This document shows, piece by piece, positions 1-64,000 of a stretch of 64,000 bases of DNA. Below the pieces are notes generated by a model. That model made no database searches. It was not told the DNA's origin and saw only the letters and a list, made by a program, of their open reading frames with translations. The position numbers and the translations under genes are program-made. This stretch comes from Diabrotica undecimpunctata (lineage: Eukaryota; Arthropoda; Insecta; Coleoptera; Chrysomelidae): contig NC_092810.1 of assembly GCF_040954645.1 (NCBI RefSeq), positions 74,674,660-74,738,659 on the forward strand. Reading direction: 5' to 3'. The stretch's first letter is position 1, and every line of letters starts with the position of its first letter.

Positions 1-1012
1 GGAAATTGAAATGTCAATAAACTTAAATTGTGACTTATTCCCATTAAAATAGTAACTATTTTAAATTAAAGGGCGTCAAACAACTTTTATTAGATTTTAT
101 GAAAAACGTAACGAATAATAACTGGACCAATGTAAACCACATAAAAATAGAGGAAAACAGATTGTGGACTGTTGATAATAACATTGAAGAACTTTGTCAA
201 TCTAAAGTCACTTCAATCGAGCCGGACAACGAATCTGACACAGAAGAATAGGAAGAGATGGTGTGTATGTTGTCACTTAAAGTCTATTAATTTTGCAATT
301 ATATTCACAAAAGAACTGTAAACTTTATTTTGACTTTACACTGCAAAATGACAAGCTTAAAATTACACATGTTAAGTGGCGAAAGGTCTGTAAGCGTCTA
401 TTTTTTCACCTTCGTCTTGAAGTGGAAAGATTAAAAATATTGGGCGTTGACAGGTCTCATTTAAAAATTAAAATGTCAAATATTTAACAGATGGAAATCC
501 ATAATTTATAAGTAAATCAGTAAGTTTTTAATTTATGAACATTGTTTAAATGTTAGATATCAATACGATGTATCCGCTTTAACATTAATTTTATTTAACA
601 TATAAATATGTCCCTTTTTGATTCTCCAACACTGACCCATGATTTTCATTCCTGTTATGTATATAATCCATGGAATTATATTATTATTTCTATGTGAACA
701 AGGTGGACTCTTTGAAAAATAATATTTAAAACAACATTTCAACTTTGAACAGGAGAGGATATTATTATGAGTGATTTCAGTTTGAACACTTTACCTGCTG
801 TTTGCAGATTACTGAAGAGTTGCATTTGTAATGGTCTGCCAGTTGCAAACAAATAAAGTATAGTTCTATTAATATTTCGCACGTTAAAAATCTGAACGCT
901 TCGGTGTTAGTGTGATTTTTGAATCTACCTTGATGAAAGTTGGCGAATTTAGAGAGTTAGAACATTGTTCTGAAATCTTTGTATTACGTAGATGTTAGAT
1001 GTATTGTGATAT
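1..1012. other. Left edge, no assignable gene
   Basis: An open frame from about 54 to a stop at 249-251 (plus) ends in an acidic tail (ESDTEE) and could be the C-terminus of a transposase cut by the window edge. I cannot assign it to a family. The rest, 252-1012, is AT-rich and shows no coding, repeat or RNA signal that I can support. Confidence 0.3.
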
Positions 1013-1275
1013 CTAATAACTGGACACCATGTTTCCACATTGGACGCAGTATTTCATTAAATTCATTTGTCTGAATTTGATGTTAAGTTCATCACGTTCC
1101 TTCTTAATATGCTCTTTCCACCGAAGCTTAGCGTCGATAATCATACCAAGGTATTTTGCTGTATTGGCATACTTTATTTGTGTGTCGGTAATGTAGACTG
1201 ATTTTTTGTAATCTATTTCAACCTCAAGTGGTATATACCTATACTGGGTCTTTGCGAAACTCGCCTGGTATGAGA
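1013..1275 (-). pseudogene. Jockey-type LINE reverse transcriptase, C-terminal fragment
   Basis: Reading the minus strand down to a TAG at 1013-1015 gives an uninterrupted stretch of about 85 residues. It contains AKYLGMIIDAKLRWKEHIKK, the conserved block that follows the RT palm in Jockey-clade elements (a YLGM/V-x-LD-x-L-W-x-x-H pattern). The catalytic YADD block, endonuclease and 3' end are all missing, so this is a small relic with no function of its own. Clade placement rests on motif recognition. Confidence 0.6.
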
Positions 1276-1471
1276 AAAATATACGGCTTTAAAATCTGCC
1301 CCGGTCTATTCCAGAAAACTTCGAAGATAGCGTAGAATTACTAATAAACAGAAGATTCCCGACGAAGTACTAAAATACTGCGCCATATTAAACATATTTA
1401 ATTAAATAGACAATCACACTAAATTATCTCAGATTTACTGATAACAAATATTACATCTAAACAAAGTATCC

Positions 1472-1625
1472 AGAACGGTAGGCCTCAAATTAAACTATAA
1501 TAAAACAAAAATAATGAGCCAAGAAAAGACAAATATAATAAAACAAATCACATCATAGAAAACGTCGAGCACTATGTATACTTAGGCCAAGTCATCAAGC
1601 TAGAAAAATCAAATCAAGCTGAAAA
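1472..1625 (+). pseudogene. RTE-like reverse transcriptase fragment
   Basis: Two short blocks in different frames, VGLKLNYNKTKIM and YVYLGQVIKLEKSNQAE, match in order the post-YADD part of the better preserved element at 6124-7376 (VGLKMNMKKTTIM and YVYLGQILRLDKDNQSAE). A TAG at about 1555-1557 and a frameshift separate them. This is a heavily decayed relative of that element. Confidence 0.55.
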
Positions 1626-2169
1626 ACAGCCCATTCCTATAAATTTAAAGAGAAAGTGTGCAATACTTGTATACTGCCGGTGTGTATCTAATCGCATTAA
1701 AATCTAATATTACCACAAAGAACAATAGAACAAAATATGCTTGGTGGCTCAATGAGAGATAATAATAGAAATAAGGAAATAAGGCGGAGAATAAAACTCA
1801 GGGACATCGTGGAATATCACTGATTTATATCGGATTTAAGACTGGCCCAAAACACTGCCTGGTGATACGTCAACTCTAATATTCATTAGTTTAGAGTTCG
1901 AATCTTCATGTTTTATATGAAAATGTATGTTACTCAAATACGACTTAACATTCATGGAAGTTAATAGCAAGTAATGATCTTAATTTATGGAAAATATCTT
2001 GATGAGATGGTATCAAATTTCTTTGGCCAATCACAGGTTTGAGACGTTTTAAGAATAATTTGTCATCAACTTGAACATCATTGGTAATAGTGAAATGGGT
2101 CGATATGATTACTGTGGATACAGACTCGTGTAAAATTTAATTTAATTTTTTAATAGTTGGAAGAAAAAG
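1626..2169. other. No supported feature
   Basis: AT-rich spacer. A GAGTTCGAATC match near 1900 resembles a tRNA B box, but no convincing A box or repeat body accompanies it. Confidence 0.3.
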
Positions 2170-2212
2170 GGGATGCTACTGTGAACTACCGTGTAGTTCA
2201 CAGTAGCATCCC
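2170..2212. repeat. Perfect 20-bp inverted repeat at LINE 5' junction
   Basis: Positions 2170-2189 and 2193-2212 are exact reverse complements around a CGT loop. The left arm contains ACTGTGAACTA (2178-2188), which recurs at 3423-3433 just beyond the tail of the adjacent RTE copy. The right arm therefore looks like an inverted copy of target DNA made during 5' joining of the insertion. Confidence 0.85.
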
Positions 2213-3422
2213 ATACACATTCCCATACACAGATGGGATTCAGAAAAGGATTAGATACAAGAGAAGCTCTCTTTGCCTTAAACGTCCTAACACAGAGATG
2301 TCTAGATGTTAACCAAGAGGTACACGCCTGCTTTATAGACTTTGAAAAGGCCTTTGACAAAGTACGCCACAATGAACTCAAAGAAATCCTGGAGGATAAG
2401 ACCATCGACACCAGAGACATACAAATAATATTAAATCTGTACTGGAATCAGCGAGCTAATTTAAAAATAGAAGACCAAACATCGGACGAAATAGAAATAT
2501 GTAGAGGAGTACGACAGGGTTGTATATTGTCACCGCTCTTGTTTAATATCTGCAGCGAACAAATATGCCAAGAAGCTCTCTCACATGCAAACGAAGGGAT
2601 AATAGTCAATGGAGAAGTTATCAATAACATTCGATATGTTGACGATACTGTGATAATGGCAAGAACAGAGGAAGATCTACAACATCTAGTTGAAAGTATG
2701 AATGAGATATGTAGTAACTACGGCATAATGATGAACGTCAAAAATACCAAATATATGACCTTCACTAAGAATCCAATACATGACAATAGTATCGCAATAA
2801 ACGGTACCTAACTCGAAAAAGTAAGCGAATACAAATACTTGGGAACCCTCATAAATGGAACAGGTGACCAAAATCAGGAGATAAAAAGACGTATTAAAAG
2901 TGCCAGATCTACCTTTATAAAAATGAAAAAATTATTTTGTAATCGTGATATTAGTATTCAGCTACGAACTAGAATGTTAAAATACTATGTATATTTAGTA
3001 CTTTGCTTTACGGTGTTAAGGCATGGAGTCTTAAACAGCGGAATGTTAAAAATCTTGATAGCTTTGAGATGTGGTGCTACCGCCGTATACTAAAAATTGT
3101 TGGGTGGATAAAATTACAAATGAAGAGGTAATACGCAGAATAAATAACGATCCAGAAGTTATACTGAATATAAAAAAAGAGAAATCTTGAATACTTGGGC
3201 CATCTGATGAGAGGACAGAAGTACACATTCCTACAAAATTTAATGCAAGGAAAAATCCAAGAACGCAGAAATCCAGGCCGTAGAAGAATGTCCTGGATGA
3301 GAAATTTAAGAGAGTGGTTTGGCTGTACCACTAACGAATTATTCAAAACAGCAGTAAATAAAATAAGAATCGCCCTAATAATATCCAATCTCCGATAGGA
3401 GAGGCACTCAAAGAAGAAGAAG
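2189..3422 (+). mobile_element. RTE-like LINE, 5'-truncated, inactive
   Basis: RT homology starts near 2229 (MGFRKG). It includes the first catalytic Asp region (ACFIDFEKAFDKV), the GVRQGC block and an altered active site, YVDD in RYVDDTVIM, then YKYLGTLI and the C-terminal GRRRMSWMRNLREWFG block (about 3270-3320). A TAA at 2809-2811, a frameshift near 3020 and further damage kill the frame. There is no endonuclease. The 3' end is a run of AAG units (to about 3422), and the flanks carry ACTGTGAACTA at 2178-2188 and 3423-3433, a plausible 11-bp target duplication. Role: remnant of a copy-and-paste element; the clade name is from motif memory. Confidence 0.8.
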
Positions 3423-3589
3423 ACTGTGAACTAGACAGCGTATGTTATAATAGCTACCAGCTAAGGTATGGTCACAAAATGAATTCGTGAATAATAGTGA
3501 ATAGTCACAGTTAAAGTTAAAGTTGAAGCAAATAAAAATAATTAAATAACTCAAGGAACATCTTGAGGAGCTTACCATCGGGTTACAAG

Positions 3590-5530
3590 AGTTTATCCAA
3601 ACTAAGATAAACGTCTACAAAGAAATCAAGACTAGGATGGTCGGTATTGCTACAGAATTTTCATGTAGATTATCAGAAGTAGCACCTCACCACCATATGC
3701 TCGCACATGCACTGGATTGCCAATGCCGATGGATAGCAAGACCCAGTCAGCCGCCGAAGAAAGGCAGGACACCCAGTCGGTTAAAAGAATGTACCGGACC
3801 ACCAGAAAAGGAAAAGAGGCAAAATAAGAAGAAGAGGGAAATAGATTCAACCCCTCCGGATAAAAAAGAGGTTATGGAACACTCGGACAACGAGGACAGG
3901 TAATTGGCAACTAATGGTAACAAATCAATAACAACAGAAGCAGCGAAAAGAACAACAGTGAAAGCAGCAGCCTAAGCAGAAAAAGCGACGTAGATTAGCG
4001 ACAAAACCCAATGCACTGATAATCTGCCTGATAAAAAAGGAAAAGTATGCTGAGATACCTGACGGAGTCAAGAAGGGCATCCCTGACGAACAGGTCCATT
4101 CCACAGTTGATAAGTTTCACATGGGAGTCACTGGAAACCTGTTAATTATCCTAAATAAGGAGAATACTGATGAAGGTCTAGGTTTATAGAGGACTAGTAC
4201 CGACCTTCTCAAAAATGACGCTACTGTTATCATAAACTAGCATGTTATCTTCCCCTTTGTACACTGGATACATCTGGTAAAATATTAGAAAAAATAGTCC
4301 ATCAAAGAATCGAATCAGCAGCTGAACAGCTGCTCCACAGCAGTTAGTATGGTTTTGACTTCGCCAACTGGAATTACATTTTGCGAGCTCTTGCCGAAAT
4401 GAGGGTACCGCCATATCTAAGGAGGGTAGTGACTAGCTACTTTATCGATCGACGTTTAATGGATGACTCAAAGTCTGGTCCAAAGGAATACAATCAGCAG
4501 AGGAGTAACACAGGGCTCTATTATATGCCCTCTCTCATGAAATATTATGTATTATGGGTTGCTAAACATATAATTACCAAGGGATGCTAGGCTCGTGACA
4601 TAGACCGATAACGTGGATATGGGGATCGTCCCAAAGCACCTTGAGGAAATAAATTTCACGTTCGACATCATCTTCGAGAGAATCTGCCAGCGAATAAACA
4701 CAGTCAATCTAAAACTAGCGAAGCACAAAACTGAGACAATGCTTATTTCTAGCGGGAAACAAATGAAAACCGTAACGCTTGGCATTGAAGAACATGAAAA
4801 CACGTCACAACCATTGATTTGGTACTTAGAAGTGATGATTGATGCCAGACTTAACTTCAAACAGCAGGTGTAGAATGTCAGTGCTTAACCGTTAGTAGTA
4901 GGGCAGCCTTATCACGGCTAATGCTAAATGTAGGTGGTCCAAAACAAAACAGTAGGACGATACTGTTGTCAGTAGTGACGGCATTATTAACATACGGAAT
5001 ATCCTTTTCGGCTGACACTCTCGAAACCCAGGAATCACGGAGAAAGATCGCATCAGTAAACCATCTAAGCGCCGTAAGAGTTGCCAGCGCATTCTACAGT
5101 ATCTGCAAATCTACAGTATCTACGGTATTACAAATACAGTGTATCTCGATATACTTAAAGAAGAAGAGAATGGCAAAACAGCATGCGTCGATGGCAATTA
5201 CAGTGGGATTCCTCAACAGCGGGCAGGTGGACGCATTGTCTTATACCGCAGGTGCATGTTTGGCTGAGCCGCAGACATGGCAAGGTCAAACACTATCTGA
5301 CGGAGATACTCTCAGAGTGCTCGTCGTGTTTCGGGGTCAGTGAAAGCCGGAGCACGTGTTCTTCGTGTGTCCCCGTTTTAACTTGCTACGCAATACTCTG
5401 AAAGCTATTATCAAACAGAAAATTCGACCAGAGATCATAGTAGGAGAAATGCTTTCATCGAAGGCAGCTTACGATACAATCTGCATATTCGCGATTGAAG
5501 TCCTCTAGGATCTTTGTCATATTGAAAGGA
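3590..5530 (+). mobile_element. R1-clade LINE, decayed ORF1 and ORF2
   Basis: Traces occur in R1 order but in several frames. A basic, charged ORF1 segment spans 3637-3903 and a second ORF1 block 3983-4189 (ALIICLIKKEKYAEIP). RT blocks include TSGKILEKIVHQRI near 4270, VPPYLRRVV near 4410, LAKHKTETMLISSGKQ near 4715, then YLEVMIDARLNFKQQV and MLNVGGPKQNSR near 4830-4950. A C-terminal region follows (WLSRRHGKVKHYLTEIL near 5270, then HVFFVCPRFN near 5360 in another frame). Stops and frameshifts are frequent, and much of the central RT including the YADD motif is gone. Canonical R1 targets 28S rDNA; no rDNA is visible here, so this is an off-target or sequence-independent relative, or a relocated copy. 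Confidence 0.75.
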
Positions 5531-6123
5531 GGCGAGCTGAAAATAAAGACGGTTAGAAGGAGAGAAGCAAATACTTTGACAATATGAAGGAAGAGCAATA
5601 GCTATATACCAATGCGTAACCCTTTTTGGATGTTGCTAGAAAGGTCACAACTGAAAATACTGCGAACGGCAGCTAGATCGTTGGTGGAGAGCAAGTCGTA
5701 GGTTCGAAACTACCTTTCGGAATTGAAACTTGATTCAACAAAACAAATTATTAGATACGATAGGATATATAGGTAGATCGATAGATAAATATATAGAAAT
5801 ATAGATATGCTAAAATTACCATAGATAAGTAGAAAAGGATAGAAAGGGAGAAAGTTAAGAAACCTTAGATCTAGAAGAACGTTAAGAAACAACAAACTAT
5901 ATTCTTAAAACCGAAAATGTAAAGGATATGAAAGTTGCTATTAATGATTAAATGTTGTCACACACTCTATAAAGATATAACAAATATGTTCGGTGGAAAT
6001 AGTCCACACGCTTACCTAAGACTGATACTGCCTAATCTTTCTTTCTGGTCGAACTATAGCTATTAAATGGTTAAAATTTAATCTTTATTTAGGGAACTTG
6101 TTTTTTTTTTACTCAGTCAAGTA
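5531..6123. other. No gene; possible SINE head
   Basis: Positions 5670-5720 contain GGTTCGAAACTACC, close to a tRNA B box, preceded by a weak A-box-like stretch. No body or tail is clear. The remainder is AT-rich. Confidence 0.25.
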
Positions 6124-7376
6124 TGCAGACTATTTATGATAATTATTAACAACCGGTTAACCTACAAAATGGACAATTACCAACCGGTTGAACAGGCTGG
6201 CTTCCGCAAAGGATATAGTACATCAGACCATCTGCTGACAATGAGAACATTGATAGAGAAGGCAAATGAATACCAACTACCCGTATTTCTTGCCTTCGTC
6301 GACCATGAAAAGGCGTTTGATAGTATCGAGATGTGGGCCATAGAACAAGCTATTAATAATTGTAGAATAGATTCGAGATATAGGCAACTAATACATAATA
6401 TATATGACAACGCAACTATGATCGTACAACTAGACGAAAATACAAATCCCATCCCCATTAAGAGAGGAGTGAGACAAGAAGACGTAATATCGCCAAAGCT
6501 TTTCAACCTAGCCCTAGAAGACGTCTTCAAAACTACAAATTGGTCAACCTATGGCATTAACGTTAATGGCAACAAGTTAAACCACCTCAGATTCGCTGAC
6601 GACGTAGTGATTATAGCGAGCACATTCGAGGAACTGCAAATTATGATGGGGGAACTAGCATCCAGCTCCCAATACGTCGGTCTAAAAATGAATATGAAAA
6701 AAACAACAATAATGACCAACACAGATGACCCCAGACGTATAACTATAAATAACAGTGAGATAGAACAAATCCAGGAATATGTCTACCTAGGCCAAATCCT
6801 GAGACTTGACAAAGATAACCAAAGTGCGGAAATTACTAGAAGAGCAAGACTAGCATGGGCAGGATTTGGAAAACTTAGTTGGATACTTAAGAACCGCAAA
6901 ATACCCCAATACTTAAGGAGCAAAGTGTTCAACCAATGCATCCTTCCTATCATGACATATGGATGTCAAACCTGGACCCTAACAAAGGCAAACATGAATA
7001 AACTAACCACAACAGAAAGAACAATGGAAAGAGCAATGTTAGATATACGACTGCAAGATAAAAAGAGGAACGACTGGGTAAGATCCAAAACAAAAGTCGA
7101 GGACATAGCAACAAAAATTGCCAAACTTAAATGGAGCTTCGCGGGCCACACTGCTAGACAAAAAGACCAACGTTGGAATACTACAATACAACATTGGAGC
7201 CCTTACGAAAGTAAACGACCAAGAGGAAGACCACAGATGAGATGGGTTGATGACATTAAAAGAATAGCCGGAACAAATTGGAAATATGTTGCTCAGGATA
7301 GAGAACGATGGAAGGAGTTGGGAGAGGCCTATGTCCAAACATGGACGACAGAAGGCTAAGAAGAAGAAGAAGAAGA
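6124..7376 (+). mobile_element. RTE-like LINE with long intact RT frame
   Basis: A continuous 407-codon frame (6136-7359) covers most of the RT and the C-terminal domain of an RTE-type LINE. Visible blocks are AGFRKGYST (21-29), FVDHEKAFDS with catalytic Asp56, GVRQEDVISPKLFN (111-124, with Glu where Gly is usual), LRFADDVVI (catalytic FADD, 153-156), YVYLGQIL, MTYGCQTWT, and a C-terminal GRPQMRWVDDI block. The N-terminal endonuclease and the first RT motifs are missing, so the copy is 5'-truncated; the Met at 6136 is not a natural start. The stop is followed by an AAG-unit tail (7360-7376). With no internal stop it is likely one of the younger LINE copies here. Confidence 0.85.
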
Positions 7377-10300
7377 ATATTCCCCATCCTAAATCCTTTG
7401 AAGGATACCACTTTATTAGGACGAACTGATTCAGAGCTAGTGGAGGTGCATCAATATTTGCGTCCAGCGAAATTTTCTCAACAATGCTACCATTAATAAC
7501 GAATCTTGAGGAGATTGCCATAACTACATATTGCCCTAATCAACTTATCATCTGCTCCATATATATTCCTCCAAACCATTCTCTAAAAGAAGAGGAGCTC
7601 ATAGACCTTATATTCCAACTTCCACAGCCGTTTATACTCACAGGAGACTTCAATGCACATAACAGTATGTGGGGTTCTCAATCAACATTTGGAGGGAGAA
7701 AAGTAGTTGAAAATATTATTAACTGCACAAACTCATGTCTTCTTAACACAGGATCTAATACTCATTTTAATATTTCCTCTGGATCTTTCTCTGCTATAGA
7801 TCTTAGTATTAGTGACCCTAAATCTGCACCTTTTTTAACCTGGTAAACAGCTGACGATCTCTTTGATAGCAATCATTATCCTATAATAATTTCCAACAAT
7901 TCTAATGGGACTGACTCTGCCAAAAGCTATTGGCGCCTAAATAAAGCTAACTGGCCAGAGTATTCAAAAGCTGTTGACACTCTCTTGCTCGCTCATGATC
8001 ATCTAATAATCAATGTTGTAGACTATTTGTTAACGTCAATAACAGACACTATTCTTTCAGCTGCTAAGACTTACATTGGCAAAACATCATTCTCTCCTAA
8101 TCATAAAGCAGTTCCTTGGTGGAACTCTTCTTGTGAAGAGGCGATTCGTCTATCCAAAAAAGTTTTAAATAAGTACCAAAAAAATAGAAGCCTTGAAAAT
8201 TTAATAAATTACAAAAAATTCAAAGCCAAAGCCAAACACGTAGTTAAAAAAAGTAAAAAATCATCCTGGCAAGATTACGTATCATCTATCAACGAAAACT
8301 CCAATCCTAGCCAACTTTGGAAAAAATACGATAAATTCAAGGTCACAAAACTAATAATAAAATTACTCGTTTAATTTCAAATGGTATAGAGATCACTTCA
8401 CATGAACTTATTCCTAACGTTTTTGCCAAACATTTCGAAGAAAAGTTCAGGAATAAAACCAATAATATTACTTTATCTCATCATGACTTATATTCACACA
8501 GAAATCATCTGATATCATCTGAATATAGTAGATCCCTTAATTCTCCTTTCACTATCCAGGAGCTAATATCTGTCTTAGCTAATAGTAGAAACACTGCAGC
8601 TGGGCCTGAGGATATTCCTTATGCATTCCTAAAGCATTTGTCTAATTATGGTCTTAATAAACTCCTTAATTTATACAATATAATCTGGAGTTCCCATAAA
8701 GTTACATCTCAGTGGAGCAAATCTATTGTTATACCAATACTTAAGCCAAATCAGGCAACTATCTTTCCACAATCTTACAGGCCCATCTCTCTCACATGCA
8801 CTATGTGTAAGCTAATGGACAAAATGATCAACAAACGTATTTTATGGTATTTTGAAAAACACAAGATTATTCCAAAGGAACAGTCTGGCTACCAAAGACA
8901 GCGCTGCACAAGAGATAATCTGGTAATACTCCAAACCCATATCTCCAACGCAATAAATTGCAAGCAAGATTTGATAGCAACTATCTTTGATATAGAAGGC
9001 GCATTTAATACCATCTCTAGAAATGCAATCCTTGACAAACTTTTTGAATGTAACCTTACTGGCAACATATACGCATTTATCAAAAACTTCCTATCTAGAT
9101 CGTTCCAGGTTTTTGTCAATAACTTCCTTTCTTCTCCACACATCCAACATGATGGAGTTTCTCAAGGTTCAGTTTTAAGCACATCCTTATTCATTCTTTC
9201 GATTAGCAAGTTAAGTGAAAATATAGCTCCATCAATAAAATGCGTATTATATGCCGATGACCTAATAATGTACTATCGTGGTAAATCCAATGCAACTACT
9301 AGTAAACTTCTACAATTAGGAGTAAATGACCTACAAAACAAAGTAGCTTCTCTAGGACTTACCCTCTCCCACTCTAAATCCAAAGTTATTAAATTTAGCA
9401 GAAGAATGCGTTCTTTTGATCCCGAAATCACAATCAACAACTTCAAATTACCGGTTATTGATAATTGCAAAATATTAGAGCTGATACTTGATTCAAGATT
9501 AACCTGAAAACAACACATACAGGAACTTAAAAGAGTTTGCCTAGAAAGGTTAAATATAATCAAAACATTCTCACATTATCATTGGAGTGCGGAAGAAACT
9601 ACGTTACTGAAAGTTTACAGATCACTAATCCGCTCCAAGCCCGACTATGGATGTTTCGTCTATATGTCTGGTACTAAATAAATCTTTGATTCACTAAATA
9701 CAGTACACAACACGGCTATTCGTCTATGTCTTGGGGCATTCCGTTCTAATCTGGCAGAAAGTCTTTACTGTGAAGCTAATGAACCTCCTCTATGGCTTAG
9801 GCGAGAAAACGTTCTTCTCTCCCATGCTGCTGCAATTTCTTCCAATCCGTCCAATCCAGTATATCATTTAATTACATCATTACACCATCCCCATAACAAC
9901 CCTCCATGTAACTTAATTATACATCCTATTCCTAGTCTTCTACAACCGTTACTAAAAGATATAAATTTGTCTGAAACCAGAACTCTACCATTCTCCAATA
10001 ATCCCTTTTGGACTAACATACTCCCACATCATGATATTTCCCTCACCAAATTTAACAAGGAAGATACCAGTATTAGTACATTAAGAATTCTCTTTCTAGA
10101 ACTTATAAACAAAAAAAATATATAACACAGTTCTTTACACTGACGCGTCAAAGACTGAAAGTGGTGTTGGATATTCTATAACCACTGTACAACAGCCTAT
10201 CGAACTCTCTAAAATTTCTCCTTGGTGTAGTATCCACACTGGTGAACTACTAGCTATCTCACATGCTTTCAAATATGCCCAACAATATCCAAATACACAC

Positions 10301-11079
10301 ATAGCCATATGCTCTGATTCACTTTCCTCTATACACTCCATTAATGCTATATCCATCAACCATCCAATCGTCCAAGATATTCATGACACATATCAGCTTC
10401 TTATAAACCAAAATACAACTATCACTCTGATATGGCTACCATCCCATGTTGGTATTAGGGGTAACGAAAAAGCTGATTGCCTTGCCAAAAAAGCCGCATC
10501 ATCCACGGACACCATTATCAATATACAAATTTGCAAAGATCTCAAAGCTAGACTGAAGAAGCTTAATCTATCCACCTGCCAGATTCACTGAAATAATGTT
10601 ACTTCAGCGCTTCATGAAATTAAACCCTCAGTGAACCTTCTTACTATCCCAGTTTATCTCGAAAAAATATGGCAATAATACGGAGATTGCGTATAGGACA
10701 TACCCGTCTATCTCATGGCTACCTGATGACAACATCTCCACAACCAAAATGTCAGCACTGCAATACGACTCTCCGAATCAGGCATATACTTATCGAATGT
10801 CCTGTTTATGCCAAAATACGCCAACAGCTTGATATCAGTACTAACTTCAAAGAGGTCCTAAACAGCACAGACCAAAGCAACAAGGTTATCCAATTCCTCG
10901 AGAAAAGTCAACTGCTCAACAAAATATAAATGTTATACTACAAGTTTTTATTATTTCTATTTATGTTAAATGTTAACTACATTATTTTGTAATTTATATG
11001 ATATTACCATGTAAATCGTAACTCGTGCTAATGACCATAGATGTCACATGCACGTTAATTTAAATAAAAAAAAAGCAGC
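7377..11079 (+). mobile_element. I-type LINE, near-full ORF2, decayed
   Basis: The element starts directly after the preceding AAG tail. Domains in order: AP endonuclease (about 7383-7845; GGASIF, YIPPNHS, FILTGDFNAHN), a linker, RT (8380-9510; YRPISLTCTMCKLMDK, GVSQGSVLS, catalytic YADD at 9250-9261), RNase H (10135-10560) and a C-terminal Cys/His cluster (about 10750-10805; CQHC with downstream H and C). The RNase H keeps four acidic positions in YTDAS, TGELLA, CSDSLS and NEKADCLA. Stops near 7423, 7845, 9507, 9680 and 10590 and frameshifts near 8350 and 10660 inactivate it. The 3' end is an A-run at about 11066-11079. RNase H plus AP endonuclease fits the I superfamily. Confidence 0.85.
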
Positions 11080-11084
11080 ACCAA

Positions 11085-12203
11085 CTCTGTTGCTAGATTT
11101 TGAAGCATCTGTAAATATTTTAGAGAAATTTTCATTTTCAAATCAAGATTGGAGTATACTTGACAAAATAGTTTTTATTATTGAGGGATGTATTTTCGAC
11201 TTTCTAATATATTTTTCTGGATTACAGTATACCGAGGATGAATGTGTTAGTGTCAGTTGCGTTCGCATGTAGTAAAGAGATGGCTCACCAAGTTTAGCGT
11301 ATATGCCCTCAATAGGTGTTCTTCTGAATGCTTCTAGTACGATTTTTAGACTATTTTTATAAATTGTATCTAGAGATTTTAAAACAGTTTTTGTGGCAGA
11401 TGAATAAGCGTTGCATCCATAATCCAGTTTATACCGGATTAACGATTTGTATACTAATAATATTGAACTTTGGTCGGAACCCCAGTTCCTGTTTGATCAT
11501 GTTTTTAAAATATTTATTCTCGCCATGACAGTTTGTTGTCCAAATGCATTCCTAAAAATTTAATATGATGATCCACTGTTATTGGTTTTCCCTATAACGT
11601 AAGATTTATCGTGGTATTTATATTTGTTGTTTTTGCAAAAACCATGACTCTTGTTTTTGTAGTAGAAAATTCAACGCCAGTGTTCTGAGACCATGTTTCC
11701 AGTTTATTTATAAAGTTTTGTAAACATTTTGTCATAATATCTATATATTTTCCCTTTGTCAATACCACTAAATCGTCAGCATAATTCCGTGCTTTTAAAA
11801 GGTTTTTCTATGTTTTTCAAAATATCATGAATCGCTATTATGAAGAGTGTTGGGCTAATACAGACCATTGTGGCACTCCATTTGTTAATCAGTAAATTGT
11901 CGAGTAAAAATTTGAAACTTTAACCCGAAAAGTCCCGTTGGTTAAAAAATTGTTGATAAACGATCAATAGTGTCCTTGGATATTTCACTCATACAACGTT
12001 TTTAGAATGCTGTGTTTTCTGACAGTATTAAAGGCATTTTTAAAGTCAAAAAATATCACGGTACATTTTCTATTAGTTGCAAACGATTCCATTATATCGC
12101 TTTCAAATTCCAGAATGTTATCAGCCGTTGATCGATTCTGTCTAAATATATTTTGCTCAGTAATCAGTAATCGATTTTTTTTCAATGTTTGCACATACAA
12201 CAA
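11085..12203 (-). mobile_element. Jockey-like LINE RT fragment
   Basis: On the minus strand, 12203-11985 encodes the early palm (ECTVIFFDF-type block, here KCTVIFFDFKNAFNTV with the catalytic Asp). The catalytic YADD lies at 11772-11783 (YADDLVVLTKGKY) and KFLGMHLDNKLSW near 11550. Stops and frameshifts occur throughout. No endonuclease is attached. It may belong with the ORF1 remnant at 12935-13538 on the same strand. Confidence 0.7.
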
Positions 12204-12934
12204 TATTTAATATTTTTATTTAATTTTGTATCGTATCAATATATCACACTGTATATTAGTTTAGATTTATAAAATTCCTTTGTACCATCTAATAATCTAT
12301 ACGGCGCCGATAACTTGCATTCAAATAACTTTCTAGGCATAAGCTTCTAAAATCGTCAAAGAATCATAACAATGAAGGGAATAATGATTTCCAAATTATC
12401 GGTTTGAGTCATTACCAATGAAAGGAAAGTCGAAGGTATTTTAAATGTAAACATATCCTTTATATATGTCGAGGGTCAGGTGGGCGATTTCTGAATTTTA
12501 AGCAACGATTTACGAGCGTAGTAATTCAAGGTAGTTGGAATCAGTTCGAATCCAGCATTGGATGAGCGCTAGGCTCCTGTCCGCGTAACCCGCAACTCAG
12601 AAGGTTTAACACAGTCGGTATATTAATAAGTTTATTCAGTTCGTGTCAATATTGTATCGCGGACAAGTTATCTAGTTTTTTGCACATAAATTCAAACTAA
12701 ATTTCTTAAATCAGCTATCGTTAGCAAGTTATCGGCGTCCAAAATACGTTGCTGTAATAATTGTTTAAATAGACTTGTTAAAACGTTCTTTTCGAAACTT
12801 TCATTTGTCCCAGTTTTCTGGGTGGTCCTTCAAAGAAGTATACAAAGTGAACCTATTTCTCTAAGGACAAAACTTGTTCCCCAAGGAAAAAAACAGCGAC
12901 CTATGACTGGTGCCCGAAACAAAGGCATCAGGAC
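12204..12934. other. No gene; weak tRNA-like motif
   Basis: Spacer between two minus-strand LINE pieces. CAGTTCGAATCC near 12550 matches a tRNA B box and may mark a SINE relic. Nothing else is supported. Confidence 0.3.
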
Positions 12935-13538
12935 AAGGTGTAAGGACAAACAGACCTGCATCTTCCCTCAGGTATACTGTTAATGTTTGGACAATTATTT
13001 GAAATATAGCCTAATTGCTCACATGTATAACATGTCAGATTGTCTTGAGATATGAAAAAGTGGTGTTTTTATAATTTATTTCAATAGAATCTGGGATAGT
13101 GATATTATGTGGGCTGACAAATAATTGTCTCCTAAAGCTCAATATATAGGTATACTCTGGTAGTGTAGCACCGATTAAGAACGTTATAGGGGAGACGAGG
13201 TTTATGCACATGTCTTTTAATTCTCGGATAAGTACGTCATGTGGGATTGTTGGAGAGACGTTGGACAACACTAATATTTCTGCTGGCGTGAGTCTTCTAG
13301 CTCGTAAGATTTCTCCTTGCACTTCAATAGAACCATCATTCTCCATAAATGCATCTACGGTCAGTTTACTATTTAGATACATAAACATTCTGTTATTAGG
13401 TAAACGAGAAGAAAATAAAATATTTTTTGGAGTAATTAAAGAGCCTAGCGGGATCAAGTAATCCTGAAGACGGGCGTTATTTATAGCACTAAAAATAGTC
13501 GCTTGATCTTTAGCAGGAAATTTCTGCTGTGTGGCCAA
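12935..13538 (-). pseudogene. LINE ORF1 (Gag-like, nucleic-acid binding)
   Basis: A 167-codon frame from the ATG at 13538 contains ILRARRLTPAEILVLSNVSP and SFRRQLFVSPHNI, matching in pattern the ORF1 of I/Jockey-type insect LINEs (a VSNVSPxIPHD block, then an SFRRQ block). In another frame the zinc-knuckle region follows: CYTCEQLGYISNNC (12991-13035), a CX2CX4HX4C knuckle with Tyr in place of His. The frame change between them and the altered knuckle mark it as decayed. Known role of the family: RNA binding and RNP assembly for retrotransposition. Confidence 0.65.
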
Positions 13539-16905
<3,367 letters not shown>

Positions 16906-16910
16906 CTTAC

Positions 16911-17117
16911 CTGAAGTTCGGGACTGGAATCAAAATTATAAGCGGAAGGTCGACCTTCCAGTGTTCCAAAAGCAACATTACCGTCTTTAAGTGGGGAGAT
17001 GTCGGAATATTCGGAGGTACAAAGGGCCCTCGTCTCTTCCCCCTTCTTCGTGTGAGTCATGTCAGGTAAGCCGTAGGTACCTCTACAAGTGGCACTAAAA
17101 AAGGAGCAGCCAGCCAT
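16911..17117 (-). CDS. Candidate first coding exon of an unknown host gene
   Basis: From an ATG at 17117 the minus strand encodes 69 codons ([20 protein letters not shown] onward) ending at a strong splice donor, CAG|GTAAGAC (exon end 16911). The exon is exactly 207 nt, so it leaves phase 0. Base composition is clearly more GC-rich than the flanks. A TATATAA box lies about 47 bp upstream of the ATG. There is no transposon motif. I do not recognise the protein and see no domain, signal peptide or membrane segment. It could be a chance frame; later exons would lie to the left and were not found within the window. Confidence 0.35.
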
Positions 17118-17163
17118 TAACCGTCACGAACACAAAACCGTCTTTATTTGAAGATTTGACGCT

Positions 17164-17170
17164 TATATAA
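17164..17170 (-). promoter_or_regulatory. TATA-box candidate
   Basis: TATATAA on the minus strand, about 47 bp upstream of the ATG at 17117, which would put initiation within a short 5' leader. In AT-rich DNA such a match is common, so weight is low without transcript data. Confidence 0.25.
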
Positions 17171-17502
17171 TAATATGATTGGAAGGGATCAAATTAATAA
17201 TATAAGGTGAATTTTTAACCAAATGTTTATTGTGTAAGACTTTGAACAGTTCTATGGGATCCTTTGTTCTTATTTCACAGTAAATGTGAGTGTAATGTAA
17301 TATAACGCATTATATTTTTTAATCGGAAGATAAATAATAAATAATAGTTATCTATAGTTTCGTCAACTAAGTTCAATTTGTCATTACAATACTTTTCCTG
17401 CATTTACTACAATCATATTAGTATGTTGTCTTTTTTAGGTTACCGAAAAAAATGCCAAACTAATACTTGACTTGGGGAATTTTGAGCAAACATCGTTACA
17501 TA
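17171..17502. other. No supported feature
   Basis: AT-rich spacer between the TATA candidate and the next hairpin element. Confidence 0.4.
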
Positions 17503-17725
17503 ATGCATGTAAAAAGTTTGTTTAACTGAAAATGTTTGACTTCAATTAGTGCTGTCGTAAATATTATTAAATTTATCTGACTTGGCCCATTGTTAAGACC
17601 TTGTACCTCAGGTAAACCATTGTTACCTGAAACCGGGCCTTTTATACTATTATCGATTAACCCAGGATTGTAGTCGGTACTAATTGAAGTCAACCATTTA
17701 CTGCTAAACAAACTTATACAGCTTT
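17503..17725. mobile_element. Hairpin MITE with about 45-bp inverted ends
   Basis: The left end (about 17506-17551) and right end (about 17676-17722) are inverted copies. They share an exact 15-bp core, TTGACTTCAATTAGT against ACTAATTGAAGTCAA, with good similarity outward (AAGTTTGTTTA in both). The interior has a smaller nested inverted repeat (CAGGTAA/TTACCTG). This is non-coding and foldback-like; superfamily and target duplication are not determined. Confidence 0.65.
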
Positions 17726-17931
17726 TATTACTACATTTTAGAAAGCCACCGGATAATTTAAATACAATTAAGGGTTGAGTGTGATGCGTCGCTTATCTTC
17801 AAAATTGGTATTATGACTAGTGTGGACATACTTGTTCAAAAAGAAAAAGTACAATTAGGATTCATATGGAAAATATTTCCCTTTTTGAAATGCTAGCTTG
17901 GCCATCTGGTTCGTAATGTTGATAGGCATAG

Positions 17932-18026
17932 GTAATGGATTTTGACAAGAGCTATGACCTTGTAAATAACAAGTAAACTTGTGTACTGCATCGGCATGAC
18001 TCATAGCTCTTATCAAAATCCATTAC
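17932..18026. repeat. 26-bp inverted repeat, 43-bp spacer
   Basis: 17932-17957 and 18001-18026 are inverted copies with one mismatch (GTAATGGATTTTGAC/TAAGAGCTATGA). Likely a small foldback element or a hairpin formed by local inverted duplication. Confidence 0.8.
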
Positions 18027-18504
18027 TTCTACAAATTGTTGGTACTTACATAATGTTGGCAGGAAGCTGCTTGACCTGCGTGATGAGGTCTAAACTAGGC
18101 TTTCAAGCATTAAAAGTGATTCTCTAACTTTAAATGGCAAAAATAGTTCATTTAAGCGATATTAAAGTTTTTATATAAATTTATAATAATGCAAAGTGGC
18201 TTCTGTTGACACATCTGAAAATGTGTCACAGAACCAATGATTTATTTTTACCGCGTATTTACCACGAGAATTATTTAATTTGGAAAAAAGATTGTACCTT
18301 CTCTTCTTTTCATTTTGTCAAACTTTGTGTTTGTATTATAGCAGACAATTCTATACAAGTATCTAGATTGTAGTTATTTAAAGCGTAAACAGACAATTAT
18401 TCAATTGTTCTGATGTCTCGGCAAGTAAGTCATATAGTTAAGTATTTCAATTAGATACACTTTTCGTAATCAAAGTACATTATGGTTATGGGTATAACTT
18501 AACT
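18027..18504. other. No supported feature
   Basis: AT-rich. Only a trivial 8-bp hairpin near 18207-18228 is visible. Confidence 0.4.
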
Positions 18505-18712
18505 ACCCTGGTGGTGTAGTGATAAGAGCGTTCGCGTACTGCCAGATGAGAATTTGTATTAAAAAAATATTTCTTTCTCTCTAAAGACAATGAAATAAAG
18601 CCAACTTTGCTTAATAACAAGCAATTACTCAACACACACGCTACAACATATAAAGTATACAATAAGCCAATTGGCTGCAGTACGACCAGTTTACCTATAT
18701 CAGTATTACGTA
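18505..18712 (+). mobile_element. tRNA-derived SINE relic
   Basis: The head (CCTGGTGGTGTAGTGATAAG, about 18508-18527) is a good polymerase III A-box region; the B box is lost. The tail near 18660-18700 (AATAAGCCAATTGGCTGCAG then TACGACC) closely matches the tail of the SINE at 30083-30335. The shared tail makes this a diverged second copy or relative of that family. Confidence 0.55.
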
Positions 18713-18909
18713 AAGAAAGAGCACCACTTTACTTTTTTATAATTTGAAGAATCAATGGTGATACTAAAAAAATATGCTCTCTTTAAATCAATGTGTAATA
18801 CAGCATAACATTGGACACCAACAACATGTTTCACGATTGCTTCAGTTTTTGTTCGAGCTATTGCAAATTTAGGCTCAAATATTTTTTAATATAATATTAG
18901 TTTTGACGT

Positions 18910-19405
18910 TTTGAATAACTCATTAAATTTGGAAATCCGTGAAAAGTTTACAAGATGTTACGTGTGGTTTGTACTTTTGTATGGATGTGAAACTTGGACT
19001 TTAAACGCCGATATCATGAATAAAATCGAGGCGTTTGAGATGTGGTTGTATCGAAGGATACTAAAAATTCCATGGACTAGCAGAACTAGAAACGAAGAAG
19101 TTCTTCGAAGAATGGGACATCAACGAACTCTATTAAATATTATTAAGAGGCGTAAACTAGAATATCTTGGACATATAATCAGAGGACCAAGATATGAGTT
19201 CCTTCGGCTAATTCTCAACGGTAAAATCGAAGGAAAGAAATGGATAGGACGGAAGAAACTCTCTTGGTTGAGGAATTTGCGGCAGTGGACAGGTTTGACA
19301 GCGGACCAATTGCTACACGTAGCGCAAGACCGAGATCAATATAACAATATTATAAGCATGGTAGTCGCCGACGTTCCGTAGGGATATGGCACTCTAAGAA
19401 GAAGA
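18910..19405 (+). mobile_element. RTE-like LINE 3' fragment with target duplication
   Basis: A clean 156-codon frame (18911-19381) covers the RTE C-terminal region: LLYGCETWTLN, FEMWLYRRILKI, RKLEYLGHIIRG and LSWLRNLRQWTGLTADQLL. It ends in TAG, a short GGCAC-containing leader and an AAG tail. Both flanks carry AGTTTTGACGT (18899-18909 and 19406-19416), a target-site duplication of 9-11 bp. The catalytic RT is absent, so this is a 5'-truncated, dead-on-arrival insertion. Confidence 0.85.
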
Positions 19406-19622
19406 AGTTTTGACGTGCAATCTAAAGATCTGAAATTTCGCGAATGACTATGTGATAAGTAAAAGTATCCCCTTAACGGAAATCAATATATCTTCAGTTG
19501 CAATTTTAACTGTAAAGAAAAATTCCCAAAAGGCTATTTTTTACTTGAGTCATCATGTAAAACTGCGTGTCGATCACGACCGGTGAGTCGAGTTGGCAAT
19601 TTTTCAGATATTTGTTTAGTTA

Positions 19623-20035
19623 GGCCCGTTCTCACTTAGACGGACCTTCTGCGTAAACGGAAGGCGGCGGCCGGACGTGAGTGTTCTCATCTGCAACGGT
19701 CGGCTCCTATCGGTTTGATTCAGTCTTCGTACAAGATGGACGACAACGATATCCCCGTACTGTGGAGATCTTAAAGAAGAAGATGATAACGTAAAAGAAA
19801 ACATTGAGTGTATCCTATTCCAAGAGAAACAATTCGAACAGGAGCATTTGAAATATTAATGGCTGAATTAAGAAATGATGAAACAAAGTTTTTGAACTGC
19901 TTCCGAATGTTTATTTCTGCTAAAGAAAGAAGCTACAATTAGAATGCAGTATAGGTATGATAGGCAATATATGTCTTACAGGAGAACGGCCGACCACGTT
20001 GCCGGTTTGTCCCGACGGCGCACCAGGACCGGATT
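19623..20035 (+). mobile_element. PIF/Harbinger remnant (HARBI1-like nuclease N-terminus)
   Basis: A TTA (19620-19622) is followed by GGCCCGTTCTCACTTAGACG, a terminus of PIF/Harbinger style. Downstream, about 19820-19938 encodes PRETIRTGAFEILMAELRND followed by ETKFLNCFRM, matching the N-terminal region of HARBI1-like nucleases (Gly-Ala-Phe ... Leu-Arg-x-Asp ... Phe-x-x-x-Phe-Arg-Met). The catalytic DDE core is absent and I could not find a matching right end. Confidence 0.5.
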
Positions 20036-20544
20036 TAAGAATCATAGCACTGGAATATATATGCGCACAGAACAATTGCCTACGGTTGTATAAAAGACTA
20101 TTATTATTGTTTCAACTAAAGCATGATTCAATCATCAATATATAAATAAGAGAGTTGCATTGTCGAACTGTACAATAACATAAAGAAAAATACTATAAAA
20201 AAGTAATATATGTTAAAAACTCATTGTCGATAGCTTATCTATATTTATCAATTTTCTTTGTAAATACATTCTTTGGGAAATAAAGATCATTATACAGTCA
20301 TTAGAAGAAGCGAATCAGTATTAATCCCCATTGTGCACGCAGAGCATACAGATCTCTTTGAAAGAAAAAAATCTCTTCTCTAGATTTGGGTACTGGCCAT
20401 TAGACCAAAAACTTGTTGGTAAAAACTATGAAAGCCCAGTTCTATTTCATTTTCGAAAGCGGATGAAAGTACCTACATCATTAAACCGTTGCCAGTATCT
20501 GTCGTGAATTTCAAACAGAGTATGACTCTTAGGGTGCAAGTAAA
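20036..20544. other. No supported feature
   Basis: AT-rich; may include the 5' part of the following transposon, not recognisable. Confidence 0.35.
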
Positions 20545-21245
20545 AAGTGTGGTATTAAATGTATTGAACTCTCATCTGAACTTGGTGACAGCTTGACTAT
20601 AACTGTGGAAAAATTTTCGAAAATGTGCGGTGTGAGTGTTCGCAAAATTTATGACATTCGAGAAGTAGCCCAGCAAGGTGAACTAAAACCGGTACAAAAA
20701 GGAAGAAAAACAGTTTGCAGTCCAATTTACCTACCGGCTTTTTAAAAAAATATATTTCGTAGGCTACTAAATGACATGGTTTTTGAATATGTTAAAAGAG
20801 GTCGAGATTCGATAATGATGGAAAGAACAGATATCATATCCTATAGACACAAGTACCTCAGACAGATAAAAACGTGAGATGAGTCTTGAATTAACGTCGG
20901 TGCTTCAGCCAAAAAGGAATGGAGGGACACAACGATCAAAAATCCACGAGATGTCTTCATAAAAGGGCTCTCTACTGGATTGAAAGCTCCAACCCAAAGA
21001 GGTCCTCGGTTTGTTCTTCTTTGTGCTGAAAGCGAAACTGGTTTTGTGGCATGGGCCGAATTAACTTTCTTGGCCAAGAAAGGAACCGCTGATTACCACG
21101 ACGAAAAGGACGAGATTTATATGAAGAATGGTTTGGGAAGACGTTAATTCCAAACTTGCCGAAAGACAAAGAAAACGTCGTTTTGGATAACGAGTCATAC
21201 CACTCCCGCAAATTTGATTTCCCGAAAAAATTGTGGAACAAAAGT
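20545..21245 (+). pseudogene. Tc1-like (IS630-Tc1-mariner) transposase, copy A
   Basis: An N-terminal helix-turn-helix-like segment (VEKFSKMCGVSVRKIYDIRE, about 20605-20665) is followed, after a frameshift and stops, by catalytic-domain blocks KNPRDVFIKGLSTGLKAPTQ (about 20940-20995) and FLAKKGTADYHDEKD. The second catalytic Asp is seen in VVLDNESYHS (about 21178-21207). The segment that should carry the first Asp (DET block) is missing between the two halves, and the final Glu is not seen. Non-functional. Confidence 0.7.
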
Positions 21246-21677
21246 CAAGTTTCAGCCACGAATTATACCATGAAAAAATATAAAATGTGTTTTCTATAAA
21301 AATATTTTAATTATATAGAGATTTTGTAATACCAAGAATAGAATAATTTCTAGATTAAGTACATTTTTTTCATACGTAAAGTATGAATAAATTTTGAAAC
21401 TTTTGATCCTTTCATTTAATGAGATTAAATTGAATAAATAAATGGTTTTATAAAATTGCACCCCAAATCATGGGTGTTAGCCACTCGTACTGTCAACGCC
21501 ACTTAAGTTGGCGAGGCGCACAAACCCAAAATTAAAGTCCGCTTAGGGTGGATTAGGTGGTTGTCATCAGTCTCCTCCCAGTAGTCAAGTGCGTAACACA
21601 AAAGTGAAGTGCGACTGTTATTTTTTAGACTTCTTATTATTTTGGATAGTTAAGTGTGTTTGTGGCAGTTTCTTTAA
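21246..21677. other. Spacer before transposon copy B
   Basis: No gene. It includes a GC-richer stretch (21460-21600) with a small CGCCA/TTGGCG hairpin, possibly the 5' untranslated or terminal part of the next transposon. Confidence 0.3.
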
Positions 21678-23440
21678 ATGATGGCGTTAGAAAGTAACAG
21701 AAATACCAAGTCTGTTATTAATGGACAATCTCGTGAGATCATATATTATAATGTGTTTAATAATTATTTCAAAAATTTTAAGCTCGAAGCAGATACCTTG
21801 AAAACTGTGAAAGAAACAACAGCTAAAGCAACAGGTAAGTTTGTACAATAAATTAATTTTAATTCGTTATCAAATGAACTGAAAATAATCGAGAGTTTTT
21901 AACTTTGCCTTTATACTTTATTAGTCATATCTGCTTAATTCATTCTCTTTTAGTTGTATAACGTACTTTCGTGGTTGTATCATATGGCATTCTGCTTTTT
22001 CATGTGCCGTGCTCGACTATCGAGCGTTGGCTATCAAATTGGCTATAGTAATTTTGTTGACGGCAGCTCGGAAAAGGGATGCAGAGGATCTGTTAAACCA
22101 TTCTCTCAGGTTTCTAAACCATGACGTTCTTCTTCGACCTGTCCACTCTTCTTCTGTCTACCTTGCCTTGTATTATTAAGTGGAGTATATTATATCTCTC
22201 TGGGTGTCGCATAACATGGCCAAAATATTCAAGTTTGCAACGGCATAGCATTTTAAATAAACATATTTGCAAAAATTTGTGAAATTATAATTATTATTGT
22301 ATGTACATCGGTCTTATTCTCGATAATTGAAAGACATTTTTTAACATACTTAAATTATTACACCTATTAGCACATGAATATATTGTGTACTGTCTTTCGG
22401 TATGGCAGTAAATATAGACTTTTTTATACTTACAAACTAGATAAAATGAATCACTATAGTTACTTTTACATGAATTTCCATCAGCACAATCGAAAGGATA
22501 ACAAGAGAGGCAAAATGTTCTTTGAAAAATACCGACAGAGTCCAGTTTGCCAGTCCAGGCAAAAAACGAGTAAGGAGATCAATCATAGATTTGCTGGAAT
22601 ACGAAACAAGAGACATTGGCAGAATAATCTACGATTTTTATAAAACAGGCAAATGTCGGGTTACGGTAAAATAATTAAAACAAAAAATTCATAACGATTT
22701 GAATATCACAATTTCACAGACATCTCTAAGGCGACTTCTACGCAAAATGCAATTTCGTTGGAGGAGAACCGAAAATTGCTCATAGAAAAAAGTGACATAC
22801 CAGCTTTGAGAAAAAAATATCTTAGACAAATCAAACTTTTTCGTACTCAAAATAGGCCAATTGTGTATGTTGACGAGACTTACTTACACAGCGGTCATAC
22901 TTCTTTGAAGAACTGGACTGACGAATCAAGAAAGGGATTATTTTCTAATATTTCCAAAGGTCAACGACTACAAATAGTGCATGCTGATGGAGACATGGGA
23001 TTCATTAAGAATGGATTATTAATCTTCAAGTCGGGTATAAAATCAGGGGATTTTCACTCTGAAATGAATGCATATAATTATGGAAAGTGGTTACAAGAAC
23101 GTTTAATAAAATACCTAATTATACCTAATTTACCTGCTAACTCGGTACTAGTTTTTGATAACGCATCTTATCATAGTATTCAGTTAGAGCGGGCGCCTAC
23201 ATCAAACTCAAAAAAATGAAATGATAGAATGGTTAATACAGAAAAATATTCCATTTATACCTACCGCTTTAAAACCGGAATTATATGAAACCATTAAATA
23301 TCATAAACCGTCATGTAAAATACAAGTTCGAAGAAAATTTTACGCAGGCATGGCCATATTCATTTGCGTTTACCTCCGTACCATCCTGACCTAAACCCGA
23401 AAATCATTTTCATGCGCTGGTGCTACTTTAAAATTTAACA
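21678..23440 (+). pseudogene. Tc1-like transposase, copy B, intron-containing
   Basis: Exon 1 (21678-21834) starts MMALESNRNTKSVINGQSRE and ends at a good donor, ACAG|GTAAGT. Later coding resumes near 22490 (KMFFEKYRQSPV), shifts frame near 22555, and continues to the catalytic domain (22758-23219). Visible there: IVYVDETYLHSGHTSLKNW (first Asp), SKGQRLQIVHADG, and VLVFDNASYHS (second Asp). LPPYHPDLNP follows near 23370 in another frame, where the expected third acidic residue is lost (Lys follows the NP). The intron contains a minus-strand RTE fragment. Frameshifts and a TAA near 22668 inactivate it. Confidence 0.7.
21990..22255 (-). mobile_element. RTE-like LINE 3' fragment inside transposon intron
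   Basis: The minus strand encodes KLEYFGHVMRHPERYNILH, then after a frameshift WFRNLREWFNRSSASLFRAA and NKITIANLIANAR with a stop. This is the same C-terminal block as the other RTE copies here. The AAG tail is not preserved. Confidence 0.65.
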
Positions 23441-24480
23441 CAGTCATCTAAGTAAGTTTTTGATTTAACGTATTGCAGAACAAAGACACAAGAATCGGAT
23501 ACAAATAAAAAAAAATGATAAAACCGAAGTACCGAATGACAATAATAATTTCTATAAAATAGCGAATAAGACAACAGGAGGTAAGATAGGAAAAGGATAT
23601 TGGGAATCATAAATTGTTATGTTTTTAATAATAAATTACTAAATGGTTACACTAAGTTAAAAGACAACTACCAAAAAGTGTACTTATATATCCTTCTTAC
23701 ACGAAAGTTGAATAGTGGGCACTTGAACAATAAAGCAATTGCTTTTTGAAATAAAAAAAATCGACGAAAGAGTTTTTTTGTAGTTTTTATTTATTCCAAA
23801 TAAATACTACATTAATTACGGTTGTCCGAATTAAATACCAAAGTATAGATTAAAATATGTTCCTCTTTGTTTACATAAATCACAAAAAGCTAACAAAACT
23901 TTTTATTTCAAACTAGGATCTCGATAAAAAAACCAGGTAACCCAATCTATTTCTGTACCGCTATGTTTTTCTGTACCTTCAGAGGTTAAGTGAAGCACAA
24001 AGTGGTTTAACTAACTTTATTTAACTTCAAAAACTTACTTAATTATTATCACAAATTCTAATTACATTAATAATTATCGCTTACAATTCGCACTGAATAT
24101 TTCCGCATCGATAAAAAAGGCGCGTGGAATATTCAGCGGTGAAGAGAAAATTCTCGACTTAGACAAACACAAGGCGGCAATAGGGGTGACAAGACAGTAC
24201 CTTTTAAAAACTTTAACTCCATCTTGTTACGTTAACAAAATTTGTTAAACTAGGATATCTCGCTGAAAATGGTATTTGTATAATTTTATTATCGGATCTT
24301 ATATTATCTATAATCTTATATTTTAATATAAGAGTTAAATGTTGCTAAAATGAGGCAATAGTACTGGGTATTTTTAAAATTATTACTTAGACTAAACATA
24401 TTTTATGAATTTGGTTTGATTAATGTTTTAAACATAGATCTTTATTTTTAACCAATCCTTATATTGTTATAAAATTAATG
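23441..24480. other. No supported gene
   Basis: AT-rich. The segment near 24110-24200 is GC-richer and could be LTR-derived, but no paired repeat or coding sequence was found. Confidence 0.35.
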
Positions 24481-24520
24481 GGAAAATCCCAGTAGTTTGC
24501 TGTATACCATATTTAAAAAA

Positions 24521-24824
24521 CTAATACAGAAGTAAAAAGTTCAAATTTGTATATTGGTACAAAATTTTTTTTTATTAAAACTTATTAGAAGTGTCGTCCA
24601 AAAATTAGAGATGCATAACGTTTTCAATCTGAATCAGATCATCCTCAGTGCATTCAGTTAGTACTTGTAGCTAATACTAAAATTGAAGTGAAGACATCAA
24701 TATATGGTTTACATAATATTAAAAATTATCGAATGGAACACGTGGTTCTTGTCAGTTCAAACGACACAGACCAACAATTTTTTTATACCAATATACAAAT
24801 TTGAAGTTTTTACCTCTGTATTAG
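24521..24824. mobile_element. MITE with about 46-bp terminal inverted repeats
   Basis: The left end (24521-24567) and right end (24778-24824) are inverted copies with few mismatches; the terminal bases are CTAATACAG then A/G GTAAAAA and share CAAATTTGTATATTGGTA. No ORF. The left flank (TTTGCTGTATACCATAT, about 24496-24512) recurs in the hairpin insertion at 47970-48086. Confidence 0.75.
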
Positions 24825-24848
24825 CCTTATATTGTTGTTAGCCAATCC

Positions 24849-26110
24849 TTACTGTTGAAAATATGTAGTTAAAATTTCTTTTTGTTCTTGGTTCCATGGG
24901 ATTAAAGTTCTTTTTTTCTTAAAATCAGCTATTATTTTTTGGTGTTCTTCAAAATATTTATCTTCAATATCAGCCACTTTGTCGATTTCGTTTGGCTGAA
25001 TAAATGGAGATGCTTCTTTTTTTTCCATTATTAATATAATTTTATATATTTTCGCCAACTGGAAAACGTCATCAGATAACCTGTATGAACTTTTATGTAT
25101 GCACACAATATGGCCCATAAACGTTGCTAAAGCTTAACATATAATTCCGTCAATTAAGTAAATAATGATGGTAGCTAGGAGCTTTCTGAGCTTGGTTGAC
25201 GCAATGGTCAAAGGATTCTTTAATTCTGCACTTGAATCGTGATTCTTTTAAACTCTATAACCACATAGTGGTTCAGAGGACGTAGGATTTCCAAATAAAT
25301 ATGTTATTGTTGTTGATAATATTATCACGGTACTTAAATATTCTAGTTAATTGTTCTTGAAAATCTTTTGAAAATAGGACCAGTACATCCCTACCTCTTT
25401 TACTCTTAATCACAATGCGTTTCGAACTTTTGATTAAAATATTTTTAGTGGGATTTACTATATCTGAAAATTCTTCATATTTTTGTTGTTATTAACTTTG
25501 TCGTATAAGTAAAATGGCAATCTCTGTAATTCTCCAAGACTACGTATATTCAAGAGTAGTACTCTGCAATATGCAGTATCTAAATCTGTTACAAGTGACT
25601 TTATATCTTTATTATTTTTTATTAGTTTTCAGAGCAGAATTTTCCGTATTTATTAGATATTCTTTAAATACGTTCATATCAGTTGCAAGATGTAATAACG
25701 TAATTTTATTCCACTTATTAGTCACCAGCAGCCATACCAGATATTTCGAAGCTTCAGTTACTTTGTATTAGGTGTGTCATAAGTAGTTTTTCGAAGTTGC
25801 TTCTGCCTCAGTAATACAATATAATTCTTTTCTCTTTAAAACAAGAATGACTGCGGTATCACAACATTGTTTCGGACTAGTGCTCAGATTGAGTGCCAAA
25901 GTAGGCGATTCAAAACGGTCTTGCACATAATTATATTTTGCTACTATTTTTGTCGCACTCACAATTATGTCGAAATATTTCGGTTGAAGAGCTTCAAACA
26001 AATCGTGAATTGAAGGCTAATATTTCTTTATTTCAGTTAACAATTTAGCAAGCTCCCTCATTTTTCGTTTTTCATGTCCTTTTTTCTGACTGATATTCTC
26101 AAGTTAAAGT
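24849..26110 (-). pseudogene. Crypton-like tyrosine recombinase family, decayed
   Basis: Read on the minus strand from about 26110, blocks appear in order: KMRELAKLLTEIKK, LQPKYFDIIVSATKIVAKYN, FESPTLALNLSTSPKQCCD, then (other frames) SKRGRDVLVLFSKD and finally IVCIHKSSYRLSDDV, ending in TLIPWNQEQK. This order matches a multicopy insect family with a tyrosine-recombinase-like C-terminus, where a GHxxxxHxxxYRLP block carries the catalytic His and Tyr. Family assignment is from memory. Many stops and frameshifts; the catalytic Arg block is not clear. Confidence 0.5.
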
Positions 26111-26244
26111 TGATTTCATTTAATCGAATAAACTATCTTACAATAAAGTCGTCACAAGAACGCAACTCAGATATATTGGCAATATCATTCCAGTCGTCTG
26201 GAGTAAAGTATTAGAAGAATTTTTTACCAAGTAACAAAAAACAA

Positions 26245-26800
26245 TATTTGTTTAATTTATTAATGTTTTTATTTTGAAAACTTTTCCGAATGATATTTGG
26301 CATTGTCCATAACGATAATCGAACCTTCTGGTATAAATTTCAGCATTTGTTCAAAATATTCTTCAAACTCATCGGCGTTCATGTTCTCGTGGTAGTTGTA
26401 CGTTTTTTTGGATTCAAATAGGAGCAACCCTTCTTTAAGAAAACCCTCGGAACTCCCTTTTCCCAACGGTGCTTTAATACCTGTGGACAATCCATCCAAC
26501 ACAGCTTGGCAATTGCTTTTAACATTTTTGTCTTGCCAGACCTTGGAAACCGTATAGCCTTAATTTATCCATGTCTCATCTAAATAATATATTCTTCGGT
26601 TTTTTCTCTGTGCTGTTTAATTTTTCGAAGATACTGAAATCTCCAAGAAATGATTTACGGACTGTCCATTAACATTGATTTTCTGTTAATGGTTTCCCAC
26701 GAAAAATTTAATTCGTGAAGTATCTTTCACAATCGAGTTCTACTGATGTCCATTACATCATCATCTTGCAATGCGGCATGAATGTTTGAAACTGTTAGAA
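26245..26800 (-). pseudogene. Tc1-like transposase, copy C
   Basis: On the minus strand an N-terminal block (ISRTRL, LHELNFSWETINRK; about 26770-26680) leads into TWIN-like and VSKVWQDKNVKS sequence in another frame. A clean frame follows (26502-26269): LDGLSTGIKAPLGKGSS, ESKKTYNYHENMNADEFEEY, and SIIVMDNAKYHSEKFSK with the second catalytic Asp. The first Asp block is damaged and the third acidic residue is not present before the sequence diverges. Same superfamily as copies A and B, but a different subfamily. Confidence 0.7.
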
Positions 26801-27126
26801 TTTCCTAGTAGCTGAAAGCATAAATAATGTTAAAATAGTGCGCTATTGGAATAGTGCGATTCTGCTAATTTTGAGGTCTTTGTCTTCTATTCCAATTTAT
26901 CTCATTAAAGCTATTCATTTGTCTTTGTCTGTCAAATGCATTTTAATATTCCATAAAACATATGTTTTTTTTACATGCCTATATCTCTGAAATAACTTGT
27001 ATGGCAAAAGTGCCTGACAGAATTCGAATTGTGTTTATGTTAGTCGTTTCTCGCATTTTGTATAAATTCTTTTCCGTATATCGTTTAAAAATATTTTAAG
27101 TGCATGGCTAATAAAGATTATTAAAA
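26801..27126. other. No supported feature
   Basis: AT-rich spacer. Confidence 0.4.
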
Positions 27127-27312
27127 CTAGTATTGGACGACCATCTGAAATCCACGGTCTTGTTTTATCCGACATATGTGAAAGTGCGTTCGGTTTGCTG
27201 TCAGAGCTTTAACAATATCCAAATAGTTGTCAGGTGAATGTGCTTGAAGTTTATTGAAGCTTGAACGTGCTATCCCGTTGTTTGTCAATAAATTGACCCG
27301 GTTCAAAATCAA
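27127..27312 (-). pseudogene. LINE ORF1 (Gag-like) fragment
   Basis: A 61-codon minus-strand frame contains NYLDIVKALTANRTHFHICR and RGFQMVV. The pattern (Ile-Val-Lys-x-Leu ... Phe-His-x-x-x-x-Lys-x-x-Arg-x-Phe-x-Val-Val) is that of the domain upstream of zinc knuckles in Jockey-type ORF1. It is truncated on both sides. Confidence 0.45.
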
Positions 27313-27363
27313 ATCGGAAGTTGATGCACGGCATGTCCAACCCTTCGGACGCGGCTAGGGAGA

Positions 27364-27968
27364 TACGGTCAGTGTCGTGGTAATTTGACTATGGAGTGCT
27401 CTAAAGCCGGAATTAGATAGCTCGTGGATGGTGACCTTCCCTGAGTTACATCGGCAAAGAGAAACAGAAAATCGATATTAACGATCAGAAAAGAGATAAC
27501 GGTTACCACCCCACGTTACTATGAAATTAGTAAATATTTGCTTTTTGATAAATACAGTCGACCTATCCCAAAATGTAGTCAGACCATTCCGATGGTCAGT
27601 ATCGAGGGTTACGCAACGCAGTGCTGGCGGTAAAATTTTTATTAATTTGGGTACTATTATGAGAAATGAACACAGATGTGGCTTATGGCAACTCATTCTT
27701 CAGGGCAAGGTATTTTGAAAGAGGAACGGGGAGAAGAAGAATATCTTGACTTCAAAGCCTGAGGAAGTGGTTCAATACGTCTACAACCGGACTATTCCTA
27801 ATAGTTGCAAGTAAAGTTAGGATACCTATGCTGATCGGCAACATCCGGAACGGATAGGCACCGTAAGAAGAAGAAGTTGGGTAATTTATACAACGATAAA
27901 AATTCGAACACAACTTCGTTAGACCACTCCATTACCACGACACCAAAATTACCACGACACTGACCGTA
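27364..27968. mobile_element. TIR element with TA ends, split by an RTE insertion
   Basis: The left end 27364-27404 and right end 27919-27968 are inverted relatives. Both begin TACGGTCAGTGTCGTGGTAA reading inward and share GGAGTG-x-TCTAA further in. The right end carries an extra copy of the ACCACGACAC unit. Terminal TA dinucleotides suit a Tc1/mariner-type duplication. No transposase is seen. An RTE fragment sits inside, so about 375 bp belongs to the element. Confidence 0.6.
27647..27876 (+). mobile_element. RTE-like LINE 3' fragment, nested
   Basis: Encodes LGTIMRNEHRCGLWQLILQG, GRRRISWLQSLRKWFN (in another frame) and VRIPMLIGNIRNG, then GGCACC and an AAG tail. TTGGGTA is found at both junctions (27647-27653 and 27877-27883), a possible short target duplication that overlaps coding microhomology on the left. 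Confidence 0.75.
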
Positions 27969-28852
27969 CCTATTCTACGAGCTGTCTCAAGCCGCCTTAA
28001 GGCATTTATTAACATATTGATGTGATACTTTTTTATCAATTTTCTATTTGTATCCCATCTTGCCACCTCTTATTCATTGTGGTGTGTATTGTGGTTGTTG
28101 GGTATCTGGTAAATATGTTAGGAACCTCTAAGAATGTGCATTCAGCTCAGCTTGACTGTTTTAGGCAATAAACGGTAACATTTTTTTATAATTAAAATAT
28201 TAAATAATTTTGAATCCTTTTACCCCTGTTGCTGAGACGCCGATGGCCGTATTTGCAAATAATATATACGCGGTTGGTCGTGTTGACCATTAGGAAATTT
28301 GATTGGAATTTACCGACTATCTCAAAAGACGGAAGGTCCGACTTATTATCCTCGTTAATCCTCGGTTAATTCTTTCCGGTTTCAGGCGATTTATTTTTGA
28401 TAAATTTGGTAAATATCGTCGAAGGCACGTCTATAGTAATTTTTCTGAGAGAACTTAATCCGAAAGGATCTATCTTTCATCATGTTCCTAGCTAGAAGAG
28501 TACCGTTATTTTCGATATCGTTAGAATCTTTCTTAGAAATCCATCCAGGCTAGCCTGTCATTTTTAAGTGGGGGATATTACATCTTATTTTTGGGGGAAG
28601 CTTGTGAAATTTTGAGAGGAACATTACTCCTGGCGGGACAGTCTTTGCGTAAGGACGTTCTTCATATTTTACTGTCTCTGTTCTCTGTGCATTTTCTTTC
28701 TAAGTGTGTATACACTTATATATTTGAGTTCTTTTAATCTAATATCATATTAGATTAAATATTGGTATAAAGTACCTTTTAATTTAAATAACTTCAGTGC
28801 TTGATACAAGTATAGTATTAACTTCAGTGCAGTGTAGCAGTCATCAAAATTT
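27969..28852. other. No gene; possible LTR-derived DNA
   Basis: A purine stretch (AAGTGGGGGA, near 28567) resembles a polypurine tract, followed by LTR-like sequence, but no partner repeat lies in the window. A 13-bp perfect palindrome (28733-28745 with 28747-28759) is present. A minus-strand stretch near 28400-28540 (LLARNMMKDRSFRIKFSQK) looks coding-like but is unassigned. Confidence 0.3.
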
Positions 28853-28902
28853 CTTCTTTTTCTTCCTTTGCCCTATCCGTTTCGGACGTTGGCTATTAAC
28901 AA
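28853..28902 (-). mobile_element. 50-bp RTE 3'-end micro-insertion
   Basis: On the minus strand the 50 bp read as the extreme 3' end of the RTE family (ATAGCCAACGTCCGAAACGG then an A/G tail), closely matching the end of the copy at 27647-27876. It is bounded by ATCAAAATTT at 28843-28852 and 28903-28912, a perfect 10-bp target duplication. Confidence 0.8.
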
Positions 28903-28930
28903 ATCAAAATTTACTGTAAGTAATCATAGT

Positions 28931-29000
28931 ATCTTCAATTATCTGGGCGAATAATATGGTATGGTTATGGTATCATATTATCTTCAATTATCTGGGCGAA
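28931..29000. repeat. 49-bp tandem duplication
   Basis: ATCTTCAATTATCTGGGCGA followed by A occurs at 28931-28951 and again at 28980-29000, giving a 49-bp period. Confidence 0.85.
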
Positions 29001-30082
29001 CCTACGTTCATCCATGTCTTCACCTATAGTTAAGAGTAACTACTGATTTTTGCATTCAATTTAAAGAACATTCAACATTTTCTTACGAACTTTCCATCAG
29101 CTACTAAGAAATTCTAATAAAGAATAATTACAAACATTTAATTCTCCGATAATCATTAAACAATATTAAACACAGATAACATTTTATCTGTGCGAACAGA
29201 TAAAAAACTTAACCAGTGCGGGTTGGTTAAATTTTTATTTCAGTAATCTTGTTGTATTCTTTGAATTTAACTTTAATTAACTTTGTGTTATTTGTTATTC
29301 ATTTTATATTTACTGTACCCAGTATCTCGAGATATGCCCATTAAACAGCAAAGAGAGACTTTAATAATACCACCATTTAATAATTGATGGTGTATTTTTA
29401 TTACTTGAGTGTACATATAGCCGCCTACATCATTGTATTGTTGAATATATTTTGTTTTTGTTTTATGTATGAATTTTATTTGTCGACTCCTAACAATATC
29501 TCTGAATATTTGCTTTTTACCTTCAATTGTTACTATACCTTTGACCAGGAGAAAAATCAGGCTGATTAATTTTGTAGGTAAGTGGGTGTTGACCAAATAT
29601 ATTTAATAATTAACGGTTGGTATCTTTCCTTGGATTTGGTCTCAGAACCAAAATATTTTTCCTTATCTTTTTTCTTTTCTAAGGTTTCTTAATTTTCTTC
29701 TTAAGCCCCAAAAAATTAAGTGGCGCCCTGTTCCTATCTTATCTTATCTTTGGTAATTTTACCCATCTATCTTTTTGTTTATTTCGGTATCTTTTCTAAT
29801 ACCTTATTCTTATCCTGTCATACCTTTACTTATTTCGTCCGTTGGACCCATTCCCGGTTCCAAAAGCTAGTTTCGCACCCACGACTCGCTCTCCACCAAC
29901 CATCTGGCTGCCGTCCGCAGTGTCTCCATTAGTGACCTTTCTAGCACCATCCAAAAAAGGTTTCCGAGATTACAAAACCTTTTGACTAAATTAAGGCTGG
30001 AATGAAAAACAGACTCGTTTAAAGAATTAAAGGAAGAAGGACCGTTTACTGACTACAATATATCTCTAACTATGTGCAAGTG
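29001..30082. other. No gene; possible LTR relic
   Basis: AT-rich to about 29700. AAGTGGCGCCCTG (29718-29730) resembles the GGCGCCC motif inside the long Gypsy LTRs at 42285 and 55985, and the pyrimidine-rich DNA after it is similar in style. No reliable boundaries. Confidence 0.3.
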
Positions 30083-30335
30083 TCGATCGTGGTTGAGTGG
30101 CTACGGTACTTACTTACCAAACCGGGAGGCCTGAGTTCGATTCCCAGCACAGAGATCAGAAATTTTTCAATTTTTAATCTAACTGAGCTGCCACCGTGAT
30201 GCGGAGGGTACGTAAGGCCGCCTGTCTTGGCTAAGTAAGCAATTGATAACACTGAACGTCTGAGCCAGAAGGTTAAATGAATGTAACATGTATAATAAGC
30301 CAATCGATTGCAATACGACATAAACATATCTAATG
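30083..30335 (+). mobile_element. tRNA-derived SINE
   Basis: The head carries both polymerase III promoter boxes: an A box (TGGTTGAGTGG, about 30091-30101) and a B box (AGTTCGATTCCC, about 30132-30143), spaced as in a tRNA. The body is non-tRNA. The tail (ATAATAAGCCAATCGATTGC then AATACGAC, about 30290-30320) matches the SINE relic at 18505-18712. It is too diverged in the acceptor arms to be a functional tRNA. Confidence 0.7.
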
Positions 30336-30427
30336 TTATTTAGATGCTTCCCGTTGACTAATATGCCTTTAAATATTTAAATTTTATGTTCAATTTTTCT
30401 TCATGGTGTTGCATAAATCAGGCTGAA

Positions 30428-30965
30428 TTTAATTGATTCCAGGAATTATGTTGGCTTTGAGAGTCGCTGTGGTTTGTGGCTTCTTCGCAAAGATCTGCGC
30501 CTTAAGAAAACCCTACAAGAAAGAGTCTAACGAGGTCAAATCGCACGGTCTTGGTGGACAGTTCCCATCACCTCCACGTAAAATTACCATTCTCTCAAAC
30601 CACTAATGCAAAATGTCCAATATGATATGAGCTGTGTGGCATGTAGCACCATCTTGTTAAAACCACATGTGGTTGGTATACATATCATTCAATTCAGGCC
30701 AAAAAAAGTTGGTATTCATCGACCTGTAGTATTCGCTGTTGACGGTGATGGTCTGGCCAACGTCGTTTTCAAAGAAATATGGACCGATGTCGTTACCAGC
30801 CCAAAATCCACACCAAACAGTCACTTTTTCCTGATTAGTTAGACACTCTTTGAACTCATCTGGATTGGTATCGTCCTAAATTCGATAATTTTGTTTATTG
30901 GCGTATCCATTTATCTGAAACTGGTCAAGAGCCGATTCAGCGAAAACACATCATTATCTGTGGTT
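30428..30965 (-). pseudogene. mariner-like transposase, C-terminal half
   Basis: The minus strand from about 30965 reads AESALDQFQINGYANKQNYR, then NQEKVTVWCGFWAGNDIGPY, FFENDVGQTITVNSEYYRSM and MWFQQDGATCHTAH (second catalytic Asp). After a frameshift near 30600 come CDLTSLDSFL and TATLKANI, the third catalytic Asp region of DD34D-type mariner proteins. Stops near 30872 and 30500 and the missing N-terminal half inactivate it. Confidence 0.75.
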
Positions 30966-31668
30966 GTTTATTCCAGTTAGTTAAATTTTAATTTTATAAT
31001 AATAATACAATAAATTTTTTTATAACAATTTTTTAACATTCGAATTTGATCTCAAAATCTTCGAAAAAAAAATAAGTTTTTACCTTTTTTATATCCTACT
31101 ACAGTAGATTCAATTATTATGCTGAATATTTTCTAATGATGATCCATGCAAAAAAGTACCTGTTTTACAGTGTTTTTTTTTTTTTTTGATGGGGTATATC
31201 TCCTTAAGTTCTTGCATGTCTGGATAACAATTGTTTTTTTATATACATAATTAAATTTGTATGTAGATTGTAATAAGAATTAAATTCTTTTACCTACATA
31301 TCATGAGTTGATAATGACCAAGATAAATTCTAAATTTTCATTTCTTTTAATGAAACAACTGAGAGCCATCGCATAGTGAACGACTTTAAACCTGAAATTC
31401 TTCATTTATCTAAAATTCCAAGACTAAACTTCCCCTTGGGTTAATGTTTTCATTATTAATACCCAACTGCAGGGCATCTTTTCTTCTCTAGGCTAACGGT
31501 CACCGATATGAAAGTTAGATATTTTTTGAGGGAAATTTGTTAAGGTGTTGCATAATTCGCTATAGAAATTAGGTATTATTATTTATAAGGAATTAAACCA
31601 CAATTGGGTAGTGAAAACTACATTTTTTATTTGTTTTGAATAATAGGTACTAAAATAAGTAAAATAAG

Positions 31669-31670
<2 letters not shown>
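30966..31670. other. No supported feature
   Basis: AT-rich with homopolymer runs (poly-T near 31170-31190). Confidence 0.4.

Positions 31671-31727
<57 letters not shown>
31671..31727. repeat. (TA)n microsatellite
   Basis: Perfect AT alternation flanking the left side of a 322-bp direct repeat. Confidence 0.95.
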
Positions 31728-31732
<5 letters not shown>

Positions 31733-31741
31733 GCAAATATA

Positions 31742-32282
31742 TAGTTGTTGCCCTGGAAACCATCAGGGTCTTCTAACTCTAATGCCACAAATTGGTTGCA
31801 TTGCTCCTGTAGTGATCCTTTCCCAAGTTAATATGCTCCTTTTCTAACTTGGCTGCACCATACTGAAGAAGACCAATAGTCAGAAATACGTATATACGGT
31901 TGCCTTCCATCGATATACCATTTTTGGTTTTCTGTTTTGTGAGACATGCCATTACTTTTTACTTTTATTATTCACTCGCATTATTCTTTTCCATTTGTTT
32001 TAAACGTTTCAATGTTTGGCATTCCTTTCCCCAGGTAGCTGTAGCTTCCTCCGTGGTTGGTGTTAGTTGTTGCCCTGGAAACCATCAGGGTCTTCTAACT
32101 CTAATGCCACAAATTGGTTGCATTGCTGCTGTAGTGATCCTTTCCCAAGTTAATATGCTCCTTTTCTAACTTGGCTGCACCGTACTGAAGACGACCAATA
32201 GTCAGAAATACATATAATACGGTTGCCTTCCATCGATATACCATTTTTGGTTTTCTGTTTTGCGAGACATGCCATTACTTTT

Positions 32283-32285
<3 letters not shown>
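31742..32285. repeat. 322-bp tandem repeat, second unit partial
   Basis: TAGTTGTTGCCCTGGAAACC begins at 31742 and again at 32064. The two units stay nearly identical for about 220 bp (shared CATCAGGGTCTTCTAACTCT and GGCTGCACC-A/G-TACTGAAGA), after which the second runs into a (TA)n tract. Head-to-tail terminal units next to TA runs, with a CTGAAGA...GTCAGAAATAC motif, resemble the pseudo-LTRs of Penelope-like elements; pieces of such elements lie 1-3 kb downstream. Confidence 0.7.

Positions 32286-32327
<42 letters not shown>
32286..32327. repeat. (TA)n microsatellite
   Basis: AT alternation directly abutting the second 322-bp unit. Confidence 0.95.
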
Positions 32328-32329
<2 letters not shown>

Positions 32330-32496
32330 ATTTCAGAATTTTTCAATTGGATATCGAAAGGTCAAAAGAAATTTAATATCTACGTTAAATTAGTGTATAC
32401 TGTACAAATAGACAATATGCTTAACTCTTGAGCTTAAAGTACATATATATTATTTCTAAAATACTAGACTAAAAATATTCTTTAGAATATTTAAAG

Positions 32497-33027
32497 GAGA
32501 TCGCACACATGTTATGGAAAATGTAATGTCACTCAAATGCAATAAAATTTACATCAATAGATTCGTCTCGAAATTACAATCAATTTATATCAGTGCGCCA
32601 CCTCTGAATTTTGAATAATAACGGCATAAAAAGATATTTAATATCAAATAAATCTAAAATCAAATGATGGATATGGAGTTAAGAGTGAGAAAAAACCTTG
32701 TTAATCGTCAGTTCATAAATCATTCTGCAGGTAGTAAGGCAAAGTACCATTACCAAAGTGTAGAGTTCCTTTAATCGGATTAGCTCACACTGGGTAAGTT
32801 GTTTTTAATAGCGACTAGACTAATAGTATTTACGAATTGCGAATGACAGTTTTATGGACTTAAAAAATGGGATTTCCATAAAGTTTAATTACAATTTACA
32901 CCGTTCTTAATCAAAATTCAGAATTGGCGCAATGATGTGAGATGATTGTAATTTCGACTCAAATCTATTCATGTAAATTTATTGCATTTGAGTGACATTA
33001 CATTTTCCATAAGGGCTGTGCGATCTT
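32497..33027. mobile_element. MITE with about 127-bp terminal inverted repeats
   Basis: The left arm 32497-32624 and right arm 32901-33027 are long inverted copies at roughly 85-90% by eye. They begin GATCGCACA and share TTATGGAAAATGTAATGTCA then CTCAAATGCAATAAA and CGAAATTACAATCA. The central 276 bp is non-coding. A TTAA lies near each end, but the offsets differ, so the target duplication is unresolved. The superfamily is unknown. Confidence 0.8.
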
Positions 33028-33342
33028 CTTTCATTAAAAATTTAAAAATTACCTGTAGTATTGAAATGGAATCCATGGCCCTTCACCTGTTAATTTTTTA
33101 GAAATATAAAAGCTCTCTGGTCTCGGTGAATTAAAAATTAATCTGACGTAGGTAATATCAAAGGCTTTTCCTAAAAATAAAAATAACTGTAAAAGGTATT
33201 TTAAAAATCATGATAACAAAACTATTGTTTTTATGGTATAACTAGTATTGCATGTTAAATATTATGTTTATATGGCTACGATTAGTATTTTATTTTAAAA
33301 CAAAATCTGTTTTTGCTACATTTTATGTTTATTGCAAACTTA

Positions 33343-33343
<1 letters not shown>
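33028..33343. other. No supported feature
   Basis: AT-rich spacer. Confidence 0.4.

Positions 33344-33412
<69 letters not shown>
33344..33412. repeat. (TA)n microsatellite
   Basis: AT alternation immediately upstream of a Penelope-like fragment. Confidence 0.95.
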
Positions 33413-33415
<3 letters not shown>

Positions 33416-34040
33416 TTCTAACAATATAATCAAGCTGCTGAGTGGAATTCTTAAAATTAGAATAGCTAATTATAATAGCATATCCAACTACAGTTTATTC
33501 TCGAAACTTAAAGATCAGACACCCCTTCTAAATAAGACTCATCTCATTTACCAACTTTCTTGTCTAGAAAGTGATGGGCAGTAAATAGGACGAACATCGC
33601 AGTGTTTAAAACAAAGAATAACGTAGCACAAAAGTGATTGCAAAACAGAGAAAATTCTTAGTAAGTAGTACACACACAATTCCAACACAACACGTCACAC
33701 ATTTAAATTGTAAGGTGTCAAGTTCTTGAAGATAAAAAACAACTAAAAAAAGATTATTTCTCGAAATGAACCACATAAAAAAGTAAAGAATCAATTTATG
33801 TATTGCAATATTTGAAAACTCTGATAAACTAAAAATAGCTAACATCTGGTAAGATTAATAAGTCGAAACAAAACTAGTTGGCCCTAATGACACATGTTTA
33901 AATAAGGTCGAAATCAGTGTCGCCTTGTTCGTCGTAGAATATGTGTCGCTCTGACATAATTTACTTTATAAAATAAGACACAACATTTCGTTATAAACAA
34001 CTTATAAAATTGTGAATGTTATGTTAGTACCTAATTATTG
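33413..34040 (+). mobile_element. Penelope-like element, C-terminal GIY-YIG region
   Basis: Reading from the (TA)n edge: SNNIIKLLSGILKIRI, then NKTHLIYQLSCLESDGQ, a stop, and IGRTSQCLKQRIT followed by HKSDC. This order matches the junction of the Penelope RT with its GIY-YIG endonuclease: the YxxPC-like turn, then (Y)IG-x-T-x-x-x-L-K-x-R and a His. The first Tyr of the YIG motif is lost. Decayed homology continues to about 34040. Confidence 0.65.
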
Positions 34041-34199
34041 GTTCACTTTGTAGTATGTTCCCGATGAAGTTGAAAAAATAAAGTCAACGACATATCTAAA
34101 TGTTTGAATAAATGTAGTTTCAATTTGTAACTCAAATGTAGTTCATAACCAGAAGCACTGAATAAATTTTTGGTTGATATCAACAGTAAATAACAATCA

Positions 34200-34500
34200 A
34201 TCAAATTCACTATGGAAAAAGATACGAGTCACTACTTTTTCTCGACGTGTTAATCACAAGGAAGGATACAGAATATGCAACTAAAGTCTACAGAAAACCA
34301 ACCCACACTAAAGAAAATTAAATTATCACTCTAACCACAACATAAACGTCAAAAAAGAAGTTATCAAATCATTATAAAGCCTTTATATAATGTCCTAATG
34401 CATCAACAGAAGTTAGTAGGCTCTGGTTACCAATACTAAAAGAAGAAGCCAGCAATAAGGACATACCAACATAAACGAATTAATAGAAGGTCAAAGACAC
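34200..34500 (+). mobile_element. Penelope-like element, mid-RT fragment
   Basis: Translation gives LDVLITRKDTEYATKVYRKPTHTKEN-type sequence (as seen: TRKDTEYATKVYRKPTHTKE), the block after the catalytic YxDD in Penelope RT, then a basic spacer with stops. It ends near a (TA)n tract. This block should precede the GIY-YIG region, so it comes from a separate copy. Confidence 0.65.
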
Positions 34501-34526
34501 ATAATTTACAATTATACAATACATAT

Positions 34527-34528
<2 letters not shown>

Positions 34529-34587
<59 letters not shown>
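34529..34587. repeat. (TA)n microsatellite
   Basis: AT alternation immediately downstream of the mid-RT Penelope fragment. Confidence 0.95.
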
Positions 34588-34589
<2 letters not shown>

Positions 34590-34946
34590 TTTGGAAAAGC
34601 CTAATTTCGGTTTCAGAGAAAACTAAATAGCTTACTTTAAAATTGGTTTTTTCAATACATCCTTTATACCTATTTCAAAAGATTAGAATATGGTCATTTA
34701 ATACTCGACTATACAAACAATGAAAAAGATTAACTTCAGGTAAAATGTCTTCTAATTCTAAACAAAGGTTTTTTGATAATTTTGTTTGCAACGGAAACAG
34801 GTCGTTTGCCAAACAAATTTCTATTCTTATCTACACTAAATCTTATCTTAAACTACTATATACAATTTGTTTATATTGATTTCTTAAAAATTTATTCCGA
34901 TGGATATTTTTATTTGTTTTTCTTTGGTTGGGAAAGAAAAAGTATG

Positions 34947-34949
<3 letters not shown>
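34588..34949. other. No supported feature
   Basis: AT-rich spacer. Confidence 0.4.

Positions 34950-35022
<73 letters not shown>
34950..35022. repeat. (TA)n microsatellite
   Basis: AT alternation upstream of a third Penelope-like fragment. Confidence 0.95.
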
Positions 35023-35025
<3 letters not shown>

Positions 35026-35139
35026 ACGTATATAATGCTTTCTTAAACCATACTATATTTTTAATATATTTTTTCGTATTTCTTGGGTTTAGGTTCAATA
35101 AGCAATATTAACTTTGGAACCAGATATTATGCCATTGAA

Positions 35140-35345
35140 ATTTAATTTTACGTCATTTCACTATACACTAACATCCCAATAAAACTTGCCTCTGACATCA
35201 TTAAAAAGAAGTGGAATGACATAAAAGAGTAGACTAACATCCCATTGCAAGAATTCCAATCATCTGTAAAGTTAACATTAAACTCAACATACTTTTTATA
35301 TAAGGATGAAATATACCAACAAATAGATGGATGTGCAAGGGATTC
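35140..35345 (+). mobile_element. Penelope-like element, early RT fragment
   Basis: Encodes SLYTNIPIKLASDIIKKKWN-like sequence (here beginning FHYTLTSQ in one frame and TNIPIKLASDIIKKKWNDIK in the other) and IYQQIDGCARDSTV. These correspond to the LFTNIP and Q-x-x-G-x-AMGSP motifs of Penelope RT, with the AMGSP core altered. Catalytic Asp residues are not preserved. Confidence 0.6.
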
Positions 35346-35690
35346 TACAGTATTCACTGCCTTCCCTCGCTCAACCGTTTCCATCTCTCTCTGTTGTCCC
35401 ATTCTCCATCGTTTAGGTCTCTCTTATTCATGGCGTCGTCTACTTCGTTCCTCCAGGATTTTCGGATTCGTCCTCTTTTCCTCCTTCCTATGGGGCTCCA
35501 TTCGGTTATTCTCTTTATCCATTTGCTGTCACTAGTTCTTCTTACATGTCCATACCACTTTAGTCTTTTTTGTTCTATGTATGTTAGTATGTCTGTTTAT
35601 ATTGACGTTCTTTGCTTTATTTCGTCATTACTTCTCCTATCCATTCTGGTTACTCTACAGCATCTTCGTAGGCATCTCTGTTGCTACTAT
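35346..35690 (-). mobile_element. LINE C-terminal fragment (RTE-like)
   Basis: The minus strand reads KRLKWYGHVRRTSDSKWIKR, ITEWSPIGRRKRGRIRKSWR and NEVDDAMNKRDLNDGEWDNR, then GWKRLSEGR. This is the basic C-terminal block of an RTE-type retrotransposon, of the same kind as GRPQMRWVDDI in the element at 6124-7376. The apparent plus-strand ORFs here are its shadows. Confidence 0.65.
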
Positions 35691-35739
35691 CTTACTGCTG
35701 TTTTTCTTGTTTATGATCCAATTTTCAGTTAATAAATTA

Positions 35740-37216
35740 TGTAAATAAACTTAGTGATAAAGCTACGAACTTAATAGACAGTGATAAAGAAGACAAATTT
35801 CATGACAGGAGTGAAAATTTATCTTGTGATTGTGGAAGCCTTGCGAAAGATTATGACGTTATTAAAAAAAAACTTGAAATCGTAGGCAGACTTTCTTATC
35901 TCCTATCAACTTGAAAAAAGAACTCAAGAACATGAAGATTTAATATTATTGTTAAAACTACAAAATACTAATTCAATTTTGCAACATGTACCGCCATCTA
36001 CCAGTAAAATATCATATTCTATTAAAACATCAACAACAAATACAAATTCTAAAAAAAGTAAATACATATAAAATAAACGAGCAAAAAATTGTGCCGGCTA
36101 ATGAACCTGAACAAAAGCCTACTGAACAAAATATTCTACTAAAAAGTCAGTACATTACAGAGAATATAAAATATATAAAAATCATTACAATGCTGAGTTG
36201 AAAAGAACGAAAGAGCTGGCATATGATCAACTGATATTAACTTCACGAGTAGATCCAAGACGTGTTGGAAGGTAATTAACTATGAGCGAAATAAAACAAA
36301 TGGTTTACATAATTCAACAGCCAACATATCTTGTGACTCTTTCAATAACTTTCTTGTTGAAATTACTGAGAATATTATAAAATCCCTTCCAAATATACCA
36401 GACGATACAATTTTGAACTATCAAAAATTTCCAGCTCCATGAAACTCATTTTTTCTGTCTCTAACCAATCAACAAGAAGTATCTACAGTTATAAAAACAT
36501 TAAATAATTCAAATTGTTTGGATACTAATGAGATAAACTCATCTTTTATCAAAAGCACTAGTGAAATAATTACTAAACCTTTAACACATCTCATTAATAG
36601 TATTTTTTCAATCGGGATATTCCCAACTTCTAGCTAAAATAAAAAGTTAGCTATTTGGAATCTTGCAAACCCTTGTTTATTTAATATAAGATAATGCCCT
36701 TGCCAACATTATGGCTATACAGCGTTAATGTAGAAATACATAAAAACGCTGATATTTATGTACTTTAATTAAACGCTCTGACTTACATAAGTATAGCACA
36801 CGAGGTGCAAATAACATCAGAACAGTTAAGTATCTTTTGAGTAAATCACAAAAAAACTCAATTGACTATAATATACAATGTCCTACCTAAGGATTTAAAA
36901 CAACTTTCGATGAATAAATTTAAAGTAAGTCTGAAAAGATACCTTTTGCGATTTGCTTTTTACTCTGTTAGTAAATACTTTGATCACTTCAAGGCAGTAA
37001 CATGAACATGGATGTACTCACTATGTTTATATATGTCTTATTTTGTATATTTTATGTTATGCGCATGAATGTATTTTCATCTCCTATTGTATTTTGTGTA
37101 TGTTATAATATTATCTTTTTTACTTATACATATAATTGACTTGCTACAAACAAATGTAAAATTTGTAAACGTAGTTAAATAAATCTTGAATCTTGAAAAT
37201 AAATCTTGAATCTTAA
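35740..37216 (+). mobile_element. CR1/Daphne-like LINE, internally deleted
   Basis: Near 35800-36060 is a possible ORF1/coiled-coil remnant. From 36265 the ORF2 linker and RT N-terminus read WKVINYERNKTNGLH, SFNNFLVEITENIIKSLPN, and after a TGA, FFLSLTNQQEVSTVIKTLNN. The palm, including the catalytic block, is deleted. The C-terminus returns near 36865 (IYNVLPKDLKQLSMNKFKVS then LKRYLLRFAFYSV). The 3' end carries two AAATAAATCTTGAATCTT units (37180-37216), a microsatellite-type tail typical of CR1-related LINEs. Confidence 0.7.
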
Positions 37217-37477
37217 AGACAGACCCTCAGAACTTTCAACTCAAACCATGGCTATTCGCCTACAATATATATGAGTGGCTCAGAGGCAAAGGTGCCTAAC
37301 CCCAAAAATTTCTTTTACTGGCTTAGGCTTAATAAGTGCTTATAACTTCTGTAAAAATTGTGTGCAGAATCAGACTAAACTTAATTTTTGTTGGTATGGT
37401 GTCTCCATCTATAAACTGGTTTTCGCACTAACAAAATATCATAGGAAAATAGGCAAAACTGCCAAACCAACAAAAAC

Positions 37478-39003
37478 ATGGCGGATGTAAACCTGAGCAG
37501 TGACGCATCGGAGCCTTTCGGATCCGATTTCAGCGATATAGATAGCGATTATAATCCCAGTTCTGCAAATATAGAGTCTTCAGGTGAGAAAGTAACAATA
37601 ATATTAATATTTAAATATAAAACAAGCGAGATACCCCTTAAATAGCCATTTATAAACAAATGTGGCTTAGGCTATTTTACCGTAAACTTATTTGTAATAT
37701 ATTTTTTATTATTCTAGACGAGAATAATAATGATTCGAGTGAAAAAAACTCAATAAATGGTTTGTCGAACACTAAGAATCAAGACAATGATGAATCAGAA
37801 GGCAAATTGCACCAAAATTTCAAAAAGAGAGTAAGAAATCTTGAGAATCATGCAAGGTATAAAAGGAAGATAGCCAGGGAGAAATGAGAAGAATATGTCA
37901 CGGAAGAAGGAAAACGTAAAAATGCTAAAGAACTCGTAGTTGGACCATGTTCGTGCAAAATGAACTGTCATATGAAAATTTCTAACGAACGAAAGCAAAG
38001 CATCTTTAAAAATTACTATTCGCTTAACTGGTCAATGATAAATGCTTTTATTCTAGGTCAAATAAAAGTAGAAGACAAAAAGAGAACTCAAGATATCCAA
38101 AATTAAAATTCACGTAGGTCTAAAACTCGTGTATATACTTTAGCGGATGAAAATGGTTCTGACCAAGTGGTATGTAAGAATTTTTTTAAAGACACAGTTT
38201 CCATTACAGATGGAAAAATTTCATTAGCTTTGGCACGAAAACAAGAACATGGGACACCTCTTCAAGATGCAAGGGGCAAACATCCACCCCATAATAAAAC
38301 TAATATTGAAGACGAGCAGTATTTATGTGGCTCCATTGAATTGTTTTCAGCATACAAATCCCACGACTCCCGACGAAATAATATAAAAGGGAAATATCTT
38401 TCACCAACTTTGAACATGTCGATCATGTATCGAGAGTATGAAAAAAAAATGCACAGAATACTTAAGCAACTCCCTCTCGCTGTTTATGTTTGGCAAAATT
38501 TTTAACACCAAGTTTAATTTGCATTTTCATGTACCACATAAAGTTAAAAGTGTGACAGTCTTAATACTGAAATAAAATCATCTGATACTTCAGAACAGCG
38601 TAAACAGGATGCAAAAGTTGAATTGGAATTACACCACAGAAAAACAGAAGCAGTTAAAAATAGACAAAAGCAAAATATAATTAAAGCAAAAGACTCATAG
38701 CAAAAAATATAAGTTTTAGTCTTTGATCTTCAGAAAACGCTTCCTACTCCTGAGTTAAGTACAGGTGTAGTTTATTATAAGAGACAACTGTGGACATATT
38801 ATAATTTGGGCATCCATGATGAAGTCACAGAAACAGGACACATGTATGTCTGGCCTGAAAATGTCGCATCCCAAGGAGCTCAAGAGATAGCTTCATGCTT
38901 AATAAACCATCTTGAGGCGCACTTACCAGACCCAACAAGATTTTTTGTATCTGGATATAGTTTTAATACATACGATCAAGATTTTGGGTTGATTGAAAAA
39001 AAA
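37478..39003 (+). pseudogene. Multicopy insect gene family copy, two exons, interrupted
   Basis: Exon 1 (37478-37583) encodes MADVNLSSDASEPFGSDFSD, an acidic leader, and ends at CAG|GTGAGA. The acceptor TTCTAG at 37712-37717 joins in frame to DENNNDSSEKNSINGL. The exon 2 remnant has a basic KRVRNLENHARYKRKIAREK segment, a Cys-rich CSCKMNCH stretch, RNNIKGKYLSPTLNMSIMYR near 38370, and [16 protein letters not shown] near 38960. From memory this order matches an unnamed, highly repeated insect family that may be transposon-derived; function unknown. Stops at 37885 and 38104 and frameshifts inactivate it. Gypsy element A is inserted directly after the GLIEK block, and possible continuation follows 45130. 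Confidence 0.55.
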
Positions 39004-39260
39004 ACATGTATTCAGCGTGGCCCGTGTAACTGTTCCATCTCAACGCAAAGCGACTAGAAAATTCCAGGGATAACGAGTGCGAGAGAGAATAACCGGTCAC
39101 GTAGGCGAGGTGGGAATGTTGTAGAACATAGTAACTTTGGTATATATATGTAACGTTGTTAGGAGTGAGTTTTAGTTGTTAAGAGAGTACCGAACTGTAA
39201 ACTTATAAATAAATATATTTATATAAATTCGAACCACTCGTTTTATTTAATCTCGCTGCA
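39004..39260 (+). repeat. 5' LTR of Gypsy element A
   Basis: Matches 44962-45129 from ACATGTATTCAGCGTGGCCC onward, with TATA-like TTGGTATATATATG (about 39138-39151) and AATAAATA near 39208. The first few bases seen in the 3' copy (TCTTACGA) are absent here. The right end is set by the primer-binding site. Confidence 0.8.
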
Positions 39261-39262
39261 GA

Positions 39263-39279
39263 TGGTGTCCGGTGTGAGA
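39263..39279 (+). other. Primer-binding site candidate
   Basis: TGGTGTCCGGTGTGAGA starts 2 bases after the LTR. Element B has the analogous TGGTGACAGCGGTGGGA. The priming tRNA is not identified. Confidence 0.5.
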
Positions 39280-39570
39280 TTTGAAAATAAATTCAGCAGT
39301 GGCTTTTGAAAAAGACTTTTGAACTTTTGAAAAGTATTGTTCGTCGGGAAAATCCGCGTAGTTCGGTAGTGCCCTTTGTATAAAAGAACATTTAAAAAGT
39401 ACTTGTGTGCCTGACCAAAGATGCTGCTAGTAGAACTTTCAGTAAAACAGTTAAGATACTCCAAGAAGATACTCCAAGAACGACTGAAGACTGTTCTCAA
39501 CAAGAATGGAGACGACCCAGAGACATTCCAGTTTCAATCAACAGAAGAAGCCGTTTTAACTAAAATAATT

Positions 39571-39864
39571 GATAGAAAATTCGAGAATGTTTCCACAAGA
39601 TTCGATGAAACCTCTCAAATGATAGAAGATACTTCTAAAAAAAATGATGATAAATTCGAGAACGTTTCCAAAAGATTCGATGAAACGTCTCAAATGATTG
39701 AAGAATCTTCTAAAAAAAATGATGATAAATTTGAAAACGTTTCCAAAAGATTCGATGAAACGTCTCAAATTATTAAAGAAGTAGTTAGACAAAACGACGA
39801 GAAACTCGAGAAGGTTTCTAGAAGATTCGACGAAGTATGTATTCAGAACAATGAGAAATTTGAA
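39571..39864 (+). repeat. 75-bp coding tandem repeats in gag
   Basis: Units start at 39571, 39646, 39721, 39796 and 39850 (spacing 75, 75, 75 and 54 bp). Each encodes about 25 residues of the type DKFENVSKRFDETSQMIEE. They are charged, likely alpha-helical or coiled-coil, and could mediate Gag oligomerisation. Confidence 0.85.
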
Positions 39865-41089
39865 GACGTCTCTAAAACATTCGATCAGATACAGAAAAAT
39901 GTAAACAACGTAGAAGAGAAGATCAAACAATTGGAGACCATGATAACTAACACGAAAGTGCTACCACCAATTAATACGGTAGCTTTAGATCTGGTAGGGA
40001 AAGAAGAATCACCTAGAGATGAAATGACACATCATATGGGATTCAAATTGCCACCATTTGATGGAAAATCCTCTTGGTCCATATACCTTAGACAATTTGA
40101 AGCTATTGCGACAGCCAATCATTGGACAGAACAAGAAAAAGCTGTTTCCTTGACTGCTGCTTTACGAGGTGATGCTGCGGATATCCTAAGATCAATTCCT
40201 AAGGGTCAAGAAAAATGTTACCAGACCTTGTTCACTCGACTAAATAAATGTTACGGAGATGCCCATCTACAACAAGTCTACAAAGTACAAATAAGAAGTA
40301 GAATCCAACGAGCAAGTAAGAGTTTGCAAGAATTTGAAGCAGATCTTGCTCGTATAGCGCTGTTGGCCTTTCCAGAGGCACCATGTAACAGTCGTTACTT
40401 TTATTACAATTTATATTAAAATAATAAACAATTTATATTAAAATAATTTCAGAGATGTAGTATGGGTTGCCTAACTTTAAGTGTTCATTTGCCCATTAAG
40501 TGTGTATTGTTAATAATTTAAGTTGTCACTCTGTTCTAATTTGGTACCATTGCGGACCAGAGAGATGACAGGAGATTAGGGGGGAGTGGAAACTGGCTCT
40601 TGGTTAAGAAACTGTGAATTAAAATTCACTTTTGATCGGGAGTTTGAAGTGGTACACAACGGTGGTAGTTAGCGAAAGAAAATCCAATTAATGCATAGAA
40701 TTTCCTTCACTTCAAGAAGTTAAATATTCCAAGTAGAACCATAACAATTTAATTGACGGTGTTTTCGGAAACTCGGGAAGATGAAGTGAGATTTCTAGCA
40801 CGGAATTAAGTAGCTATCTGGTAAATAATAATTTTTTATATTATAAACATTAGAGTATTTTATCTATATCCTATTATTCAGATTCATTATTTCATATTTT
40901 AATATAGTATTTTGTCCAAGGCCATTATATTTTTACTCTATGTGAAGCAAGGTCACGCTACATCCGATTGGATGGGTTTTTTATCTACCATAATTATCTT
41001 TTTGCTCCGGTTTCTTATGCTGAAAGAAACTTTCCTCACTTCTTCTTTGATTTCTTTTTATCAATGTTGAGATTAGAAGTAACGGGGAA

Positions 41090-41299
41090 TTGTTTTCAGC
41101 CACCTACCATGGAATTATAAATTTCCCTCAGAACATCCGAGGGAGAGTACCACTTCAACTCTATAAGAATCAGGGTCATTGGGACAAGCCAGGGAGTATT
41201 GTCTACTCCACCCTCATTTTTTTTCTCCAGCCTGCACCTAGAGGTAGGGCAGGACAGTCATCATCGGAACTGAGCCAATTAGCACCAGCTCCGTGCTAA
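41090..41299 (+). other. Conserved 69-codon ORF inside the LTR
   Basis: MFSATYHGIINFPQN... ending in SQLAPAPC. The other LTR copy (56962-57171, minus) encodes the same 69 residues with two differences. No domain recognised. This may be coding or simply structured LTR DNA. Confidence 0.4.
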
Positions 41300-41400
41300 T
41301 TTCGGACCTCAAGGAGGACTTCGCTGGGACACCGAAGCCATTCGGGAGTATCCTTCCAGACAACTGTTTCACCTAGGAGGACAGTTGGTTTTTACTTCAG

Positions 41401-41403
<3 letters not shown>

Positions 41404-41470
<67 letters not shown>
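41404..41470. repeat. (TA)n microsatellite in LTR
   Basis: First of two AT tracts in the solo LTR; its counterpart in element C is 56807-56857. Confidence 0.95.
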
Positions 41471-41472
<2 letters not shown>

Positions 41473-41501
41473 TGTTTCACCAGTTCTAGTTTTTTTTTTA
41501 T

Positions 41502-41504
<3 letters not shown>

Positions 41505-41582
<78 letters not shown>
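41505..41582. repeat. (TA)n microsatellite in LTR
   Basis: Second AT tract; its counterpart in element C is 56685-56772. Confidence 0.95.
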
Positions 41583-41584
<2 letters not shown>

Positions 41585-42764
41585 TAATATAACTCCCCTT
41601 GGTGTAAGGTATCGGTAAGTTTGAGCTCAAATTCTACCCAGAGATTATCTTCCATTGTTTTTGTATTAACTAATTATTTCATTATTAACTTTAATTATTT
41701 CATTATTTGTTTACTTAACTAATTTCTTTTATATTTCATCTTGTGTTATTAACTCCGGTTATTATCCCTTCAGGATAATAGACCGTTTCAATTGTTTAAC
41801 TTGGCTTGTTCCCATTTATGTATTATTTTGTTTATATTTGAATTTAGAGTTGTTTAACAATATTGTTGGTCATATTGTAGGTCAGTTTAATATATTTTCT
41901 TGGCTATACGTTCTTCCAACGTTAGCCTTACTTTGTTTAAGGTTGTTTTTAACCTAGATGTAGGTTGTACACTCTATATCAGAGTTATTCTGTCTAGTTT
42001 TCAACTTTTTATTATAGTTGTTTTCAACCTTTTTTTTTTTTTTAAATATTATATTGTGAAATTTTCATATACTTTTTGGTAACTTAGAGATTGTCAAAAT
42101 CTAAGAAGTTATATTTAATAAACTTGAATTTGTTTTGCATATAATTTTTTATTAATATTTCCTTACCTTTTTACATTTACAGCATTTTTGTTTATTACAT
42201 CAACTTTAATTAATTTTAGCAGTATACGATACCTGGAAGAGTGACAGTTACTCTTTGTAGAGTAGTATCCCTCTTTTGGCGCCCTCAATTTGTTTTCTTT
42301 GTTAATTTTCATTATATCTATTCATTTTTCTTATCTTCTTTTCTATCCATCATACATATTTTCCTGATTTACTGTCTTTAAAAGGCATGCAAATTGGCCG
42401 TATCCATCCTTGAGTTTCTAGTGGTCATTCTCCTGCCTACATTGCTAGCCTAGCCACATTCCGTTCAATATTTTTTTTCATACTTCTTTACTTAATTTTT
42501 ATCTATTTTATCCCAAATATATAGACCACTCTTCTTATACCTCTCTCCTCCTACACACCCCAGTATTTTGCTACAACCAGACAATATTTTGGAAGAAATT
42601 GCTGTAGATGCCTTCGTCAATGGGTTAAGAGACAGTGAACTACAGAAAGCTTTACGACTAGCAAGACCGACAGTTTTAGATGAAGCGCTCGCTATTGCCT
42701 TGGAACATGAAACAGCTAGTCAAGCTTCATGGAGTCAAGCTACTACTATCGAGTACGAACCTCT

Positions 42765-43380
42765 GAAGAGAGCGACGAACAAAACAAGAAACGTCTGGAG
42801 GAAATCGTACGGAAAGTAGTTCGTAACATGATGCCGAAGAGACGTGAACCCAGATGTTGGAATGGTAACGACGTAGGTCACATTCGTCGTAAATTGCATG
42901 CAAATAATACAACAGCCAGAAAGCTAGAACAGATCGAACACTGGGCTGGAAAAAGTCATTCAAATGCGGAAGCTCGGTCAAGACGGCGATGCAGTGCAAG
43001 TTGTAATCACTGTCTTAGATTAGAAGAACGACTTTGCCTTGTGAGACGAACCACCGTCATTAATGATCAATGGCAGCCTCAACAGCTACAAGACGCTCAA
43101 GCAGATGATCCATGTATAAAAAGAGTATTGGATTGGATGCATCGAAGTGTAAGACCTTCTTGGCAAGACATTAGTGCATGTAGTCCCGAAGTCAAGTGTT
43201 ACTGGAGCCAATGCAATTGTCTAGTGCTGAAAGATGATCTTCTGTATAGAACCTTTGAAAACGATGATGGTACAGAAAGTAAGCTTCAGTTGATTGTACC
43301 TAAATGTAAAGTGTCAGAAGTACTGCGTCAATTGCATGACGGTGCATCAGGTGGACACTTTGGTATCACGAAGACTCTGC
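42765..43380 (+). pseudogene. Gag zinc knuckle fused to RNase H tail and integrase N-terminus
   Basis: After a frameshift the frame reads EQNKKRLEEIVRKVVRNMMP and a damaged zinc knuckle (RCWNGNDVGHIRRKLH; two of the CCHC cysteines are changed). It then passes without a stop into HSNAEARSRRRC, which in Gypsy Pol is the end of RNase H (H-x-NADALSRRPC). The DNA for protease, RT and nearly all of RNase H has been deleted with the frame kept. It continues through a linker to LRQLHDGASGGHFGITKTLQ, the His-His half of the integrase zinc-binding domain, and then breaks. Confidence 0.75.
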
Positions 43381-43381
43381 A

Positions 43382-44183
43382 GTGGGTAAAAAGAGAGCAC
43401 CCATGAGACAGTACAATGTTGGTAGTCCTATGGAAAGAGTAGGAATCGACATTGCAGCTCCACTTCCAGAGACAAATGATGGAAATAAATATATCCTAGT
43501 AGCCATGGATTGTTTTACGAAATGGACTGAGGTGTATGCGATACCAAATCAAGAAGCTGCTACCGTTGCAGAGGTACTTGTTAAAGAATTCTTTAGCCGA
43601 TTTGGTGTTCCCTTGGAGATCCACTCCGACCAAGGGCGAAACTTTGAGTTAACCCTTTTCCAAAACGTTTGTAAATTGATTGGTGTCAATAAGACCAGGA
43701 CGAAACCCCTGCATCCTCAATCAGATGGAATGGTCGAGAGAATGAACCGAACAATGGGTAAACACCTGTCCAAAGTTGTATCAGAACATCAAAGAGATTG
43801 GGACCAGCACATTCATTTATTCCTAATGGCCTACCGCTCGGCCTTGAATGAAACTACAGGCCAGACTCCAACCTGCCTGATGTTAGGTCGTGAAGTTCGT
43901 TTGCCCTGCGACCTAGAGTTTGGCTGCAGACCTTTCGAAGAACATGTTGCAAGCGAAGATTATGTCGACCGCCTGAAGTTAAGAATGAACAACATTCATG
44001 AACTTGCCCGACAACACATCCAGTTAGCCAGTGACAGAATGAAAGATCAATACGATTCTCGATGCAAGAATGAATTATAAAGCCAAACAAGTGATCTTGT
44101 TTGGCTTTATAATCCACAACGTCGTCGTGGCTTGTCTCCTAAAGTGCAAAGACAATGGGAGGGTCCGTATGAAATTAAAAAGT
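43382..44183 (+). pseudogene. Integrase core and C-terminal region of Gypsy element A
   Basis: Ty3/Gypsy integrase catalytic core: RVGIDIAAPLPE (first Asp), LEIHSDQGRNFE (second Asp) and DGMVERMNRT (Glu), followed by SALNETTGQTPTCLMLGREV. The Cys-Cys half of the zinc-binding domain was lost in a second deletion at about 43375-43390. A TAA at 44078-44080, created within a palindrome, and a TGA at 44181-44183 interrupt the frame, which otherwise runs (DLVWLYNPQRRRGLSPKVQR) into the macro-domain ORF. Known role: inserts element DNA into the genome. Confidence 0.8.
44074..44113. repeat. 18-bp palindrome that creates a stop in integrase
   Basis: 44074-44091 and 44096-44113 are exact inverted copies around TGAT. 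The right arm is the expected coding sequence (LVWLYN); the left arm is its inverted copy and supplies the TAA. Confidence 0.85.
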
Positions 44184-44887
44184 GAATAAATGAAGTAATA
44201 TACCGAATTAAGAAGTTGTCGAAAGGTAAACCAAAAGTAGTTCACGTAAATCGTCTTGCACCATATGCTGGCTCAAATGAAACAGAAGAAGCACGAACCC
44301 TTCAACATCAGATCAAAGATGACCCTCGACCAAGCTTTAATGAATTTATGTCAAATTACGCAGACAGAAAGAGTGCTAGATTCGGCGTGACGACAGAAGT
44401 TCAGCAGAATCTTTTTAGTGTTCCGCATAACGTCTCGCTAGCCCACTGTATTGCCCAAGATCTCGAGATGACTAAAGGAATCTCATCTGTTTTTTATAAA
44501 AAGTTCGGTCGTTTGGACGAGTTAAAAAACCAGCAGCCTAAAGTTGGAAGAGTACTGAGATTAGAAGATGGTTCTCCATCTTTGCTGTATATGGTGACCA
44601 GGAAGTCGTATACAGACAGGGCAACCTACGAGGATATATGGCGTGCTCTAAGTAATTTGAAGAAAATTGTGTGCAATTACGACATCAAGAATTTGGCCTT
44701 ACCCAAGATATGCCATGCACTAGATAATCTGGACTGGAAGATTGTCAGAAGCATGCTTGAAGTGATCTTCCGAGAAACTGGCGTACGAATTACTGTGTGT
44801 TGCATTAACCCGATGAGATCGTCCTTCAAAGTCAGTAGACTCTTATTTCTTTCTAAAGGATTCATGCAGATCTGGAGAGTCCTGTAG
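44184..44887 (+). CDS. Integrase C-terminus fused to OARD1-like macro domain
   Basis: The open frame is the same one as integrase upstream. It starts with the integrase tail (KPKVVHVNRLAPY), a linker of about 45 residues, then a macro domain of the OARD1/TARG1 type. Numbering from TTG 44216: NLFSVPHNVSLAHCIAQDLE (65-84), GISSVFYKKFGRLDEL (88-103), LLYMVTRKSYTDRATYED (123-140), LALPKICHALDNLDWKIV (160-177) and FRETGVRITV (185-194). Macro domains bind ADP-ribose, and OARD1 removes it from proteins. By remembered alignment the OARD1 catalytic Asp is kept (Asp170), while its catalytic Lys position is Arg129 beside Lys130. The ORF ends 53 bp before the polypurine tract, so it lies inside the element. 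It is probably inactive in this decayed copy. Confidence 0.8.
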
Positions 44888-44939
44888 ATTCCGCCATCCT
44901 GTGCCTACATATAGAGTTGCTGATCGGGACGCTCAGATC

Positions 44940-44954
44940 TAAGAGGGGGAGCAG
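44940..44954 (+). other. Polypurine tract of element A
   Basis: AAGAGGGGGAGCAG directly precedes the 3' LTR. Element B has AAAGGAGGAAGCAG at the same place. It primes plus-strand DNA synthesis in LTR elements. Confidence 0.75.
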
Positions 44955-45129
44955 TCTTACGAACATGTATTCAGCGTGGCCCGTGTAACGGTTCCATCTC
45001 AACGCAGAGCGACTAGAAAATTCCAGGGATAACGAGTGCGAGAGAGAATAACCGGTCACATAGGCGAATTAGAGGTGGGAATGTTCTAGAACATAGTAAC
45101 TTTGGTATATATATGAAACGTTGTTAGGA
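44955..45129 (+). repeat. Truncated 3' LTR of Gypsy element A
   Basis: Begins TCTTACGAACATGTATTCAG and follows the 5' LTR until GTTGTTAGGA, then diverges. It contains a 6-bp insertion relative to the 5' copy near 45066. The remainder is missing. Confidence 0.8.
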
Positions 45130-45766
45130 AGAATTTTATGTAGTGAAAGTAATAAATTCAAAAGGACTTTTTTGGAAATGGTTTGTATTAGCAAAAGTGA
45201 CAATAATTTAAACAAAAGTTCAGAAATTCAAAATCTAAGCAAAATTTATAATTATATTATTTCTTTATAATTTATATATGAAACTTGAAAAATATCACAT
45301 TTTGATTTAATTTTCCATATATTTGTTACATTTTTTTAAATAAAAATTGTCAAAAATAAAAATTTTAAGTTGTCATTTATGACATTGAGGCTTATTTGTA
45401 ATTGGTCGCTACTTTAAATTATTTATAAATTCAATTTTTTTTGTGTTAAGAAAATGTTTTCAAAATTATATTAAAATTTCAGAGAAGCATTTATTAGATA
45501 AGGACATTTTTGTATTAATTCTTTTTGAAATGTATTTGCAGCAATTTTATTAACCAAACTAATTTTATTTGGTGAGTTAACAAAAAATTTTTTTCTTTCT
45601 AGTTCAACTTTGTAAGATATTTTGTCTTTTTTAGCAGCTCTTGATAATAATTGTAAACACAGTTGAAAGCTCGAGATGATAAATAGTTAACTAATAGCCC
45701 CTTTTATTGACTCCAACCCATCCAAAACATTTATATATTTTTTCCAAACGAGTCACAAGTACTTCT
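45130..45766. other. AT-rich; possible continuation of broken gene
   Basis: The first about 150 bp may continue the insect-family pseudogene on the far side of element A (short frames such as TFLEMVCISKSDNN), but support is weak. The rest is AT-rich without features. Confidence 0.3.

Positions 45767-45838
<72 letters not shown>
45767..45838. repeat. (TA)n microsatellite
   Basis: Expanded from the short TATATATA present at the same place in the other LTR of element B; it marks where the 3' LTR is cut off. Confidence 0.95.
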
Positions 45839-45841
<3 letters not shown>

Positions 45842-45960
45842 CTGACGTTCCAAACTTCACTAGACATTTCAAGAATTTTCGATGTCATCTTGAATGTTCT
45901 CGAACTACTTCTTCTTTTTCGCCAATGGACTTTTCCTATGTGGGATAAATCTTTCGTAAC
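45839..45960 (-). repeat. Partial 3' LTR of Gypsy element B
   Basis: Matches 52033-52172 with few differences (shared CTGACGTTCCAAACTTCACT and TTCGATGTCATCTT). The first base pair of the TG terminus is altered. It ends at the (TA)n tract. The purine tract AAAGGAGGAAGCAG lies just inside (about 45962-45975). Confidence 0.8.
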
Positions 45961-47100
45961 CTGCTTCCTCCTTTATAGTTATTCTCCTCGAATAACTGGA
46001 CTATCGGGGATCGATTGAAGCCAACGGGTTGATCAGTTCCATGGTATGGAGCTAGTCTCTCGATATGAACTACCTTGGGTTTACTTCTAGCTGAAAACTG
46101 GATGCGATAGATTAGATCATTTATTTTCTGCAGGACGGTATACGGGCCTTCCCAGTTTCGTTGAAGTTTCGGACAAAGTCCTTTCTTACGTGTGGGATTG
46201 TATAACCATACTGGGTCACCTCTTGCGAAAGTTGTACCAGTAGCATGCATGTCGAGCCTGGCCTTGGCTTTATTGCTTTAAAGCTTCAAACTTTTACGAG
46301 CAAATTCGTAGACGTTTTCTAATTTTTCTTTCAAATTTTCAATGTAGGTCGGGGGTGAACGTTCTTCTTCGCAAAGAGGCAATCTTCCGAAAATAAGATC
46401 TTGATGAAGCTTCATTTCTCTTCGAGTGATCATCATTGATGGAGAATAACCAGTTGCTTCATGCCCGGAACTTCTATAGGCTAACTGGAATAGAGGAATT
46501 AAACTATCCCAATCTTTTTGATTATCAGAGACAAACATTGAAAGGTATCGACAAACAGTTCTATTATGTCTTTCGACCATTCCGTCTGATTGAGGATGGA
46601 GAGGCGTAGTGCCTCTCCCTGTATAATTCTGATTCAAAATTTCGTCCTTGATCAGAATGTAACTTCTAAAGGAACTCCATGTCTTGATACGACGTGTGTT
46701 ATAAATGCTTCTGCTACTGTAGTTGCTTCTTGATTAGGACGGGGTAAAATTTCAGGCCATTTTGAAAAGTAATCCATTGCGACCATTAAGTACTTACTCC
46801 CTCTCTCTGTCATCGGAAGTGGACCAAGAATATCCACTGCAAGTCGTTCAAAAGGCTCTCCGGAAAGGTATTGTGCCTTTTTACCACGACTTCTTGTTCT
46901 AGGGCTTTTTTTACCATTACATAAATCGCATTTTCTACACCAATCTTCTACATCTCGGCGACAATTGATCCAGTAAAATCTGTCTCGAACTCTGGTCAGT
47001 GTTCTTTTGACTCCAAAATGTCCTCCAGAAAGGCTGCTATGAAGTTCTTGCAACACACTTTTAATGTGTAATTTCGGCAGTACCACTTGTTGAACTATAC
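45936..47100 (-). pseudogene. Integrase region of Gypsy element B
   Basis: Zinc-binding domain intact: ELHSSLSGGHFGVKRTL (His, His) and CRKCDLCNGKK (CxxC), then RLAVDILGPLPMTERG (first Asp) and YFSKWPEILPRPNQEATTVA. The frame breaks near 46652 at the expected second Asp. PLHPQSDGMVERHNRT (Glu) is in the next frame (46637-46278), and DPVWLYNPTRKKGLCPKLQR plus PKVVHIERLAPY end the protein at 45936, just inside the LTR. Confidence 0.8.
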
Positions 47101-47969
47101 GTACTCCATCGGGACTTTCCCACTTCCGATATAATAGACCATTGGAAAGATAGAGATTCCCATTGAGCCCAGTACGCTTCTATAGTTCCACTGTATTTGG
47201 TTATTTCCTGCCAAATAGGTCTTACTCCATTTTTAAGCCATTCTCGTATGACTTTTAAGTCATTATCTTTCGTTTGACTCTTTTTAAGGTTTTCCAGGGA
47301 AGTCTGATCATTATCTTCTTTCTGTATAACTGTGTTTACCTGGAGACTTACTTCTTCGGTTATATTCTCTTTATCTTCAAGTCTTTTACATTATCGTTCC
47401 AAACAGGGTCGCCTAGAAAGAATATCGGCATTGTTATCGAGACGCCCTTTTCTATGTACTACGTCGAAGTTATACTGTTGGAGTCTCTCTATCCACCGAA
47501 CCACTTGTCCCTCTGGCTTCTTAAAATTCATTAGCCACTGTAAAGCGCTATGGTCAGTTCTAACTATAAAATTTCTGTTATAAAGAAAAGTATGAAAAGG
47601 TTCTAGGGCTTTTATAATAGCTAGGAGCTCTTTTCTGGTAACACAATAATTCTTTTCAGCCTTTCCCATTGTTTTACTAAAATATGCAATCTTTTTCTTC
47701 GCCTTCCTGTTCTTGTGATAATACTGCGCCAATACCATGCTGAGATGCGTCACAGATCCAACAGAAATTTGCCATCTTCTCGTGGATATGCTAGAATTGG
47801 TGCTGTTGTAAGTCGTTTTTTTAAATCTATGAAAGCATTTTAACAATCCGGTGTCCAGTCAAATTCAATGTTGTTTTCGGTTAGTCGATAAAGGGGCTTA
47901 GCTATGCGGCCAAAATCTTTAATAAATTTTCGGTAATATGAACAGAGTCCAAGAAAACTTCTAATTTCC
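47101..47969 (-). pseudogene. RT C-terminus and RNase H region of Gypsy element B
   Basis: SFLGLCSYYRKFIKDFGRIA (about 47960-47900, other frame) marks the RT connection. RNase H shows KNYCVTRKELLAIIKALEPF (catalytic Glu) and FIVRTDHSALQWLMNFKKPE (catalytic Asp), ending NNADILSRRPC. Several stops and frameshifts. Confidence 0.75.
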
Positions 47970-48086
47970 ACAAGGAATCTACGTTTCTGTATTTGGCTGT
48001 ATACCATATATTAAAAAATTAATTAAAATCCTTTGTAAAAGGTATATATTTATATATACCTTTTACAAAGGATTTTAATTAATTTT
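47970..48086. mobile_element. 117-bp hairpin insertion with 11-bp target duplication
   Basis: The inserted block is flanked by TTCTAATTTCC at 47959-47969 and 48087-48097. Removing one copy restores the RT reading order. It contains a 37-bp perfect palindrome with a TT loop (48013-48049 and 48052-48088) and GGCTGTATACCATATATTAA, shared with the left flank of the MITE at 24521. Confidence 0.8.
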
Positions 48087-48097
48087 TTCTAATTTCC

Positions 48098-49724
48098 TTT
48101 TTATTTCCTGGTTTAGGCCAATCTTTAATAACTGAAATCTTCTCTGGATTAGTTTTAATTCCTACTACTGAAACGATATGTCCTAAATAGTATGCCTCTC
48201 TTTGAAATAGTGAACATTTCTTATAATTTAACTTTAAAGTGGCATTTTTCAATCTGTCAAATACGTCGCTTAAGTTTTTCAGATGTTCGTCAAACGTTTT
48301 GGACATAATCATTATATCATCAAGATATACTAGACACGTTTTCTAGGTAAGTCCTCTTAAAACCTTCTCCATTAGACGTTTAAACGTAGCTGGAGCATTA
48401 CACAGACCAAATGGTAGAACCTGAAACTTGTAGAAACCACGGCCAGTTGAAAAAGCTGTTTTGTCTCGATCATCAGGATGTACTTCTACTTGCCAGAAGC
48501 CACTTTTTAAATATAGGGTAGAAAATCACTAACAAATGATAGAGTGTTTAGTGTATCATCTATTCGTGGCAACGGATAACTGTCTTTTTGTGTAACCTGG
48601 TTTAATCTTTTGTAGTCTACACAAAAGCGAATAGATCCATCTTTCTTAGTTACTAATACTACTGCTGAACACCAGGGGCCCGAAGCTTCTTCGATAATAT
48701 CAGCATTTATCATGTCTTGTATTATGTTTTCAACTTCTTTTTGTCTAGCAAATGGCAATCTCCGTGGCGCTTGACGAATTGGTCTTGCATCTCCAGTATA
48801 AATTCTATGTTGAACTAAACTAGTACGCCCTGTAGATTTCTCGGATTCAAAAATGTCGTAGTTTTCATTAATAAATTCGTTAATTTTGTTTAACTCTTTA
48901 GTTGTTAAGTGGTTAACATTTTTGATTATTTGTTTCACTAGGCTAGCGTCAACTGGGTTACTGGAAGCTGTATTCTTTTTCAAATATTTTTCGCTTTTGC
49001 GTATTTTTTCTATTGGTGTATAGAATGCTGTGTTGTTCTTTCTTAAATTTAAAAGGCTTTTTAGACAAAGTCTTAGCAACCGTTACTGGAATCATCTCCT
49101 CTACATTAATGAGGCATCTGGCTATCAAAATTCCATCACTAACTAGTTCATCGCTTTCCACCACGCCGAAATGTAGACCTTCAGGTTTTTGACTCAGTCT
49201 CGCCAGGATGATACTTTCAGAATTTTGAGGAATTTCGGTATCCTCGCTCACTATAACTCTTACTTGAGGTACCGATTCTTCCAAATTTAGGACAATTTCT
49301 TCATTTTCAATTAACAAAATTTTATTTTGAAGATCTATGATAAATTTGTTCTGCATAATATTCATCCCAAGAACGCATTCGTCTTTAATATCGGCTACAA
49401 GAAAAATGTGTTTTATCAAGGTGTTACCAATCTGTATGGTTGCCGTTATCTCTCCATGAATTGGAATAGTGTGGCCTGAAGCTGTTTCAAGAACTAAGTT
49501 TGTTTTAGTGGGTTGTAGTTTCTCATTCAGAAATCCGGTTCGAATAAAGGATCTGGTTGCACCGGTATCAATAATAAAGGTGCATTTTTTATTCTCAACG
49601 TAGCCCTTAAGTAATAAATTCTGTTCATTTTTATGTAAAGTGTAAGTGCAAATTTGTTTTTATTTTTATTTGTTTCCCTGGCTATTGTTTGCGTATCTGT
49701 GGTCAGTTGTGAGAGATCGATTTC
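48098..49724 (-). pseudogene. Protease and RT of Gypsy element B
   Basis: Protease: CTFIIDTGATRSFIRTGF (DTG active site, about 49585-49530) and CVLGMNIMQNKFIIDL. RT: QAPRRLPFARQKEVENII, VTKKDGSIRFCVDYKRLNQV and YPLPRIDDTL. After a frameshift the catalytic YLDD is at about 48312-48325, then KKCSLFQREAYYLGHIV. Stops at 48507-48540 and shifts near 49080 and 48330 inactivate it. Confidence 0.8.
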
Positions 49725-49727
49725 TTA

Positions 49728-50600
49728 GGGCCGGTTTCACCAACGACAAATAGCAGTCTATTCAATGAATAAAGTTATTCGACCAATAAAACTGACATAT
49801 CTGCGTTTCACCAACGTCAAATAAGACTTATTCTATGAATAAACTCCAAATAAGTTATTAGTCCAATTTCGGCCAAATAAATATTTATTCTTCGAATAAG
49901 TTGACAACTAACCTCACTTTAAATATCAATAATAAAGAAAATTCATTAGTTTAACTTGAAATTATCAACAATGTATTGCAGGTAAACGTAATTATATCAC
50001 ACAATTTGAATTTTGTATACATAAATATTTATTTTAGATTATTATCTTCTTCATCATCATCCTCTGATGACCGAAATGAGCAGCGAAGGAGAAGACCACG
50101 CTTGCAGCTGCAAAGAAGAAACCCTTTTGCTGAATTTGATTATGTGGACTTTAAAACTAGGTTTAGATTATCAAAGTTCTCCATTTCTTTCTCTAAATAA
50201 TTTTTGGTGCTCTCGCGTTTTTTGTCCATTTTCTCAAGTTTCAGATTCACAATAATTTACAATCACAACAAACAGATTTTTTTATATAAATTATGTATTG
50301 ACATTGACAATTATTGTTATTTTGACAAATTAATCAACCAATATCAAATATTATAGGTTATGTATATGATTACAGTGAAAAATAGTGCGATGCGCTTGGC
50401 CAAGCATCTAAGAGGTGGAGGCCAAGAGAGGTGTCAACGAGTATAGCCTGTTAAAAATCATTACACTTTGAACTTATTCAAGGAATAACTAACTGTGGAT
50501 TACAAATAGTTATTGAAACGGAATAAAATTTATTCTACTAATAAATTTTATTCGGCGATTAACTATGCAGTGATTTATTTGTTGTTGGTGAAACCGGCCC
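49728..50600 (+). mobile_element. PIF/Harbinger element, non-autonomous
   Basis: Flanked by TTA (49725-49727 and 50601-50603). Termini are inverted repeats beginning GGGCCGGTTTCACCAAC, followed by subterminal AAATAA-rich repeats. It is inserted between gag and protease of element B. It keeps a fragment of its own nuclease gene. Confidence 0.85.
49971..50200 (+). pseudogene. HARBI1-like nuclease N-terminal remnant with mini-intron
   Basis: ATGTATTGCAG|GTAAAC at 49971-49981, a 56-bp AT-rich interval ending TATTTTAG (50037), then an in-frame second exon: a serine run, RNEQRRRRPRLQLQRRNPFA and EFDYVDFKTRFRLSKFS, ending at TAA 50198. The DFKTRFRLSK block matches the start of HARBI1-like nucleases. 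The DDE core is gone. This identifies the element as an internal-deletion derivative of an autonomous PIF/Harbinger. Confidence 0.6.
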
Positions 50601-50603
50601 TTA

Positions 50604-51869
50604 GAGACCTATCTCTACTAGTATTTCTAATAGGACTATGTGATGAGCTTCTGGATGTCGATCTAGGCGACCTGTTAGCCTCATTCTTTGGATGTTCTCT
50701 CCTTGTTTAGGATCGGCTTCTGCAATTGTTTTGAAAATGTCCTGTTTTTGAAATAAATTGCTTTTGTTGAAGATTTTGCAGTATGTTTACAAATTGGGAT
50801 AAAATAGTTTGTTAGTTATCTGCGGTTGTGATTTCTTCATTTTCTTGAAATCTTATTTCTCTTAATTTTGGACGAGATCTGGAAATGCTTTTTGCCGCTT
50901 CATACTTCTGGGCTGAGACTAGTGCTCTATTTAGCGATTTGTAATGTTGTAATCGGAGAGCTTGTTGCATTTCAACATCCTGTAGTCCATCTATGAATGC
51001 TTGTATTTTAATTTGTTCAAGAAAATCTTTAGGTGCCTGAGGGTATGCCAAGTGTATTAGTCTTTTAATGTCGGCTTCAAATTCTTGCAGGCTTTCGTTA
51101 TGTTTTTAATATCAAATTTTTAGCTGACTTTGAAAAACCTGCTTTAGATGCTGCTGGCTATATATTGTCTCTAAAACTTCAACGAGAGAGAGGTATAACT
51201 GGGTGCATCTTGGGGAAGGAATTTCAAAACGGTTGCTGCCTGTCATCGAAGCGACACCACCAAAGAAGCTGCCATTTCTTTTTCATTCCAGCCATTTGCT
51301 CTAGCTGCAGCTTCAAATTGAAAACGATAAGTTTCCCATGCTGTCTTAGCATCGAATGTGGGTGGTTTTAAAAATTTACTAGTTCTAATTGTACCTGGTT
51401 CAATTATGGAAGGTGATGAAGCTGTTTGTTTAGATTCGACGTTAGTTACTGAAACATTAGATAAAGAGGCTTGGGTATTAATTTTTTTTTCTAACTCAAC
51501 TATTTGCATTTGTAAATTAGATTTCAAATCATTTTGTTGTTGTTTTATTTTATTTTCAAAATTGTTTTGTTTTTCTTCTAATTTATCTATTCTACTGGTG
51601 ATTTGACTTATCTCTAACTGAAAATTTTCGTGAATTTAGGATAAACCATCTATGATTTCTACCTCTATTTTTTTACGCCTCTCCTTTTCCTCTTCCTTTT
51701 CTTGCCTACGCTTCTCATTTTCCGCTTTCTCTTCTTGTCAATGCTTCTCATTTTCCGCTTTCTCTTCTTGTCTACGCTTCTCTTCATCTTCTTTCATTTT
51801 TAAAAACCATGCAGGGGGTCCGGACGTATCCATTTCTTTGTCAAACTCAGTGGATCTTGTATTTACCAT
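50604..51869 (-). pseudogene. gag: gag of Gypsy element B
   Basis: From the ATG at 51869: MVNTRSTEFDKEMDTSGPPA, a glutamate/lysine/arginine-rich repeat (EEKAENEKRRQ units), a coiled-coil-like SRIDKLEEKQNNFE segment, then KFLKPPTFDAKTAWETYRFQ and ANGWNEKEMAASLVVSLR, SLQEFEADIKRLIHLAYPQA and EMQQALRLQH. Stops and frameshifts near 51720, 51640, 51240 and 51100. The zinc-knuckle end is degraded before the PIF insertion. Confidence 0.75.
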
Positions 51870-51892
51870 TAACAACTGCTAAATATTTCTTT

Positions 51893-51910
51893 ATCCCACC
51901 GCTGTCACCA
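51893..51910 (-). other. Primer-binding site candidate, element B
   Basis: TGGTGACAGCGGTGGGAT begins one base after the LTR end GTAACA. tRNA not identified. Confidence 0.55.
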
Positions 51911-51911
51911 A

Positions 51912-52175
51912 TGTTACACTTCTTGAAAATTAACTTTATTCAACTCCAACAATATTACAATACTTTTTAACTAACTGACAACTATATACTTTAACATTCC
52001 AAATTAAAAATACAACTGTCCCTCAACTGTCAAAAACATCTGTTATATATATTTTCTGACGTTCCAAACTTCACTAGACATTTCAAGAATTTTCGATGTC
52101 ATCTTAAATGTTCTCGAACTACTTCTTCTTTTTCGTCAATGGACTTTTCCTATGTGAGATAAATCTTTCGTAACA
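51912..52175 (-). repeat. 5' LTR of Gypsy element B (264 bp)
   Basis: On the minus strand starts TGTTACGAAAG and ends AAGTGTAACA, giving inverted termini TGTTAC/GTAACA. Contains GAATAAAG near its end and a short TATATATA where the 3' copy has a long (TA)n. Confidence 0.85.

Positions 52176-52178
<3 letters not shown>

Positions 52179-52249
<71 letters not shown>
52179..52249. repeat. (TA)n microsatellite
   Basis: Lies between the outer end of the element B 5' LTR and the Tigger element. Confidence 0.95.
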
Positions 52250-52253
<4 letters not shown>

Positions 52254-52255
52254 TA

Positions 52256-53578
52256 CAGTAAAACCTCCGTTAACCGAAATAATTGGGGGGGAGGCCGTTT
52301 CAGATAACAAGAATTTCGGTTAAAAATAACATTGTTTTTTTATAATATTCTTGATCAAAGTATTGGTATTAAAAAATACTATGAGGTGTTTTCGTAATGT
52401 TTTCTAATAAGTAAATACAGAATAAAGTAATAAAATTAAGGAAAATGAACAAGTTTAACATGCTTTTTTAAAGAAATCTGCTATTTTTTTGCGTTTTCGT
52501 TTGACAACGATGTTTCTCTCTCCCTCCATCGTTAATTTGCAGAACGTCATGAGTTTGCCTCATTAGATTGTTCGACGAAACGTAAAGCAATCCGAAAAGG
52601 ACAAAACTTTATGTAATGACAACAAAAATTAAGAATCTAGTCGTGTCCCTAACTAATTAGGCCTACTGTATAAAATTCTTTCCTCTAAAGCATTGAAAAT
52701 CTCGTCGACGGTCTTGTGCTGCCTGTTGCCTTTTGGGTCGTCATCTTCGTCATCTGATATGCTCAGGTTGTCTTGATAAAGAACCATATCAATGATATCC
52801 TGGTCGATTAATTCACGTTCTGAGTCATCAGCTGCTAACCAGTCACGTATCTCTTCTTAGTTAATTTCGTCCAGTCCCGGCAAATCTTTAATGAAAGGTT
52901 TAATTTCTTCTGTCGTTTTCTTACCATTTTCTTCTTCAGGATCGTCAATCAAAATCTTATCAAAAAGTTTGTTCCAGCATTTTTCCAAAGTTGAAGATTT
53001 GATCTTGGCCCACGACTCAGCTCACCAATAAAAATGTTTTATTGTTAAAGATTTGAGAATTTCGGGAACACTTTTGGATTAATTCGTCTCCTGTAATAAC
53101 AGATGTCTTAAGAATGCTTCTCTATAATGTCTCTTGAATGTCACTATGTCTCCCTGGTCTAACAGCTGGATTAAGCTTGTGACATTCGGTGGCAAACATC
53201 TGACAATTGTCACCATTTTGTAGATTTTGAGGGTGAGAGCGCATTGTCAACAAGCAACAATGCTTTGATGAGAAGGTTTTTTGATTTTAAAAAGGATTTT
53301 ACACTTGAGACGATTTCATTTTCAAACCATTCTAAAACTAAAGTGGTGGACATGCATGAATTTTTTTGGCTTCTATACCTTAAAATGCCTTTTCGGAGGA
53401 AATATCTTTTAGAGCTCTTGGTTTTTGTGATTTTTCAACACACATAGACATCAATTGGTGAGTGAAACAAACGGAATTGTTTACGTTTTGCGACAAACAT
53501 TTACTTTTTATTGACGAAATTATTGAAACTGTCAGCCTTTTCGGTTAAACGATGTTTCGGTTAAGGGAGGTTTTACTG
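52256..53578. mobile_element. pogo/Tigger element (1,323 bp), TA-flanked
   Basis: TA (52254-52255) then CAGTAAAACCTCCGTTAACC on the left, and the inverted form with one or two changes on the right before TA (53579-53580). The minus strand carries jerky/Tigger-type transposase remnants: ENEIVSSVKSFLKSKNLLIK, ALLLVDNAL (DDE-core Asp), CWNKLFDKILIDDPEE and an acidic tail (AADDSERELIDQDIIDMVLY). The N-terminal DNA-binding part is missing and stops occur. Confidence 0.8.
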
Positions 53579-53869
53579 TACTCATAAATATTCATTTCAT
53601 ACATGAGAAATGTTTTTAACCCACGACCTGTAATAAAATCTAAAAAAGATTTATATTTTTTAACTTTTATTCCTGTTGTACACTGTAAGATGTTTCAGTG
53701 TCAGGGTAGACTTAAATCGTGCATGAGGGCTATTGGTTTTTGGGTGTATTGTATTTTAGCGTTAACCAGCAATATATACTTATTTAATAGGTAACACGTT
53801 AGTTGCTAACAAATTATTGCAGAAAACCTTCTTTTAAGCTTATTAAAAAGTCATTTATATTTGAGTCGT

Positions 53870-54690
53870 GTCGTTAACTTTCAAGAGGTATCTTCTCCTT
53901 CTGGTGCAATCTATTACTAAAGCTTTGCGATCACTACATCAATATGTTCTCTATTTTGCGTCCCTCTTAGTAATTGTTGAACGTTTATGGCCGTCCAAGC
54001 TTTGATTTTGCGAAGCCATGACATGGATTTCTGCCTACTCATCTTCGGCCGTCTATCTTGCCTTCAATTATTAATCGTAGCAGGTTATTTTTGTTATCTC
54101 TCATGATATGGCCTTCATGTGTCATTCTTTTCTTAATCGTTGTTAGAAGTTCTAATTCTCTATTCATGGTATTTAATACTGCTTAATTCGTAATATGTTG
54201 TGTCCATGATATTTTGAGCATTCTGCGACATAGCAATATTTCAAAGGCTTTTAGCTGGCTCATGGTATTTAGTGTCCAGGCTTAACTCCATACATAAGGA
54301 CTGACCAAACGTAGCATTTAATAACTCTAATTTGGATGTCTAAGCTTAATTTTCTCTATAGATAATTTGTTTCCATTTATTGTACATATTTCTAGCCTGT
54401 TATATTCGTGTTTTTTTATTTCTATTATCTGGATCCCACGTATTACTTAGTACTACTTCTAAGTATCTGAATTTGCGAACTTGTTATAATTGAGTGTTAT
54501 TTATATCAATGCGACAAATTTCATTGGTTTTTTGTTTTTCGCCATTACTTTAGTTTTTGAAGATTTATTGTCAGTCCCATTACTTTATTAGCTTCACTTG
54601 TATTATTAACTCTAGTATATTATTTTGTAAGTCTTCCTATTTTTCCAGTATTAGAACGGTATCGTCTGTAGACTGTTATGAAAGTAGCTT
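53870..54690 (-). mobile_element. RTE-like LINE fragment
   Basis: The minus strand from about 54690 reads (in shifting frames) KVMGLTINLQK, VRKFRYLEVVLSNTWDPDNR, CYVWSVLMYGV, LKAFEILLCRRMLKISW, RLIIEGKIDGRR and INVQQLLRG-like sequence. This is the post-YADD and C-terminal part of the same RTE group. Catalytic RT missing; many stops. Confidence 0.65.
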
Positions 54691-54714
54691 TAGAAAAGAG
54701 GCCACTATGTTTTA

Positions 54715-54840
54715 TGTTATGTTAGGTTATCTGTTATCTGTGACATGTCAATTGTGAGGGGGTCAAAAAGTTAGTTGAAGTTAGTTGAGTCTTATTTATT
54801 ATATTACTATAAATATATAACATATTTGGCGACGAGGATA
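54715..54840 (+). repeat. LTR end and primer-binding site of a third Gypsy element
   Basis: A probable LTR end, ATATATAACA (to 54822), precedes TGGCGACGAGGATA (54827-54840), a primer-binding-site-like motif that sits just upstream of the gag start. The LTR left limit is uncertain; TGTTATG occurs at both 54674 and 54715. Confidence 0.5.
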
Positions 54841-54865
54841 GTCGGATCTACGGGCAGTGGAAGTT

Positions 54866-55360
54866 ATGGCTTTAACTGGTAATATTGAGCAGTTTAACCC
54901 TAAAAGTTCTAACATAACCTCATATATTGAGCGCATGGAAGAGCTTTTTGAGGGTAACATGGTAAAAAATAATAAAAAAGTTTCGATGTTCCTCTACCAC
55001 GAAAACTAAAATTGCCATTTGGATCGCCAACCTTCGAAAGGAGACGGCGTCATGAGAAGAAGATGTTCCTCACTTTCATAGGAGTGGAAGCGTATGAGGT
55101 ATTAAAGGATTTGTTAGCACCAGACTTACCACGGATGAAAACATATCAGCAATTGAAAGATGTTCTTTTTCTGCACTATAGTCCAAAACGGTTAATCATT
55201 GCAGAGAGGTATAACTTTTATTTAAGAAAACAGGAGCCAAATGAACCATTAAGAGATTATGCTCAAAAGTTGTGGATTTAAATCAGATACAATAAAAAGA
55301 AAATTACTGACTGAAAGTAATTTAACATTCGAAAGAGCTTCTAAAGATCTTCTAAATTAA
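54866..55360 (+). pseudogene. gag: gag of third Gypsy element, truncated
   Basis: ATG 54866 opens MALTGNIEQFNPKSSNITSY then ERMEELFEGN, a Gag N-terminus of the K02A2.6-like Gypsy type. A 67-bp insertion interrupts it at 54995. It continues VEAYEVLKDLLAPDLPRMKT, FLHYSPKRLIIAERYNFYLR and KQEPNEPLRDYAQKL, then a small deletion and SDTIKRKLLTESNLTFERAS. No pol follows. No second LTR found. Confidence 0.75.
54995..55061 (+). mobile_element. 67-bp RTE 3'-end micro-insertion in gag
   Basis: The block encodes the end of RTE ORF (IAIWIANLRKETAS) and ends in GAGAAGAA. It is bounded by GATGTTCCTC at 54985-54994 and 55062-55071. Its removal, with one duplicate, makes the gag frame continuous. Confidence 0.85.
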
Positions 55361-55621
55361 GTATGTAAGTTTTCCTTTAAATTTAATTAATTGTAATACT
55401 TTTGTATTTAAAATAAACATTTTAATATTTAATTGACCTTTTTATTTCCATTTCAGGAGAAATAGTTGTGAATTTTTTCTGTGTGATCCATATTTGTTTT
55501 TTTAAATTCGTGTATTATTTTTTTTATTAATATATTAACATGATTGTACAGACTTAAGGACATATAGTTTTTTAATTCTTTGAAGTCTTTTAATTATATC
55601 TATAATTTAATTATATCATAT

Positions 55622-55684
<63 letters not shown>

Positions 55685-55740
55685 TGCATTTTACAATAAA
55701 ATTTCATTATACAATGTGATACACGTTACAGTGATGGCGT
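55361..55740. other. AT-rich spacer with (TA)n at 55625-55681
   Basis: No gene. The (TA)n tract precedes the outer end of the Gypsy C LTR by 59 bp. Confidence 0.5.
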
Positions 55741-56680
55741 TGTAGCAAAATACTGGGGTGTTTAGGAGGAGAGAGGTATAAGAAGAGTGGTCTATATACA
55801 TGGGATAAAATAGATAACAATTAAGTAAAGAAGTATGAAAAAAAATATTGAACGGAATGTGGCTAGGCTAGCAATGTAGGCAAGAGAATGACCACTAGAA
55901 ACTCAAGGATGGATACGGCCAATTTGCATGCCTTTTAAAGACAGTAAATCAGGAAAATATGTATGATGGATAGAAATTGAGGGCGCCAGAAGAGGGATAC
56001 TACTCTAAAAAGAGTAACGGTCACTCTTCCAGGTATCGTATACTGCTAATACTAATTAAAGTTGATTTAATAAACAAAAATGCTGTAAATGTAAAAAGGT
56101 AAGGAAATATTAATAAAAAATTATATGCAAAACAAATTCAAGTTTATTAAATATAACTTCTTAGATTTTGACAATCTCTAAGTTACCAAAAAGTATATGA
56201 AAATTTCACAATATAATATTTTAAAATAAATGTTGAAAACAGCTATAATAAAAAGTTGAAAACTAGACAGAATAACTCTGATATAGAGTGTACAACCTAC
56301 ATCTAGGTTAAAACAACCTTAAACAAAATAATGCTAACGTTGGAAGAACGTATAGCCAAGTAAATATATCAAACTTACCTACAATATGACCAACAATATT
56401 GTTAAACACCTCTAAATTCACATACAAACAAAATAATATATATAAATGGGAACAAGCCAAGTTAAACAATTGAAACGGTCTATTATCCTGAAGGGATAAT
56501 AGCCAGAGTTAATAACGCAAGATGAAATATAAAAAAATTAGTTAAGTAAACACATAATGAAATAATTAAAGTTAATAATGAAATAAATGGTTAATACAAA
56601 AAAAAAACAATGGAAGATAATCTCTGGGTAGAATTTGAGCTCAAACATACCGATACCTTACACCAAGGGGAGTTATATTA

Positions 56681-56684
<4 letters not shown>

Positions 56685-56772
<88 letters not shown>
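56685..56772. repeat. (TA)n microsatellite in LTR
   Basis: AT tract corresponding to 41505-41582 in the solo LTR. Confidence 0.95.
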
Positions 56773-56775
<3 letters not shown>

Positions 56776-56804
56776 ATAAAAAAACACCTATAACTGGTGA
56801 AACA

Positions 56805-56806
<2 letters not shown>

Positions 56807-56857
<51 letters not shown>
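56807..56857. repeat. (TA)n microsatellite in LTR
   Basis: AT tract corresponding to 41404-41470 in the solo LTR. Confidence 0.95.
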
Positions 56858-56860
<3 letters not shown>

Positions 56861-56961
56861 CTGAAGTAAAAACCAACTGTCCTCCTAGGTAAAACAGTTG
56901 TCTGGAAGGATACTCCCGAATGGCTTCGATGTCCCAGCGAAGTCCTCCTTGAGGTCCGAAA

Positions 56962-57171
56962 TTAGCACGGAGCTGGTGCTAATTGGCTCAGTTCCGATGA
57001 TGACTGTCCTGCCCTACCTCTAGGTGCAGGCTGGAGAAAAAAAATGAGGGTGGAGTAGACAATACTCCCTGGCTTGTCCCAATGACCCTGATTCAAATAG
57101 AGTTGAAGTGGTACTCTCCCTCTGAGGTTCTGAGGGAAATTTATAATTCCATGGTAGGTGGCTGAAAACAA
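56962..57171 (-). other. Conserved 69-codon ORF inside the LTR
   Basis: Same ORF as 41090-41299 with two residue differences (Ile to Leu and Lys to Leu). Confidence 0.4.
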
Positions 57172-57418
57172 TTCCCCGTTACTTCTAATCTCAACATTGA
57201 TAAAAAAGAAATCAAAGAAGAAGTGAGGAAAGTTTCTTTCAGCATAAGAAACCGGAGCAAAAAGATAATTATAGTAGATAAAAAAAACCCATCCAATCGG
57301 ATGTAGCGTGACCTTGTTTCACATAGAGTAAAAATATAATGGCCTTGAACAAAATACTATATTAAAATACGAAATAATTAATCTGAATAATAGGATATAG
57401 ATAAAATACTCTAATGTT

Positions 57419-57590
57419 CATTAAAGTATCTGTGGAAATTGTAATAGATGTTAAAAATTTACGGCAAATTCAGAATTTTAATCAGATTCATGCCGGAATG
57501 ATTGTAAGCGGCCATACTATACTTGAATTCGTGACCCAAGGTCATTCTGAATACCTTAAGAATGTGGGAGGTGAGAACAAAAGTTAGTTT
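57419..57590. other. About 170-bp block present in only one LTR copy
   Basis: Absent from the solo LTR at the equivalent point (about 40849). Read on the plus strand it is open for about 55 codons (NQIHAGMIVSGHTILEFVTQ) with a stop at 57585. Origin not recognised; no clear target duplication. Confidence 0.55.
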
Positions 57591-58054
57591 TTATAATATA
57601 AAAAAAATTATTATTTACCAGATAACTACTTAATTCCGTGCTAGAAATCTCACTTCAACTTCCCGAGTTTCCGAAAACACCGTCAATTAAATTGTTATGG
57701 CTATACTTAGAATATTTAACTTCTTGAAGTGAAGGAAATTCTATGCATTAATTGGATTTTCTTTCGCTAACTACCACCTGTGTACCACTCCAAACTCTCG
57801 ATCAAAAGTGAATTTTAATTCACAGTTAATTAACCAAGAAGAGCCAATTTCCACTTCCCCTAGTCTCCTGTCATCTCTCTGGTTCGCAATGGTACCAATT
57901 AGATCAGAGTGACAACTTAAATTATTAAAAATACACACTTAATGGGCAAATGAACACTTAAAGTTAGGCAACCCATACTACATCTCTGAAATTATTTTAA
58001 TATAAATTGTTTATTATTTTAATATAAATTGTAATAAAAGTAACGACTGTTACA

Positions 58055-58068
58055 TTCCCCTACTAGTC
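58055..58068 (-). other. Polypurine tract of element C
   Basis: Minus strand GACTAGTAGGGGAA immediately before the LTR start TGTAACAG. Confidence 0.8.
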
Positions 58069-60498
58069 GGGAAAAAAAAAAATTTTAATCAAAATTTTTT
58101 TTTTTTTTTTGTTCCTAAAATTAAAGTATCAATAACTAAGTGTACTGGCCTAACATTCCACGTTGATCTGCAAGTTTACACAAAAAAAAACCACGAACTA
58201 AAGGTCACGGGAAAAAAAAAATGAATGGTAATGGCGCCAGACACCACAAACTCAGATGACTCAAAGTCGAATCAAAATCTCAATCGACAATATGCTTAAA
58301 AGTCAAATATTAACTAAATATACCAACTTAATTCTTGCTGACAAATAAATGTCGAATTGGGCACTAAATCCAAAATTGAACTATCCATGGACATCAGATC
58401 TATAAGACTAAGTATATCCAAGGACGAACAACCAGGCAAATGTATGAGCCAATTCAACCAATATCTCACCCGGAGATATACTAAACTAAGATCAAAGAAA
58501 TCATAAACTAAATAGGTTAAGAACTGAACACTTATCCAAAATTGAACTAACAATGGACACTAGATTCATAGTAATATATCCAGAGAAGAACAATCAGGAA
58601 GATTTATGGAGCAATTCTCACCAAACCAAATAACACAAATAGTAATCTAAATCGTAAACATACCAAAGTATATCAAAGACGTAATAACCAAAATAAATGT
58701 GAAATAGGACGCTTAATCCAAAGTCAGACTATCAATGGACACCAGATTCATAAAAGCATATCAAAAGAAGAACGACCAGGAAGATTTATGGACCCATTCA
58801 CACCAATACTAAATCTCAAAACTAAATGAGGTCTATGTACACCCACATCTGGTGATACGAACCTACATAACCAAATAAATCAAATAAGTGAGGAATCAGA
58901 CACTGAATCCAAAATCGGACTATCGATGGACACCAGATTTATAAATAGAGCATATTCAAAGAAGAACGATCAGGAGAGGACCAATTCTCACTAATGCTAA
59001 TAACTGAATTAGCTCTTACCCTCATCCGGTAATATGAGCCAATACCAACTAAGTAATTACAATAAAGCAAAATTTCCTAAAGTGTGAAGCAGCATTGTCA
59101 CACTTATTCAGACTAAGTAATGTAATATGTAACTGAACTAAACCAAAGATAAAGATAAATATCTAAAGTCTAAAATGGACTAAAGGAATTCAGAGGCTAA
59201 ATAAATTTTGAGTGTGCTGGTATTCGCTGACTATAGCATGTGACTACAATAGATGTATGAGAATAACCAGACACCGATAAAATCCCAAAAGAAATCCTAA
59301 GAAAATATAAGTGGTGGACTTTTCCTATAATACCATTACTAACGATAGAAAAAAAAATGTGTCGAGAACAAGCAATCCATTTTGAACAAAACTGTAGATT
59401 TATAACAAGTTCTCGCAGCATGGAGTTATCCGGGAATAGTCCTACATCTAAACAGCAATTTAGGCCTAAGGAAAGAAGTGGGATTACACTAAGAGGACAA
59501 CTCATTTGTCTAAACTCTTAAATAATGAAAATGACTAACTTGACATGTGTAGGGATAGTTAAAGAAAAAACATAACCTGAAGTAAGATAACTAATATGAA
59601 CTAATTAAACTTCCCTATCAAGTTGTGAAAAGGTAACTGGAATATTTGGACAATCACACAAGAATGGTTAGGACATGTCGCGAGCATTTCCTGACCAGAA
59701 ATATTATGAGGCATAAACATCTGCCTACTCTGCAATAAACACATATAGTACGAACCTAATTGAGCAGCAGTGATCAGTTGCTGAGCAACAATCTCGAACC
59801 CACGTATTCACTAAAGCTGAGAATTGACAGATTCATTGACAGAAAATTCAGAAGAATAAATAAGAAGAAATAAGAAGGACACCGGTCATCCTTACCTACT
59901 TCAAAATTCCAAACTAATTCCAGAACCATCCTGTATATGGAATCAGGACATAAATTATTGTAGAGTATTTAAGATTTTCGTGACAAGTGAGAATAAAGCA
60001 GACCAAAGATAAAAAAAAATCACAACATCTTTCCAAATTGGCAAATATTGAACAAATATATAAAAACAAATGCTAAGGAATCAAATATCAAAGATATAAC
60101 ACACAATATATGATCCAGTAGTGTAACAACATAGTTCCATAGTTCCTTATCAGTAATAGGATTAACTATAAGTATAAATCTAAAGATGTAAATATATACT
60201 AAACAACCCTCGTATCATATGAGGTTAAAAGGAGTAATTCTCCTGGGAAGATTAGTACTTAAGAATATTAATTCATTATAAAGTGCATCATTTATAATAC
60301 AAAAAAAAAATGGATAAGTCATACATACTAATTATCTAATAAGTTATAGAAGTCATTAACCAATGCCAAAAGATACAAAAAATAGCGGTGTACCTACGTT
60401 ATCTGGTGATTAAGAAAATCTTGACTAAAATGCAAAATATAATCAAAATAAGCTAAAGACAAACAGAGAAAGAGATTAGCTTAAACGAAAGTGTTAAG
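58069..60498 (-). other. Long noncoding 3' region of element C
   Basis: About 2.4 kb between the Pol stop and the polypurine tract. No env-like ORF is visible; the longest frame is about 100 codons (59505-59197) with no recognised domain. Contains the diverged repeats listed next and several homopolymer runs near the LTR. Confidence 0.6.
58371..59000. repeat. Four diverged tandem repeats, 165-190 bp
   Basis: A core of the type ATCCAAAATTGAACTATCCA then TGGACACCAGATT recurs at about 58369, 58536, 58717 and 58909, followed each time by AGAAGAACGA-CAGGA and an ATCTC-A/C-CC-like stretch. The units are well diverged. Confidence 0.7.
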
Positions 60499-63400
60499 TT
60501 AGTCTTCTTCTGAGGATGAAGAACTAACCTCGTCGATGGTGTTATCAGGCAGTAAATCCTTTACATGAAATTGACCAATTCGTTTGTTGGACGAATTGTC
60601 CCTTAATTCATATACCAAAGGAGATATTACCCTTACAACCGTACACGGAATGTATTTCTGGCAAAATTTTGCCGAAATAGCATCACCTTTACTTGATTTT
60701 ACAAAGTTTCTCTTTAAAACTCTATCGCCAACAAAGAATCGCAAATCTCTCTTCCTCAAATTGTATTGACTTTTGTTCCGGAGGTAAGAAGTTTTTAACT
60801 TCTTCCTGATATCAGCAAAAATTGGAGGTAGAGTCTGAAGGTCATCTAGACGATGAAGTCTCTCGGATATTTGAGGGAGATTTGCGGAATTTTCAGAAAT
60901 TAACCCAAAATAGTCACCAGATAAAGCAATGTTTCTGCCAAAATTCAAGTATGATGGGGAGCACTGTGTCACTTCATGGACAGAAGTCCTTATGGCTTGA
61001 GCTATGGAGTGAATATATTGATCCCAAGCTCTATGATCTGGGAAAGTGTATGATCTCAAGGCTGTGACAATACTTCGATTCACTCTCTCAGTATGGTTTG
61101 CTTGCGGATGGTACGCAGCATTATAAAAGATCTTCTGAACCTTGTATTTGGTTAGAAGGTCTTTAAAAGCTTTAGACACGAACTGTGGACCATTGTCACA
61201 GGAAACAATTTGGGGAACACCAAACAACAAAAAGACTTGTTCCTCCAAATATTTCACGATTGCTGGAGTTGTGGCCTGACGAAGAGGAAAAACTAAAGGA
61301 AATTTAGTGAAATAATCCACAACTACTAAACAATAGGTAATTCCTTTGTAGCTACGAGGATATGGTCCAATGAGATCCAACGAGATCATTTGCCAAGGAA
61401 AATCAATGTTCCTGAAGGAACCCATGAGTCCAGCTTGTGGTAAATTACTTGGTTTACAAGTAGCACAAACCAGGCACTTAGCAATATGTTTTTTTACAGA
61501 TTTGCGCAAGCCGGGCCAATAATATAACTCTGCAATACGGTGATACGTTTTATAAAAGCCAAAATGATCAGCAGTAACCTCATCGTGAAACATATGCAAA
61601 ATGTTTTCCCGATTTGGCGTAGGTACGACTATTTTCCAGTCGGACATATTAGATAATGTCTCTACCGGACCTAAAATGTGTTTGTACAGCACATTGTTCT
61701 CTACCTTAAAATCAGGATACTTTTGTGGGTCTTGAGTAACCCTATCAATCTTATTCTGATACCACGCGTCAGGAGTTAAAGAGGACAGATCTAAGACGTT
61801 AATGTCATGGACACGGGAAAGAGCATCTGCAACTACTACCCCGTTTGCCTTTCTATGGATAATCTTATAGGAATAGGCAGCCAGTTTACAGATCCATCGG
61901 GAAAGTCTCTGTGAAGGGTTTTTCATGCTATGAAGCCATACTAAAGAACTGTGGTCTGTAATGATAGTGAAATTACGACCTTCCAAATAATAACGAAATG
62001 CTTCTAACCCATGGATAATAGCTAAGAGTTCTTTCTCCGTAGTGGAATAGTTCTTCTGTGCCTTATTCAACTTCTTGCTCGTATAAGCGATGGGGTGTTC
62101 AGAGCCATCTTTCAACTGAAATAACACGCCACCAGAAGCAGTATTAGAGCAATCAGTCATTAAATAAAAATGCTCATTAAAATTAGGTGACATCATGACT
62201 GGAGCGCTCGTTAAAGCATCTTTAACTTGCCTAAAAGCTTCATCTGTCTCAGGAGTCCAAGTAATAGTTTGTCCCTTTTTCCTGTTCTTCAGAAGATCAG
62301 TAAGAGGTGACAACAAGGTAGAGTAAGATGGTACAAACCGACGATAATAACCACACATTCCCAATATCCTACGGACTTGGGTTGTGGTCTTAGGTATAGG
62401 AAAATTCTTAATGGCAACAATTTTATCAGGATCAGTCCTTAGACCCTGATTATCAACAACATAACCCAAAAACTTAAGACTAGGACGGCAAAACTGACAC
62501 TTATCTAAATTAATCGTTAGATTAGCTTCCTTAAGGCGTAAAAACAACTTATCTAAAATTTCCATATGAAGGGAAAAATCAGGAGTAACAACTAAAATAT
62601 CATCCAGATAATAGAAAACATAGGGCTGTAACTGAGGACCAATGACTAAATCCATCAGACGACACATTGTCTGGGGAGCAGAAACAAGACCAAAAGGCAT
62701 AGTGACAAATTGAAATAGTCCTTTGCCACTGACGGCAAAAGCAGTATACTTCTTGCTCTCTTCACTCAATGGGATCTGTAAGAAGGCCTTAGACAAATCA
62801 ATAGAAGAGATGTATTTGGCATTCTGAAGTTTGCTCAAAATCACATCTATTCTGGGGATAGGATAAGCATCCCGGTTAGTGGTAATACTGTTCAATTTCC
62901 GACCATCAAAGCAGATCCTAAAGGATCCATCCTTCTTTTTCGTTAACCATAGAGGGCTACAGTAAGACGAGGTAGAAGGTTCTATGATGTTTAACGAGAG
63001 CATCGAATCGACTTCTGTTTCTAAATCAGCCTGCCATGCTTGAGGTATGAGATACTGATAAAGTCTAAAAGGAGTGGGATTTCCCACCTCAATAGTGTGA
63101 GATATTAAAGACGTACGACCTAGTTTGTCTTTGGAAGAAAGAGTAGTAAATTTAGAGATCATGTTCTCTAATTGCCTTTGTTCAAAACTAGATAGACTAG
63201 AAAAATCATGAATAGCACTCAGAGTAGCTAAATTAAATTCAGAAATTGAAAACGAAAAATCAGAACAACTTAACGTGCTATTGAAAGCATTGAAAAAGTC
63301 CATGCCTAAAATTATAGAATTATGTAAAGAAGGAATAACATAAAATGTGATTTCTCTACATACATTTGCAACAGTGATTTCAGTTTGAAGTTTGCCTGTA

Positions 63401-63999
63401 ATAGACTGAACTGTACCATCTGCAGTAGATACCTGCAAAGATGAAATGGGCATAATGGAAGAAGTTGCATTTTTCAAAAGATGTAACGAATGTGCACCTA
63501 TCAATGAAATATTAGAGCCACTATCCAACAACGCTAAGCATGCTTGTCCTAAAATCTTAATGGGTAAATAAGGCCTATTATCATTAACCTTCCTAACTAG
63601 TAAAGAATTTAAATCTAAATCTAAAGTATTTGATTGGTTATAAATATTATATGGTACAACCATAGACATATCATCATCATCAACAAACCTAGAAGTTGAT
63701 ACTGATAATGGAACTATTTCACTACTGTAATCATTAGAATTGTGTTTAACGCTACTGGATAAAGAAGAATTGGTAATTGACCATCTGTGATCACTTAAAA
63801 CAGGCGGATTTAACGTTTCATGATTTGTAGTTAATTTCGGGACTGATTTTGTCTTGTGGTGTGCTTTGCTTTTTTGAAAGTTACCCCTTTCCCTTTCCGA
63901 CTCGGAGCTGGGTTTGGGTTGCTGGATGTGCTTGGACCAGCGGTCTCGTTTAAAGTTTGGGTTTGATTCCCTGATTGTATGGTGGACGGAGAAACGCTC
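60499..63999 (-). CDS. pol: Gag-Pol polyprotein of Gypsy element C, apparently intact
   Basis: Open from the window edge (63999) to TAA at 60499-60501: 110 codons upstream of the Met at 63669 plus 1,056 after it. That Met is internal, so the true start is outside. Numbering from it: protease ALLDSGSNISLIG (DSG 49-51); RT with Asp291 (SSIDLSKAF) and YLDD 354-357; RNase H with Asp506, Glu547 and Asp572; integrase His695, His702, Cys732, Cys735; catalytic Asp765, Asp825 and Glu861, an exact D-35-E spacing. The C-terminus (GQFHVKDLLP then an acidic serine tail) has no chromodomain that I can see and no macro domain. The upstream 110 codons are basic and serine-rich (Gag to Pol linker). No frameshift separates Gag-side and Pol sequence here. 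Confidence 0.92.
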   Translation of the reverse strand, partial: ERFSVHHTIRESNPNFKRDRWSKHIQQPKPSSESERERGNFQKSKAHHKTKSVPKLTTNHETLNPPVLSDHRWSITNSSLSSSVKHNSNDYSSEIVPLSVSTSRFVDDDDMSMVVPYNIYNQSNTLDLDLNSLLVRKVNDNRPYLPIKILGQACLALLDSGSNISLIGAHSLHLLKNATSSIMPISSLQVSTADGTVQSITGKLQTEITVANVCREITFYVIPSLHNSIILGMDFFNAFNSTLSCSDFSFSISEFNLATLSAIHDFSSLSSFEQRQLENMISKFTTLSSKDKLGRTSLISHTIEVGNPTPFRLYQYLIPQAWQADLETEVDSMLSLNIIEPSTSSYCSPLWLTKKKDGSFRICFDGRKLNSITTNRDAYPIPRIDVILSKLQNAKYISSIDLSKAFLQIPLSEESKKYTAFAVSGKGLFQFVTMPFGLVSAPQTMCRLMDLVIGPQLQPYVFYYLDDILVVTPDFSLHMEILDKLFLRLKEANLTINLDKCQFCRPSLKFLGYVVDNQGLRTDPDKIVAIKNFPIPKTTTQVRRILGMCGYYRRFVPSYSTLLSPLTDLLKNRKKGQTITWTPETDEAFRQVKDALTSAPVMMSPNFNEHFYLMTDCSNTASGGVLFQLKDGSEHPIAYTSKKLNKAQKNYSTTEKELLAIIHGLEAFRYYLEGRNFTIITDHSSLVWLHSMKNPSQRLSRWICKLAAYSYKIIHRKANGVVVADALSRVHDINVLDLSSLTPDAWYQNKIDRVTQDPQKYPDFKVENNVLYKHILGPVETLSNMSDWKIVVPTPNRENILHMFHDEVTADHFGFYKTYHRIAELYYWPGLRKSVKKHIAKCLVCATCKPSNLPQAGLMGSFRNIDFPWQMISLDLIGPYPRSYKGITYCLVVVDYFTKFPLVFPLRQATTPAIVKYLEEQVFLLFGVPQIVSCDNGPQFVSKAFKDLLTKYKVQKIFYNAAYHPQANHTERVNRSIVTALRSYTFPDHRAWDQYIHSIAQAIRTSVHEVTQCSPSYLNFGRNIALSGDYFGLISENSANLPQISERLHRLDDLQTLPPIFADIRKKLKTSYLRNKSQYNLRKRDLRFFVGDRVLKRNFVKSSKGDAISAKFCQKYIPCTVVRVISPLVYELRDNSSNKRIGQFHVKDLLPDNTIDEVSSSSSEED

Positions 64000-64000
64000 A

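What the first reader, a model, noticed from the sequence alone, without database searches (positions are those of the whole stretch)
44184..44887. A Gypsy retrotransposon carrying an OARD1/TARG1-like macro domain behind integrase
The frame that encodes integrase (43382 onward) continues, broken only by two in-frame stops, through the integrase tail into a domain with the motif order of OARD1-type macro domains. It ends just before the element's polypurine tract and 3' LTR, so it is element cargo and not flanking host DNA. Macro domains that erase ADP-ribosylation are established in several RNA virus groups as tools against host defence. A reverse-transcribing element with an ADP-ribose eraser would suggest that ADP-ribosylation restricts retrotransposons in insects. 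The catalytic Asp seems kept; the Lys position may be Arg in this decayed copy.
Basis: partly seen in the sequence, partly recalled or inferred. Interest (0 to 1): 0.92.

Follow-up and report, generated by a model that had tools for sequence, protein, structure and literature searches.

The report
Macro domain fused to retrotransposon integrase
A beetle jumping element carries, behind its integrase, a protein module probably taken from an insect gene that handles ADP-ribose marks, and the module is well kept in the copies examined and in relatives from other beetles.

The parts
39002..39260 (+). 5' LTR, first bases lost
   Evidence: BLAST to the LTR of sister copy L030; direct repeat 39003-39108 / 44962-45067 at 97%
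39261..39280 (+). primer binding site region (TGG... just after the LTR)
   Evidence: read from the sequence; same layout after the 5' LTR in the loci
39415..40383 (+). gag part: coiled coil and start of capsid
   Evidence: ORF 39415-40419; weak Retrotrans_gag E 0.0024, below cut-off; 84% to L030 over 39002-40383
42576..42937 (+). end of gag; a deletion follows that removes protease, RT and RNase H
   Evidence: L030 element positions 1462-1812, then 3909 onward
42931..43381 (+). integrase zinc-binding (H2C2) region
   Evidence: PF17921 E 5.8e-7
43385..44077 (+). integrase core (rve)
   Evidence: PF00665 E 3.4e-15
44078..44263 (+). integrase C-terminal SH3/p58 part, holding the two in-frame stops
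   Evidence: PF22938 E 6.7e-8, residues 2-26 of 44186-44884; stops read
44264..44389 (+). linker between integrase tail and macro domain
   Evidence: little sign of constraint in open copies, pN/pS 1.34 with a wide interval 0.205-6.246
44390..44800 (+). OARD1/TARG1-like macro domain; Lys84 equivalent is Arg (44600-44602), Asp125 equivalent is Asp (44723-44725)
44841..44942 (+). C-terminal CCCH zinc finger and tail of the family's ORF, out of frame here and with its first Cys lost
   Evidence: read from the sequence against open copies; PF00642 E 1.1e-5, above cut-off, in L030
44941..44954 (+). polypurine tract
   Evidence: AAGAGGGGGAGCAG; same place directly before the 3' LTR in the 11 full LTR pairs
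44955..45127 (+). 3' LTR, cut short

Best explanation
This is a decayed copy of a recently active, high-copy Ty3/Gypsy family whose Pol ends in integrase, then a TARG1-type macro domain, then a CCCH zinc finger. The macro domain most likely came once from an insect host OARD1/TARG1 gene and has travelled with integrase since. Inferred mechanism: as part of Pol, the module brings an ADP-ribose-handling pocket to the integration complex, and the CCCH finger probably contacts the element's RNA. There the module engages ADP-ribose on PARP-marked chromatin, DNA ends or proteins. Most relatives keep Lys84 and Asp125 (both in 23 of 29 rows) and are predicted to be hydrolases. In Diabrotica Lys84 became Arg while the domain stayed under purifying selection, so I think it more likely binds ADP-ribose there, as a reader or tether, than erases it by the TARG1 reaction. 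Shown: domain, architecture, distribution, fold prediction, clade and constraint. Inferred: a single capture, ADP-ribose binding, tethering, RNA contact and any effect on integration.
For: Sequence and fold. Architecture in an open copy, scanned in pieces: SAP-Gag, PR-RT, RH-H2C2, rve, p58-CCCH. Own genome: all 150 scored places match the macro piece, of 7267 first-look candidates. In an integrase-only search (150 scored of 18175) 70 of 150 frames have 1413/1414 and 20 of 150 have 1800 or more residues, the lengths that hold the macro domain in the loci I read; of the other 60 I fetched 20, and 20 of 20 carry macro (14 about whole, 6 in part) and CCCH. Recent activity: 8 of 11 full LTR pairs are identical and 3 differ by 1, 1 and 2 bases; all 11 have 4-base target duplications. 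Other species. One clade of 29 element macro rows, support 99/94 and 100/95, next to beetle and aphid host OARD1. Constraint: pN/pS 0.127 [0.052-0.256] macro, 0.061 integrase, 0.107 [0-0.367] CCCH. Arg at the Lys84 place in 25 of 25 distinct open frames and in 19 of 19 integrase-selected copies that cover the site. TARG1 Lys84 mechanism: PMC7050489, passages read.
Against: No binding or activity was measured. Loss of Lys84 does not prove loss of hydrolysis: PMC7050489 (passages) notes that SCO6735 lacks both residues and is an ALC1-like hydrolase. Selection was measured on copies chosen for similarity to the window and for open frames that keep the first Cys of the finger, which favours low values; the linker, inside the same query, is the internal control (pN/pS 1.34), but its interval 0.205-6.246 overlaps that of macro. 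Whether Pol is cut so that the module is freed from integrase is unknown. The trees cannot exclude a virus as go-between. The Pfam Macro model stays below its cut-off.
Confidence: 0.5

Rival explanations
1. Eraser: the domain is a working (ADP-ribosyl)hydrolase in Diabrotica too, by Arg-tolerant or Lys-independent chemistry, and removes ADP-ribose from integration intermediates, element RNA or proteins, against host PARPs.
For: Lys84 kept in 25 of 29 and Asp125 in 25 of 29 element macro rows; Asp125 kept in 25 of 25 distinct open Diabrotica frames; ALC1-like hydrolases without the dyad exist (PMC7050489 passages); human TARG1 is listed with activity on ADP-ribosylated protein, RNA and DNA (PMC11920425 passages).
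Against: Lys84 is Arg in every Diabrotica copy examined that covers the site, and the adjoining GCG loop reads GHA. In the D. virgifera proteins P0001, P0003 and P0004 Asp125 is Glu.
Confidence: 0.3
2. Pure targeting device: like the chromodomain of chromoviruses, the module steers integrase to a chromatin state (ADP-ribosylated sites), with no link to defence.
For: Same place, directly behind the integrase C-terminal domain in one frame; chromodomains sit at the integrase C-terminus (PMC3605345, abstract and outline); non-random local sites: xTAx next to 32 of 32 distinct 3' ends.
Against: The TA preference is a matter of local DNA and says nothing about ADP-ribose. Most lineages keep catalytic residues, not expected of a pure reader.
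Confidence: 0.25
3. Passenger: the captured segment has no function for the element and is merely copied.
For: The CCCH finger is absent in one group of relatives (P0013, P0054, P0091). Linker and tail show no clear constraint, and the hinge had only non-synonymous changes.
Against: pN/pS 0.13 in macro and 0.11 in CCCH; kept in elements of several beetles; 20 of 20 integrase-selected copies.
Confidence: 0.04
4. The domain came from an insect virus or DNA virus rather than from a host gene.
For: TARG1-like macro domains exist in viral contigs and, by fold match, in Kadipiro virus VP8 and thrips viruses.
Against: The ten viral-contig rows fall outside the animal OARD1 rows of the tree while element rows sit next to beetle and aphid host genes, 99/90. 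The RNA-virus proteins were not in the tree.
Confidence: 0.1
5. Flanking host DNA or assembly error.
For: None found.
Against: One open frame with integrase in many copies, ending at the polypurine tract and LTR, and in other species' records.
Confidence: 0.01

Closest known systems
OARD1/TARG1 (C6orf130), ALC1-like macrodomain class
   Different: fused behind integrase and before a CCCH finger; Lys84 is Arg and Gly123 is Ala in the open D. undecimpunctata frames
Chromoviruses (Ty3/Gypsy with chromodomain at the integrase C-terminus)
   Same: extra domain in the same place of Pol
   Different: macro domain and, in most relatives, a CCCH finger instead of a chromodomain; insect lineage; no shown targeting
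Viral macrodomains (alphavirus nsP3, rubella p150)
   Same: macro fold carried by a parasite's polyprotein
Insect LINEs (TRAS, Jockey) with viral SF1 helicase domains (PMC5563155, passages read)
   Same: insect retrotransposon with a captured accessory domain proposed to act against host defence
   Different: non-LTR elements, helicase of RNA-virus origin
Host OARD1 gene of the same genome (L049)
   Same: homologous macro domain with Lys84 and Asp125
   Different: 760-aa frame with a long N-terminal part and a further C-terminal region shared with Aromia P0080 (42% over 319 aa); no Pfam integrase or CCCH hit

Membership tests
Ty3/Gypsy LTR retrotransposon | Pol order PR-RT-RNase H-IN | tested here: met
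   open copy L030 scanned in five pieces; the window copy has lost PR-RT-RH
Ty3/Gypsy LTR retrotransposon | paired LTRs, short target duplication, PBS and PPT | tested here: met
   11 of 12 long loci have full LTR pairs and 4-base duplications; the twelfth (L037) gave a partial pair without one
TARG1/OARD1 macrodomain | sequence and fold nearer to TARG1 than to other macrodomains | tested here: met
TARG1/OARD1 macrodomain | Pfam Macro model PF01661 above its cut-off (not a strict marker of this class) | tested here: not met
   no hit at 0.01 for the window piece; 16 bits against 22 for L030; the host OARD1 L049 also gives none; one element relative, P0091, passes with 32.7 bits
catalytic TARG1-type hydrolase | Lys84 nucleophile | tested here: not met
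   Arg in the window, in 25 of 25 distinct open frames and in 19 of 19 further copies that cover the site; Lys in 25 of 29 element rows across species
catalytic TARG1-type hydrolase | Asp125 | tested here: met
   Asp in the window and in 25 of 25 open frames; Glu in the two D. virgifera rows
catalytic TARG1-type hydrolase | hydrolysis of ADP-ribose from protein or nucleic acid | not testable with these tools
   needs purified protein
CCCH zinc finger | C-x7-8-C-x5-C-x3-H, Pfam zf-CCCH above cut-off | tested here: met
   L030: 25.7 bits against 20.5; the motif is broken in the window copy
Chromovirus | chromodomain at the integrase C-terminus | tested here: not met
   no chromodomain among the Pfam hits of the pieces at E 0.1
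Host OARD1 gene | locus separate from any integrase | tested here: not met
   macro shares one frame with integrase; the host gene is elsewhere, L049

The most novel reading that the evidence does not exclude
A widespread insect Ty3/Gypsy lineage has turned a captured host ADP-ribose eraser into a fixed part of Pol beside integrase, with a putative RNA-binding finger added, and in Diabrotica has changed it from eraser to reader. ADP-ribose signalling would then be a substrate or target of retrotransposon integration.
Probability: 0.4. Interest if true: 0.9.

Novelty: new variant of a known kind. Interest (0 to 1): 0.82.

Why it matters
It ties ADP-ribosylation, known as a battlefield between RNA viruses and vertebrates, to reverse-transcribing elements in insects. 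A high-copy family, a host paralogue in the same genome and natural Lys and Arg lineages make the question testable with ordinary biochemistry: does integrase need to read or remove ADP-ribose? It also warns annotators, since gene models named OARD1-like in Diabrotica (P0001-P0003) look like pieces of this element rather than the host enzyme (inference).

Tried and rejected
Pfam Macro as the test: too insensitive here; a host OARD1 also misses it. Flanking host DNA and one-off capture: rejected. Viral-contig domains as donors: they fall outside the animal rows, with three long, unsure branches. Rfam over the window: nothing at gathering scores. Papers: no report of a macro domain in an LTR retrotransposon seen in the listings (open-licence PMC only; listings, not full texts); this is not proof that none exists. 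A first pN/pS run (macro 0.112, integrase core and tail 0.086, linker 0.46, CCCH tail 0.99) had a poor alignment (877 columns) and was replaced. A first flank scan failed through a wrong pattern and was redone. A search of the own genome with P0001 did not complete, so divergent subfamilies were not sampled.

Full report
What was claimed.

The observation. The frame is there, with two in-frame stops inside the integrase tail. The piece 44186-44884 begins with the integrase p58 C-terminal domain, and its residues 69-205 match human OARD1/TARG1 (2eee, 4j5r, 2l8r, 4j5q, 2lgr) at E 1.5e-26 to 1.8e-26. Pfam's Macro model does not reach its cut-off. The element around it: 5' LTR 39002-39260, gag to 40383, DNA not matching the element to 42575, end of gag to 42937, a deletion of protease, RT and RNase H, integrase, macro, polypurine tract, and a cut-short 3' LTR to 45127. 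The frame's stop at 44885 is due to a small frameshift. In 24 of the 27 other copies read (L005-L028) the frame goes on into a CCCH zinc finger; L002 and L003 are broken before it and L004 has a shifted end like the window's. The finger stops just before the polypurine tract. In the window it lies in another frame and lacks its first Cys.

The family. The window lies in a 1.74 Gb assembly. With the macro piece as query, all 150 scored places match, out of 7267 first-look candidates, most of which were not scored. With the integrase core alone as query, 150 of 18175 candidates were scored; 70 of 150 have frames of 1413 or 1414 residues and 20 of 150 of 1800 or more. In the loci that I read such frames hold the macro domain; for the rest this is inferred. 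From the remaining 60 I picked 20 by hand: 20 of 20 carry macro (14 about from end to end, 6 in part by the best aligned piece) and 20 of 20 CCCH; one has a stop inside macro. The module is therefore a fixed part of this family as far as sampled. Only best-scoring copies were examined, so old or divergent subfamilies may differ.

Architecture of an open copy, scanned in five pieces (L030): SAP domain (4.1e-6), gag (1.6e-6), aspartic protease (2.2e-11), RT (4.2e-30), RNase H (4.7e-36), H2C2 (1.2e-21), integrase core (1.1e-15), p58 C-terminal (4e-7), weak Macro (0.012, below cut-off) and zf-CCCH (1.1e-5, above cut-off). Of 12 long loci (L029-L040) 11 have full LTR pairs of 271-284 bases: 8 pairs identical, the other 3 (L031, L036, L038) with 1, 1 and 2 differences; all 11 have 4-base target duplications. 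L037 gave a partial pair (188 of 188) and no duplication. The family moved recently. The four bases after the 3' LTR are xTAx in 32 of 32 distinct ends; 8 loci gave no end.

Elsewhere. Ten proteins match the macro-CCCH part of a 916-residue query: Diabrotica virgifera, Harmonia axyridis, Aromia moschata (three), Callosobruchus maculatus, three unnamed contigs, and an Erysiphe pulchra (fungus) record whose macro domain is close to that of one unnamed contig and which is probably insect contamination (inference). Pfam shows integrase core or tail in 8 of these 10 and RT in 4; P0011 shows gag only and P0012 RT and RNase H only. A profile search of shorter proteins gave 2093 hits, 120 listed, most of those vertebrate host OARD1. 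Among the insects listed are Molorchus, Brassicogethes (Nitidulidae), Gonioctena, Leptinotarsa, Acanthoscelides, Pyrocoelia (Lampyridae) and the leafhopper Macrosteles. Not all of these short records include integrase (not those of Brassicogethes, Gonioctena, Acanthoscelides and Macrosteles); for them the label element is inferred from the linker, the CCCH finger or the tree. One group (P0013, P0054, P0091) has integrase tail and macro but a short tail without CCCH.

Origin. I labelled rows as host or element before building the tree and used 29 element rows (28 of the 42 database proteins that I listed as element-like, plus L030). They form one side of a branch (99/94; 100/95 with ten viral-contig domains added). 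Next to them lie aphid OARD1, Aromia P0080 and the Diabrotica host gene L049 (97/90 and 99/90). L049 matches P0080 over 319 residues at 42%, including a region after the macro domain that elements lack. Two partial rows (one Acropora, one Mytilus domain) were dropped before the trees. One capture from an insect host gene is the simplest reading. RNA-virus domains found by fold are not in the tree. An integrase tree of seven macro-bearing rows shows a compact lineage; between the two Diabrotica species the integrase branches (0.017 and 0.009) are shorter than the macro branches (0.025 and 0.036 plus 0.053).

Constraint and catalytic residues. Among 25 distinct open frames (38 before removing duplicates), pN/pS is 0.061 [0.035-0.103] in integrase, 0.127 [0.052-0.256] in macro, 0.107 [0-0.367] in CCCH, 1.34 [0.205-6.246] in the linker and 1.09 [0.299-4.441] in the tail; the hinge had no synonymous change. 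These copies were chosen by similarity, by open frame and by keeping the first Cys of the finger, which lowers pN; the linker was part of the same query but its interval is wide and overlaps that of macro. The Lys84 place is Arg in 25 of 25, the next residue Lys in 19 and Arg in 6, and the loop reads GHALD, with Asp125 kept. Across species Lys84 is Lys in 25 of 29 element rows and Arg in 4: three Diabrotica rows and one unnamed contig. Asp125 is Asp in 25, Glu in 2 (D. virgifera) and Ser in 2 rows with a local deletion; both residues are kept in 23 of 29. In TARG1 Lys84 attacks the distal ribose, and an ALC1-like hydrolase without the dyad is known (PMC7050489, passages; that review prints the second residue as Glu125, the human sequence has Asp). 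So the Arg lowers, and does not exclude, hydrolysis.

Mechanism. The module stands where chromoviruses carry a chromodomain (PMC3605345, abstract and outline). TARG1 is reported to interact with PARP1 and to act on nucleic acid ends and proteins (PMC7050489; PMC11920425; passages). Integration leaves gaps that PARP enzymes sense (recalled). I infer that the module lets the integration complex engage such marks: removing them in most lineages, more probably binding them in Diabrotica. No step of this was tested.

Verdict. Real, present in several beetles, conserved, and not seen in the paper listings searched. It is a new variant of a known kind: a Ty3/Gypsy element with a captured ligand-handling domain.

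Noticed in passing
45936-51635, minus strand: A second, broken Gypsy element whose integrase tail has the p58/SH3 domain but no macro domain in the frames listed; a useful contrast.
   Followed up: partly
L030:1386-2705 and P0008, P0009: A SAP domain (DNA-binding type) at the start of Gag in Diabrotica (4.1e-6) and Aromia (6.9e-9); unusual for a Gypsy Gag as far as I recall.
   Followed up: no
3' flanks of L004-L054: The four bases after the 3' LTR are xTAx in 32 of 32 distinct ends, mostly ATAT or ATAC, a strong local site preference.
   Followed up: partly
listing, e.g. L041-L045: 18 of 150 copies (counted by eye) share an open frame of 921 residues, so a subfamily with a shortened Pol frame seems to have been amplified, perhaps helped in trans.
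   Followed up: no
L029-L040: Two coding layouts in one family: one frame of 1803-1866 residues from Gag to CCCH (7 loci), or Gag apart from a 1413/1414 frame (5 loci).
   Followed up: no
L049:1027-3306, minus strand: Host OARD1 of this beetle is a 760-residue single open frame with a long N-terminal part and a C-terminal region shared with Aromia P0080, without Pfam hits.
   Followed up: partly
L055-L064: TARG1-like macro domains in ten IMG/VR contigs, outside the animal OARD1 rows in the tree.
   Followed up: partly
fold match of model m2574d610f4a8: Kadipiro virus VP8 (34% identity) and several thrips viruses match this fold in the viral library.
   Followed up: no
P0006: An Erysiphe pulchra (powdery mildew) record carries an insect-type element; probably contamination by an insect.
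   Followed up: no
14550-16290: A run of about 1.7 kb of CA/TG dinucleotide repeat (seen through the frames).
   Followed up: no
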